In this document: positions 1 through 64,000 of the stretch, one piece after another | How positions within the stretch are numbered: position 1 is the stretch's first letter | How the letters are laid out: each line of letters begins with the position of its first letter | Source of the DNA: Maylandia zebra | Lineage: Eukaryota > Chordata > Actinopteri > Cichliformes > Cichlidae | Assembly (NCBI RefSeq): GCF_041146795.1 | Contig: NC_135180.1 | Span: 40,389,794-40,453,793, forward strand | Direction: 5' to 3' | Length of the DNA stretch: 64,000 nt | The notes under the pieces: generated by a model | Databases searched by the model: none | The model's input: the letters and a program-made list of their open reading frames with translations, nothing else | What the model was told of the DNA's origin: nothing | Position numbers and translations under genes: made by a program

Positions 1-249
1 TTTAAAGGCAATTTTTTTTATTTTTCATAAAACTGTGACAAAAACTTCCTGTTCACAGCCATACTGCAGCACTGTTTGAACCTGGTTGTCCTGCAGGTGG
101 CAGCACTGCATCTTCCTCTAGAAGAAGTACTTTTCAAAGGTAACTTGAGTGGGACTGCTAGTAGTACTGGAGTACTGCAGTAGTGACAGGTGTTATAAAT
201 GATCAGTGTTATTGATCAGTGATTGGTTGGTGAGTCGGGGTGGCGTTAC

Positions 250-363
250 CAGATTTGTCAAAGTCAGCAGATTCTGGATCAGATTCAACCAGAACATTTG
301 GAGCCATCCGAGGAGCTTTAACAGGAGGAGGAGCAGGAGTGGACTCATCAGGGAGAACTGGGC
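250..363 (-). CDS. SPINT-like linker exon (candidate)
   Basis: This 114-bp segment is preceded by a good acceptor (tgtttttccag) and followed by the weak donor GTAACG. It is phase 1 on both sides, as needed to follow the Kunitz exon. It encodes a Pro/Glu/Asp-rich stretch without cysteines, like the spacer between the two Kunitz domains in HAI-2. If the donor is not used, the frame reads 13 more codons to a stop, which would make this the C-terminus of a one-Kunitz protein. Confidence 0.5.
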
Positions 364-1137
364 CTGGAAAAACACACACAGTTTACTTTGACCAGGTGTG
401 CTCCACAGGTGTAACCAGGTGCAGCACCTAAATGAAGAATGCCCGTCCTTCCAGTTGAACACTCAACCAATCGGGGGCATGAATGCTGTCATGTGGGTTT
501 ACAGTGCTGCTTTTGTAAACTCATCAGCTGAGTACAGGTAAGCCAAAGCTGTCCTTTTAAAGGAAAGCTGATGGTGAGAGGACACACTCCACTGATCGTC
601 CAGCAGGTTGTATACAGGCGCTGTGGAGAGCATCCTCACACAGAACATGACATCGTGGTTTGGGAACAGCTGTGTGAAGGACCAAAAAGCTCTCCAGAGA
701 GTGATCCGTACAGCAGAACGCTGCTGCAGGATTGCTCTCCCCCCGCTTCAGGACACCTACACCAGGAGATGCCGGACTAGAGCAGCGCAGATACTGAAGG
801 ACCCGTCCCATCCTGGCAACAAACTGTTCCAACTTCTGCAATCTGGTAGAAGGTTCCGCATCTTCCGGGCAAGGACAGAGAGACTCAAGAGGAGCTTCTA
901 TCCCCAAGCCATCCGTGCCCTAAACACACACACCCGCCCTCTCACATCATCTATAATTGACTGAGACAGGACTCTTCCAGACACTAAACCAAGGCACAAT
1001 GTACATTTCAATTCCTTTAATTTTAAATATGTTTATATTGTCTATCCTGTAAAATAGTCAGATGTCTATTCATATTAATGTACAGAATTCACCTGCTTGC
1101 TGCTACTACTGCACATTCACCCAATGTATATACTATA

Positions 1138-1169
<32 letters not shown>

Positions 1170-4100
1170 ATGTTTTTCCTCTACACCCCCCCCCAATTTT
1201 TTTGCACATGTCGAGGAGCGTGTCAGGCTACATTTCACTGTGTGTTATACTTGTATAACTATGCATGTGACAAATAAAGAACCTTGAACCAGGTTGAAGT
1301 AAACCAGGTGTTCTCTGGTTTACCTGGAACAAAAACGTTAAACTGATCCAGTTCTGGTTCACTCAGGTACAAACACCAGACCACCTTAAACAAACCAGCT
1401 GTTAGTCCCGCCCCTTTTACATTCTTTAGATCAGATTTTAATGTTTTTACTGCGTGAGTAAACACACCTTTGATACTGTGTGTGTGTCCTCTGTGATCAT
1501 GGTGCCTTTAAGCAGTGTCGTAATAATCTGAAAATCGAGTGTCTGACAGGAAAAGTCACCTGATCTGATTGTCCAATCAAATCATCTCAGATGGGAGAAG
1601 ATGCGAGCCGCTCAGCTGCTGTTGTTTGATTCAGAAACACGGAGGACAAAAATGATTTTAATGAAGGAAATTTAAGAAAGGACAAAGATTTGTGCTGTGA
1701 ACTTTGACCCCACAGCTGTCACAGCCAGAGCCCCCCCACAGTCGGTTTAATAATGACCCTCACAGTCTGTGTGCTCGATCAGTCAAACGTTGGTTACTGA
1801 TTATCAAACACGTCATTAGTCTGTGACTTTAAAGGAGTGGTTTCATATCCGATCTGTAACGTGTGCCGTGGATCTGTGTTTTAATGACGCTCGCGTGTGT
1901 CGTTTTTTTTTTTTTCAACCTGCAGGTGAAATCCGCCTGCGCGCCTCATCCCCACACAGTCAACGATGAATTTATATTCCCCGTGTACTTAAATAGGCAC
2001 TGTTCCTTTAAACAAACATAAACAGGAAGTTTACCTGTGACCCCGGAACAGGTGGCCTCACACTCCTCCTGAGACTCAAAGTGGTTTCTGTTGGCCTCGC
2101 AGCCGCCGTACACGAAGCCGCTGCAGTTCCCGCTCGTCACGTTGTAGAAGAAGCGTGGGAAGGCAGCGCGACACGGGCCCACCTTCATCGGCAAGCGACA
2201 GCGAACTGAGAGAGACAACAGAGACACCGTCAATAACAGCACTGATAATCTTTCGGCGCTCTCTGATTGGCTGAGTTCAAACCCTGTCAGTTTCCTGTAA
2301 TTTTCAAAGTGCTCTTGAGCAACAGCTCTCCAGCTTCCTGAAGGAGTGCGTTTGTTTGTTGACCTCTGACCTCAGGCTTCTGATGCAAAGATGAGCCAGT
2401 TTTGTCTCTGCTCATAACAGACACCTGAGCAAAGAACCAGTTTTAAACTGTCTTTAGGCTCTTTGTCACGGTCATCATAGCGCACTAAAATAAAAATAAG
2501 AACTAGATGTTTGGAAAAAGAAAGAACACTAACAAAGTTAGTGGTCGTGGAAACTAAACGAATGAGACGTTTTTAACACTTATTAGTTTGGTAAATATAC
2601 CTTCCCTGACGAGGCTCAGACTCTGGAGTCACATGTTTTTTCAAACGCCCTCCTCACAGTAAGAACTTAAAAAGTGTAAAACTAACACTCAAAGTATCAT
2701 CTACTAATGACGATCATCTAGTGTCCACTGAAGCCTCATCAGACAGGTCTCAGTGAAGGACGGCTGTCAGGAAGTCATTCCACATGAGGGGACACAGGAG
2801 AAAAGACTGAGGTCTGAAAATGACACGAGAACTGGACTGAAGAGGACCAGGTGTGACGGAGCGATGGATCCACATCAGTATGTATGAGGAGATCCCACAC
2901 TGAGAGTCTGCAGCCATCTGTGAGCCACGGTGGAGGCGCTGCCATGGCTTCAGCTGACCTTCCAACCAAAATACAAAGAAAGGAGTGTTGACGTATCAGG
3001 TAACACCAATGAGTTAATCCAGAAAACCAGGTGCATTATGGGTGTGCCAGCAAAATAAACTGGACAGTAGATGGACTCAAAAACCCAAACCTCATGAAAA
3101 TCTCAGGTGTTTAAATCACCTTCAAACAAACAGGTGAGGGCTCCGCCTCCTCTCAGGTGAAGCAGCCCGACCGGTCCAACCTCTCGGAGAACAAACAGCC
3201 TGTAAAAATACCTGCACAGGTGGATTCCAGGTAGGGCATGGTGTCACATTTACAAGGAAACAAATGAGAGCAGATCATTAACTCTCAGAGGTGCTCGACC
3301 CGAGAGAGGCTGCCGGGGGCTCCCATGATGCACTGCGGGTTTCTTCTTCACTCACCTTGTGCTCATAAAGCTCTCTGTTTCAGGTAATCACTGAGCAGCT
3401 GAAAGCCTCATCCGTCACGTTAGACTAAAAAGGTCAAAGGTCAGTTTCTCTGTGACATCAATTTCACTTGTTTTTATCATTATTATAATAATGACCACAG
3501 CGTCCACGCTCTCAGGTTCAGTCCATGTTTGGCGCTTCCTGTTGACATTAGTGTGAATATGTCTCTGATCAACCAGAGCGTGAAGCGTCACAAAGAGGCC
3601 ACAGGTCACGGGTTTGTGTCTGCAGTTCACCTGTGCAGGTAACAATGCAGCAGAGCAGGATGGGCAGCATTGCTCAACAACAATGAGGCACCAAATGCGC
3701 CGCCCACAGCGACTCCCTTTTCACAGATTCACACGCCAACTCTGTTATTGATCAGGAAGTATGAGCTCAGTATTCTCAAAGGTTTCAGTGAATGAGGTCA
3801 TTACTGAGTCAGCTCTGACTCCGCCTTCTTTTGTTTCTTTTATTTTGAAAGTCTTCAGCACGAAGCAGGAAATCAATAATAATAATAATAATAATAATAA
3901 CGACCAATAATCAAGTTAAACTGATCAGGTTTCTCCCTGCAGACTGATCAATGAGCCATCTATCGATTAGGTAAAGGATCAGTTATGTTCAGCCTGATCT
4001 GTCAGCTCCATTACGGCTCTGCCTGTCGATCAATAATCAAAGCTTCTTACTGTTGTTAGACTCCCAGCGCTGCACCTGCGGCATGTTGTTCTCCTCCTGG

Positions 4101-4480
4101 CCGCCCTCCTGCGCATCTCCGTCGGCCTTTTCCGCCACGAGCTTACGGTAAACCTCAAACTGGCTACTGGGACGAAGTGCGCAGGCGTCGTGGCCGTCCC
4201 CACAGCCCACCAGCTTGCAGTGGGTCGGTCCGTCCGTCGGAAACCCGATCACAGCCAGGTCGCAGTCCGGGAGCGCGCAGCACATCGCCCGACAACTCTT
4301 GGGATCGAGCTCCATCACATTGCTCAGCAGCCGCGCTCCGCCAGCCTCGAAATCCGGGACCTGTTTGGGGTCGGTGGTCTGGTTCCAACTGCAGTCCATA
4401 GCCAGACCCGAAGCCAGCACGAGCCCGAGCGCGAGCAGCTTCAGCGGGATCAGCGGGATGGTCGCGCCCCCAGTCATCAT
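250..4480 (-). CDS. Kunitz-type serine protease inhibitor, HAI/SPINT-like (partial at 3' end)
   Basis: Three exons join in phase: 4480-4051, 2205-2035 and 363-250, each boundary in phase 1. Exon 1 starts at one of two adjacent ATGs (4480 or 4477). It gives a leucine-rich signal peptide of about 26 residues and then a MANSC domain whose cysteine order (C..SC-x3-CC-x5-C..HC-x3-GC..AC) is that of human HAI-1. Exon 2 is one Kunitz domain with six cysteines, the GPCRA reactive loop (P1 Arg, so a trypsin-like target) and an NVT glycosylation site. The third exon is a Pro/Asp-rich linker and is less certain. Family knowledge: HAI proteins are membrane-anchored inhibitors of HGFA, matriptase and hepsin. 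A second Kunitz domain and the transmembrane helix would lie left of position 1. No PKD domain appears between MANSC and Kunitz, unlike human HAI-1, so SPINT1 versus SPINT2 is open. Confidence 0.85.
364..607. other. no gene seen
   Basis: This is intronic DNA of the SPINT-like gene upstream (in gene sense) of the linker exon. It holds no recognisable element apart from the acceptor next to 363. Confidence 0.5.
608..1288 (+). mobile_element. LINE 3' end (CR1/L2/Rex1-like), 5'-truncated
   Basis: Positions 608-964 encode the last ~118 residues of a LINE reverse-transcriptase protein, with the usual fish ending (GRRFRIFRAR, then an SFYPQAIRALN-like tail) and a stop at about 962. The 3' UTR follows, with a (GT)n(AT)n tract at 1139-1169 and a run of nine C at 1186-1194. 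It ends in ACAAATAAAGAACC. The same 3' UTR recurs in opposite orientation at 30702-30840 and 36628-37003. It lies inside the SPINT-like gene's intron, antisense to it. Confidence 0.8.
1289..2034. other. intron DNA, no element recognised
   Basis: This is intron between the Kunitz exon and the linker exon. A short T-run lies near 1903-1914. No coding signal was found on either strand. Confidence 0.5.
3142..3285 (+). repeat. source copy of an exact 144-bp duplication
   Basis: This segment of SPINT-like intron 1 is identical, 144 of 144 bases by direct reading, to 6606-6749 in the same orientation. The bases on either side differ. I see no third copy, so it does not look like an interspersed repeat. 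The second copy sits at the 5' end of an L1 insertion. Confidence 0.9.
3877..3902 (+). repeat. (AAT)n microsatellite
   Basis: About eight uninterrupted AAT units lie in SPINT-like intron 1. Confidence 0.9.
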
Positions 4481-4489
4481 CAACAATCA

Positions 4490-5139
4490 ATACAAAGCTC
4501 CAATAATCAGGAAACAGCGCAGCGAGCCTCCGGCCACACGGTCACTTCCGTGTTCTTGGCTCTGTCGCACTTACATTTACCTACGACAGGTGCGGCAAGC
4601 GAGGCCTCGCCCACACCCAGACGTCACTCACACTCAGACACACACACTCACACATACAGAGTTCTGCTGAACGGTGAAAACCTCAAAGGTTCAAATAAAA
4701 CTCGTTTTGTTTTACTGATGACGATGAATCTTCGGCACAGAGCGGGAGAACAGAGTTTGAATTACAGTCAATCATTTGGTGTCTGAGCGCGCTCAGTGCT
4801 GCTGTTGGTCTCTAAGGTGACGGCTGCACATTACAGCTGTTTCCATGGAAACATGAACACCTCCTGTCCCACATCCTGATGAAGGAGACCTGATATCAGA
4901 TCAGAGGGCATTAATGTGATTGGCTGAACAGGTGTGTTCACTGTTTGCAGCAGAGTGACACTCAGCAGGAAAGCAGAATCAGCACATGTTCACATGACCA
5001 CACGCACTCTGAGCTGCTGGGCTGCACATAAAAGAATTAGAGGAAATGGCTGATTTCAAACTCTGAGCTCGACACATGACTCGGCTCCTCTGCTTCCTTC
5101 TGAGGGCCTCTGGATGTCTGGAGTCTTGATCTCGTCCAT
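4490..5139. other. upstream region of the SPINT-like gene
   Basis: This is the 5' flank and likely promoter side of the minus-strand SPINT-like gene. It contains a short (CA)-rich patch near 4636-4655 and CpGs near 4500-4600. No TATA box or second gene is evident. Confidence 0.4.
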
Positions 5140-5441
5140 ACCTGCTTCATGCCCTGGAGGACGGGGCTGTGGCCCCCCCACACCCTCTAGCAGATCATTA
5201 CATGAAGGAACCTTTTAAATAAACAAGCGCGTCCATGCTCACAGGTGTACACACGGGTGATCACACCCACAAACTACACCCTTTTTGGCTCCTACCTCAA
5301 AGCACACTGTGTTCTGTTGATCTTATGTGCTGCACAATAATGTTTAATATTTAGTATTTACTGTCATATTCCCATATATCATCGCGATGATGTTGATTGT
5401 GTTGCTCTTTTTTTTTTCTTCAGCTTGTTTTCTCTTTTTTC

Positions 5442-6605
5442 TTTTTTTTGTTATTCTCTTTTTATTAAACAACCTATATAAACACAAATAATCCAAAATA
5501 AACATATAATCAAGAACAGACGTAAATAATAAAAAAAATAAATAAATAAAAATAAGAAAAACAGACGGGTGTACCCTCTAGTGTGTATGTACTCGCACAC
5601 ACATATTCACTCACACACCCATATTCTTAAGCATACATACACATACCTACTTACATATGTGTTCACTTGTAGTCTCATACATACTAACATATACATATAA
5701 ACACATAACGATTCAGAAATGTGGCATATATAGTTACAGAGATTCAAACAAGATCGGGTCTCCTTAACCGGATGTAGTGTTTCCATTTACCCCAAATTTC
5801 ACTAAATATATCAAACTGGAGTCTTTCAATGAAGGTAATTCTTTCCATTTTAAACATCCCATGTACAGTCTCATGCCAATCACCCAGTGATGGAATTTTC
5901 ACACTAAGCCATTTCTTGGTAATAATTTTACGGGCAGCCAAACTCAGGATACCATACAACTGCTTAGACATTTTATCTACATTTACTGAGTATAAATATC
6001 CAAACAAAAGTTCGTCCCAATTAAAGGGAAGCTGCATACCAAAAATAATCTGCAACTCAGAGTGGATCAATACCCAAAAAATGTTGATCCTTGGGCAAGA
6101 CCAGAACAGATGAAAATGTTTTACTCCTTGGGCCCCACAATTTCTCCAGCAATTAGAGTGATTAAAATAATGTTTACTTTGTGCAGGGGTAATAAAAAAC
6201 CTACAGATACTCTTCCAACCGTAACATCTCCATGTATTAGAACTAGAAATTCTCCACTGAAAAGCGCACTGCTCATACCAAATGTTATCTGATATTGCTA
6301 TATTTGTTTCATTTTCCCATTTTTTTTTTGATGTAGGTAGTATTCCACTTCTTAACCTCTTGTATACCCTTGTACAATCTTGAAATCACCTTAAGGCCTG
6401 TGTCAGCCTGATAAGCCTTGACAAATATACTCAGAACAGGTAAAGAAAAAAGATCTGTTCTCTTAGGTATAAAATTATATAGATGATGCCTAATTTGTAA
6501 GAACCTAAAAAAGTCCGTTTTACTTAACTGGTATTGATCTTTTATTGATTGGAAGTCCCTAAGAATTCCCTTATCGTAAAACATACAATATGCCGTTAAA
6601 CCTTG
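5442..6605 (-). mobile_element. 5'-truncated L1-like LINE
   Basis: The minus strand encodes broken pieces of the C-terminal part of an L1-type ORF2 (6584-6309 and 6070-5744). It ends in an A-rich tail at about 5442-5470. The insertion, including the extra 144 bp at its 5' end, is flanked by the direct repeat CTCTTTTTTC at 5432-5441 and 6746-6755. A related L1 copy with a 16-bp target-site duplication lies at 57143-57941. Confidence 0.8.
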
Positions 6606-6749
6606 TCCGCCTCCTCTCAGGTGAAGCAGCCCGACCGGTCCAACCTCTCGGAGAACAAACAGCCTGTAAAAATACCTGCACAGGTGGATTCCAGGTAGGG
6701 CATGGTGTCACATTTACAAGGAAACAAATGAGAGCAGATCATTAACTCT
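6606..6749 (+). repeat. second copy of the exact 144-bp duplication, fused to the L1 5' end
   Basis: It is identical to 3142-3285 and directly abuts the truncated L1 at 6605/6606. It lies inside the same target-site duplication, overlapping it by four bases (CTCT). In L1 sense it forms the 5' extension of the inserted sequence. Confidence 0.9.
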
Positions 6750-6770
6750 TTTTTCATTCTCAACAGGTGA

Positions 6771-7104
6771 TGGCCTGGCCTGCATTTGTATAGCGCTTTT
6801 CTAGTCCATAGGACTTTACACTTACACTTTACACTACATTCAGTCATTCACCCATTCACACACACATTCACACACTGGCGATAGCAAGCTACATTGTAGC
6901 CACAGCCACCCTGGGGCGCACTGACAGAGGCGAGGCTGCCGGACACTGGCGCCACCGGGCCCTCTGACCACCACCAGTAGGCAAACACGGGGTTAGTATC
7001 TTGCCCAAGGATATTTGGCATGCAGCCAGGATGCAGCCTGGGATCGAACCACCGACCTTCTGATTAGTGGCTGACCTGCTCTGCCACCTGAGCTACAGCC
7101 ACCC
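6771..7104 (-). mobile_element. tRNA-derived SINE
   Basis: Read on the minus strand it starts with a tRNA-like head (A-box GTAGCTCAGGTGG, B-box GGTTCGATCCC). A conserved body and the tail AAAAGCGCTATACAAATGC follow. It is flanked by CAGGTGA at 6764-6770 and 7105-7111. Relatives lie at 7393, 12031, 27518, 35379 and 45429. Confidence 0.85.
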
Positions 7105-7392
7105 CAGGTGAGTGATAGATGGATTTTTTTGTCTGCTTATTTTGTTGGTTTTTGTTTTTTGCCCTTTATCCCCGTCCCTCTTCCCCGCTGTTTTTCTTTC
7201 CCTCTTTCTTTCTCCCCTTTCTTTTACCCAGGCTCTTTCGTCTTCAACCGTCAGTGACCTGCAGAGCAGCACCATGGCGAAGGTTTATCAGAGAGAAGTC
7301 TTCTGTGATATTATAATATGCCCCCTTCATCTCTCGAGCTCCCGTTTCATCTTAAAAGGCTGGAAGATGTTACAGAACTTCTAGACAGAAAA

Positions 7393-7702
7393 CAATAATG
7401 GATTGGATTTATATAGCGCTTTTCAAGGCACCCAAAGCACTTTACAATGGCACTATTCATTCACTCTCACATTCATACACTGGTGGAGGCAGCTACAGTT
7501 GTAGCCACAGCTGCCCTGGGGCAGACTGACAGAGGCCAGGCTGCCATATCGCACCATCGGCCCCTCTGGCCAACACCAGTAGGCGGTAGGGTAAAGTGTC
7601 TTGCCCAAGGACACAACGACCAGGACAGAGACCCCAGGGATTGAACCGGCGACCTTCTGGTTACAGATGCGCTTCCCAACCCCCTGAGCCACGGTCGCTC
7701 AA
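7393..7702 (-). mobile_element. tRNA-derived SINE (second subfamily)
   Basis: On the minus strand it begins GAGCGACCGTGGCTCAGGG (A-box), has B-box GGTTCAATCCC and ends AAAAGCGCTATATAAATCC. It is the same subfamily as the truncated copy at 35379-35547 and diverged from the SINE at 6771. Confidence 0.85.
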
Positions 7703-8520
7703 GTCCTTTAGAGGCTGTCCACGTGCTCAGATCTGACCGACAGTGAATCATTCATGGCGTGCAGGAAACATGATGAGAGCCTGATTAAGGACAGGGAGAA
7801 ATGGGCTCCGATGTTAAATCAGCACAGACTGAGGGCTGATTAGACCAAAACCTTTACATGAAAAAGCTGAGAAACTTAAGAATCTTCTCTGGCTGGTGAA
7901 TTGGGGTCTTTTTATGTGGTTAAAGTCACATCATGCACATGAATCCATGCTGGCTGCATGTATATATATCAACTAAAAATTGCACAGACTTGTAAAGATC
8001 ATTTCTCATCGGTGCCTATTTTCATTTTTGCAGTGTTGTGTTTAACATGTCATCAAAGCTGTGCCACCTACATGCAAATGTATAATCAAAGGTAAACGTG
8101 TACACACAGACAGCTACACGCACAGTTTTACAGATATTTTTCTACTTCAAGCTCATGAATTCATAAGACAGTGTGTATGCCAGGCAGAGCAGACTAACAT
8201 GACAGCCTCCTGACAGCTCCCGTACACAGGCAGCCTGCTTTGGGTTTTAGATATACAGTATATTTTGAAAGTTATTCAAGAGCAAGGGTGCGGAGGGAGC
8301 AGAAACACCACATGAATAAATAGAAATCAAACACTCACCGGCTGAGGTTTTGGCACTTTGAGCAGAGATATGGGGGAAGGTGTCAAGGGGTACGACAACA
8401 GGGTTTGACAAGGGGGCCATGACGGGCAGCAGACAAAATAAGAAAATAAATAAATAATAAAAAATACTTGTGTGATGATTGATCAATCAGCCCTCTGAGC
8501 CCTCCTGAGCTTCAGCTCAT
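7703..8520. other. no gene seen
   Basis: Unassigned intergenic DNA without a convincing ORF or repeat structure. Confidence 0.4.
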
Positions 8521-9140
8521 GTTGTCATGTCATGGTCTGTGGAGTGGACAGTAGTGGACCCAAAGACAGACACACGAAACGTGGAAACAGTGCTGATCTG
8601 AACAGAAAACGTGTCTTTTATTATGGCCGAAAACATGAACCACACACGAAAAAGAGAAACTAATCGCAAAAACCTAAACTGGGAAAATAAATACATGAAA
8701 ACCAGGAACACTAGGAAATAGATATGAGACACGAGGAGCTTAGCAGATGATCAGACGACCAGCAGAGGGAGACAGAGGGCGTAAATACACAGAAAGGTAC
8801 CGATGGAACCAGCTGCCAGATGAACATGACTCCACAGGGGAAGCAAAATTAAACACACCGAACATGGAACACGGGACTGTCAAAATAAAACAGGAAATAG
8901 GCAGAGTAAGACACTCGGACTAAACAAGTGAACAGGGAAGTGACAATGGGAGACGAGACACGGATCAAACTACGGAACACGTACAGAGGACACAACGGGC
9001 TGGGAGACATGACGCTGAACACAAGGAGAACATGGGAACAAAGCGGGGAAACAAGACACGTGGACACACACACACAAGGCGTTACACTGAGACGGCAAGC
9101 GTAACTGGACTGACTGGACCTCAAACACACCACCTACAGT
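8521..9140 (-). mobile_element. LTR-like repeat (probable solo LTR)
   Basis: In minus orientation it has an AATAAAAG polyadenylation signal (about 8610-8620) and ends CCATGACATGACA, resembling the LTR-like units at 54029, 56039 and 61490. The 5' boundary is not clear and no target-site duplication was found, so the call rests on layout. Confidence 0.4.
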
Positions 9141-10493
9141 CAGATCAGGAAGACAACCCCATTTTAACTCCACCCTCACAACCCATTAACCAGCCCACCT
9201 GCCTCAGCAGAGCCTGCCGTCACAGGGAGTGTGGGCCTCACTCGTGTCTGCATTTCACACTGCAGACGTGGCTCTGAAACAGCCGCTGCATTTAGCTGCT
9301 GAACCAGAGTCTGACTCCACTTTCATCCTCACGGCTCTACTTCCTGTTTGTCACATGATTAAAAAAGAAACCTGAGCCATGATCCATCGCACGTGTGTGT
9401 ATGGTACTTGTCTACGTGCGTAGTCAGGGTGTGACCTCTGGCTCACTCACACATTAATGCAGTGGAGTTCACTTGGAGCTGTGCGTCTGAGCCCTGCTTC
9501 ATCTGAGGTCACCTTGACATTCAGGGCCAAGGTCGTCCTTAAAAGAGGAGCGAGAGTCTGAATAGTGTAATAGTGTTTGTTGGTGCATTCAAGTTTAAAA
9601 AGCTGAGCACCAACCACAATTTTATGTCAGCAACACAGTCCTGCAAAACCCCCAGACAGGTTGGAGTTGGAGTCATAATGCACCCAAATACAGGAGGAAA
9701 ACTCAGCTTTATGTGCTGCAAGCTTGCAGATAAAACAGACTGAGACAGAACAGGATGGCTCAGGGTTCAAAGACGCCACACTGGACCATCATCCACATGG
9801 ACCATAACCTCGAAACATTACACTGCAAACTCCACAAACACATGAATAAATACAGAGCGTTGTTGTTTGCGCTGTGTTGTTCTTATCTGAATGATCAGTG
9901 TAATCAGAACTGTGACATCTGCAGATATTATCTCTGCAACTAAAACCACAACATCTTTAACACTTTTAGTTTTATTTGTTTTTATGGATTATCACAAAAA
10001 CACAAACAGCATAAGCGTATGCTTCAGCCAATAACTGTTGATTAGCCTTGTCTCGTGCTTTCTTTGTGGTAGATCTTTATTCTGTATACACTGAGATATC
10101 TGAATGCTAATCAAAATAAATTAATTAAAAAAATAAAAAGTTTAATAAAATGATCAGTAAACAACATAATCAATAAAAATCTGAGTTTAACTTTGAAAAC
10201 AAAAATCAATGATTTAGTTGTTTTTTTTTAACCAAACATTTGAATTTGTTGAAGCTCTTATTAAGCACGAGGATATTATTTTATTATTGATTATTTAGCT
10301 TAACTGGATGTTTGAATAGTTTTATTCAGGAAAATAAATAAATAATTATTAAAAGGTACATGTACTGCAATCCTGCGTAAGGTCGAGGTATTTCAGGTTA
10401 TTGATCTTCATGCTATTGATTATCTAAAGTGCATCAGTGAAAGACTTTTAATTTTAATTCTGTGTATCACAGTTGGAGCTCCCAGGATCGAAC
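9141..10493. other. no gene seen; AT-rich downstream of the TM4SF gene
   Basis: This region lies 3' of the TM4SF stop. The AT-rich stretch 10080-10340 contains several possible polyadenylation hexamers, so the mRNA end cannot be placed. No repeats were recognised. Confidence 0.4.
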
Positions 10494-13400
10494 TCACGTC
10501 AAACTGAAACTGGACTGATCTGAAACATAGAAACACACACACACACGTGCGATATGAATAAACTGCTAAATCTGGAGCAGACGTTATAAATAGATGGTCC
10601 AAAGGTGTGTTCTCCCACAGACCTTACTGTGGGAGAGGCCCCGGCCCAGAATCAGGCCAAGTATGGAGTTCAGGATGTTGGCCCCACAGAGGACCGTCTG
10701 CAGTCCGCTCACAGTCCCCATCACACTGAACAGGACCAAGTTCCACTGGACCACCGAGCTGGGCTCCAAGCAGACCCCAGACCACAGAGTCCTGTTGAAC
10801 AGGTATCCCGAGTGTCTAAGGAGACAGGAAAATATCTGCCCAAGAGTACAAGGAAACATCTGTCCGAGGCTACAAAGAAAACATCTTTGACATTACTCCG
10901 AGTGTCTGAGGACAGAGAGACAGGAAACCACTAAAACCAGTTCAGAACATCTGTGTGAGTGTGTCTCACCGGCCTGGGAGGGGCTGCAGCGGGACCCCCC
11001 AGGTGGGACCAGAGGAGTCGTTGTAGAGGCAGAGGGGACCCTGAGACAGACCAGTGGCACTGACCAGGGAGCAGGAGGCAGCAGAGAGCAGACAGAGGCA
11101 GGAGTAAAGCAGCTGGCACAACATCTGGAGAAGAGAGACGTGATATGACTGACAACATCTGGAGCAGCTCACACGTGTCAGAAAAATACAGATGTGGTTT
11201 CCAGATTTCACTTTGATAAAAAACATCTGTGATGAAAATCGGTGCGAGAGGGGGTGGAGCCTGAGGTCACCTGACTCCTGAACGCACAGCAGCCTCGGGT
11301 TCTGCTGCTCTGGACAAAGGCTCGAGCTCCAAGTAGAACCTGAAATCAGAGTTTAAAAATTCTAGTTAAACTGTTACACCTTGATTTCATTTTCTACTTT
11401 AACTTTGTTGAGGTCCAATCACAAAGAGGAACATAAAAACACATCATCAGTAAGCAAATTATACTGATGCAAATGTAACTGACAAGTAAATGGTAAAATG
11501 GTAAATGACTGATTCTTATATAGCGCTTTTCTACTCTCCCGGAGTACTCAAAGTCAATACAATGAGTCAAAGGTCAAACATTAAAATCCCAAATGACAAA
11601 ATGTACTGTACCAGACGCAGCACAGTTATTATCGACAGTCACTGAGCAGATAAAACCACAACCAGGAACACACAAAAAATCCTCAGTAAGGAACTTGTAC
11701 TAACACAAATTCAGCCATTTAAAATAACATGAATATGAAGGATATGGCTGGATTGTCTCAGGGGCATCTTTACACAACCTGCACCTGGTGTGATAGACTC
11801 CAGCCTCTGTGGATCTCAGAGCTTGTTCTTCTGCTGCCATGATTAGTGCCTCTGTGCTGTCTTTCAGTCCAGCTTTGTCCAGCCACTGGTAGGATTTCTG
11901 GATATCAGTCACTTACTCTACCTGCTGGTGGTACATACCGTGCAGGGGCCCGTCCTTCCATGATGGTGCCTCCTCTTGCTCCTCTTCGTTCTCACGTTTC
12001 TGCTGCCTGAGGTAACTGACACCAGACCCAGCACGATCGTGGCTCAAGAGTTGGGAGTTTGCCTTGTAATCGGAAGGTTGCCGGTTCGAGCCCCGGCTCG
12101 GACAGTCTGTCGTTGTGTCCTTGGGCAAGACACTTCACCCGTTGCCTACTGGTGGTGGTCAGAGGGCCCGGTGGCGCCAGTGTCCGGCAGCCTCGCCTCT
12201 GTCAGTGCGCCCCAGGGTGGCTGTGGCTACAATGTAGCTGCCATCACCAGTGTGTGAATGGGTGGATGACTGGATATGTAAAGCACTTTGGGGTCCTTAG
12301 GGACTAGTAAAGCGCTATATAAATACACGCCATTTACCATTTGAGGTGCTGACATTCAGCGGTCCCCAACCTCCTTCCTTCCACTTAGCGTACAGCCTCA
12401 GGGTGCTGGACTTGGGGTGAAACCCTCCGTGCATGGTCAGGAGCTTTCTTGCCTTGATGTCAGTGGCTTCTATCTCCTCCTTTGGCCAGCTTATTATCCC
12501 AGCAGGGTACCTGATCACAGGTAGGGCGTAGGTGTTGATAGTCCTCAGGACTTGCCTGACGCTCTGCAGGTACTTGGTGGTTGCAGCTTTCCTAGCGGCC
12601 TCTTCATGGTTCCCATTTGCCTGTGGGATCCCCAGGTACTTGTAGCTGTCCTCGATGTCTGCAATGTTGCCTTCTGGTAGTTCGATCCCCTAAGTTTGAC
12701 TACCTTCGTCTAAAACTGCTCCGTGTCCACACTATCATTTTCAAAGAGTTGTTCGTCCACATTGAAACAGCCAAAAACGCTTACGTTCCAGTACTGTACA
12801 TGCACGTAAAGTAACACAATTCAACCTCCCTCATTTCTTTCTGCTGTTTTTTTACTTTGCGGCTCTTTGAAACATCGCGGCAAAATGTGAAGGAAAAGCA
12901 CCAAATCTTTTAAATGGACTGACAATGAGGTGGAGTTGTTGCAGCGAGTAATATGAGAGTGCAAAGTTGCAAAAACGAGTGAGAATTAAAGAATTGGAAG
13001 AAAAGCTATCTGGAGCATGTACAGACTGATATTAACCTTTAATAGGTCTGTCAAAACTGACAGCAAACAAAATGCTGTCCACCACCTTAGTTGAATTGGT
13101 CACATGACTGCATCACATGACTAAAATGCATCATGGTTTTACAAAGCCTCCATTTTCACAGTCCACACCACAACGCAAAAGCTGCGTTTTTCAAACGTAT
13201 CTGCTTTGGAGAGCATTTTCAAAAAGCTCAGTTTTCCTTGACCGAAAACGCCGTCTCAGTGTGGACGGGAGGCCAAAACAGAGAGAAAAAGATCAAAACG
13301 TATTAGTGTAGACATGGCCTTTTTGTCTGTGTGCGTGCGTGTGAGGATGTGTGGCTTGCGTTCAGCCTGAGGAAATGTCCTTTCACCCAATTAAGCGAAG

Positions 13401-16400
13401 ATCAACAGTCTGCAGCCTACGCAGGTGGCCTGGAGGGAACTGGTGAGAGAGTTAGGGAGTCTCGTTGTTGCTATCAGGGGAGAATTTGTTGTTGTTCTCG
13501 TCGGCATTGGTCTTCAAGCGTCCAGCTGCCGCTGATAAGCTAGGGCCAAACCAGCTCAGATCAGCAAGAACCCCGTTGTCATGGTTCTGAATAGGTAGAT
13601 GTCTTCAATGTCCTCGATAGACAGACCCGCCAGCCACACGACGCGCCACTTCTGCTACCCATCCATCGTGTATCCAGCAGGGAATGTCCCTCCACTGGGG
13701 CTCTCTCGAACCCAGGCTCCTCGTAGAGAAGAGAGTGTCAACTGCACTCAGGGACCAGTTGATCAAATCAACAGTTATAATTCTTCTTAACTTTTTAGAG
13801 AACAAGAACGAGACTGAAAGGATCTCTGAGGGTTAGAGTTAGACGAGACTAGACAAGGACATAGGAGCTAAGCAGGAAAGACAAGGGAGAGAGAGGCGTC
13901 CGCCTCCCCCAAGAGCTGAAGTATCAGTATCAGTATCATCAAGCTTTATTTGTCGCCACATGCAGGGCACATAAATGTCCACAGCACAACATTGTGAAAG
14001 ACATGACAAGCCACAGGATTGGGTGGGGGGTGAGGAGTAATCCGAAGCGAACACAGCAGCCGCCCTGCACAGCGCTACCATTCCAGCGTGGCACACAGAC
14101 CCGCCGTGTTCCCCCGCAGGAAACAAGCATCGAAGGCGTTTGGAAAGGGAGGGGGATGAGTGCGTGCTTATCAGTGTAAGTGTGTGTGTGTGCGTGTCCA
14201 TAGTTCAGCTGAGACAGTGTCCTTCGCCCTATCAGGCTAAGTAAACAGTTCTCCAGCCAATCCAGGTGGCCTTGCATGGGATGGGAAGAATAGCCGTAAC
14301 ACAGTCGTTATCAGGGAGTGATAGTTCAGCTCCAGCCTTGGGCCTGCAGCTGGCGCCGTGATGGGGGTTCGCAATTTCGATATTGATTTTGTAAATTTCC
14401 ATGCGAGCAGCCCAGGAGAATTTTCAGGCTGCTCTTTAACACTCTGATGCTGGTCTCTCAATCTCCCGTTGGAGAGCCGCGAGCCTCCCCATGATGGTAT
14501 CAAACTTCTGTTCCATGGTGTTGTCGTTCTTTTGATTCTGAGACTTCACAACTGCAGTGATCCGTTCCGCGATGTGTTCCAACTGTCGCTCAAGGGTGTC
14601 ATTGTGAGCAGGCCTCTCTCTGATGTTTCCCCTCATACGCTCAATGGTGTTGTTTTGAGCACAGCAGCTGCAAGCGTCTCCAAGGTGTTGACCATATTAC
14701 GTTCGTTGTGAGAGGTCGCGCCTCATCCCATCGCTTCGATTCCAGCGGGCAGCCTTGGGGGGGTTTGAACAGCCGGTTCCGCTCTCTTATTTCTCCGATA
14801 AACCAGGGCTAAGCCAACTCCGATCAGCATGAACCCTGTTATCACGGTTCCGAATAGATAGATATCTTCAGCGTCCTCGATCGACAGTCCCGCCAGGCAC
14901 ACGACCCTCCAGTTCTGCCACCCGTCCATCGTGTATCCAGCAGGGAAAGTCCCTCCAGGGTACTCGGGCTCTCCCGAGCCCAGACTTCTCGTTGAGAAAA
15001 GGGTGTCAATAGCATTCAGAGACCAGTTGATCAAATCCATAATTCTCTTTAGGTTTTAGAGAACGACAGTGAGAGACTGTTCCAGGGAAAGTAATGCACA
15101 CGAGACAAGACAAGGACATAAAGGCTAAGCAGGGAAGATAAGGGTAAGGAGGAGAGGAGTGGAAAAACACATGGCCTCTATTGCTGTTCGCCACGTCCCC
15201 ACTGAGTTCCTGATGAGGGCTCTTAGGATCCTGTTGATCTGTTGTAGACAGGTCTAGGCATTCCAGGATCCAGGTGTGGGGCATTGAGTCAGGTTTTCTT
15301 GTAATCCATCCAGGCAGTGCACAGGTTGGTCAGTCTGGTCTTGCAGTCTCGGCTGACTGTTCAGTCTACCAGTAGCTGGTGTTTTGCTCCTCTGGTATTC
15401 CTGCCAGTTCCTTTTTGTGTCCCGCTCATGTTGTGACCCATGTGCCTGTTCATCTTAGCCGCTATGATGCCTGACAGGAGCTGCCACGTGGTGCTGAGGC
15501 AGGTTATTGGCCGGTAGTTGGAGGGGATTGGTCCCTTCTGGGGGTCCTTGGGGATCAGGACTGTCCTGCCTTCAGTTAGCCATTCTGGGTGACTAGCTGC
15601 TGGTTCCCCAGCCCCAGGATGCAACAAAGACACCGGTAAGTTAATGGGCAGCGGGCTGTGTGCTTATGTACTCCAGGACCGGTGCCATAACAGCAGATTA
15701 TGGAGCACCTTATGGCGCGTGTGCAATTTTCACTGTATATGTACAATGACAATAAAGGGCTATTCTATTCTACATGGAGGAAGAGAATATCTCCTGCTCA
15801 GAAAACAAACAGAAGCTGAACATCCTAAAACCAAAGAACTCATCATGGACTTCAGTAGGCACAGACAGGTCCACTCTCATTGTAAATGGAGAACAGGTGG
15901 AATTTGTCTCCACCTTCAGGTTTCTGGGCACTCACATCTCGGCTGATCTCACTCAGACCCACAACAGCATCGCCCTGAAGGCCCAGCAGTGGCTGCGCTT
16001 GTTCTGTGTCCTGAGGAAGAATAACCTGGACCAGGAGCTGCTAATGCTCTTCAGTGGAGAGCGTGCTCTCCTCCTGCCTGGTGTTTGGTACTCAGGGGCC
16101 ACGACTGAGAGCAGGAAGGCTGCACAGAGGGTCATTAAAACACCAAAAACATCCCTGGCTGCCCTCTGACACCCCTGGAGGTCATCGCCTGATCCTCCTG
16201 TCTCAGGAAAACCAGGGCTATCACAGGTGACCCCCGGCACCACCTGTTTGACCCATTTCCCTCCGGTCGGCGCCTCTGGTCAGTCAGGTCCCACACACTC
16301 ACTAACAGCTTCTTCCCCGGGGCCATTCGGACTGTTAACAAACACCATCTCAGCCATGGTCTGAGTGGCCCTGATCACTCAGCCACTCACACACAGACTC

Positions 16401-19400
16401 TACCCAGACCATGTCCTCTGCACTACTTCCAAGCGCTTGGAACTTGTTCTTCTAATGCAGCGGTTCCCAAACTTTATTTGCTGGGCCCCCCTTTGTTTTA
16501 CAAGAAAAATGTCCCCCCCCCGCGCGGGCACAAGCACATCCTCCAACCACACACGCACACATTTTGCTCCATTGCGGTTTATTTCACACCTCAAACATTT
16601 TGTAAACAATTAAGCAAATACAAGTAAACAGCAATAAATTACAGGCAGTAATAAAATAAACGACTAACTCTTTTAAGCTGTCCGCACCTACATGGGTGTT
16701 CTTGAACACGCAGCTGTTTCGTTCACGTAAACAGCGTTTCAAATCACCGAAAACTGAGATTTTTTAAAACTCCTTTTTGCGTTTACGTCACGCAACGTCA
16801 AAGCTATGTGCCTTTATTCACGTCACGCTGTGCGCCACGTTATTGTTTACATGAGATGAATCACAGAATGGCAGATAGAGACGAAATACTGTTAATCTGA
16901 CTGTCTGCAGGTTTTACACGCAGTTACTGTCCCTCAATTTACAAAGGCAGAGACGTCACGCTGTGATTATTTTACGTGTAGTTGTTTTTTTCCTGTGTAA
17001 TAATATTCAACATTGCTATCAATACATTTTTCAAAAATGCCTCTCTGCGCAAAATTGGTTTAAAAACATAAACAGCTGTGGGATCCTGTTTGTCTGTGAT
17101 TTGAACAGCCCAGCGCTGCTCCCGACAGGGAAAACCAACCCTGCAGGGAGACCTACCTCAGCACTTGTGCAGGTGAAGCCAAAGGGAAGATTTGCTTCAC
17201 CATATTTTCTAGTCTTTGGCTTAGAATGAAGTTGGTTTGGAAACATATTCAGCGATGCTTCAGCTCCTGCTTTGCGTTTCTGTGGCCGCCCCGTGCTAGC
17301 AGTGTCCAAGCGTTGTTTGTTTGTTTTCCCTTTTCATACCGCCCCCCTGCAATGGCTCTGCACCCCCCCTAGGGGGCGGGCCACACACTTTGGGAAGGTC
17401 TGTTCTAATGTGTGCCTTTCTCTTGTTCTCTACATGTCTCTCATGTCTGATATTTGTCTCTGCTGTCTTACTATTTATATTTCATATCTGGACAGTTGAT
17501 AGGGAGCACCCACAGTTTCATTGTATATGTACAATGTCAATGTGTTTATTCTATTCCATATAAGCAAATAGATTAGCTCTGCAGTTTTGGTTGGTTTATT
17601 CTAAATTCAAGCTCCATTGGATGGAGCAAAGCTGCTCTCTCCAAATGTTAATAAGTAAGTAAGTAAAATTTATTTATATAGCACATTTCACAGATAAAAA
17701 TCACAAAGTGCTTTACAGTAAGATCAGACATACAAGTTAAAATTAATTCAATTAATTAAAAGCCCGTTTGTATAAAAATGTCTTCAGCTGCTTTTTAAAG
17801 GAGTCAGTAGAGTCTAGACAGCGTAAAGACAACGGCAGAGAGTTCCACAGCCTCGGTGCCTGAAAAGCCCGATCCCCACGTGTTTTAAATCTAGTACGTG
17901 GGACCACCAGTAGCCTCTGACCTGAAGACCTAAGTGCTCGGGATGAAACATGAGGTTTCAACAGGTCAGAGATATACTGGGGAGCTTCACCGTGCAGAGC
18001 TCTAAAAGTTACAACTAAAATTTTAAAATGAACCCTAAAATTTACAGGCAACCAATGAAGAGAAGCCAAAACTGGAGTAATGTGTGACCTCTTGTTTGTA
18101 CCAGTTAAAAGTCTTGCCGCTGCATTCTGTACAGACTGAAGGCGATCCAGAGCTGATTTGTTGAGACACCTAAAAAGATCGTTACAATAATCCAAACGAG
18201 AAGAGATAAAAGCATGAGTAATCATCTCAAGTTCTGCCTTTGACACCAGGGCCCTATTTCAGAAAGCCGGTTTAGAAAACTCAGAGTGAAAAACGATACT
18301 CAGGGTTGAGTAACCCCGAACTGTCCAACTCGGAATATTCGGTTTCAGAAAGGCTGATAACAATTAGTTCAGTCAACCCGGAGTTGCTTTAACCCCAAGT
18401 TAAGCGCGCGCACGAGGATACATAAAGCCCTGATTAGTGGAGCACAGATTAAGCGAGTCACCATGGAGACGGAGGGAAAGAAGGCGCGGTCAATGTATCT
18501 TACAGCGCTTGAGGCCGAAATTCTGATGGCAGCATATGCCGATAACATGCAAATTTTGCGGAAAAAAAGTAACACAGCCTCAGCTGCAAAAGAAAGGGAG
18601 CATGCATGGCAAAACATAGCCGACAGAGTCAATGCGTGAGTGTTAATTTAAACATTGATCTAGGGATTTCCACCCATTTAACACGTTATTTTATTATATT
18701 TTTTATTTTTTATTTCATACATTTTATTTTGTGATGTGATGTGAGCGCAGGTGCAACCCAACAGGCCCCAAACGTTCCTGGCAGCAAGTAAAAATGAAAT
18801 ATAAAAATATAGTCCAAACAGGTAAGGTGTAATTGTATTATGAGCCATAGTGCTTGGTCTGTTTGTCCGATGTAAATCAATTGCAGTTAGAGGCTACATT
18901 AATTTTCTTTCTGTAAGCACTTATTGAAATTATCTGAGCACATTACAAGTACATATTTGCTTACTCTGTATGCTCAAATGTGACCTGTTATAGCCAACAG
19001 AAAAAAAGCGGAGGCCCGAAAAACAGGTGGGGGTCCTCCACCACCACCACTCACAGAGGCTGAGCAGTTGGCTTCCACATTTGTGATAATGTTGGCAGCA
19101 TCACATATGATCTTCACAGTGCAGAGAACACAAATTAGCATCCATTACTATAATGAAATAATTTGTTAGTTTGAAATGCTACAGGGAACTATGTACCTGC
19201 ACATTAATGCTGTGGAAAGACTTCCTGTTCACATAGTCTCCTTCATTTACTGAAGGAGCAATGATTGGAATGTGAGTGCCATCTATACAGCCAATCACGC
19301 CTGGGAACCGTGAGAATAAATGTAAAATTTAAGTAGTAGTTCAAGTATCACCACATCATGAATTAAGTTTTGTTCATCCTGATACCTGCAATTTTGTGGC

Positions 19401-22400
19401 ATCCCTCTTTGATAAATCTTGTGGGTCTATGACCGGGGAACACCACAGACGAGTACAGGAGACGTTTCAGTGCAACTGTAACATTCCTGACTGCCCGACA
19501 GACGGTAGCCTTGGAAACGTGCTCAGCGTCACCAATATTATACAGAAAGCTCCCGTTTGCAAGAAACCGAAGTGCGATACAAATAATATGTACAGAACTG
19601 AGAGGATGTCCGCGATGTGTCACATGAGCAATATTAGGCCTGAGGATGTTATTCAAATAAATTATAGATTGTGCTGAAAAACGGTAACGTTCACACAGGA
19701 AATCATCAGGAAATGATAAAATGTCCAAACGCGCTCTGATCACTCTCTCCCGGCGGAGAGCTCTGCGGAGAATTTGGGCTTCAACATCTACTGGCTCTTC
19801 AAGGAAGGAGCACGCCATGTCTGACACTTCCTACAGTCAGGTTTCTGACAAAGAGGCGGAGAACGTCAGGGTTAGTTGAAGCTAACCTGCTAGGGGGCAG
19901 GTTAGCTTCACGGAGTGTGTCGTCATAGTAACTCACTCAGAATTAATCTAAACTCGCTTTGTGAAACCGAAAACCCAGAGTTTCCGTTAACTCAGGGTAT
20001 ACTTACTCAGAGTTTGCACTAAACCGGCTTCCTGAAATAGGGCCCAGTAGCCTGAGTTTAGAAATGTTTCTTAGATGATAAAAACAGTTCCGGACAAGTT
20101 GTTTAGAGTGTTTCTCAAGAGACATCGAACTGTCAAATATAACACCTAAGTTTCTGAGACTCGACTGAAATGAAGGGTCTAAAAAACTGATATGCTGCCT
20201 AATTTCTGAGAGCATGTGATCAGGTGCAATAATCAAAGTTTCTGTTTTATCTGCATTTATCTGAAGGAAACTGTCATTTAACCATTGTTTGATTTCTGAC
20301 AGACAATTATTTAAATAAGACAATTTATACAACTCAGAAGCTTTGAAAGAACAGTACAACTGAATGTCATCAGCATAGAGATGATAAGAAATATTATTGT
20401 AACGTCTGATAATGTGGCCTAGAGGGAGGATATACAGCAAAAAGAGAATAGGACCTAAAACAGATCCTTGAGGTACCCCAGAAGACAGAACTGATGTTTC
20501 CGACAGCACATGATTTATACAGACAGTAAAGGATCTCTCAGATAGATACGACATAAACCATTTTAAAACAACGCCAGTAATCCCAAACAAGTCCTTCAGC
20601 CTATTTATCATGATGCTGTGATCAACAGTATCAAAAGCAGAGCTGAGATCCAACATAACCAGAACAGTGTACTCTCCAGAGTCTGCTGCCATCAGAATGT
20701 CACTAGACACTTTAAGCAAAGCGGTTTCAGTGGAGTGCAATTTGCGGAAACCAGACTGGAAAATGTCCAGAACATTGTTCTTTTCCAAAAAGTTGTTAAG
20801 TTGTTCTGCAACTGTTTTTTCCAAGATCTTTGACACCAATGGTAGTTTTGATATTGGCCTGTAACTGCTTGGAAGAGATGGATCCAAATTTGGTTTCTTT
20901 AACATTGGTTCAACAATAGCTTGTTTAAAATAGCTAGGAACTGAGCCAGTATAAAGAGAAGTATTAATTATTTCCAGAATACAGGGGCAAATAGAATCAA
21001 ACACACTAATGAAATGATGTTCCTTTACTTGTTTAACAGCAACATTTTCAAACACCTTTGAAACCACAGGTAATACAGGTAACAGGTCTGTACCCAAAGT
21101 TAATTCTGTTCATCTGGACTTTTCAGTGGGAGAAACGTTTCATCATCATCAGGCGACTTCTTCAGTCTCAGCTGACTGCAGGTTTCAACCTTATAAACAG
21201 GACATTTGTACAATGACTGAAGCCAGCCCACTGAGGAACAATGGGCTGGGAGGTCAGTTAATGATCATTAATATGCAAGTTTTCAATTCAATTAAATTCT
21301 ATTTATACAGCACCAAATCACAACAACAGTCGCCTCAAGGTACTTTATACTGTAAGGTATAAAATACTATAAACAGAAAAACAACAAAAATCATAATGAG
21401 CAAGCGCTTTGGAAACACTGGGAAGGAAAACCTGCAGGGGGGGCTATCTGCCCCGAGCTGTGAATGAATCACTCAATGAAATATGGGAACGTATGGAACG
21501 CTGCACTGAGGTCTAGCAGGACAAGCACAGAGATGAGTCCACTGTCAGAGGCCATAAGATCATTTGTAACCTTCACTAAAGCTGTTTCTGTGCTGTGATG
21601 AGCTCTGAAACCTGACTGAAACTCTTCAAATAAACCTCTGCAGATGATCTGTTAGCTGTTTGACAACTACTCTTTCAAGGATGTTTGATATAAAGGAAGG
21701 TTGGAGATTGGCCTATAATTATTGAGCAGTCTTGTATAGGGATGGGTATCGAAACCCGGTTCTTGTTGAGAACCGGTTCCCACTGTTTCAGTTCCTTGGA
21801 ATTGTTTGCCATTTTTGCAAACGATTCCCTTATCGATTCCAGTCGCCCCGAATGACGTCACCACGTTGCGGAGCGTCATTTACCTGGCAGGAAACACGGC
21901 GCCTAAACGGCTCAAACGCTCAAAAGTTTGGTTATACTTTACGAGAACGGATGACAACAGGGCAACTTGCAATACTTGCAAAGTAGATGTTTAAGGGAGG
22001 AAACACTACGAATATGCAAAAGCATTTGCTCACAAAACACGCGATGACCTTAAATGAATGTCGTGTTTTTAATTCCACTCCGGACTCGTGAATCTCAACC
22101 CAGCAGCAGCGGTAACGTTTGCACGTCCTCTCCCGTTAATGCGGCAGGTAAATAATCAACAACAGTGCATATTATGTTAGCGCGATCTGCCTTATTACAA
22201 AACCATTACTGTGCATTTAGTGACCATGATGAGACAGAGTCTGGCTCAGATGCTGGCAGTTCTCGCTGCAGTCTACCCGTAGCGTCTCCTTTCAGGCCAG
22301 GATAGACGAATGTCAGCGAGCAGAGACTCAGTTTGTGGTCAAAGGCTTGCACCCGTTTGCCACAGCAGATGATTTTCAGTAAGTGAATGTGTGTAATTGT

Positions 22401-23501
22401 AGGCAGGAACATTACTGTTGCGTAATTGCTACAGAATAATTTATGTTAAACTTTGTTATTGCTACAGAAGAATATTTATTTTATTATTTTACATTTACAT
22501 TTTGTTTTCCTGGGGACCCTGTGACACCCCATTGAAGAGCCGCAGGCTGGATCTCTTAAGATCTCACTGTTGGGTTTGTAAGGCCATGTTACTCCTAAAT
22601 TTCTCTCTTGTTCAAAGAGAAGATATAAAACAAAGTTCTAAGCTAATCAACCTTAGTGTTCTCCTTTTTAAAAATAATCAATAAAGAATCGAATTGTTAA
22701 ACAGAATCGAAACTGGAATTGGAATCGTGAAAATCAATACCCATCCCTAGTCTCGTAGGATTGAGGTGTAGTAGACACACTGATGTTTTGGAGAAAGTCA
22801 TTACTTAAGTTAACTCAGGAAGAAAGATTGGAGAAAGAGTCTAAAGAAGAATAAGCAGTCTACAGACTTCTGTTACGGCAGCTCTGCGCAGTAGTTACTT
22901 TTGAGGGAATAATATTATATTCTGTATATTCCTCATGTTGTTTACTTTGTTCTTTTTAATCGTACTATGTGATTGTGACTATCACATCATATTTTGCATC
23001 TAAATATCATGTCACACTTGACCTCTGATCTCACTTTTACATTTCACATCTGCCTTTGTTTCAGGTTGACCCCAATCGTTTCCTAGATGTGAAGGCACCA
23101 GAGTTTGAAGCTTAGTTTCAAAGACAACAGACATTTTATAAAAGCTGACCTTATTTAACTTTGAGGAAGAGATGAAAGGTCCAAAGTAAGGCGATATGTA
23201 GAATCCCTACTTTGGCCTACTGATCTGAAGGTCACATACACAAACACACATGGATGGCATGTTAAAGTAGTACATGTATATATATTAAGTATAAGAACCA
23301 GTCCATGTATGCACACACACTCACCAGGAAGCCAGAGCCCCACAGTCCTGTGGCCCAGGTAGCCTCTCTAGTCACATGACCGTCCAACAGGAACTGGATC
23401 TTCAGCTCAGGAACCAGTAGCAGGATGTTGCACAGTATGCAGACAATCGCCATGGGAACTAGAGACACGCCCACACATCGCAGACACCTTGATACGCACA
23501 T
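10494..23501 (-). CDS. transmembrane 4 L6 family protein (TM4SF1/4/5-like), complete
   Basis: Five exons join in frame: 23501-23325, 11339-11271, 11124-10970, 10815-10628 and 10519-10494. They give 615 bp, or 204 aa plus stop, against about 197-202 aa in human paralogues. The start [11 protein letters not shown] matches the family's MC-x3-CARC-x-G opening. Helix 1 follows, then a second helix, the hydrophobic exon-3 segment with [13 protein letters not shown], the large loop with GYLFNRTLW (N-glycosylation site) and [11 protein letters not shown], and a fourth helix. All splice sites obey GT-AG. Family knowledge: L6 proteins are tetraspanin-like membrane organisers acting with integrins and receptors. 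TM4SF5 resembles it most in the large loop. Intron 1 (11340-23324) is filled with nested transposons. The cysteine-rich cytoplasmic exon is poorer in cysteine than in human relatives. Confidence 0.9.
11505..11562 (-). mobile_element. SINE tail fragment
   Basis: A short piece carries the TATATAGCGCTTTTCTA motif seen at the tail of the window's SINEs. It has no tRNA-like head, so it is a strongly 5'-truncated copy or a LINE tail. Confidence 0.45.
11700..12030 (-). mobile_element. R2/NeSL-like LINE fragment, C-terminal part
   Basis: The minus strand encodes [18 protein letters not shown] followed by a [10 protein letters not shown] zinc-knuckle-like stretch, as in the C-terminal region of site-specific-type LINEs. 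It is one block of a LINE whose other pieces lie at 12342-12695 and 15171-15635. The SINE at 12031 and other insertions split it. Confidence 0.6.
12031..12341 (+). mobile_element. tRNA-derived SINE
   Basis: A plus-strand SINE with A-box GTGGCTCAAGAGTTGGG, B-box GGTTCGAGCCC (12083-12093) and a tail AAAGCGCTATATAAATACA. It is inserted into the R2/NeSL-like LINE, whose coding pieces lie on both sides. Confidence 0.85.
12342..12695 (-). mobile_element. R2/NeSL-like LINE fragment, middle part
   Basis: The minus strand reads through residues such as [19 protein letters not shown] and [13 protein letters not shown], typical of the region downstream of the RT fingers and palm in this LINE type. It belongs with 11700-12030 and 15171-15635. 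Confidence 0.6.
12696..13325. mobile_element. unclassified repeat, possibly a hAT-type miniature element
   Basis: Both ends carry variants of a GTCCACAC/TTTTCAAA theme in inverted order (about 12725-12780 and 13140-13280), resembling parts of the hAT elements at 16458 and 23696. No clean terminal repeat or target-site duplication was found. Confidence 0.35.
13326..13925 (-). mobile_element. RT-less membrane-ORF element, unit B (truncated)
   Basis: This is a diverged partial copy of unit A (13926-15170). It has a matching leader (CCTGCTTAGC, CTTGTCTAGTCTCG), the DLINWS start of the ORF near 13770 and matching 3' sequence near 13330-13440. The coiled-coil segment of unit A is missing and the frame is broken. 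It follows directly after unit A's 3' tail, so the pair is head to tail. Confidence 0.55.
14436..14636 (-). pseudogene. coiled-coil ORF downstream of the membrane ORF (unit A)
   Basis: The 66-codon frame has regularly spaced Leu/Ile ([16 protein letters not shown], then [16 protein letters not shown]), predicting a coiled coil, and then a stop. It follows the membrane ORF after an in-frame stop and a likely frameshift near 14700. I infer that it is the remnant C-terminal half of one longer protein. Confidence 0.4.
14723..15040 (-). CDS. small single-pass membrane protein of the RT-less element (unknown function)
   Basis: ATG at 15040 opens a 105-codon frame starting [21 protein letters not shown] soluble segment with [10 protein letters not shown] follows, then one hydrophobic helix at about residues 64-82 ([20 protein letters not shown]), a basic stop-transfer YRRNKR and a Pro-rich tail. 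A diverged second copy lies at 13805-13605. I do not recognise the family. The next minus-strand frame (14636-14436) is a heptad-like coiled coil and may once have been the C-terminal half of the same protein. Confidence 0.5.
   Translation of the reverse strand: MDLINWSLNAIDTLFSTRSLGSGEPEYPGGTFPAGYTMDGWQNWRVVCLAGLSIEDAEDIYLFGTVITGFMLIGVGLALVYRRNKRAEPAVQTPPRLPAGIEAMG
15171..15635 (-). mobile_element. R2/NeSL-like LINE fragment, RT finger region
   Basis: The minus strand reads [28 protein letters not shown] and [20 protein letters not shown], which are RT motifs of the R2/NeSL-like LINE type, followed by a frame-broken continuation toward 15220. It is the upstream block of the LINE whose later parts are at 12342-12695 and 11700-12030. 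Confidence 0.65.
15640..15772 (+). mobile_element. LINE 3' tail fragment
   Basis: It ends ATGACAATAAAGGGC followed by TATTCTATTCTA, the tail style of CR1/Rex1-like LINEs seen elsewhere in the window. Confidence 0.5.
15773..17570 (+). mobile_element. CR1/Rex1-like LINE fragment, split by a hAT element
   Basis: Plus-strand coding pieces at 15774-16330 show late-RT and C-terminal motifs ([12 protein letters not shown], then a [11 protein letters not shown]-like region by frame change). The 3' UTR resumes at 17411 and ends with TGTATATGTACAATGTCAAT and TTTATTCTATTCC at about 17560. The hAT at 16458-17402 is inserted in the 3' part with an exact 8-bp target duplication, so it is younger. Confidence 0.65.
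16458..17402 (-). mobile_element. non-autonomous BED-type hAT element, copy 1
   Basis: The ends are CAGCGGTTCCCAAACTTT and (reverse complement) CAGACCTTCCCAAAGTGTG. They are flanked by the exact 8-bp duplication TTCTAATG at 16450-16457 and 17403-17410, the hAT signature. The minus strand at 17309-17031 opens a transposase-like frame ([20 protein letters not shown] then [12 protein letters not shown]) that breaks off. The copy at 23696-24985 is the same family in opposite orientation. Confidence 0.9.
17640..18249 (-). mobile_element. L2-like LINE, 3' part
   Basis: The minus strand encodes the C-terminal RT-adjacent region ([44 protein letters not shown]). It ends in a (TTAC)n/TATATAAATAAA-type tail at about 17650-17690. 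It continues across the Harbinger insertion into 20048-21110. Confidence 0.85.
18463..19078 (+). pseudogene. Harbinger Myb/SANT-like accessory gene (3'-truncated)
   Basis: Exons 18463-18635, 18751-18821 and 18994-~19078 join in frame. The product starts [20 protein letters not shown], followed by a trihelix-like Trp pattern ([16 protein letters not shown], then [14 protein letters not shown]) and a Gly/Pro-rich stretch before TEAEQLA. In this superfamily the Myb-like partner carries the transposase into the nucleus and to DNA. The frame then runs into the reverse complement of the transposase gene. Confidence 0.75.
19078..19827 (-). pseudogene. Harbinger (HARBI1-like) transposase, 3'-truncated
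   Basis: Exon 1 is 19827 to about 19386, with an N-terminal region typical of HARBI1 ([30 protein letters not shown]). Exon 2, about 19303-19203, carries [12 protein letters not shown], which holds the first catalytic Asp. Exon 3, about 19120-19078, carries [14 protein letters not shown]. The later catalytic Asp/Glu region is absent because of the internal deletion, so no active enzyme is expected. Confidence 0.8.
20048..21110 (-). mobile_element. L2-like LINE, reverse-transcriptase part
   Basis: A 350-residue open frame (21097-20048) holds most RT motifs: [55 protein letters not shown] and the catalytic YADDIQL. It is 5'-truncated at about 21110 and continues at 18249 after the Harbinger element. 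Confidence 0.9.
21112..21288. repeat. interspersed repeat of unknown class
   Basis: A boundary sequence (GGGAGAAACGTTTCATCATC, then an AACAATGGGCTGGGAGG segment) separates two L2-like pieces and looks like a dispersed fish repeat. No target-site duplication was established. Confidence 0.35.
21289..21728 (-). mobile_element. L2-like LINE fragment (second copy)
   Basis: It has the tail sequence TTTATACAGCACCAAATCA at 21300 and minus-strand RT pieces ([11 protein letters not shown] near 21700). It continues at 22758-22840 on the far side of the hAT at 21737-22749. Confidence 0.6.
21737..22749 (+). mobile_element. hAT element with BED-finger fragment
   Basis: The ends are TAGGGATGGGTATCG and its inverse CCCATCCCTA. 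The flanks are GTCTTGTA (21729-21736) and GTCTCGTA (22750-22757), an 8-bp duplication with one later change. The plus strand near 21920-21994 encodes a BED-type zinc finger ([19 protein letters not shown]). No catalytic core is visible. Confidence 0.85.
22841..23324. other. intron DNA, no element recognised
   Basis: The part of TM4SF intron 1 nearest exon 1 shows no repeat or coding signal apart from the exon-1 donor at 23324. Confidence 0.4.
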
Positions 23502-23695
23502 CTAGATTTTTATAGAAACTGCACATGAAAACAGTCATGAGATTAACCGGCGAGTCTGAAGGTAAAAACACATCCTTCATAGTATTATCATTTCTTCTAA
23601 ACTAAATATCTAACATCCGACTCCTGTAATTTTAATCGCATTATCTGACTCTTCTAATATGACTCTGTAATCTTGGTAGTGTGGTTACTCTAATC

Positions 23696-24985
23696 CAGAC
23701 CTTCCCAAAGTATGGGGCTGCCCCCTAGGGGGGGTGCAGAGCCATTGCAGGGGGGGCGCGGTATGAAAAGGGGTGGGAAAAAAAACAACGCTTGGACACT
23801 GCTAGCACGGGGCGGCCACAGAAACGCAAAGCAGGAGCTGAAGCGTCGCTGAATATGTTTCCAAACCAACTTCATTCTAAGCCAAAGACTAGAAAATATG
23901 GTGAAGCAAATCTGCCCTTTGGCTTCACCTGCACAAGTGCTGAGGTAGGTCTCCCTGCAGGGTTGGTTTTCCCTGGGTTCTCCAAATCACGGACAAACAG
24001 GATCCCACATTCTTGATTTTTAGTTCACAAACACTTGTTGTAATGACTAACTGCTCCTGACATGTTGGAGATGTTTGCTCTTTATACAGTAAAGTTACAG
24101 CAGGATGCAAATAACATCAGGCTGATCCTGCCACGATTTGTTCCCTCGGTTCAAACAAACAGGATCCCACATTCTTGATTTTTAGTTCACAAACACTTGT
24201 TGTAATGACTAACTGCTCCTGACATGTTGGAGATGTTTGCTCTTTATACAGTAAAGTTACAGCGGGATACAAATAACATCAGGCTGATCCTGCCACGATT
24301 TGTTCCCTCTGTCACAGACTAACAGGATCCCACAGCTGTTTATGTTTTTAAACCCATTTTGCACAGAGAGGCATTTTTGAAAAATGTATTGATGCAATGT
24401 TGAACATTATTACACAGGAAAAAACCAACTGCACGTAAAATAATCACACTGTGACGCCTCTGCCTTTGTAGATGGAGGGACAGTAACTGCGTATAAAACC
24501 TGCAGACAGTCAGATTAACAGTATTTCGTCTCTATCTGCCATTCTGTGATTAATCTCCTGTAAACAATAACGTGGCCACAGCGTGACGTGAAAAAGGCAC
24601 ATACCTTTGACGCTGCCTGACGAACTCTGTATTCTTCGTCCACACGTAAACGTAAAAACTGAGTTTTAAAAAATCTCAGTTTTCGGTGATTCGAAATGCC
24701 GTTTAGGTGGACGAAACAGCTGCGTGTTCAAAACCACCCGTGTAGGTGCGGACGCAGCGTAAAAGAGTTTATTTTATTACTGCCTGTAATTTATTGCTGT
24801 TTGTTTGTATTTGCTTAATTGTTTACAAAATGTTTGAGGTGTGAAATAAACCGCAATGGAGCAAAATGTGTGCGTGTGTGGTTGGAGGATGTGTGTGTGC
24901 TTGTGCGCACGCGGGAGGGGGGGAGCGCGAACATTTTCCTTGTAAAACAAAGGGGGGCCCAGCAAACAAAGTTTGGGAACCGCTG
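23696..24985 (+). mobile_element. BED-type hAT element, copy 2
   Basis: The ends are CAGACCTTCCCAAAG and GGGAACCGCTG, with the exact 8-bp duplication CTCTAATC at 23688-23695 and 24986-24993. It is the reverse-orientation relative of 16458-17402 and longer (1290 bp), partly through an internal tandem duplication. The frame from 23792 repeats the [20 protein letters not shown] start and breaks after [11 protein letters not shown]. Confidence 0.9.
23996..24320 (+). repeat. 162-bp internal tandem duplication
   Basis: Two adjacent units start with AACAGGATCCCACATTCTTG at about 23996 and 24158 and differ at only a few bases. They lie inside hAT copy 2 and are absent from copy 1. Confidence 0.8.
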
Positions 24986-25255
24986 CTCTAATCTGACTCC
25001 TGTAATCTGTTTTTTGTAATCTTGCTCCTATACTCTGACTCTAGTCTGACCCTGTATTCCAGCGCCTGTAATTTGCCGTAATATGCCTCCTGTGATTTGA
25101 CCCATATAATCTGGTTCTATAATGTCTTTCAATATGACTCCTGTAATTTGACTTTGTGATCAGGTTCCTGTAAAATGAGTCCTCGTTTCAGATTCCTGTT
25201 ATTGGATTCCTCTAATTATGCTGTGATGTGACTCGTTTAATCTGGTTCTTTAAAA

Positions 25256-26254
25256 ACTTATTTATAAACTTACAAAATCATCCTTGAAATGTCATTGAAA
25301 TAATCACATTCATATTTCTGTCAATATCAGTAAAGTCATAGTCTGAGTCGAGTCTGAATTCATTGAATAATCATTATTAATAATACAAACCTGTTTAAAT
25401 AAAAACATTGATTCAATCATACAGATTAATAATCACTCATTCTTCAATCCTCGAGTGTTTAAATCACTAAATAATAATATAATTACAAAACTGTGTGATC
25501 ATGTATCATTCAGGTCAAATCTCATCAAAGTAAAAGCATGAATAAAGGCTCCTTCTATTTGCACTTATATGTTGAAATTATTAAACTCATTTACAAATAT
25601 AATTTCTCAGTTTTTAGTTTATTTAGTAAGATGATTTTTTAAATCTGTGACAGTACACAGACTTTGAGCAACAGTAATATGTTTCTATTAATAATAGCAG
25701 AAGTCGACTCACCGGGAAGGCTGACTGACGATCCACTTCAGACTCTGAGGAACAACCACAAATATCTATCAGCACATGCACCAGGACACGCCTCCCGCTA
25801 TTACGCATGCAGGAAGTACAAAAGATGGAAACTTACCCTCAACAGGACCGGCTTGGTATCAAACTGGAAAAACAGAAATAAACAGGATGAAATCAGACCT
25901 ACAAACACACACATGATGCGACGCAGCAGCTGGTGATTCTGCTTCTGTAGCTCAACACGAGGAGGGAGGTTTTTCAGGGTGGATTCCTATTAGTCGATTC
26001 TGTCACCACTGATCGTGACTGGTCAGCCGGACGGCATAAAGGTAGAACATGACTGGTCCCGATTACATCGAGGCCTTGAAAGACATGATATATTAGAAGG
26101 TAATTATTTGGAGGTTTCGGTGCATTTGTAGACAGAACTAAGTTCACAGCTCCAGAGGCTGGACTGAGAAAGACCTCCTAACAGTCAGGAGGTCAGAGGT
26201 CACAGGCCACTCAAAGATCAAATCAGTGCCTGTTCAGCTCAGATGTTTCTGCTG
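25256..26254. other. no gene seen
   Basis: AT-rich intergenic DNA. The 90-codon frame at 25664-25936 has no recognisable domain and no splice support. Confidence 0.4.
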
Positions 26255-26545
26255 CTTTTCTCTGTAATCAAATCAAAGAGTTTTATTGTCACAGCACATG
26301 TGAGTGAAATTCTTGTGTGCCAGCTTCACAAGCAACAGAGCTGCAAAATGCAAGAAACAACCAAATATAAGAGCAGGAATGTGAGAATGATGAGACGTAT
26401 GCAGGTTACTAGATACGTATACTCATTCATCCCACGTGTGTGGGTACAGACAGCAGCTGATCGGTTCTCAGCCCACAGTGGACAGGCGAGCTCACACTAC
26501 ATACTTCAGAGCGAGCGCCCGAGCTTATGTGAGTGAAAAAGAAAA
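26255..26545 (-). mobile_element. LINE 3' tail fragment
   Basis: Read on minus it ends TGTGACAATAAAACTCTTTG then ATTTGATT, the tail style shared by several LINE copies here. No coding part is recognisable. Confidence 0.5.
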
Positions 26546-27002
26546 ATCTCAGTGAGACATCAGTTTCTGTGCCGCCTGTACGTCAAAGAGGCCACGCCCC
26601 TAATGCTACAAACTTTAAAGCTTAAACAGGTAAGATAGAAAAACATCCTCTTCTGATGAACTGGAGTAAACTTTGGTCCACAGCAGCGTCTCCTCTGGAG
26701 TTTTTGAGTCACAGTCCGAGGAACCTAAATGGCGAGCCGAGGCGCCCGCGTTGAAGCATCCTCATCAATCAGGCCTGATGTGGTCGACTTCCTCACATTT
26801 TCTCGTGGAGCTCATTAGGTCACACAGCGGAAACCATGACTCCTTGGGGATGTTGACATCAGTTACCAAGGTCACATGACCGCAGGGAACGCAGAAAGCC
26901 GTGTGGCGATGTAACTTCCTGTTAGACCATACGCAGTGACCTGGTTTCTGACCCCGAGTCTCTGACCTGCTGATGCTTTCTGTTCCTCAGTCTGAGGTCA
27001 TG

Positions 27003-28085
27003 TCAAGTCAAAGTTTATTTATATAGCACATTTAAAAGACCAGTGTACATCAAAGTGCTTCACGATAAAACTGCAATGCGGGCAGAACAAATAGTACAAT
27101 TATACTTAAAATTGCATTTACATGGTGTAGTGCAGGCCGAATGAAAGTCACACTAATTGTTTTCAAAAGCTAAGTTGAACAAGTGTGTTTTCAAATGGGA
27201 TTTGAACGACTGAATTGATTCCGATGTACAGATTTCCACTGGGAGATTATTCCAGAGTCCAGGGGCAGCGATGGCAAAAGCACGGTCACCTCTGGTTTTT
27301 AAACGAGACCTTGATTGCATTAGGAGCAGTTGGCTGGAGGATCTTAGTGCTCTCTTTGGGTTGTACAGATCAAGCAGATCAGTTAGGTAGCTAGGGGCCA
27401 GGTTATTTAGAATTTTAAAAGTGAGCAGCAGTTTGAAATCAATGCGATATTTGATGGGAAGCCAGTGTAGTTTAGCGAGGACAGGGGTGATCTGCTCATG
27501 CATTCTGGTGCTGGTTAAATGGTAAATGGCCTGTATTTGTATAGCGCTTTGCTAGTCCCTAAGGACCCCAAAGCGCTTTACACATCCAGTCATCCACACA
27601 TTGGCGATGGCAGCTACATTGTAGCCACAGCCACCCTGGGGCGCACTGACAGAGGCGAGGCTGCCGGACACTGGCGCCACCAGCCCCTCTGACCACCACC
27701 AGTAGGCAACGGGTGAAGTGTCTTGCCCAAGGACACGACAGACTGTCGGAGCCAGGGCTCGAACCGGCCTAATTGATAAAAGCTTTTTTTTTTGCACAGT
27801 GGATGCTTGCTTCTTTAATTTAAAAGAACTATCCATGAGCACGCCGAGGTTACTGGCAGAATGAGAAAGAACCCATTGTATCAGTTAGCTGGCCCAGGGA
27901 AACGCAGCTATCAAAACAATAATTTCTGTTTTGCTTTCATTTAAGATAAGAGAATTCTGGGATAGCCAGTCTTTTAACCGCCTGCAGACATTCAAACAAA
28001 GGCAAGAATGTGGACGGGGCATCCAAATTTAGAGGAAGGTACATTTGGATATCATCTGCGTAGCAAAACCATCTAAAGGGTTCAA
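27003..28085 (-). mobile_element. L2-like LINE, split by a SINE
   Basis: It has a 3' tail TTTATTTATATAGCACATTT at 27014. The minus-strand C-terminal coding part is at 27503-27153 (ITPVLAKLHWLPIKYRIDF, TRGDRAFAIAAPGLWNNLP). RT pieces lie at 27800-28080, including a catalytic YADDIQMYLP near 28045. A SINE at 27518-27770 interrupts it. Confidence 0.8.
27518..27770 (-). mobile_element. tRNA-derived SINE, head truncated
   Basis: It has the same body and tail as the SINE at 12031-12341, in minus orientation. The 5' tRNA-like region is reduced to the B-box-like CCGGTTCGAGCCC. It sits inside the L2-like LINE and is therefore younger. Confidence 0.8.
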
Positions 28086-28313
28086 AAGTTTTAAAAAGCT
28101 GAAGTGTGATCTGTGTTTCTCTGCTTTTCCAGCCAATCAGGACACAGTACCTGAGTCACTTTGTAATGTCTAACATTTACCTGGATTCTTTATTCTTCTA
28201 CCTGTCTCTCACCTGTGGGAGCAGCCAGCAGACCCACAGTCCTCGCTCTGACTGCTGGATCGTTTCACACGGTTTTCGTTTATTCATGTATTTAATGTCA
28301 GTGTTTAATATGT

Positions 28314-28314
<1 letters not shown>

Positions 28315-28348
<34 letters not shown>
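28315..28348 (+). repeat. (CA)n microsatellite
   Basis: About 17 CA units. Confidence 0.95.
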
Positions 28349-28498
28349 CTGTATGTGCAGATCTACATAGAATTAACTCTACTGTGAGACACACGTGATG
28401 TCATAGAGAGGCTCCACTGATGCTCCTTTGGGCAAAATAGTGAATGGGGAGTTGCTCGTTCGTTAGTGTCAGAAAACAGGAAACGATGATGGTGATGG

Positions 28499-28504
28499 TT
28501 TATT
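28499..28504 (-). terminator. possible rnf168 polyadenylation signal
   Basis: AATAAA on the minus strand about 700 bp past the rnf168 stop codon. Its use is inferred from position only. Confidence 0.4.
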
Positions 28505-29211
28505 TCTCAGAAAAACAAATGACAAACAGGTTGACACGGCAGCCTCTTTAACCCCTCCCACTGTATGGCGTGGCCATGTGCCGCTTAAACAGGTGAGTGC
28601 TGCATTCAGGTGACCCTGGGACAAATAGAAACTCCCACTTTCAACATTCAAACCATAAAAATAAATCAGATGTAGCGTCACATGACCCACTGCAGTCAGC
28701 ATGCAGCGTATCCCACAATTCCTCACATTCTATCATGTGACACCAGTGACATCAGCAACAACACTAAGGAGACACATTCACACACCACCTGACCAATCAT
28801 CAACACGTTAACCAGACGTGGACGGGCTCTGGGCGGAGTCACAGAAGCTGGGGCTGGAAATATAATGGTGAGTCGGTGTCATCTGGCAAATGGGTAAAAA
28901 TAACCTGACGGCACTGAGTCCTCGCCAGCGCTTCCACCAGTGAGAAAGAAGCATTCCAGCTAAATGACGTGCAGAGGCATGAAGTCATCCTCCAGCAGAA
29001 CTTTTCAAAGTAAAACACATGAACTCTGTTCACGATTCCCCAGTGGACGGTCGCCGTGTGCTCACCATGACGACTCACAGGTAAGAGGCAGCGGCATGTC
29101 CACAAACTTCTGGTCTTCTGTGTTTTAAAGTAACAACAGCGCTCAGGTTGACAGCTCAATTTATTCATGCTCCTGCAGGAAGGGGGGGAGGAGGAGCAGG
29201 CAGAGGACACC

Positions 29212-30826
29212 TCAGCTGCTGAAGAACATCTCAGTCAAAAGACTCTGTTTGCTCCCCTTCCCTGAGCAGGAGGAGGAGGCAGAGGGCTTGGCGGTACAGT
29301 TCTTTGGCGTTCTCCTGCAGGGTCTTCCTGGCATGATGGAAGCGCAGCCCTCCTCTTCCTCGGCTCGTCGGTGTGGGCGGAGCTGGTAGGCGTCTGTGGA
29401 ACCTTTGCTTCTGTCAGTGGCACGCCGTTTCTCCTCCTGGTCGAGCTGCTTCTGTAGGATGAAAGCGAGCCGTCTGTCCTCCTCCTCCTGCCTCCTCCTC
29501 TCCTGTAGCTCCTGTTCAGCCGCCTCCAGCAAGGAGAAGGAAGAGGAGCCAAGGAAATGGGCAGAGACTCGCTTGGTGTCTGCTGTCACCTCCTCTGTGG
29601 CCTCCAGCTCCGAGCTCTTCCTCTTCACTGATGAACATCCTCCGTCTCTGATTGCCTTACTCCCTGGTTGATGCTTGGCCACCTCCTCGGGTGGGCGGAG
29701 CTCAGTCTCAGGCCCATAATAATCCAGCTGAGGTGGTCTTTGTTCTGCCGGTAGCGCTGCCTCTGAAACAAGGATGTTCTCCTGAAACAGAAAGGCTGTT
29801 GTAATTTGGTGTTATATAAATAACACTGAATTGAACAGAAGTTCAAACTCACCTTGTTGGACACAAGGCTGGAAGCAGAGCTACAGGTGGAGCTGGGCGG
29901 AGCCACTCGGGGGCACAGGAACCTGAAACAACAAATAGAGATGTGTGAGGTCATACAGATGGCGTTCCCGACACAGTGAGTCGTTTGTCCACGTTTGAGG
30001 AGGCACTTCCTGCTCAGCGATTTTAATTTCAGTTTGACGTCACATACTTTCAAGATGGCGCTGAAGCGACGGCGGCCTTTTGTCTATTCCAAGTCAAAGC
30101 CGCTGGCACTAAATACAAAGGCACAGACCGGCATGTGGCACAGCATACCGGCCAAGCTACAGAGGCCACGAGACGGGAGCGAAGCTGAAAGTGAGGAAAG
30201 CAGATCACCGGAGGCGATTCGAACCATCAATCCCGACAGAGACAGTGGGCGACTTGAACTCGCTACAGAACAAGATTGACAAACTCTCTGCTCAGAACAA
30301 CCATCCGATCTACCGTGACTGCAGCTGCCTATGAGGAAATACACACAGCAAGACTGCAGACACAACACCCCGAAGCCTTCATTATTATATGTGGAGACCC
30401 TAACCATGTCACACTGGACTGTTTGTGGTCCCACACGGAGAAACAGGACAACTGGCCTACTGTATGCTAATGTGAGACATGCATACAAAGCCACCCTCTC
30501 CCCCCACTAGGGAAGCCAGACCAGTGAGAACAAGCTGTCGCTGAATGTGGACAAAACCAAGGAGACTTCAGGAAGACTCGCTCCACCCACACACCACTCA
30601 GCATCCACGGTTCCACAGTAGAGACTGTTAACAGCACCAAGTTCCTGGGAGTACACATCTCAGATGACCTCACCTGCACCCCTAACACCAAGTTAAAGTT
30701 CAAGGTTCTTTATTTGTCACATGCATAGTTATACAAGTATAACACACAGTGAAATGTAGCCTGACACGCTCCTCGACATGTGCAAAGAAATGGGGGGGGG
30801 GGGGGGGGGGGGGTGTAGAGGAAGAA

Positions 30827-30900
<74 letters not shown>

Positions 30901-31038
30901 CACACACACACACACATATATAGGGGGGGGAAATAGGATCTCTGCTATATACTGTATCTCTGCTATATACTGTACTGTATATACAGTATATAGCAGAGAT
31001 ACAGTATATAGCAGAGATCCTATTTCCCCCCCTATCTA

Positions 31039-31077
<39 letters not shown>

Positions 31078-32968
31078 GGGGGAAATAGGATCTCTGCTAT
31101 ATACTGTACTGTATATAGCAGAGATGACAAAGTTTACTTTGACACACTCCAGGTCATGTGACTCTAACCAGTCTTTCTCAATGACCTTGATCTTTAAAAC
31201 GGTCGCTTACTTCTCGATGTGTCCCACAGAGGCCGCCTTCTTCTTCTTCAGTGGTGTCACAGCAACATGACCCCTGTCCTCGAGAGGAGGGGGGTTCTGC
31301 CGAGGAGGGAAAGAGAGGGTGATAAATTTCCTCAGAGAAAGAATCTACCAACTGATCACTGGTTAACAAGCCGAGACGCTTCAGTTTCTGATTTTTAATC
31401 AAATATTGGGGATTTTCTGTGAGGCATCTGTATCTATAAGCCTCTCCCAGTGTGGACCAACCACTGACCAGCTGATCACTGAGCAGTCTGGCCAGCCGCT
31501 CGTCTTCGTCCCTCCTCTTCCTCTCATCCCGCAGCAGCTGCTCTTCCTCAGCCAGCAGCCTCTGGATGTACTCCTCACTGGCCTTCCTCTCCTCCTCCTG
31601 CAGCTCCCGCTTCTCCTCGGTCAGCTGGGAGAGGACAGACACACCTGAGATTTACCTGAATGACCAAAGTCTGTTCATCAGGAGGTCCGATGCGGACTGA
31701 CCCTTACACCCATCAGTATCTAATCGGCATCCTCTTTGGGTCAGATGACACACAAACCACAGGCCATCATCACAACAGATGTCGTGCACATTATAAGGAA
31801 ATTCCAGGACCTTTTCAGACCTTTAGGCCGAGACATCAGAGTGAGAGCACAGACATGTGAAAGTCAGTGACGCACACACAGGAGAATGTGGATTCTTATT
31901 ACACAAATGTGTTTAACCCACTGGAGGGTGCTACTGCAGGCTGAGAGCTTCAGTCACAGGTGAGAATAACTACAAATGTGTTATGGCCACGCCCACCAAT
32001 GGCTGAGCGGTCAGCTTTCACTCAACAACAGCATTTATGGTGAACGATCGTTTCTTAAGTTGCTAAATTTAATTTTGTTTTTCCTCATTTGAACCAAGAT
32101 TTGAAGTATTTAAGTTTTATTAGTTTTATCAGTGATTTAGATCATTTATTAGAGATTGTAAAGTAAAAGTACACATTAGCATAAACTCGTAAACAAAGGT
32201 ACACAATGACACATCTTAATAACTTATATTATTACCAAGGATGAACATTATGAGCAGCCTGTGAATAAGACGTCTGACCACATAAGCTGACACCGCAAAA
32301 ACACAACAGCAGCAGCGATGATGCTGGCAGGGTTTAACGTGGAGGCGGAGTCTGTTTATACCACCAAGCGTAAAGAGGCAGAGCCTTACTGAGACTGAAG
32401 GCAGATATCCTATCACATGTGGAAGCAAACAGGGGTGAATCTAAAGGGGGGCATGGGGTGTATTGCAGCTGCAGCCCTACTCACAGCTGCTACGAAACAC
32501 ATTTAAAAAAAAATAATTGTAAAAGTAGAACAGTCACAGGGTTTTATCTCCTCGCCATCAAACCTGTAGCCCCTCATCAGCGTCCCCTGCTGCCCTGCAC
32601 AGCAGCAACGCGCCCACTTCGCCAGCTCTGACCCGGCTCATCAGCAGTAATTATTCGTCTCTTCACTTCCTACAGTTCCCTAAATATTTACTGATCAGCT
32701 TTGGCCCACATTAGAGCAGCCTTGACGTCACAATGCCTGTAAACAGCCAGGTGTGCCGTATTAGTGGTTTTACATTCATTTCTATGGGGTCCAAATTAAG
32801 TCCCTGGGGTTCTTGTGTAACACTGAGGCTTCTGCACATCCTCACACATCCAGAGCAAAAGACTGTGTGTGTCTTGAACTCACTTTGGTGATCTGGTCCT
32901 CATACTCTTGCCTCAGCTCTCCAGGTTCACTAACTCTGCGGAAACACACCAATGCTGCCCATGCGCGT

Positions 32969-33005
<37 letters not shown>

Positions 33006-34024
33006 GGGTTCAACATCACATTGACCTATAAGAAAGCAGCTCTGCATAGTTCACATTTCAGAGTAATCCTTTTTCTGAGCTTCCGTCAAACATGCTGTTT
33101 GCCCCTCACCCTTTACAAAAGCAGTACCTTTTCTGATTGGCTGCCCCTCACAAACTGCAGTTTTGAGCCAAAGATTTGTGTCCGCGTTACCTGAGTGGGG
33201 GTCCTCGGCCTCACCCTGCCCGCTGAGGTGATGCTCGCACTGTCGGGGGAAGCAGGTTTGGATCCGCCTCCACAGTGTCTCGTTCACTAGCGTGTTGTTC
33301 CTGCTGTGTAACCTAGCCCAGGTGGAAACCCTCTTCCTGCACATGGGACAGCACAGCGTGGCTTTATCCACCGACTCCAGGAAGCACACCTGCACAGGTA
33401 CACACACAGTCAGGCCCAGTTCTGCCGGAGCGCCCTGAGGAGAAGTCATATGACTGTAATGTGTGAGGTCAGGCTGAAGGTGCTGGCATCCAGCAGACCT
33501 TTGACCTCTGACATGAAGATCAGCTCAGGAGGCTAAACGCCATCAGTCCAGTCACTGATTGGCCATTTAATTGGCTGCTGTTGGCCTGTTCAGGTTAGAA
33601 TGCAGGTGTGTGACTGGTGGAACTGAAGCAGAAGGAGCTGAAGCTCTCATCGGGTCAGTTATAATTCACTTTATTTAAAACCACGTCTTCAGTCACAGGA
33701 AATGAATAAGCCTGATGATGTCATTCAAGGACAAAACGGAAAAACACACACAAAAAAGGTCCTGACTACTGCGACACACGCACGCACACCCCCTAACCTG
33801 TCTGTGCACACACCTGCTGGTCGTGCAGGTAACTTAACACACCTGAGCTACACGCACTCATTGTGTGTGCGTGTTACCTTGCAGAAGGTGTGTGTGCAGG
33901 GCAGTGTGACGGGCTCCATGAAGACCTCGAGGCAGACGGGACACAGACAGTCTTCTTTGGACAGCGTAGTCTCCTGGCCCCGCCCCCCTACGTCCGAGCC
34001 CTCAACCTCTGACGCCGGAGACAT
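29212..34024 (-). CDS. rnf168: E3 ubiquitin-protein ligase RNF168-like, complete
   Basis: Seven exons join in frame: 34024-33878, 33389-33191, 32933-32884, 31624-31469, 31296-31211, 29922-29853 and 29781-29212. They give 1278 bp, 425 aa. The RING is C3HC4 with C28, C31, C43, H45, C48, C51, C63 and C66. Then come a PGELRQEYEDQI segment as in human RNF168, MIU1 (KASEEYIQRLLAEEEQLL, about 147-165), VTPLKKKKA plus VGHIEKFL, MIU2 (about 330-353) and an LR-type motif (KGSTDAYQLR, about 362-371). Family knowledge: RNF168 ubiquitinates H2A K13/K15 at double-strand breaks downstream of RNF8 and recruits 53BP1. The protein is shorter than human RNF168 (571 aa). RNF169 is the main alternative, but the MIU1 context and C-terminus fit RNF168 better. 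Introns contain LINE tails, microsatellites and a large palindrome. Confidence 0.9.
29995..30310 (+). mobile_element. LINE 5' end / ORF1-like fragment
   Basis: A GATGGCGC YY1-like element near 30053 precedes an ATG. The frame is basic and short, then a shifted frame reads LNSLQNKIDKLSAQN, which suggests a coiled-coil ORF1. It lies in rnf168 intron 5 (antisense). I infer a LINE 5' region; the clade is unclear. Confidence 0.4.
30480..30700 (+). mobile_element. LINE RT fragment
   Basis: Mixed plus-strand frames read LSLNVDKTKE and then KFLGVHISDDLT, the thumb region of CR1/Rex1-like RTs. It abuts an oppositely oriented LINE 3' tail at 30702. Confidence 0.6.
30702..30840 (-). mobile_element. LINE 3' UTR fragment with 22-base G run
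   Basis: It is the reverse complement of the 3' UTR at 1180-1288. The poly-C tract of the LINE is read here as G at 30792-30813. (CA)n/(TA)n arrays follow to 30920. Confidence 0.8.
30921..31034. repeat. near-perfect 53-bp palindrome in rnf168 intron
   Basis: The left arm 30921-30974 and right arm 30982-31034 are reverse complements except for one extra G in the homopolymer. A 7-base loop (CTGTATA) separates them. Each arm holds two copies of CTCTGCTATATACTGTA. The flanks are (CA)n on the left and (TATC)n(TA)n on the right. Confidence 0.9.
31073..31125. repeat. third, partial copy of the palindrome arm
   Basis: It begins TATAGGGGGGGG and repeats AAATAGGATCTCTGC. It closes its own hairpin with 14-bp arms at 31091-31104 and 31111-31124. 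It lies just past the (TA)n array. Confidence 0.8.
31860..32883. other. rnf168 intron 3 DNA, no element recognised
   Basis: Intron between exons 32933-32884 and 31624-31469. I see no repeat family or coding signal, only scattered simple sequence. Confidence 0.4.
32969..33003 (+). repeat. (CA)n microsatellite
   Basis: About 17 CA units in rnf168 intron 2. Confidence 0.95.
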
Positions 34025-34650
34025 CTTCCTCCTCCTCTTAGACGTTACAGCTCAGCAAGGAAGGACCTAAACAAAGAGGAACTCAGTGAGACAGGTAGTG
34101 CTGTACTTCCTCTCTCCAGGATTGAGCTGTCAAAGGAAACGTACTCGATTACTGCTCAATACTCCCCCCCTGTGGCAGCTAGAGCCCGCTGCTGACCTCT
34201 GACCCCAAGGTCCGCGAGCCAGTAAACAATCCATTCCTACAACAGCACCTAACGGGGTCAAAGTTAAGCTAGCTAAGGTGTCTGTGTTTCGGAAGTATGC
34301 CGTCACGATTACTTGGACTCACCTGAGCAGCCGGGCCGTTTAAAGCTTCCGTTGACGCTGACGTTAGCTTCGTGTTATGTCCGAACTAGCAGCGGTTCGT
34401 TGGCGGATTAAACCGCGGAAAAAACAGCGCCAAACTTATTTTTTCACCCCGGAAACAAACGGGGCTCATGGGAAACTGCCACGCTTTACCTGAAACCAAC
34501 GGCTGCACGAAGACTGTCTGAGTTTGCCGGAGTTTAACCGACTTTACTGCAGCTAACCAGCTAGCACTGAACACCCGCGTGAACAGGCTGTTGCCACAAT
34601 GCGCATGCGCTTTGGACCAAACAATTTTCCCTCCCTCTCTCGTCGCTTTA
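34025..34650 (-). promoter_or_regulatory. rnf168 5' UTR and likely promoter
   Basis: CpG-richer DNA upstream of the rnf168 ATG, with no other gene. The sequence from 34320 to 34600 is free of repeats and contains GCGCATGCGC. A non-coding first exon is possible but its donor cannot be fixed. Confidence 0.4.
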
Positions 34651-34779
34651 GTCTTCTTCTTCTTCGTGGATTAACCCAATTCTCACGGAGCGCCCCCTGC
34701 TGTTCACAGCTCTACAAGCTCAGCGGTTTACTGTAAATAACGTACACAAACCAGAGATACCGCAGCGAACCCATAATAG

Positions 34780-35060
34780 AATAGCCTTTTTTGTCATTGT
34801 ACATGTATTTCAAGTGTGGGTGCTCCACACCGACTGTGCATGGAATAAAAATATAATAAGTAAGACATCAGTAATTAATTACAGACAAGAGGAGTGTTTG
34901 TTTACAGTTTGAATGGCCCAGGTGAATAAGCTGTTTGTGAGTCTGCAGGTGTGGGACCAGACTGACCTGAGTGCCGTCAGGTGGTGAGCAGGGTGCGAGG
35001 GGTCAGCTGTGATGGACCTGGCGATGGTCCCAAGGGGTATCAGAGGGCAGCCATTAATTG
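34780..35060 (-). mobile_element. LINE 3' tail fragment
   Basis: On minus it ends ACAATGACAAAAAAGGCTAT then TCTATT, a tail like that at 15640-15772. The rest of the segment reads as LINE 3' region without an open frame. Confidence 0.5.
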
Positions 35061-35378
35061 TTTTGGGCAGTCTTTAGTACTAAAACCACACAAGTATTGC
35101 AGTTAATGTATGATACTTAAGATGTTAAGTAGTAAATCTACTCCCACCACTGCTGTAAAGACGAGTTGCTGAAATGCAGGAGCCAGTCAGGCTTTCTGTC
35201 TGGGTCTATGGCTGGTTAATGAGCTCGGAGTGGAAGATTGCTGCCGCTCCTCCTCAGCCTGTGTTTCGAGGATTCTGACAGTTAGAATGACTCAGTGGTG
35301 TTGATTAAATGACACAAACATGACCATCCTGCCCTCTGTAAGGTAGAATATTCTTTAATAATAATAATAATAATGGAG

Positions 35379-35547
35379 TGGATTTATATAGCGCTTTTCA
35401 AGGCACCCAAAGCGCTTTACACTATTCATTCACTCTCACATTCATACACTGGTGGAGGCAGCTACAGTTGTAGCCACAGCTGCCCTGGGGCAGACTGACA
35501 GAAGCGAGGCTGCCATATCGCGCCATCGGCCCCTCTGGCCAACACCT
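35379..35547 (-). mobile_element. tRNA-derived SINE, 5'-truncated
   Basis: It carries the body and tail of the SINE subfamily at 7393-7702, ending TATATAAATCCACTCC next to an (AAT)n stretch at 35360-35374. The tRNA-like head is missing. Confidence 0.8.
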
Positions 35548-35598
35548 TTTTACTCCATCATCATTGAATCTGTCCTTACTTTCTCTGTTACCACCTGG

Positions 35599-36723
35599 TA
35601 GTGATGGCTCGCTTGAAGCTGACGCTCCGGTGCGTGTGTCACTGTGTCGAAGCTTGATTCGTTTGCCCAGAGTCACGTGATCGGTGAAGTCCGAAGCTTC
35701 ATTTAGAGCGTGACTGCTTCGGTGTCTGATTCAATGGTTCATAAGGAAGCGAATCATTCGCGGGATTTGTGGAGTGTTTGATGGTGACAGATAGCGAACC
35801 ACTGATATTTCTACTGAGAGATTTGGAGCCAGCGAGGAATAGAGGAGGTTCTGTTGTGTGGGAGTATTTTGAGTTGATTTTGGTCGATCGGGTGGGTTTT
35901 CCAGCTTTGTGTTCTGGCTGTTTGCTTTTGTTTTGTGCGTGTTTATTATATCTGACAACGGGAAAAACTCAAAATGTCAAAAATCCGTTTTTCATAATAT
36001 AAATATCATCAAATAACTTTAGAAAAACTTCCATTTGACTCGTTACATTTAATATTAAAAAATATATATTTTTATTGTTTAATTAATCTTAAAATGTTAG
36101 TCTGCCAAATGTGCAGCAATTTAATTTATTTATTCTCTTTAGCTGATAGTTTGTGTGGTAGACTGTATAACTGCATCTCTACCAGTTTCTCTGTACTCCA
36201 GCCTCCTCTGTGCCATGTGAAGGGATTTTCCTTAATGCAGAAGAAATTATCTCCACGAAAAGGAGATCGGCCATCGCACAGTGGAACTAATTTTCTTCTT
36301 AAATAAAAATGAAAAAGGGCTACCTTTTAAATGCATCATGTTTTTAATTCGCAAGTTCATAAGCATTTTCCATTTCACAATCAGTTCTACCCCCAGGTCA
36401 GAAATATGTCTGGGAAAATTTCCCTAATATAATATTATTGATAAATACACCCATCTTGCGATTAATTTCATAAGTGCATGGAGGCAGGACCTCACAGCAG
36501 AAGCATACTCCATAATGTGTTGTACATTATTACATGTATATTATATGTAACGTGGTATTTTTCAATTATCGTATTTACCAACATCAAGAAGTGAAAAGCA
36601 AAGAAAGACCACGCCATGGTGCATGTTCAAGGTTCAAGGTTCTTTATTTGTCACATGCATAGTTATACAAGTATAACACACAGTGAAATGTAGCCTGACA
36701 CACTCCTCGACATGTGCAAAGAA

Positions 36724-36759
<36 letters not shown>

Positions 36760-37295
36760 GTAGAGGAAAAACATTATATATATATATACACACATATAGT
36801 ATATACATTGGGTGAATGTGCAGTAGTAGCAGCAAGCAGGTGAATTCTGTACATTAATATGAATAGACATCTGACTATTTTACAGGATAGACAATATAAA
36901 CTTAAAATTAAAGGAATTGAAATGTACATTGTTCCTTGGTTTAGTGTCTGGAAGAGTCCTGTCTCAGTCAATTATAGATGATGTGAGAGGGCGGGTGTGT
37001 GTGTTTAAACAAGGAGAGTTTACTGGTCATAATTATTTATTAAACAAATAAACCACATTTTTTTAACCCCCCAAAATAGACGTTCAAAGCAACACAGCGG
37101 TGGCCCAATATCAGACAGAACTCCACTCTGTCGAGTGGGCAATCATAATGAAGCAGTTGGTTTTATTTTGTGGATTCAAGCTGCTCTTCATATTTTTGGC
37201 CACCAGATGTCACCAGAGAGGACTGTGTTGAAAAGCTTCGAGTAATGAACCGTTTTTCAATACAAGCTTCAGAAAGCTTCATTTGGCTATCACTA
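35599..37295 (+). mobile_element. hAT element with BED-finger remnant and nested LINE tail
   Basis: The ends are TAGTGATGGC and GGCTATCACTA. They are flanked by the exact 8-bp duplication CCACCTGG at 35591-35598 and 37296-37303. The plus strand at 35780-35950 encodes a BED-like finger (SVVWEYFELI ... LCSGC), the start of a transposase that is otherwise lost. A LINE 3' tail at 36628-37003 is inserted within it. Confidence 0.88.
36628..37003 (-). mobile_element. LINE 3' UTR with 32-base G run
   Basis: It is the reverse complement of 915-1288, from the last codons of the LINE ORF to its 3' end. The plus strand shows 32 G at 36727-36758, where the copy at 1186 has 9 C. It is nested in the hAT at 35599-37295. 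Confidence 0.88.
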
Positions 37296-37303
37296 CCACC
37301 TGG

Positions 37304-38504
37304 TAAGCTGCTGTCTCTGCCAAGGACCAAAGCAGGGTGAAGCCGCTCCTCCGAGAAGACGATTGGCTGCAATCCCTACAACACCTGAACAGGAAACTGA
37401 GGCTACAGTTCCCAGACTCACCAAAATTGGACCACAAAATGAAAAAATGTTTTCCGATCTGATCATGATTTCTGCAGCAAAATTTAAATGTTTGGTGTAA
37501 AGATGAAAGCATGGATCCACCCTGCCTGCGCCAGTGCTCAGACTGCTGCTGATGTGATGGTATAGGGCAGATTTCCAGTACCAGCTGAACATCATTGAAC
37601 TCCACAGCCTACCTGAGTGTTATTGCTGACCACGTCTGTGGGTTTATGACCACAGTATATCATTTTCTGATGCTGCTTTCAGCACGATCACACAGCTCAT
37701 CTCAAACTGGTTTTTTGAATATGACAGTGAGGTCAGTGCACTCAGCCTCCACAGCCACAGTCCTGTGATTGTTCAGCACTCTAACAGGTTCTAAATGCAG
37801 TCTCCATAGCACGTTCTTCTATTTCATCTTCAGATATGTTGAAATGTAGGTACTAACTGCTGCAGACATGTCCACACTGTCTCCCCTTTATTTATTTTCA
37901 GCGTCTGCATCCTGTCAGCTGATCATTACCTATAAACATTAAATCAAAAGGTCAAATCTGAGCTTCATCATTTGTCTCACACTACTGAGCTTCATCTGAA
38001 AATGAAAGCTAGATAAATGTCTGATTAAAGCTGGTCTCTCTTCTGATGTTTGTAGATCAACATCACGTTCATGGATTTAAATGGGAGCTCCGCTCTTTAC
38101 TTACCTGTTGCTATAGAGAATCGTTGCATAAGAGCTGCACTGATATTAATCACGTATGTGCTTAATATCAGTGCAGCTGTCTGATTTGAACCTACTTCCT
38201 GGATGAAGACTCTGCTCGTACACTCAATGTGACTTCAACTAATCACATGTAATTTTTAGCTTTAGCTACATAAGTCTGCACGTTGAATTTAATGGACAAA
38301 ATGTATTTGATTGGTAGACATTACCTTTGACACATTGCAGCTGCCTTTTAATCTGAATTATTACTTCACGTTCATCGAGGGCAGAAAAATCATTTTGAAG
38401 CTGGAGCAGCACATCCAATAAAAGCTCGTCAGTCAAAGGAGTTTTATTCTACACACTGAAACACAGCAAAGTCATTTTTTCACAGATGAAACAGAAACTA
38501 AATG
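37304..38504. other. no gene assigned
   Basis: A 108-codon minus-strand frame at 37605-37279 has no recognisable domain and may be repeat-derived. The rest shows nothing. This lies downstream of the zinc-finger gene. Confidence 0.35.
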
Positions 38505-38510
38505 TTTATT
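38505..38510 (-). terminator. possible polyadenylation signal of the zinc-finger gene
   Basis: AATAAA on minus, about 460 bp after the stop codon at 38970. Confidence 0.45.
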
Positions 38511-38969
38511 AGAGCTGCTTTCATCTGATTCCTCTTCTGTCACTGACTGAGGTCAAGGTCTGTTTGATTTTGGCAGCGGAATTTAAATCACCACGACCAG
38601 GTGAGACGCCAGGTGAGAGTCAAAGTCCATTTAGAAGAGTTGTCATTTTACCTCCTAAGGCTGGAGATGCTGTCAGGGCCCAGCTACTCTTTACCTTTGT
38701 TTTAGATTTCAACCCGAGACATGCGGGGGCATCAGGGGAGTGTGCGAGGTGGTTTTGCAGCAGAGATCAAACATTTTCTGTGTCGCTGACTTTAACAGGG
38801 GATAAAAAAAACAGAAACGCCAAAGGAACAAACCAGCCAATCAATGCTGGCTTCAAGAGGTGGATGGACACACTCCCTAAACACAATTTGATGTTGATGT
38901 GCCGGACACAGTCGCGGGGGGTGGACTCAGCGGGAATTGTCTGGGTTTTCCCGCTGGCCTGTTTCTGTG

Positions 38970-41900
38970 TCACTGTGCCGTGAATTCGTGCGTCCATGGG
39001 AACGCGTCCGTCTGCTTCCTGTGCTTGCTGGCAGAATCGCGCGAGTCGTGCTCGCTGTCTCCACAGCGGTGTTTCTTGAGCTGGCGTGAGTCGGAGAAGC
39101 CCCGCCCACAGCGTTCGCACGAGTACAGCTTGACACCGGTGTGGATCTGCATGTGAGACTTCAGCTGGTTGGACTGGCGGAACTTCCGGCCACACACAGC
39201 GCACTCGTACGGCTTCTCGCCGGTGTGCACCAGCAGGTGGCGGTGGTAGTTCTGAGGCGTCCTGAACTCTTTGCCGCAGTGCTCGCAGCGGTGAGGTTTG
39301 ACACCTGTGTGCAGAAGCTCGTGCTGCTTCAGCTGCGATGCCAGCAGGAAGCCTTTGTGACAGACAGCGCAGACGTGTGGCCGGTCGCCGCTGTGCTGCC
39401 TCAGGTGGTACAGGTACAGGTGACGCAGGTGGAAGGCTTTCCCACATGTGTCGCAGGTGAACTCTTTGTTTTGGGCGTGGCTCTTCTCGTGCGTGCGCAG
39501 CGAGCTGCTGCTGCTGAAGCTCTTTGGACAGACTTTACAACTGAACGGTTTGACTCCGGTGGACCGCCGCCTGCCCGCCTCCCCGCCGGACTTTCCCCGA
39601 TCGCCACCGCTGCCGTGAACCAGCTGCTGGTGCTTCTGCAGCTGGCAGTTGTAGAAGAACGTCTTTCCGCACAGGTCGCACATGAACGGCTTTGCCACGC
39701 CGTGAACAAGCATGTGAGTCTTCAGAGCCCAGGTCCCCGTGAAGCCTTCGCCACACTGATCACACCTGAGGAAGGAAGGACAGGTGAGGAAGGGTCAGAG
39801 GTTAAAGAAGACGCAACTCACAGAAATCAACACGATCTTGATGTTTTGAGTGATCAGCACACAACACAAAGCAGTGTTCACCGAGTGCGCAGGGCCGTCT
39901 GTAGTGCTGTAGGGCTTTTACTGTGCAGTGTTAATCACTGCGAAGTTGGCCCATATAAATAAACCTGAACTGAACCGACTGAACAGGAAAGCTGACGCTG
40001 GTATTTCTCGTGTCTGCCTGCAGCGCCGTGCCGCGCTCTGTTGGCGGTTCACTGGTGGATGTCAGCAAACAACCCCCCTCTGCTTCATGTTTGACGTTAC
40101 ATTGAAGCACTCATAAAATCCACGATCACCTTATTTAATCAGTTCACCTGCAGTCGCATAAGTCTAGTCTTCCTGCTAAGGACCGCGCTGATGCTGTTCA
40201 CCTGTACACCTCACTCAGGTGCGTTAAGAGACACAGGCGAGCGTTTCGCCCGAGGGTCAGAGTGCGCCCTGGAGCAGCGCGTGTATGTGACCCTGGATCG
40301 TTCAGGTGTGTTTTTTTGTCAGATGTTGTGTGTTGAGCCAATAAAAAGCAGAGATTTCTGTCAAATACCGAAACAGACTCGCTGAGACCCAGAAAATATA
40401 CGTTATCGTTCGGGGCCTCGTACCTGAAGGGCTTCTCCCCGCTGTGTAGCCTCAGGTGTCTCTGGAAGTTGTATTTGAGGCCGAAGCTCAGGCCACAGGT
40501 GGGACAAGTAAAGGGTTTCTCTCCCGAGTGGACCACACGGTGCTGCAGCAGCCCCATCCGGCACTTGAATGCCTTGTCGCACTTGTCGCACTTGTACGGG
40601 CGTTCCTCGGAGTGCGACCTTTTGTGCACGCGCAGGTTGCTGGCGGTGGAGAAGCTCTTGGCGCAGGTCTGGCAGGAGTACGGCCGTGCCCCGGTGTGCA
40701 CGGTCTGGTGCTCCCGCAGGCTCTTCTTGCGCGTAAAGCTCTTTCCGCAGACGTCGCACATGAAGGGCTTGACTTTGGCGTGCGACACCTCGTGGTATCG
40801 CAGTGCCCCACTGGAGGTAAAGGTGCGGTCACATGCGTAGCACTTGAGTGGCGTTTTCTCAAGCCGGTGACAGGCCTGGTGCGCTCGAAGCTGACGTGGC
40901 AGCCTGAACTTCCTGTCGCATTGGTCACAGCGCAACAGCTTGTCTGGGTCGCTCTCCTGCGCCTCGCGGAGACGGTGGGCGAGCAGGTGGCGCTGCAGCG
41001 TCTGCGCTTTGTAGAAACCTTTGTCGCAGGAGCTGCAGGGGAACGGCTTCAGGTGGCACGCGGCGTGCTTCAGCAGCTGGTGCTTCTGATGGAAGCCTTT
41101 GTCACACAGCTCGCAGAAAAACCTCTTCTCCTTGTACAGCTCCCTCCTCCGCCTCCTCTCCTGCTCCTTCTGCTGCTCCTCGCTCACACCTGAACAGTAA
41201 GACAGACAGGAAGTCAGAGACGCTGCAGGTTTGACAAACAGAAGCGACTGATTAATGGACCATCAGCTGTTCTGAAGGACGACATCATCAAGATCCTCAC
41301 GTACTAGGTCTTGAATAATCAGGCCCCATCTCATCTTAATGTAGCGTATCACGCCATTAGAGCACATCGCTCTCACACCACAGGCTCACCTGTGGTTCGC
41401 ACAGTATTTAAAAGTAGATGGGAGGCAGAGCTCTCACCTGTCGGACCCCCGGGCACCTGCTGATCATCATGTTTCTGTTCTGCAGGTTCAGACTTCGTCT
41501 CTGCTGCCTGGAAAACGCAATGGTATTATTGGTCACCACATACAGAACCATCAACCAGTCAATCAACCAGTTTGAAGCAGCTGTCATCACTCACAGCGTC
41601 ACACTGCTCTTCATGGGTTTCATCACCTGGAAGCTCAGCGGCCGGCTGATCCTCACAGTCAGGAAGTGATGTCACATCTGCAGGCTGGATCATATCACGT
41701 GACACCTGAGGATCTGCAGAGAAGTGCGTCATGTCCAAAACACTCACAGCACCATTCTGCAGTGCGGTCAGATTGTTTTGGCCTGTGACTGGTGCGTGCA
41801 CCGGCGGGCTGAGGATGACCACAGCCACAGCAGCAGTGGCAGCAGCTGATTGGACATCCAGAGACAGGGTGGGTGCATCTGCAGGAGAAACCAAATGAGT

Positions 41901-43246
41901 TTCCTGTGAGACTTTAACCCGGGCTTTTGAGCTGAATGACTGTTCGACCTTTGACCCTGGGTCTCACCTGCCGGGCTGAACTTCACCGCCGATTTGGCCA
42001 TCCTCGAAGCGCCGGGTGTGTTTTCGAGGCAACTCAGTTCTGCCCTGAGAGCTTCATTTTCCACCTCTACGCTTGCATACAGCTCCCTGAAGACTCTGCA
42101 GATTTTACGGACTGCCTCTCTGGCCACGCCCCCCAGCACGATGGACAGGTGAGCCTGCAGCACAGACGCATGGGTGACATGATAGATGCACAGGTGGAAC
42201 AGGTAAAACATCTGATCTGAGGACCCGAGCGTAACTGATTTCTGATTACGCAACCTGTAGACAGGCCCCGCCCACATCCACCTGAGGAGTTCACCCTCAA
42301 GTCACAACATGCTGACTCTCTTGGAGACTGACTGATGCTCACAGCGAGTTTTCTCCATGACATGCAGCATGTTTTCAGTGCGAATGCCTGACTGACTGTT
42401 GGCCTGTGGCACGAACACCGACAGTGCTGAGACAAACACCGAAACCATCCAGCCTGACTTGGAACCGCTTCACCGAGGACGCCGTTTCCACAGCTCTTCA
42501 CAATCACCTGCACGCTCAGTCATGTGACGATGTCATTCATAGATTTTCTCTGCTTTTATTTATCTTTTTATTCCGTGGACAGTTGGTGCATGCACAATGA
42601 CAGGCCTTCCTAAACACAGGTTCCCCCCAAAGCTGTGCGCTGAGCCCAGTGACTGCAGCCCCAGCTGTTTACAGATGGCACCGTGATGCTTGGCCTCATT
42701 TCTAATGAGGGTGGTTAGCGAGGCTGCACCTTTAAGGTTTAGGTGCTGCTGTTTTCTCCTCTGTTGATGCTGGTTAACCTTAAGCTTCTGTTTAGGTTAA
42801 GTAGAGGATGATGACGTCATACCACCTGCGGCAGGTGAAGATGAGGCTGCGAACAGATCTGTTTACGTAAACTTTGGTCATGTGAGCAGTTACAGCTAAA
42901 CCATGCGCGCGCACCACACTTCTGGACAAACCTGAAGGCATGCGCACTTCAGAGCTGCATATACCTGGGTCAAAGATCAAACACCTGCCTCCAGGCGTCT
43001 CCTGCGTGTCAGTGGGCGGGGCCAAAACGTGTTGTTTTTTTTTTACCTTTCATCCCTTCTGTAGCATGTTTTTAACGCGAAACCGGAAGTGACGGCGGAT
43101 TTTGCTCTCACATAATCTTCACCTGAGCTCCTCACCTGGCCGTGCTCCGCTCGCGCGCCCTCCCTCCCCAACTCGTGCACAGCGCTCCCCACGGCTACCT
43201 CCATGATCAGCTCCACCTGCGAAGAGAACGTGCTCAGGGCTGCCAT
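38970..43246 (-). CDS. poly-C2H2 zinc-finger protein, complete
   Basis: Six exons join in frame: 43246-43136, 42154-41968, 41878-41595, 41507-41438, 41189-40424 and 39765-38970. They give 2214 bp, 737 aa. The start AACATGGCAGCC is a good Kozak context. Exon 1 (TFSSQVELIMEVAVGSAVHEL) and exon 2 (LSIVLGGVAREAVRKICRVF) each carry the helical N-terminal motif common in fish zinc-finger proteins, followed by a coiled-coil-like stretch. Exons 3-4 are acidic linker. Eight C2H2 fingers are encoded in exon 5 and eight in exon 6. The ninth spans the junction, and the last lacks a proper second His. Linkers of HTGEKPY/HSGEKPF type mark it as DNA-binding and nuclear. There is no KRAB, SCAN or BTB domain. 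Orthology is not recognised. Confidence 0.9.
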
Positions 43247-43480
43247 GTTGTCTTTGTCCCATGCCGGTCCGCGCGCACACGTTTTCGGAGGACGAACCGA
43301 CCGAGGAGGGTTCGGGTCAGCCGGCCCGGGTCAGAGGTCAGACGAATACGCTCTCCGCGGGATGATTCCTCGCTCTCTTTGCTACCAACATGGCGGTCTG
43401 ACGCGATGGTTACTTCCGGGTCAGAAGGCGAATCTCTCTTCTTCTCCTTCGTGGTAGGACCGCCACCTGCTGGAGGAAAG
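43247..43480 (-). promoter_or_regulatory. likely promoter of the zinc-finger gene
   Basis: CpG-rich DNA next to the start codon. It has a YY1-like CAACATGGCGG at 43386-43396 and an ETS-like ACTTCCGGG at 43412-43420. An ACCGGAAGTGACG element lies inside intron 1 at about 43082. No TATA box is seen, consistent with a housekeeping-type CpG promoter. Confidence 0.5.
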
Positions 43481-43559
43481 GTGAAGCGCTCAACAAATTA
43501 ACTGAGCGTGCGCACCCAGAGCGTCTGCGGAGACGTCACCAGAAAAATGAGAAAATGAA

Positions 43560-44010
43560 AAAAAAAATCATTTCCAATTCATCCTGACATAAAAGACGTA
43601 CATTTTAAAACGTCAGGTGGAATTTATCCAAAAAACGATGTTATCATACTTTTTTTGTTTTGTTTTGGTTTGTTGTTTTTCCATAACTTGTGTATCTGCA
43701 AATATACACATTCTGTATTTTTCATATGAAAGAAACTATACTGTGGTGGGGCTTGCTAATTTCTTGTTTTTGATTTATGTATGTTATGTTTTGTTTTACT
43801 TCATATGTTTATATGTTTCATATGTTGTTTGTTTAATTTAAGACAAAAAAAAAAATTAAATGAATGAGAGGTAAAACTTGAGGGGGTAGGGACAAATAAG
43901 TAAATACTTCAGCCTACTCCTTTTCAAACAAATAATGGAATGATATTTTGTAATGATTGTGAAGGCACATGTTTGAAATGTTTGAAATAAAAATGAACTG
44001 AACTGAACTG
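43560..44010 (+). mobile_element. LINE 3' UTR with (GAACT)n tail
   Basis: AT-rich 3' UTR-like sequence ends TTGAAATAAAAATGAACTG and repeats GAACT five times. There is no coding part, so a strongly truncated copy. Confidence 0.55.
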
Positions 44011-44139
44011 AACTGAACTGAAATGTATTTATGAACATCAGTCCAACAATGATTAAAGAAACATGTCCACAAGGTTGAGCCTGAAAGATTATAAAAAAGA
44101 AAAAACTGTTACAGTGTAACAAAGGTCAACACAAAGTGC

Positions 44140-44560
44140 GAAGAGAAAAAGTCCTTTACTGTATGTCAAAAGAAGAAAAGTAGAAAGAGCAGTCGGGAGT
44201 TTTTCATTCAGCCATCTTTTCATACACAGTTAAGCTTCACAGCATCTACATTTATGGATAAAAAGATATCCCTCATAACAGCACTGTCCTGAAAACAGAA
44301 TGCAGATTTTATTGTCAATAACTATCCCGACGATTGAGTCGCCCTGGACTGCATGCAGCGCCACGTGCCGTTCCAAAAAGCTTGAACCCATTCACAGTGA
44401 AAAAACACGTGATGCAGGCTTTCAGTGTCGTTTTCACAGAATACACATGTATTCAGATTAAATTTCAATCTTATAAAAATCGTATTTATTATTTTGATGT
44501 TTACTTTTTTTACTTTAGGTGAAAGGGGAAGAGAAATATATTTTCTTTGTATAACCCTAA
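44140..44560 (-). mobile_element. L1-like ORF2 C-terminal fragment
   Basis: On minus it reads CVFCENDTESLHHVFFHCEW then VQAFW, the C-x2-C-H-C knuckle near the L1 ORF2 C-terminus, followed by degraded sequence toward 44150. Confidence 0.6.
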
Positions 44561-45428
44561 TCTTCTTGTTCTTAAATTCTTTAAGAATATAACAGGGTTA
44601 GGACAAAATAGCTCTGATCGCCTTGTTTGTGTCACAAAAGTCAATTCCTGCTCTGCGGAGCTGTGTCAGTCCAGAGGAGACCTTAGAGAGCACAATATCT
44701 TCTTTATCTTTGATCTCAAAGGGACACTTTTATAGTTCCGTCAGCGTATCTGATGTTGAACTTCTTACAGGTAACAAGTCACATCCTCCTCATCTGTAAA
44801 ATGGATCTCCATTCATCCACAGACTATTTACCCAGTCGATGTACCTGTTGTTGTACTGTGAGGAGTAAAGTTATGTTTGTATATTCATTTCCATTAAAGA
44901 GGCACCTGCTTATGGAAATCTGAGAGTTTAACTGGTAATGAGCTGCAGTCTAAATCACAGTGAAGCGAAATGAGTGAATGTGGCAAATGCTGAAAAACAA
45001 AACCTGTCTCCCCATTGGTCAGTCCAAAATGTGACATCCTGATGTGTCGCTCAACCCTGAATGTTTAATGAGCCGAACAACATTTTTAAGTTTAACATAG
45101 GAGTTAAGTACCGAAAAACCTAGGACTAGCTCAGTGACAGGTGGCGTTTAATAGAGCTCTATTGGCCCAGTAATAATTTTTTTGAACAAAATTGTTCATC
45201 TGTCATCACCTCAGATCGTCTCCAACCGTTTCCCAACTCGCCTCGCTTGTTCAGTGTGAGGCCACAGCCTCCTCCCAGTCCTCCCACAGCAGCACGTCTG
45301 CAAAGTGGAACCTACCGCTCTTACCGACAGCTGAGTCGACGCTAAATCTCTTCTTTCACATGTCTCCAGAATAATGATATGTTTCTGTGCAACACATCCA
45401 TAGCTTCCTCCATCTTTGCCCCCATATC
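44561..45428. other. no gene seen
   Basis: Unassigned DNA. The short frame at 45192-45374 has no domain or splice support. Confidence 0.4.
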
Positions 45429-45760
45429 AGGTAAATGGCCTGCATTTGTATAGCGCTTTTCTAGTCCCTAAGGACCCCAAAGCGCTTCACACTACATTCA
45501 GTCATTCACACGCACACATTCACACACTGGCGATGGCAAGCTACATTGTAGCCACAGCTGCCCTGGGGCGCACTGACAGAGGCGAGGCTGCCAGACACTG
45601 GCGCCACCGGGCCCTCTGACCACCACCAGTAGGCAAACATGGGGTTAGTATCTTGCCCAAGGATACTTGGCATGCAGCCAGGAGGTAGCCTGGGATCGAA
45701 CCACCGACCTTCTGATTTGTGGCTGACCTGCTCTGCCACCTGAGCTACAGCCACCCCAGT
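45429..45760 (-). mobile_element. tRNA-derived SINE
   Basis: Same subfamily as 6771-7104 and close in sequence. On minus it has GGGTGGCTGTAGCTCAGG at its head and B-box GGTTCGATCCC. The tail is AAAAGCGCTATACAAATGC. Confidence 0.85.
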
Positions 45761-45764
45761 GCGA

Positions 45765-46115
45765 TTTTGGAAAGTATTCAAAGGAAGAGGTTATCAAATG
45801 AAAAATGAGAAAGGGAGATTAAGAAAGTAGGCAGGAGTACTAAGAGGCTAGGTGTGCAGATAAGAGAGATTTCAAAGGAGAACTAAAAGGCTTAAAGTGA
45901 GCTGTATGTGAGGCTGGACACCAACGAGATGAGAACTTGTATCGATTGGCAGAGACAGAGCTGACAGGATGTGGAGAATGGATGAGTTCAGGCAGAAGGG
46001 AGGAAGAAGACCTCAGAGAGGGTTCATGGATGTAGTGAAAGAGAACATGCAGAGGGTTGGTGAGAAAGATGAGGATGATCCATTGTGGCAACCTGTAAAG
46101 GGAGCAGCTGAGAGA
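45765..46115 (+). mobile_element. RTE-like LINE fragment
   Basis: The frame at 45969-46115 reads RMDEFRQKGGRRPQRGFMDVV, the C-terminal signature of RTE-type and related endonuclease-RT elements. Degraded upstream sequence starts right after the SINE. Confidence 0.55.
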
Positions 46116-49100
46116 AAAAGAGGAAGCACTTTAATTCCTGGACATGATTTAATAATCACCTTTTTATTGCTGATGCTGTATTTTTTCTTATTTGCATTTA
46201 AGGTGAGCTGGTGTTGTGGTGCTGGAACCAGGCGACCTCCCCAACAGAGTAATAAAATTCTGCTGGATTCCAGAGGGAGATATATTTCTGTCTGTAACAC
46301 GCTGGACGTATTCTTGCTAAGTTTATTTAAAATCAGAATCACAGTTTAAGTGAAAACTTATGTCTGAAAACAGACAGTCACTAACGTTTTACTCAGCATT
46401 CTTTGCTTTGACCCAGTAAAACCATGAATCTGAATCCACAGTACTAAACTATTTGACTCCAGTTTAATGATAAAAATGGCAAAAGTGTGTTCATTAAAAA
46501 TCTGATTTATTTTCATCACAGTGTCACAACAGTCAATAAAAATAAACACAGACTCTGAACTCGTTCACCTGGACCCTGATCCAGGAAGCGGCTTCAGCAA
46601 ACCCTGAACTTCCTGTTCCAGAAGATTCGAGCTGGTCCAATCAGCTCTGAGTATGTTCAGCCTGACAGACCAGGGCAAAGAGTCAACAAAGAGCACTCTG
46701 TCATCGTCACAGACTGAATAAAGTTTGATTTAGATCAGCTGAATCCTGATGTGACCTTTGACCTTAAATCCAACAATCGGAGCAAGTTTGCCCACAGCAT
46801 CTGTTATAGAGCTGTCTGCATGCCGCTCAGACACGGTTCAAACATTTCAGGAGGAGACGTTTAAATCGGGAACACAGTTCCAAAACAGAGCCGAACCTCG
46901 GTCTGATCCGCTCTGAATCTGTGCTCCTGATCCAATTTGGATCCATCCTGCAGAGTCAGTGCTGTGGACTCCCTGCTGTCTGGCATACCCACTGAGAATG
47001 TGTTAAGGTCAGAGGTTACAGTGAAAAATAAGTGTTTGTACGAACTTCACTCTGATCTCTGACAGCTATTCTACGAAATGGAAGGTCAGTTAAATGGTTG
47101 GGCTGCAGGACTCAGGGCGGAGTCAGAGAGAACACCTGCCAGTGAAAAGGTGAAGTTCACAGAGTCTGTTGCCACAGTAACGGACTCAGAGTTTAACTGA
47201 AGCTGCTTTCTGGAGCAGGACCCTGATTCAGTGCCAGCACTCCGCTCAGTCACAGGGACACCTGCCCACAGGTGAAGTACACGAATGAGAGTGAAACAGC
47301 GCCATCATGTGGACAAAATGACCTGATTTTTATGTGACTGACCTTTACATCATCATCCCGAGCCTTAAGCCAGGTGTCGTTTGAAGAATAAAATATTTTA
47401 GTTTTTCGTGTTGCATGGAGGAGTCATGTGACACTCTCAGGTCATGTGACTGTTCCCTCAGTGCAGTGGTCAACATGACATTACATGTATGTAATTACCT
47501 TACATACAGTACCGTCATCTTTCAGTGATACAGTAATGATGTACTGATTACATGTTGGTCCCTCTCTCTGACCGGCCTGTGCTACGGCTGCTCACGCTCT
47601 GGCACAGAGGAAAGGAGGAAGACAAACTGAGCAAGCTCAGGAAGTCTTTGTGGGAATGGACATCATCATCATCATCATCATCATCACGTTGTTACCTGGC
47701 TGCACAGCTGCGTTCAGCATCATGGGATCGCAGTAGAATCTGTCCTGCACTCTGCTGTGGTTCTGCTGTGTAACGTTCAGTGACACCGAGCGCGGTGGGA
47801 ACAATGATTTAAACATTTCTCTGACAGTCTGAGGGAACGATCAGTCTTATGTTTCACAGACACTGATCCTGTTCATTGATTAATCTTAAAATTTCTCAGG
47901 ACAAGTTAATAAAGTTTTATTTTAATATCGACTTTTACAAACTGAAGTGCACTTGGTTGATTACAGGAACAAAAAGCATCAAATCGTTAACAAGGACGCT
48001 ATAGATGACATGATCACACTCTGTGTTGATCACAGCGAGTGTGAGAGTTTGTGTGCATATCCAAATATGAAATCTCCCCATGGCTTCGAGAACATCTGTG
48101 GACAAGATGGTCAACGTCTGTGGCAGACAGGAAGTCACGTGACCTCAGAATTGGAAGACACGTGCGGTCGTTTACACGTGGCCGAGTAGGCGGGGCGTGC
48201 ACGATGAGGAGGAACAGGCCTCATAATTCCTGTCAAACTTTGATGTTTGTAGAATCAGCTGAGGTGGAGACGTCACATGACTCCATTATAACCCCGGCTG
48301 CGATGCTCCTCTGTTACACAAGAGCGAGGTTGCTGTGACTTCAAATGCCGGGTGCTGCTGATGTCACATGATTTCCTGTCCTCCATCTTGTCTGTAGTCA
48401 GATGCCACGTGGCTTGAGGCTGATTTACATTTATCTGATATCCCATAATGCTTTGCTTCAGTGCTTTGATTTGACATCATGATAATCAATCAGCTCATTC
48501 ACCAATGATCAATAAACTGCATTCATCAAGTGAAAGCTTTCTGCAGACCGTCATCATCATCTACTGCCCCCAAAGGAGTGACCTTTGACCCTGACAAAGC
48601 TGTCTCTCCCTGTTGTTGATGACAGTCGGGGCAGCTGATGAGAGCAGACGAACAAACAACCTGTCAAAATATTCTCTTTTCAAAATAGCCTTTCTCATCT
48701 GAATAAAAGTGTTTTCCATATAAAACACGGTCACGTCATTCTTTCACACACAGATGAGCAAGCCTTTAATTTTTTAAATATAAAAACACGATTAAGCAAC
48801 ATTTTCAGCCTTTTTGTTACTTTATAAATGACTTTTTTCTGCTACACAACTGTCAGACTTAAAAAAAAACATCAGTCTTTTACAGATAGAAAAATAACGA
48901 GTAGAAAGACGACAGAAAGCTCTGCTACACCCGAATGACCACGCCCTTCTAGACTCTGATTGGATGGCAGGAGAACACCCGCATGAGTGTGTGTGTGAGA
49001 GTTTGTGTGTGTGTGTGGGGGGGGAGCTGCTTATCAGGTAACCTCAGGGGCAACTTCCTGCTTAACCCATGCAAGGAAACAGATTGGCTAATCAATATCT

Positions 49101-49640
49101 AGATCACTGGGAAACCACACCCCTTTTCTCTGTGAAGACGCTGATTTGGACAGTGCCTTTTCCTGGAGGTGAAACTTCCTTCCTAGAGGGCTCTGTGTGA
49201 ACATTACTGCCCTCTGCACAGATTGACCGATTTCTCTGATTATTCTTCTGATGGTGAACGGACCTGCACACATCAGGACATCTGCAGCTTTACTGTGGTA
49301 TGTTCTTTCTTTAAATGACAAACATACCACACGGAGGAGCAGGTCCACCTGTTAGTTTTTGTATGTAACTGAAGAACGTTTGCTCTTTCATGACTATTAG
49401 ATTCAGTATAACTTGAATTCATGTAAAAAAGTAAGATGCTCAGAAGGGAAGAAAGAAGTTTAGTCAGATGACTTTCAGCAGTGGCTCTGCTCTTGCTCTC
49501 GTGAAACAAGGAAGGAAAAGCATCTTTCATCACATTCAAGCATTCAGTGCACGGTGGAACCTCATCATGATCATCATTGCTGTGTTTCTCCGTTTTACAC
49601 AACACTGTTCTGGGTGTTTCATGGCGCGAGTATTTGTCTT
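46116..49640. other. no gene seen on inspection
   Basis: About 3.5 kb without a recognised gene or large repeat. It holds an (ATC)n array at 47660-47687, poly-A stretches near 48770-48870 and a (GT)n patch near 48991-49018. If 49862-49641 is a terminal exon, the DNA just below it would be its 3' UTR. Confidence 0.4.
47660..47687 (+). repeat. (ATC)n microsatellite
   Basis: About nine ATC units. Confidence 0.9.
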
Positions 49641-49862
49641 TCAGATGGCGGTGTCCCAGAACACGGTGGCAGCATGGCCAGCGGCAGTGGGCGAGGCCGA
49701 GTATGGCGGTGGCTGCTTCCTCTTCCAGCTGGGCAAGATGGGCATACTGTCCTGTTTGCACAGATTCTTATCTGGCCGCTGACGAGCTTTGATCTCTCGA
49801 CATAAAACTCTCTTTTTCTCAATCATCTCCATCATGGTGGCGTCGCCACATAGCCATGGCAT
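49641..49862 (-). CDS. candidate terminal exon, unknown gene
   Basis: A frame follows the acceptor CTTTGTGTCCAG and runs 73 codons to a stop at 49641. It is very GC-rich at third codon positions in AT-rich surroundings. The sequence is highly charged and helical first (MEMIEKKRVLCREIKARQRP), then DKNLCKQDSMPILPSWKRK. A PPPY motif follows (WW-domain ligand type), and the end is WDTAI, hydrophobic as in PDZ ligands. I do not recognise the protein. No upstream exon was found among the repeats to the right, so a retroposed fragment cannot be excluded. Confidence 0.45.
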   Translation of the reverse strand: MPWLCGDATMMEMIEKKRVLCREIKARQRPDKNLCKQDSMPILPSWKRKQPPPYSASPTAAGHAATVFWDTAI

Positions 49863-50214
49863 CTGGACACAAAGAACAGCTCGACATCAACAGACCCATA
49901 CCTCCCTTCTCACTGCAAACTACACTGAGACACACAACGTTACTGTGATGTTTCACACAACTGCTGGCTGTGGACGCCCTGCAGGTTCACCGTCACATTC
50001 CTATTCCTAACCTGCTTTCTTTGACCTAGATAAAAATGTCACTGAGGTCAAGGAAAAGAGATGATGCTGAGGACAGGAATGACCTCACGTTTGTTTTTCC
50101 TCCATGATGTGACATTGGATGTCTGAAGTGCTCACACTACAGTTTGCAGAAGATGGACTACAAAACCTCCGTCTAACTTCCCTACAACATTGTTTTCTGG
50201 AGGTAATTTATACC

Positions 50215-50271
50215 AGAAAAGTCAGTGAAATATAAGGTTTAATTTCAACCTTATATTTCACTGACTTTTCT
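50215..50271. repeat. perfect 25-bp hairpin
   Basis: Arms 50215-50239 and 50247-50271 are exact reverse complements around a 7-base loop (TAATTTC). The hairpin abuts the 5' side of a LINE fragment. Confidence 0.95.
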
Positions 50272-50640
50272 GTGAAATATAATATAACATCCAGGGTTAG
50301 ATTTACTAATGTCTGTAGCAGCACAAGGCCGTCTTTTGATGTTATAAATGTGCTGGTCAGTTTTAAAGTCTTAAATAATCAGGCCCCATCTTATCTTAAT
50401 GACCTTGTAGTACCATATCAGCCTATTAGAGCACTTCGCTCTCGCTCTGCAGGCCTACTTGTTGTTCCTAGAGTATTTAAAAGTAGAATGGGAGGCAGAG
50501 CCTTCAGTTTTCAGGCCCCTCTTCTGTGGAACCAGCTTCCAGTTTGGATTCAGGAGACAGACACTATCTCTACTTTCAAGATTAGGCTTCAAACTTTCCT
50601 TGTGTTAGGGCTGGACCAGGTCTATTTATTTGTTTGATTA
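50272..50640 (+). mobile_element. L2-like LINE C-terminal fragment
   Basis: The frame reads FKVLNNQAPSYLNDLVVPYQ, RALRSRSAGLLVVP and FQAPLLWNQLPVWI, typical of L2/CR1 C-termini. A shorter, degraded relative lies at about 41310-41435, in the intron next to zinc-finger exon 5. Confidence 0.75.
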
Positions 50641-50716
50641 TTTATTTAAAATTTTATACTTTGTAAAAGTGTAGTACTTTTTTTTGAACAGTAAGATACA
50701 TTTAAAATGAGTCAGC

Positions 50717-50719
<3 letters not shown>

Positions 50720-50789
<70 letters not shown>
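50720..50789 (+). repeat. (CA)n microsatellite
   Basis: About 35 CA units. Confidence 0.97.
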
Positions 50790-50793
<4 letters not shown>

Positions 50794-51052
50794 ATGTATA
50801 AGCTTGTATGCTAACTGTATCTCTTAATACATAACTCTATTACCAAAACATAACTTATCGTGTTGTAAACAATAATGATATGATTTTCTGTCCAGCCTGT
50901 TTGTGGAGTGACCTGATGAGTCTTGTTTGCCTGTGACCGTCGTGAATTGACATTGCTTTGAACAAAGGGTTAGATGCTTCATCAGTTTCCTAATGTGTTT
51001 ACAATGAGCTCTGTAGTATTTCATATGGTTTTTAAATGTAAGAATAGAATCT

Positions 51053-51694
51053 TTTTTTTTTTTTTTTTTTTTTTTGCCTGTCCCGTTTGGCTCTTTTGCC
51101 ATCAGAATTGTTGTCTAAAGGCAAAGAAAGATGCCCAACGGATTTACTTTATTGACCATCCCAGCCTTGCCGTAATGGTCCATTTGATTCACCTTTTATT
51201 GTTTATTTTATTTTCACTTACTGAATACGGGACAGACTTGACTGGGGGAAAGAAGGGGAGAAAGAAAGAGGGAAAGAGAAACAGCTGAGAAGAGGGACGG
51301 GGGAGAAGGGCAAAAAACAAAACCAACAGAATGAGCAGAAAAAAAGAAAAAAAAGAAATAAAAAATGCTTATATCAATCACCTGGATCACCTGCTGAGAA
51401 AGAAAAAAGAAAACAAGCAGAAGAGAACAAGAGTAATAGAATAACCAGCATCACAATGATATATGGGAATATGACAGTAAATACTAAATGTTAAACATTA
51501 TTGTGCAGCACATAAGATCAACAGAACACAGTGTGCTTTGAGGTAGGAGCAAAAAGGGTGTAGTTTGTGGGTGTGATCACCCGTGTGTACACCTGTGAGC
51601 ATGGACGCGCTTGTTTTTAAAAGGTTCCTTCATGTAATGATCTGCTAGAGGGTGTGGGGGGCCACAGCCCCGTCCTCCAGGGCATGAAGCAGGT
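51053..51694 (-). mobile_element. retroposon family 'E', copy 2 (complete, with target-site duplication)
   Basis: A 642-bp unit has a terminal 24-base T run at 51052-51075 (poly-A on minus). It is flanked by the exact 17-bp duplication ATGTAAGAATAGAATCT at 51036-51052 and 51695-51711. On minus it starts ACCTGCTTCATGCCC and contains long pyrimidine tracts. It has no convincing ORF, tRNA or 7SL box. Its interrupted relative is at 5140-7260. Confidence 0.85.
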
Positions 51695-51711
51695 ATGTAA
51701 GAATAGAATCT

Positions 51712-52220
51712 AAAAGCACTTTTCTGATTAGTGCCTACTTGGGTCAGCTCGGCGCAGATTGACTCAGTTTTCAGGGTTTTCCATTATGTACTAGTACCTT
51801 ACGCACACCTTATGTCCCATTACGTACTGGTACTTTTTTAGCACCTACTCAGCGAGAGTTCTGGGCAATCCGAGGTGATCTGAAAACATGGCGTTAGCCT
51901 AAGCAGCCCCTTTAAGCCCTGATTTTAGTAATTTTTTTCATGGCTGTATCTGTTTCCCTCATTACTGGTGTAAATTGTGATTTAACTGAGCCCAGTCTGG
52001 TTTTCTGTTATCCTTCTGAGACACACTAAGTGCCTCTGAAGGATTAGGAAATTTGGATATAAGTGTCTTAATTTCCTACTGGATAACTGAGAACCTACAT
52101 GGACTGATCCCTACAGGCCTGTTCACTGTTTTATATTTCATTATATGTTCCAGTTGTGCCTTATTTCATTATCAAAATGCTGTGTTTCCCTTTTTGGCAT
52201 TAATGAAATGCACTTCTCTT
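51712..52220. other. no gene seen
   Basis: Unassigned sequence between retroposon E and the next LINE. Confidence 0.4.
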
Positions 52221-52224
52221 TTAA

Positions 52225-53608
52225 TGCGGGGGGATTCCCATCACATCTTATGAAGACTCTAGAGCGGCTCTTCCTCAACCTCCTCCGACCACAGGTACAA
52301 CATGCCCAGGACCCACTACAGTTTGCATACAAGGCGGGTGTCGGAGTGGAGGATGCCATCCTGTACCTCCTACACAGAGCCCACTCACACCTGGATGGGG
52401 GAAAAGGCACGGTCAGGATCCTGTTTCTTGACTTTTCCAGTGCCTTTAATACCATCCGGCCCTGTATGCTTCAGGAAAAACTGAACAGGATGGAGGTGGA
52501 CCCCTGCCTGGTGGCTTGGATCTCCGACTACCTCACCGACAGACCACAGTACGTCAGGCTGAAGGACATCACGTCTGACACTGTGGTCAGCAGCACAGGA
52601 GCACCACAGGGAACTGTGCTGTGCCCTCTTCTCTTCACCCTGTACACCTCTGACTTTGCTACAACTCTGAATTATGCCATATTCAGAAGTTTGCAGATGA
52701 CATGGCCATCATGGGGTGTATCTGGGATGATCAGGAAGAGGAGTACAGAAGTCTGGTGAGGAACTTTGTCGCATGGAGTCACACAAACCACCTGCAACTC
52801 AACACCTCAAAGACTAAGGAACTGGTTGTGGACTTCGGGAGGTCCAGAGAAGGTCCACTGCCGGTTCAGATAGAGGGGGAGGAGGTGGAGGTGGTCAACA
52901 AGTACAAGTACCTCGGGCTGTGGGTGGACAATAAACTGGACTGGTCATGCAACACAGAGCACCTGTATAAAAAAGCCCAAAGCCGACTGTACTTCCTCAG
53001 GAGGCTGAGGTCTTTTAACATCTGCAGGAAGCTCCTGAGGATGTTTTACCAGTCGGTGGTTGCTGGAGTACTTTTCTATGCTGTGGTGTGCTGGGGGAGC
53101 AGCACAGCAAAGAAGGACTCATCCAGGCTGGAGAAACTGATCAGGAGGGCTAGCTCTGTGGTCGGCATGAAGCTGGACACTCTGGTGACAGTGGCAGAGA
53201 AAAGGACATTAAAGAAACTGATGGACATTATGGACAATGCTGGGCATCCTCTGCACACGGCCATAAACAACCAGAAGAGTCTGTTCAGTGACAGGTTGCT
53301 TCTCCCAAAGACAAGAACTAACAGACTTAAAAACTCCTTTGTCCCACACGCCATCAAACTGTTTAACTCCTCTCTGGAGGGGAGAGGGAGGGGAAACAGG
53401 AGGACAAAGGAGGGGGGAACAACTAAGCTGTAGTGCCTCTTCACCTCACTGTACAATACCTTGTGCAATACTTTTTGTAAATAGTCAACAGTGCAATAGA
53501 CTCAATACTTGAAATGTGCAATTCACTTGTATTTTTATTTTTTATTCCTATTTATTCTATTTATCCCCTTCGTATATTTTATTTATATTTGTCTCTGTAT
53601 TTATATAT

Positions 53609-53687
<79 letters not shown>

Positions 53688-53800
53688 ACAATTCTGTAAC
53701 TGTAACTTCTGTCGTTGCTGTGCTTTTTGGAAGTCGAATTTCCCAGAGGAACCCACCCGAGGGATTAATAAAGTTCTATCTTATCTTATCTTATCTTATG
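52225..53800 (+). mobile_element. CR1/Rex1-like LINE, RT to 3' end
   Basis: Frame 1 (to about 52690) holds ILFLDFSSAFNTI and STGAPQGTVLCPLLF. Frame 2 (52687-53433) holds the catalytic FADD at 52690-52701, then KYKYLGLWVDNKLDW and the C-terminus. One frame change just before FADD separates them. The 3' end is GGATTAATAAAGTTCTATC followed by (TTATC)n, ending at about 53798. A (GT)n array lies at 53614-53666. Confidence 0.85.
53614..53666 (+). repeat. (GT)n microsatellite
   Basis: About 26 GT units followed by (AT)n, inside the LINE 3' UTR. Confidence 0.95.
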
Positions 53801-53967
53801 ATGCCTGGGTGTTTCTTCTTCACTCACTGTGTGTTTATGCACCTCTGCATTTAATGATGAGTTATTGTCATGTCTGACTGTGGCAGATGATGGACACAAA
53901 CACAGAAACAACATTTGTATCTTTCGTGTCAGACCGAGGGCCGTGTCAGCACTGCATCATCAAATTC

Positions 53968-54590
53968 CTGTGTAATCTGTACTTTATTGATCCCCGTGGG
54001 GAAATCCCTCTTGGCATTTAACCCATTCTGTCACGGTTCGTAGGATGAGCCGTGTGGAATTATTAAAGGACCCAAAACGCAGGCAAAGGATGGATGATAT
54101 GAGTGAGTGTTTATTTTCAAAGTGGCAAAATGACACCAACAGGCAGCGGGCGTATGAGAAGCAACTGAGGAACCCTAAACTGGGAAGACTCCTGTCTCCC
54201 ATCGATGGGAGACAGGAGAGGAACACACCTGGGAGAAGTCACAGCTGACGGGACAGGGGAAACGTAAACTGAACACACTCACATAAGACAGAGACCTTCA
54301 GAATAAAACAGGAAACTCATAGACACAGAGGACCAGACAAGACACTGACCTTAACAGACAGACTCACGAACAGACACAGTGACACCATAGACAGACACAG
54401 ACTCAGGACCATGACACATTCACTCAGTGAAGCAGTGGGCAGCCATTGGGCGCCCAGGGAGCAGTGTGTAGGGACGGTACCTTGCTCAGGGGTACCTCAG
54501 GATAGCCGTTCAGTGGATTTGGACCCCTGACCTTCCGATCATGGGGCCACCACTCTACCTACTGAGCTATCCCTGCCCCTGTATATGATG
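53968..54590 (-). mobile_element. tRNA-derived SINE interrupted by a solo LTR
   Basis: On minus it begins GGGGCAGGGATAGCTCAGTA (tRNA-like head, near 54583) and has GTCCAAATCC near the B-box position. The conserved core has GAGCAAGGTACCGTCCCTAC, and it ends CCACGGGGATCAATAAAGTA at 53968-53995. The LTR at 54029-54416 splits it with a 5-bp duplication. Confidence 0.8.
54029..54416 (-). mobile_element. solo LTR
   Basis: Starts TGTCACGG and ends CCATGACA. It is flanked by the exact 5-bp duplication CATTC at 54024-54028 and 54417-54421. In minus sense it has AATAAACACTCACTC near its 3' end. No coding part is present. Confidence 0.85.
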
Positions 54591-54647
54591 TATGTATGTA
54601 TGATCTGTATATGTGGTTTCGACAATAAAGATGACTTTGACTTGACA
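54591..54647 (+). mobile_element. LINE 3' tail fragment
   Basis: A (TGTA)n patch then GTTTCGACAATAAAGATGAC and TTTGACTTGAC, a CR1-like tail. Confidence 0.5.
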
Positions 54648-55043
54648 AAGGGAGTCAATACTGAACATGAAATTACAAACAAACCAAGAGGAGATAACAC
54701 TCAGCTAACATGGGACGACATGACAACAAGCAAAGGAAGACAGAGGACCTGAATCCACATACAGGATGATGAGAGGATAGGCTACAGGTAGAAGCACGCT
54801 GGACCTAATACTGAACACAATGCACACAGGACAAGGGACTATCAAAATAAGACAGGAAACACACAGACAGAGCCTCAGCCTGACACAGTGACTGTGGAGA
54901 ACAACTAAACAGGGAACAGAAGAGTCATGACAGCAAGTGTAAACAGAGGGATCACAACAACCAAAGCTGGGAACACAATCCTTACCTCACAGTACTACAC
55001 AAAAGACACATAAATGCTGGCTCCACAGACCCAGGACCATGAC
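54648..55043 (-). mobile_element. partial LTR of the same broad family
   Basis: It ends CCCAGGACCATGAC, matching the start (in sense) of the LTRs at 56039 and 61490. It is cut at 55044 by a hAT-type end. Confidence 0.55.
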
Positions 55044-55455
55044 TAGGGATGGGTATCGTATAGGTTTTATCCAATACCAGTACCAAACTGGTACTTTTGA
55101 AACGGTGCCAGTGCTTAAAGAATGGAGAACACACACTTTGTCCAAAAACCTCTCATGTTTAACTGATTTTTAACTGTTTTTTTGTAAAAGATAACAATGT
55201 TAGCCGTTTCTGCAGCTATGGGGCATATATGGCATCACTCTTGGCTGGAAGCAGTGCTTAAACAATGGAAAAAACACAAACTTTGTCCAAAAACCTCTCA
55301 TGTTTAACTGATTTTTAACTGTTTTTTTGTAAAAGATAACAATGTTAGCCTTTTCTGCAGCTATGGGGCATATATGGCATCACTCTTGGCTGGAAGCAGT
55401 GCTTAAACAATGGAAAAAACACAAACTTTGTCCAAAAACCTCTCATGTTTAACTG
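55044..55455 (+). mobile_element. hAT-type element end with internal tandem repeats
   Basis: It begins TAGGGATGGGTATCGTATAG, a hAT terminus like that at 21737. It contains tandem units of 143-145 bp from 55111. The other terminus was not found, so it is truncated or the right end is too changed to see. Confidence 0.6.
55111..55455 (+). repeat. 143-145-bp tandem repeat, about 2.4 units
   Basis: GTGCTTAA marks unit starts at 55111, 55254 and 55399. The units share ACAAACTTTGTCCAAAAACC and GCATATATGGCATCACTC with few differences. Confidence 0.88.
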
Positions 55456-56549
55456 TTTTCCACTTTTTCTTTGGTCATTTTAGCCTTTTTGGCCAGGGTG
55501 AAGGGAGTATCTGCCATCAAACAAGAAGACAGCCGCATGTAACTACGACGGTGTTTGCTAGTTCACCTTACATGCATTAATGTAATAACGTGGTTAGCCT
55601 ACTCAGTGTAGATTACACACGAACAACATTAAGCTACTCACGCAGAGAAGAACGGCTGCTGCTGCATCATCATCCTCATCATTTCTGCTACACTGGCAGG
55701 GCTAGGGGCCAGGACTCTCCTCTTCGTGTTCTTGGGGGATGTTGCTAACTCCGGGTTAGCAACATCCGGGCTAACTCCATTAGATTACAATAAAAACTGC
55801 CTTGACATGACTACTGTTGTGATATATATATAAATTAAACAGTAATCATATTCTATGTCGTTTTGTTTTGGTTTGTGGTCTCCTGTTGCTGTTTTTTGGG
55901 GATTTTTTGGGTCCCTTTTCGTCCCATTCCTCTTTGTGTTATTTTTGTTGTAATTTTGAGTCTTTGTGGGTTTTTTGGTCTCTTTGTAGTACCAAACAGT
56001 TGTTTCTGTTTATCTGGACATAGCGTATTGAGCATATTTGTCACAGCTGCGACGGCAGACGTGTGGAGGTGAGGTAAGGACTCAAACACAGGCGCTGACT
56101 TTGATGGGATGAGTGAGCTTTTATTTATAAGTGAGCAGGATACAGCAGGAGCGGAGGATGGAATGCTCAGAAACAAAGGGGAACCTAAACCTAAATCCAC
56201 AGACGACACAGAGGAAGGGTCACACAGGGAGACCATGCAGACAAACCAGCAACACGCAGGATAAAACACAGGGCTTATATACACAGTGGAGTAACCAGGG
56301 AACAGGAGGGAAACACAGCTGGGAGAAATCAGGGCTAATGAGACTAGGGAAGAAAAACTAGACACAAGACATGGACCTTCAAAGTAAGACAGGAAATACA
56401 ACGGGTATGCACAGACTCAAACTTAACACTAAGATGTCAGACATGGCAACAGGGAGGAAACATGGAGACGTGGGACGAAGGCAGGCACAGTCACACAGAA
56501 CAGAAGGAGCTCAAAATACAAAACCTGAGAACAGGAATGACTAGAACAG

Positions 56550-57075
56550 TTCTGGGGGTTTTCTTGGATAGCAAACTTATATTCGAGAAACAAATTAATT
56601 CCGGTGCTTCATTGGCTTCCAGTGCGTTTTAGAATTAAATTCAAAATCTTACTTTTGACTTATAAAGTGCTAATTGGCCAGGCACCGGACTATTTGTCTG
56701 ACATATTGCAGTTTTATACGCCCTCTAGAGCCCTTCGATCAAGCGATCACCTGCTCCTTACCTTACATAAGTCTAGGATGGTTCATAGAGGAGATCGGGT
56801 GTTTGCGGTTGTGGCACCGAAACAGTGGAATGATCTACCTCTCCACATTAGAAAGGCCCCAACTGTTACTCTTTTTAAATATTTTAAAATATTTTTTTAC
56901 TCTGGCTTTCGAAACTGTATGAGAGTTACCAATTCTTTTATCCTAATTTTCTTTTAATTTTCTTACCTGTCGTTGTTGTCAATGTCATTGTTTAACTGTT
57001 ACTCTGTACAGCACTTTGGTCAGCTCCCTGTTGTTATTAAATGTGCTTTATAAATAAATAAATAAATAAAATAAA
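56550..57075 (+). mobile_element. L2-like LINE fragment nested in the LTR
   Basis: The coding part at 56604-56957 reads LHWLPVRFRIKFKILLLTYK and GDRVFAVVAPKQWNDLP. The tail is TGTGCTTTATAAATAAATAA. It is flanked by the exact 8-bp duplication TAGAACAG at 56542-56549 and 57076-57083. Confidence 0.88.
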
Positions 57076-57142
57076 TAGAACAGAACCAAAACTATTAACA
57101 GTGACAACCCTAAATAACAAATAGTCAAGAAACACAAATGAA

Positions 57143-57941
57143 CAGCTGCGAAATGGTATAATATTTGCCCATGGATTAAAAATAATATAAATAAGAGCCT
57201 GAAAAAAGCATGGGAAAGGGATCTAGGGCGTACAATGGATGAAGATACATGGGATTCTACATTGTCGAACAATGGATTATACATTAGGGAAGCCAGGGGG
57301 AAATTTATTCAATACAAAATTCTTAACAGATACTATTATATTCCTTCAAGGCTGTATAGAATGGGGATTGGTAGAGATGACTTGTGTTGGAAATGCCAAC
57401 AAGCCAAAGGTACTCTGATACATGCCCTCTGGGAATGCCCGCTGGTTTTTCCAGTTTGGAACACTGTACTGAATTATTTGCAGGGGTGGACACTTTGTAA
57501 CCTACCCAGATCACCTAAATTATGTTTACTAGGAGACAAAGGAGAGGTGCCGCAATTAAATAAACACCAGTTTAGAGTGTTAAGTACTGCATTGGTAACA
57601 TGTGCCCGTGTCATTTTGGAACACTGGAAGGACTCTCATATTCCAACGCTTAAAATGTGGAAAGACAGAATGATTGGGAATGTTGCATGCGAAAAGATGC
57701 TGGGAAAAATACATCATGTGACGGAAGCTGCGCTGGAACAGTGGGACAATTTTTGCACCTACATGTCTACCTGACTTGGACATTTGAGCTTAATACAACA
57801 TATGTTAAAACCTCACTTGTTTTGTTTTGTTTCGTTGTGTTTTATTTTGTTTGTTTGTTTGCTTCTTGCTTTTGGTTGTTGCATCTCTGTATTTGCTGTT
57901 ATAGAATGCAAAATCTAATAAATACTTGAATTATAAAAAAA
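57143..57941 (+). mobile_element. 5'-truncated L1-like LINE nested in the LTR
   Basis: The coding frame from about 57190 to 57774 is the ORF2 C-terminus (GRDDLCWKCQQAKGTLIHAL then WECP). A 3' UTR and poly-A follow. It is flanked by the exact 16-bp duplication AAGAAACACAAATGAA at 57127-57142 and 57942-57957, typical of target-primed insertion. Confidence 0.92.
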
Positions 57942-57998
57942 AAGAAACACAAATGAAAAAGCTACAAAATATTGGGTCACTGACCCAGGACCATGACA

Positions 57999-58458
57999 GT
58001 GTTGTCCCACTCCCACAGAGTGCACTATGTCTAGATGAACAGAATCAACTCTCTGGGATTTCCTTACCTGAATGATTGAGCATTTGTCAAGATGCCTCTT
58101 TGTAGAGTTTTGTGGTGTTTTTGCGTTGTTTTTTTTTTTTTTGTCTCGTTGTTTTTTTCATCTATTGGTGCCATTTTTGGTTTTATTTTTAGTCTTTATT
58201 GTGTTTTGTGCCTCTTGGTGTTGTTTTTGTCCCCCTTTTTATTCATGAGCATATGAAATCTGAGTTTCTTGTTGTGTATTGATTCATTTAGCAACAGTAG
58301 GCATTATCAGTCTGGCATGTGATTGGCTGTTACTCTGTGATGTGGCATCCTGATGAATCTGTCTTTGTGTCAATATTAATAGTTACAGTCAATACTTTAA
58401 GCTTTATTGTCTTTTTTTTTCTTTTATTGTCTTTTTTGAGTTAGATAAGCGAATGGAC

Positions 58459-58521
<63 letters not shown>

Positions 58522-59262
58522 CAGACAGAGAAGACAATAACATGTTTTTAATTAGATGACTTTAGCTCACGGTTGTGTGTACGTGTGAAATGATCACAGC
58601 AGCTTTCGTGTATGAGGATAACTTTGACATCCATACATTTTGATTATATTATAAACAAATATAATAAGATTATAATTATAGAAACAACCATATTGTACAA
58701 CATAATCATTGTTAATAAATGATTGAATTTAAGTTTTGCTTACATGTTAAAGAAGTGGGATAGATATTAGTGGGTGGAGTTATTATTGGTGGAAGTAGGT
58801 GTGGTTGCATCCACATGTTCAGGTAAAAAGTTTACTGACACTTTTAATTCGATCTTTTATGATTTAAAAGGTTTTAATTTCAGAGTGAATTTGAACAGTG
58901 TTGTTGTTAGTTTAGTGTAATGTTAATATAATGTTAGTATTAGCATTTAACTTTGTATCACTATAGAAACTACAGTATAAGTACTGGAGCATTTAACCGC
59001 ATGCTGTTAGTTTCAAAATGAAAGATAAATCCAAAAGATTGAAATATTTGACATGAATGACACAAAAGTCCAAATTAGTAAAAACGTGCGCACATCTTGT
59101 CAGACTTCAGCTGATGGACCAAAGCTTCTTTTACTCTCAAGTTGTTTTATTTTCTCTTGTTCAGTTAAAACCTGTGTAAAAATATTTAAGGTCATTATCA
59201 TCTCAACATGTAACACAGACAATAAACAGGTAAACAGGTGCTTTACACATGCTGTACCTGGC
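57999..59262. other. no gene seen
   Basis: T-rich and AT-rich DNA with one (CA)n array; no recognised element. Confidence 0.4.
58461..58515 (+). repeat. (CA)n microsatellite
   Basis: About 27 CA units. Confidence 0.97.
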
Positions 59263-59370
59263 TTAGGGCAAGGTGATGCGGCTCATGCAGGTGACGATGT
59301 GGCATGCCGCCTGGTGAAGGAACTCCTGAAGTCGAAGCTGAGCGGCCGAGCTTACCCGCAGACTTTGGTT
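59263..59370 (-). CDS. candidate terminal exon, unknown gene
   Basis: After the acceptor CTGATCTGTATCTGCAG the frame reads NQSLRVSSAAQLRLQEFLHQ and then AACHIVTCMSRITLP to a stop at 59263. It is an amphipathic, Leu/Gln-rich helix in GC-rich codons within AT-rich DNA. No partner exon was found to the right, which is transposon-filled, and I do not recognise the protein. Confidence 0.35.
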   Translation of the reverse strand, partial: NQSLRVSSAAQLRLQEFLHQAACHIVTCMSRITLP

Positions 59371-59638
59371 CTGCAGATACAGATCAGTGATCGTCAGTAA
59401 ACTCAAAGAGACATCACCTCGGTGCACATATGTTTGTGTAGATTTTTAGTCCTCCAGGGGTTCTGTTATGAAATAAATATATATTCTTAATGCTTATTTT
59501 CTGTTTATATTGTTTTATAGAGCCCAGTGTAGGAAAACACCCTTGTGAGTTAGAATGTAGGCCAAAAGTCACAGAATAGACTGCACGTCCTGTGCAGAAA
59601 ACAGGAAGTATAGTGCAGAGGAATTTAATAGTTCTTAC

Positions 59639-61025
59639 TAGAGATGGCACGATACCACTTTTTTATGTCCGATACCGATATCATAAATTTGGATATCTGC
59701 CGATACCGATATGAATCCGATATAGTGTTTTTTAATCAACAAAACTGTTTTTTTAAATATCTTGCTGCATTTTGTATAAGTTCATACTCAAGTTTAAAAC
59801 AACAACTACACTAAAGCTATTCTGTTATACCTGTATGCAAAAAAAATATTTCATAGTTCAGCAACACTGATCAATCTAATAAACTTAGACCTACACCATC
59901 CTCCCTATTCTGGTATTTTAAAGAGTACTTAGCATATATATTAAGCAACCTAACTAATAGGGTTCCAACTCCCAGCAACAACAAAAATAAATAAATAAAA
60001 CATAGGGAACCACCCCTCACGCTCCACCTCATGATGCTTAATCGACGTAATCAACCTTAATTTGATGCAGTGTGAAAAAAAATGCACAGAAATCAATTAT
60101 TTTTTTTTCAATATATTAAAATATTAAATAGATTCAACATCTTTCTTCAACAAAATTGCAGACTGCACAGATGGTACCTTCCCAAAGGAAAAAGTACTAT
60201 AGCTTACTAGGGTATATATTAGACTTAATAGTCACTATATACAGTAATTGACTTCTATTCATTTTACATCAAATTAAAACTTTGGGTGTCAGATAATTAT
60301 TTATTAAAAGCTCGACATTTTAAATGAGAATAAGAAAGAAAAGTATGTCTTTGTGCCCCTTTTCCCTGTTCATGCCCTATCGGCCCCCCTGGCTAAACTT
60401 TGCTAGATCCGCCCCTGCACAGTTACCAGCGTCAGCTACGTAGAAAAAGATCCTGGTGTAGAAAGTAATATTAAATAAATTCTAACAGCAGCTGATCAAG
60501 CTTAAACGTGCTGCTGTTGTTCAACCGCTGGTTTCCTCTTTCTGGTGCAAAGTGGGCCAAAAACAAACAAGAGAGACGGACTCGCGACAGAAAAGCCGAT
60601 CAGCTGATCATTAAGCAGTTTCATGATTGAAGTAGCAGCAAGAGGAGGAAGTCGCTCCATATATCGCTTGTTAAGCTTAACGCAGGAATGCTTTACAAAC
60701 ATTCAGAGATGGACTTACACACTTGCTTTACTTCTCTCGGGATAACTTTGTCGGAGATGAAATGCCGGGTTGCTAGCGAAGCTCCACATGCTATCCAGAC
60801 CACCGACAGGTCCCGCACGCCACAGCCGCTCTATCACGTGATGCATACTGCTCCGACGTGCTAACGTTCTGAGGTGAGTTACGGCGTGTTGCAAGTTTTG
60901 TGAGGTGCTTTCGTGATATTTAATGGATCGGATTACATTTTTTATTTTTCTCCGATATCCGATCCAGTAATTTAGGTCAGTATCGGACCGATACCGATAC
61001 GTAATATCGGATCGGTCCATCTCTA
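59639..61025. mobile_element. hAT-type non-autonomous element
   Basis: The ends are TAGAGATGGCACGATACC and (inverse) TAGAGATGGACCGATCC, flanked by the exact 8-bp duplication GTTCTTAC at 59631-59638 and 61026-61033. Both ends are dense in CCGATACCGATA-type motifs. No transposase frame is present. A truncated relative is at 62671-62850. Confidence 0.9.
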
Positions 61026-61033
61026 GTTCTTAC

Positions 61034-61489
61034 CCTTTTTTTTTTGTACCTCGGGGCCCAACCTTTCCACTACACAGTGGCCCGAGGTTAGGGCTATTAC
61101 TGACACTGAATAAATTGGCGTTGCTTTTGGTTTGATTTATACTTAATAACTACATCCAATCTACTTCATTTTAACGACTAAAACCTTATCAAATAAACAT
61201 GATGAAGACATGATGCAATGTAATAATCACAAAGACATTTATTTATTATGTGTATGTGAACCTGCACAAAGAACAAAATGCCAAACAGGTTAACTTTCAT
61301 GGGAATCAAACTGACACAAAAATAATTCACAATTCAATTTTACTACAGCAAAAGAGAAGAAAAAACTGGATAAATAATGTGATGATAAAATAAATACATT
61401 CAAAATAATTTTCTGACTAAATGAATAACTAAATAAATAAACTGTTATAGAATGTAAACAAAGCGCAAATGAAAATATAGCCCTATAAA
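61034..61489. other. no gene seen
   Basis: AT-rich DNA between the hAT and the LTR; a possible dispersed repeat, but unclassified. Confidence 0.4.
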
Positions 61490-62068
61490 GTCATGGTCCC
61501 GGGTCGGTGACCCAGCGTTTTGAGTTTATTGTTATTACTTTTTAGTTTCTTCTGATTTGGTGTGAATTCTTATTTTGTATTAGTTCTTAGGAGTTGGTCC
61601 TTGTGTTTAGTGTTTTAGTGTTCTCCCTTCTGCGCTCTGTTCGTGTCCCTAAGTTAGTGTTCTAGAACAGCTTGTGAGTTTCCGGTTTTACTTTGTAAGT
61701 CAGTGTCTGGTGATGTCAGTTAGGAACAGCTGTGTCTCCATCCTGTTCGGGCCATTCCTTATTCCCTTCTGTGTGCATTGATAGTGTGTATCTACCTGTG
61801 CTCACCGTCGGTTCATCTGTGTTATTCAGTCTTTCTCCGTGTCTCCCCTGCTTTCTCCATGTCATCTCCGTGTATCATCCCGTGTCCTTATATTTTCAGG
61901 TTTGTTTATTAGTTTTGCCCAGTCTAGGTTTTAGTAGCTCCCTGTTCCTTATTTCCTGTTTCCTGTTTCCTGTCACTGTAAATAAACACTCACTCGCACC
62001 CCAGCCAGTACCTGCATTTTGGGTCCTTCTCTCGTAACACCACATGACTGTTGCCCCAGCCGTGACAT
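61490..62068 (+). mobile_element. solo LTR
   Basis: In plus sense it starts TCATGGTCCCGGGTCGGTG, has AATAAACACTCACTCGC near 61980 and ends GCCGTGACA. It is related to the minus-sense LTRs at 54029 and 56039. No coding part or target-site duplication was found. Confidence 0.65.
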
Positions 62069-62254
62069 ATAATCTGTGAGTGAATCTGAAAGTTTCAGCA
62101 GTAAACCGTTTTTCATTGGCAGAACCAGAAGTTACTCTTTATATTTAAGACAAATGTGCAAACAGTCACAACAGGTAACTCCCCTTTACCTGAGACACCT
62201 GAGCCTGCCTCTGAGACACGATCAAATCTGGTCTGGGTAGGGTTGGGGAAAGGA

Positions 62255-62670
62255 TCACTCTCTGAGTCTGTTTCGGGCTTTGGTCTTGGTTGTGACCACA
62301 ATGGAAAATCCTGATTCACACAGATATGTAGTTGTGAATGGGAGAAGGAGTTTCACAGCTCTTAGTGCCAGACATGGGTCCTCCTTTGAGACAGCACTCC
62401 AGAAGGAGCCCACATCAAGTTTGCTCCACTGCAACTTTAAAGTGCTGTTGGTGGAAACTTCCAGAAGCTGTGAGAACTGGGTCCATTTAGCTGCTGGTGC
62501 ACGATCAAGAACATGATGTTGTGATGCCTGCAAGTCATTGAAGCTGCACCATCACTGCATACCCCAACACTGTCCTGCCAGTCCAGGTCGTTCTCAGTGA
62601 AGTAGTTGTCTTTTCTTTCAAAAGTCATTTTATTACACAAAGGTTTCAGAGCAACGTGTAATACAAAGTA
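62255..62670 (-). pseudogene. hAT transposase relic (ZBED5-like), internally deleted
   Basis: The minus strand near 62600-62550 reads LDWQDSVGVCSDGAASMT, which contains a catalytic-core Asp motif of this hAT group. After a large deletion and frame change it reads DPCLALRAVKLLLPFTTTYL then CESGFS, the C-terminal dimerisation domain. The central part is lost, so it is inactive. Confidence 0.75.
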
Positions 62671-62850
62671 GAGATGGCACGATACCACTTTTTTATGTCC
62701 GATACCGATACCGATATCATAAATTTGGATATCTGCTGATACCGATATGAATCCGATATAGTGTTTTTTAATCAACAAAACTGTTTTTTAAATATCTTGC
62801 TGCATTTTGTATAAGTTCATACTCAAGTTTAAAACAACAACTACACTAAA
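62671..62850 (+). mobile_element. truncated copy of the 59639 hAT family
   Basis: It is almost identical to 59639-59815 (AGAGATGGCACGATACCAC onward) with one extra CCGATA unit. The copy ends abruptly at about 62850, where L1-like sequence begins. Confidence 0.85.
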
Positions 62851-63741
62851 ACCAAATAACCAAACAAATAGACAGGAACAAGAAAAAAAACGGGGAAGAG
62901 GGAGAATCCGTGGGTTACTCAGAAACAATGGACATTATATCTTTTACAGATTGCACATGCGAGGGGGGAAAAGAGTCTTTCCACTTTAGTGAAGTAGCTG
63001 TCTGACCAGCAGTAATGAAAGGTTTAGTGCTCTGAGTCTAGAGTTGGGCAGCTTCAGGTCTGCACCAAACATAGCACAGAGTGGCTCTGGTTTAATTTGA
63101 GGACTTCAGACATTGTTTGGAAAACAGAGGTCCAAAGGTTGGTCAACAAAGGTTGGTCAACAAAGGACAGGACCAGTACATATGAAGTAATGTACCACCC
63201 CCACACCTTCTACTGATTGGATCCACCTCTGGGTATATACACACCATCTTAGCGCTGGATCAGTGCCCCCGATGAACTATCTTAAATTGAATGGGAGTGT
63301 GTTGAGCACACATCGATGTATTGTGAACTTGGCCGAGGACAGAGTCCCACAGTTCATCTGTGATATGAAAGTTAAGGTCTTGTTCCCATTTACATTTGAT
63401 GGCAGCTACTGAAGAACATTGTAAGTGGGAGATTAGATTGTACGAGGCTGATATTGGAGGTTGGACTGACCATTACAACATAATCTACCGGATTGTCTGG
63501 AGGTTTTTAGGGGAATTGTGCTGTCATAGTCTGCATGTAGTGTCTGACATGTAAAAAATGAAAAAAACTGAGATGTAGCAATGGCAAATTTAGTGGATAT
63601 TTGAGAAAAACTTGCAAATTGTCCTTCTAAATCCAAGTCAGCAAAAGATTTTAGACCCTTTCTGTGCCAGATGTGAAAAGCGTTATCTGTCATTGAAGGA
63701 ACAAATAGGTGGTTTGCTGCAATTGGGCGTTGAAGTGAGAA
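62851..63741 (-). mobile_element. L1-like ORF2 fragment
   Basis: Minus-strand pieces include DNAFHIWHRKGLKSFADLD, GQFASFSQISTKF and a TPIQFKIVHRG stretch near 63285, all from the C-terminal half of L1 ORF2. The frame is broken several times. It is bounded on the right by a hAT terminus. Confidence 0.75.
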
Positions 63742-64000
63742 AGCCTGGTAGGGCTGGGCCATATTATACTGTTCACGGTAATATCTGTACAATGTTAGGC
63801 CATGATAAGAAAATGAAATATCGCGATAGAATATGGGTAAAACGTGCATGCGCAGTGCCTTTGTTTTCATACGCACATGGCCGAAAAAGCATGGCGGCAA
63901 TGGAGAATGAGAAGGGAGAAAGCGGATCATTGAGTGAAACGGATGAACCAGAATTGGTTTGTAAAAATGCTGCAACTTCAGTGATGTGGAACTGGTTTGG
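63742..64000 (+). mobile_element. hAT element, 5' end (continues beyond the window)
   Basis: It begins at about 63748 with AGGGCTGGGCCATATTATAC, a hAT-type terminus, and leads into a transposase start at 63891. The right end is outside the window. Confidence 0.7.
63891..64000 (+). CDS. hAT transposase, N-terminus (partial)
   Basis: ATG at 63891 (AAGCATGGC) opens a frame with an acidic lead, then CKNAATSVMWNWFG. This matches the start of a BED zinc finger in ZBED4-like hAT transposases (aromatic VWxWFG before the cysteines). The frame is open to the last base of the window. Whether the whole gene is intact cannot be seen. Confidence 0.6.
   Translation, partial: MAAMENEKGESGSLSETDEPELVCKNAATSVMWNWF

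Follow-up and report, generated by a model that had tools for sequence, protein, structure and literature searches.

The closest described counterparts of the locus studied here are LINE insertions that carry extra sequence between their 5′ end and the target. For the 5′ extra nucleotides of zebrafish LINEs, the template is reported to be mostly the flanks in the genome or the LINE itself, and annealing has been put forward as the explanation (PMC4245944, PMC4760211). They occur in about half of the ZfL2-2 copies by the count of these papers and in ~40% by that of an earlier paper from the same group (PMC2666801), where, with reference to unpublished data, template jumping was given as the origin of many. 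Extra sequence at the 5′ ends of human L1 copies has been termed possible 'filler' (PMC2837659), and human ORF2p is described as copying both DNA and RNA and as jumping between templates, a jump to exposed genomic DNA being part of a proposed model (PMC10830420). A catalogue of L1 chimeras lists 253 with known types of small RNA and 17 with mRNAs or lncRNAs; 15 of these 17 are in sense orientation and six end at splice donors, and some small-RNA types are mostly antisense (PMC13174262). Templated insertions, in turn, fall into classes (PMC5110952).

The locus lies in a window of 64,000 nucleotides (the whole stretch of DNA that was analysed) from the cichlid Maylandia zebra, where the 5′ end of a truncated L1 is joined to a patch copied from an intron of the neighbouring gene. 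Like the insertions of ZfL2-2, ZfL2-1 and Nimb-2_DR, it has extra sequence between the 5′ end and the target, and in those cases too the extra sequence is templated largely by the flanks and explained by annealing; extra sequence, a nearby template and signs of annealing are all present here. Unlike them, as they are described, the window has a patch of ~137 nt taken from ~2.1 kb away instead of 'several' extra nucleotides with a flanking source (PMC4245944, PMC4760211, PMC2666801). With the chimeras between L1 and U6, U3, 5S, mRNA or lncRNA it shares foreign 5′ sequence and a joint duplication, as well as the sense orientation seen in most U6, U3 and mRNA chimeras; it differs from them in that its segment is a stretch of intron from that very locus rather than an abundant small RNA or the start of a transcript, and in that it shows no splice junction (PMC13174262). 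Among templated sequence insertion polymorphisms, it combines the duplication of class 1 with the microhomology of class 2, it includes the L1 itself, and its template is local where theirs is distant (PMC5110952). The event therefore belongs to a known kind, the untidy L1 insertion with 5′ extra sequence, of which it is an unusually clear case. We recognised no LINE 5′ patch of such length from a neighbouring intron in searches of open-licence papers, which is weak evidence of absence.

The template side of the event involves the following features.

1946..2371, minus strand: open frame with the Kunitz exon of the host gene (Pfam PF00014, E 8.9e-19); the exon starts at 2205.
3142..3285, minus strand: source segment, within intron 2206-4050 of a SPINT1/HAI-1-like gene; exact match to 6606-6749.
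4037..4486, minus strand: open frame with the MANEC exon of the host gene (Pfam PF07502, E 2.8e-7); the exon ends at 4051.
6606..6749, minus strand: patch, an exact copy of 3142-3285; 6606-6608 (TCC) is common to the L1 and 6746-6749 (CTCT) is common to the target.

The combination of MANEC and Kunitz domains recalls SPINT1 (HAI-1), and we call the host gene SPINT1-like; a comparison of the MANEC exon with solved structures found no relative. Intron 2206-4050 (minus strand, GT...AG, 1845 bp) separates the two exons and the reading frame is kept across the join. A sequence-only reading of this DNA had placed the source in the first intron of a SPINT-like gene, on its sense strand, and this is where it lies, 'first' meaning the intron that follows the exon with the apparent start codon. 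The source is ~0.77 kb from the 5′ end of the intron and ~0.94 kb from its 3′ end, the copied strand is the sense direction of the gene, and the insert is found ~950 bp upstream of the apparent start codon.

The same reading had claimed an exact copy of 144 bp, and direct comparison bears this out: window positions 6606-6749 and 3142-3285 are identical at 144/144 bases, and the identity ends sharply, the adjacent bases being C and G on the left and C and T on the right. With none of the 144 sites mutated, the 95% upper bound on divergence of the patch from its source is 0.021. Could the segment simply be an ordinary repeat, as many genomic copies would have indicated? A search of the own genome (962,127,851 bases in 63 contigs, simple repeats and very common words being skipped) gave two first-look candidates and two matches, each 100% over positions 1-144 and both inside the window, which speaks against that identity. 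The evidence that the segment lacks repeat status is strong but not absolute, and the uniqueness covers the 144 bp alone. A small RNA inside the intron was likewise rejected as the identity of the segment: at E <= 10, an Rfam scan of 2900-7300 returned four weak matches, each far below its gathering score, and no family in either source or patch. As a separate observation, a 12-base match (AGCAGATCATTA) at 3269 and 5189 was set aside as chance.

On the target side, four further features are needed.

5098..5444, plus strand: high-copy dispersed repeat, the target; it resumes at 6746-6771 and then at ~7104-7225, after another insert.
5432..5441, plus strand: left copy of the target-site duplication, CTCTTTTTTC; exact, with differing flanking bases.
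5442..6608, minus strand: 3′ part of a 5′-truncated, young L1, at least 95% identical to 25 other fetched copies, with a short A tail.
6746..6755, plus strand: right copy of the target-site duplication, CTCTTTTTTC, on the far side of the patch; its first four bases are common to the patch.

Searching the genome with the left flank (5098-5444) produced 865 first-look candidates, 40 of which were scored, all at 92% or better. We inspected 21 target-repeat copies from the top of the scored list, with the window excluded and independence of the copies not assumed. The repeat is uninterrupted at the site in 21/21, in 18 by a fixed pattern for the empty site (TTTTC, 0-3 bases, TCTCAACAGG) and in three by eye, namely L072, L075 and L082, which are off the pattern through small variants at the same place; the window's own CATTCTCAACAGG is common to four copies (L069, L073, L074 and L083). 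Because the repeat is uninterrupted in all of them, the L1 and the patch lie together inside one 10-bp target-site duplication, and the joint insert that had been proposed from the letters alone agrees with both the exact duplication copies and the empty sites. These sites are paralogous, not orthologous, and reveal the sequence before insertion. The possibility that the patch already existed at the target was rejected, a 30-base probe from the patch being present in 0/21 of the copies. The same target repeat holds a further insert at 6772-7103, with AGGTGA on both sides, the repeat stopping at ~6771 and resuming at ~7104; part of this insert resembles 7399-7427 (83%) and 11506-11534 (69%).

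The element at 5442-6608 is assigned tentatively to the L1 clade, following the sequence-only reading and the features of the family. A T-rich nick site is present, and the short 3′ tail, which follows ...CTCTTTTTTC in the target, reads T8 on the plus strand. A genome search with 5442-6605 (minus strand) gave at least 49 matching stretches from the 40 scored of 65 candidates, and a second one with the 3′ 401 bases of the L1, the origin of loci L033-L062, gave no new places at 90% or more among the 40 of 45 candidates scored. The 30 L1 loci fetched from the first search comprise the window (L003), 25 copies with at least 95% identity (L004-L028) and a further four (L029-L032) with 86-88%. Compared with the 25 copies, no substitution in the 1164 bases is private to the window L1; at position 779 of the element, G occurs in the window and L013 alone and A in the other 24 copies, and the closest fetched copy, L004, differs at one position. 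Since there is no private substitution and the closest copy is a single difference away, the insertion is recent, which fits the unmutated patch.

Some other properties of this element and its relatives deserve mention. Pfam gave no match for two translated pieces of the L1, and the frame of the fragment is split in two (6309-6707 and 5744-6385, minus strand), the parts overlapping at a run of ten T on the plus strand (6320-6329). Three relatives on contig C25 (L005, L006 and L010, at ~3.91, 3.72 and 3.97 Mb) are 99.6-99.8% identical over whole loci of 4.16 kb, flanks included, which suggests a segmental duplication rather than three insertions. Elsewhere in the window, an open frame at 596-964 (plus strand) resembles, by eye, the end of the reverse transcriptase frame of another non-LTR element.

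How was the patch joined at its two ends? The L1 part begins mid-element; those relatives that extend further 5′ run past the joint as CCTTG|TCCAGACC, with the variant TCCAGCCC in L022 and L025. At this joint, TCCGCCTCC stands in the window and GGGCTCCGCCTCC in the source, and TCC is common to the L1 relatives and the source. The unambiguous patch therefore begins at 6609 and covers 6609-6745 (137 nt, template 3145-3281), the full range being 137-144, and the shift from L1 to source would have fallen within or beside TCC. At the other end, the source reads ...AACTCT|CAGAG and the patch ...AACTCT|TTTTTC, and CTCT also starts the duplication CTCTTTTTTC. Both ends of the patch thus show microhomology, TCC on the L1 side and CTCT on the target side. 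The sequence-only reading had recognised CTCT, which is indeed both the last four bases of the patch and the start of the target duplication, and had overlooked TCC. In a null of 200,000 draws of source positions in the window, with a segment length of 140 and the target and L1 end fixed, three or more shared bases were seen at the first joint in 5.4% of draws, four or more at the second joint in 2.5%, and the two together in 0.16% (~0.0016), a figure that concerns one event judged after the fact and serves as a guide only.

Other truncated copies of the same L1 give a measure of how usual such a joint is. Of the 25 relatives that reach 95% identity, eight have their 5′ end within the 1.5-kb fetched flank, and six of these eight carry exact duplications of 9 to 16 bases. 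Among the six, L008, L017 and L018 have no extra base, L024 has one, L027 three and L023 five; the five of L023 would vanish if a longer duplication with one mismatch were accepted. In L015 and L022, the fetched flank showed no duplication at least 8 bases long close to the joint, and both are candidates for other unusual 5′ joints. In a check for local patches, the 300-bp upstream stretch of L022 had no second copy in the 10 kb fetched, save a 24-nt match; for L015, the sequence covered extended ~42 bp past the L1 end, with 301 bp of upstream flank. The 137 extra bases of the window are an outlier in this very small sample.

From the identity, the joint duplication, the paralogous empty sites, both microhomologies and the youth of the L1, we consider it rather probable that a single L1 retrotransposition event produced the whole insert, through a template switch to local DNA ~2.1 kb away followed by annealing to the target overhang. 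The L1 endonuclease would nick the plus strand in a T-rich tract of the dispersed repeat upstream of the SPINT1-like gene, either after C or after the T run, and reverse transcription would copy the L1 RNA from its 3′ end for ~1.16 kb. The 3′ end of the cDNA (...CCTTGTCC) would then leave the L1 RNA, pair via TCC with the minus strand at 3142-3144, and be extended for ~137-144 nt on this new template, ~2.1-2.3 kb from the insertion site. The AGAG that ends the 3′ overhang left by second-strand cleavage could then pair with the CTCT of the new cDNA end (...AACTCT), closing the gap and leaving the 10-bp target-site duplication. The polymerase acting on the chromosomal template may have been that of L1 itself or a host repair polymerase. 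The order of these steps, the polymerase and the use of DNA rather than RNA are what we infer. Against this switch to local DNA, the patch is far longer than the 0-5 nt of extra sequence in the 6/8 truncated copies with a duplication, and the template lies 2.1 kb off, not beside the break.

Was the template DNA or RNA? The sequence-only reading had offered either a jump to the nearby pre-mRNA or copying of local DNA; both are retained here, local DNA being favoured, and no choice is forced. In the first case, which we consider less likely, the L1 reverse transcriptase would have switched from the L1 RNA to a pre-mRNA of the SPINT1-like gene, nascent or fragmentary, and read ~140 nt of its intron before the cDNA end annealed to the target. 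The orientation fits: the cDNA is plus-strand and would call for a minus-sense RNA, which this minus-strand gene would supply; RNA accounts for the sense strand, where DNA copying leaves a coin toss, and this 1-in-2 coincidence counts against a DNA template. In the chimera catalogue, 5′ L1 chimeras with U6, U3 and mRNA are mostly sense, but antisense-biased ones with 5S, U5 and tRNA are also found, and sense orientation is no rule (PMC13174262). The segment itself has no Rfam family, and it begins and ends inside the intron, away from splice sites. Introns are short-lived, and picking an RNA of the same locus therefore needs a nascent transcript close by. The chance that a random genome position falls within 2.3 kb of the site is ~5e-6, and nearness of the template probably mattered; this locality, the main clue to the mechanism, disfavours a random pick among all cellular RNAs and leaves nascent RNA of the same gene unaffected. 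For DNA copying, a nearby chromosome is enough, whereas for RNA copying the gene would have to be under transcription at the time. Nearby chromosomal DNA is most likely the template in preference to nascent pre-mRNA, a matter that one event cannot decide.

A history of two events, with the L1 inserted first and a later break at its 5′ joint repaired with the intron copy, appears very unlikely. It would suit the position of the patch, which directly abuts the 5′ end of the L1, and neither part is present in the empty sites, which hence give no order between them; however, the second break must strike precisely at the boundary of L1 and duplication without loss to either, and TCC corresponds to the next bases that the L1 RNA would supply, which fits a switch during cDNA synthesis. 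An assembly artefact is more improbable still, as the contig measures 41 Mb and the target-site duplication, microhomologies and agreement with the empty sites are traces of insertion, unexpected from an assembler. Least credible of all is that an intron-L1 fusion RNA existed before insertion through 5′ transduction or splicing: although L1 is known to be fused with first exons of genes (PMC13174262) and GC, a rare donor, follows the source part in one register, GT donor and AG acceptor are absent from the L1/patch joint in 4/4 registers, the L1 part starts mid-element, and a comparison across window positions 1-12000 gave no other copy of the L1 stretch.

The joining of the LINE 5′ end to its target is the less understood half of integration. 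The youth of the window copy allows the source, the patch, both microhomologies and the target before insertion to be read base by base, which makes it a good reference case for the origin of such patches from local DNA or from nascent RNA. As a speculation that we regard as unlikely though worth stating, L1 integration complexes in fish may draw templates from the gene next to which they land, either as exposed DNA or as unspliced RNA still being made, with locus-specific patches longer than 100 nt as a regular by-product. If this were true, such patches would be a source of small dispersed duplications near genes.
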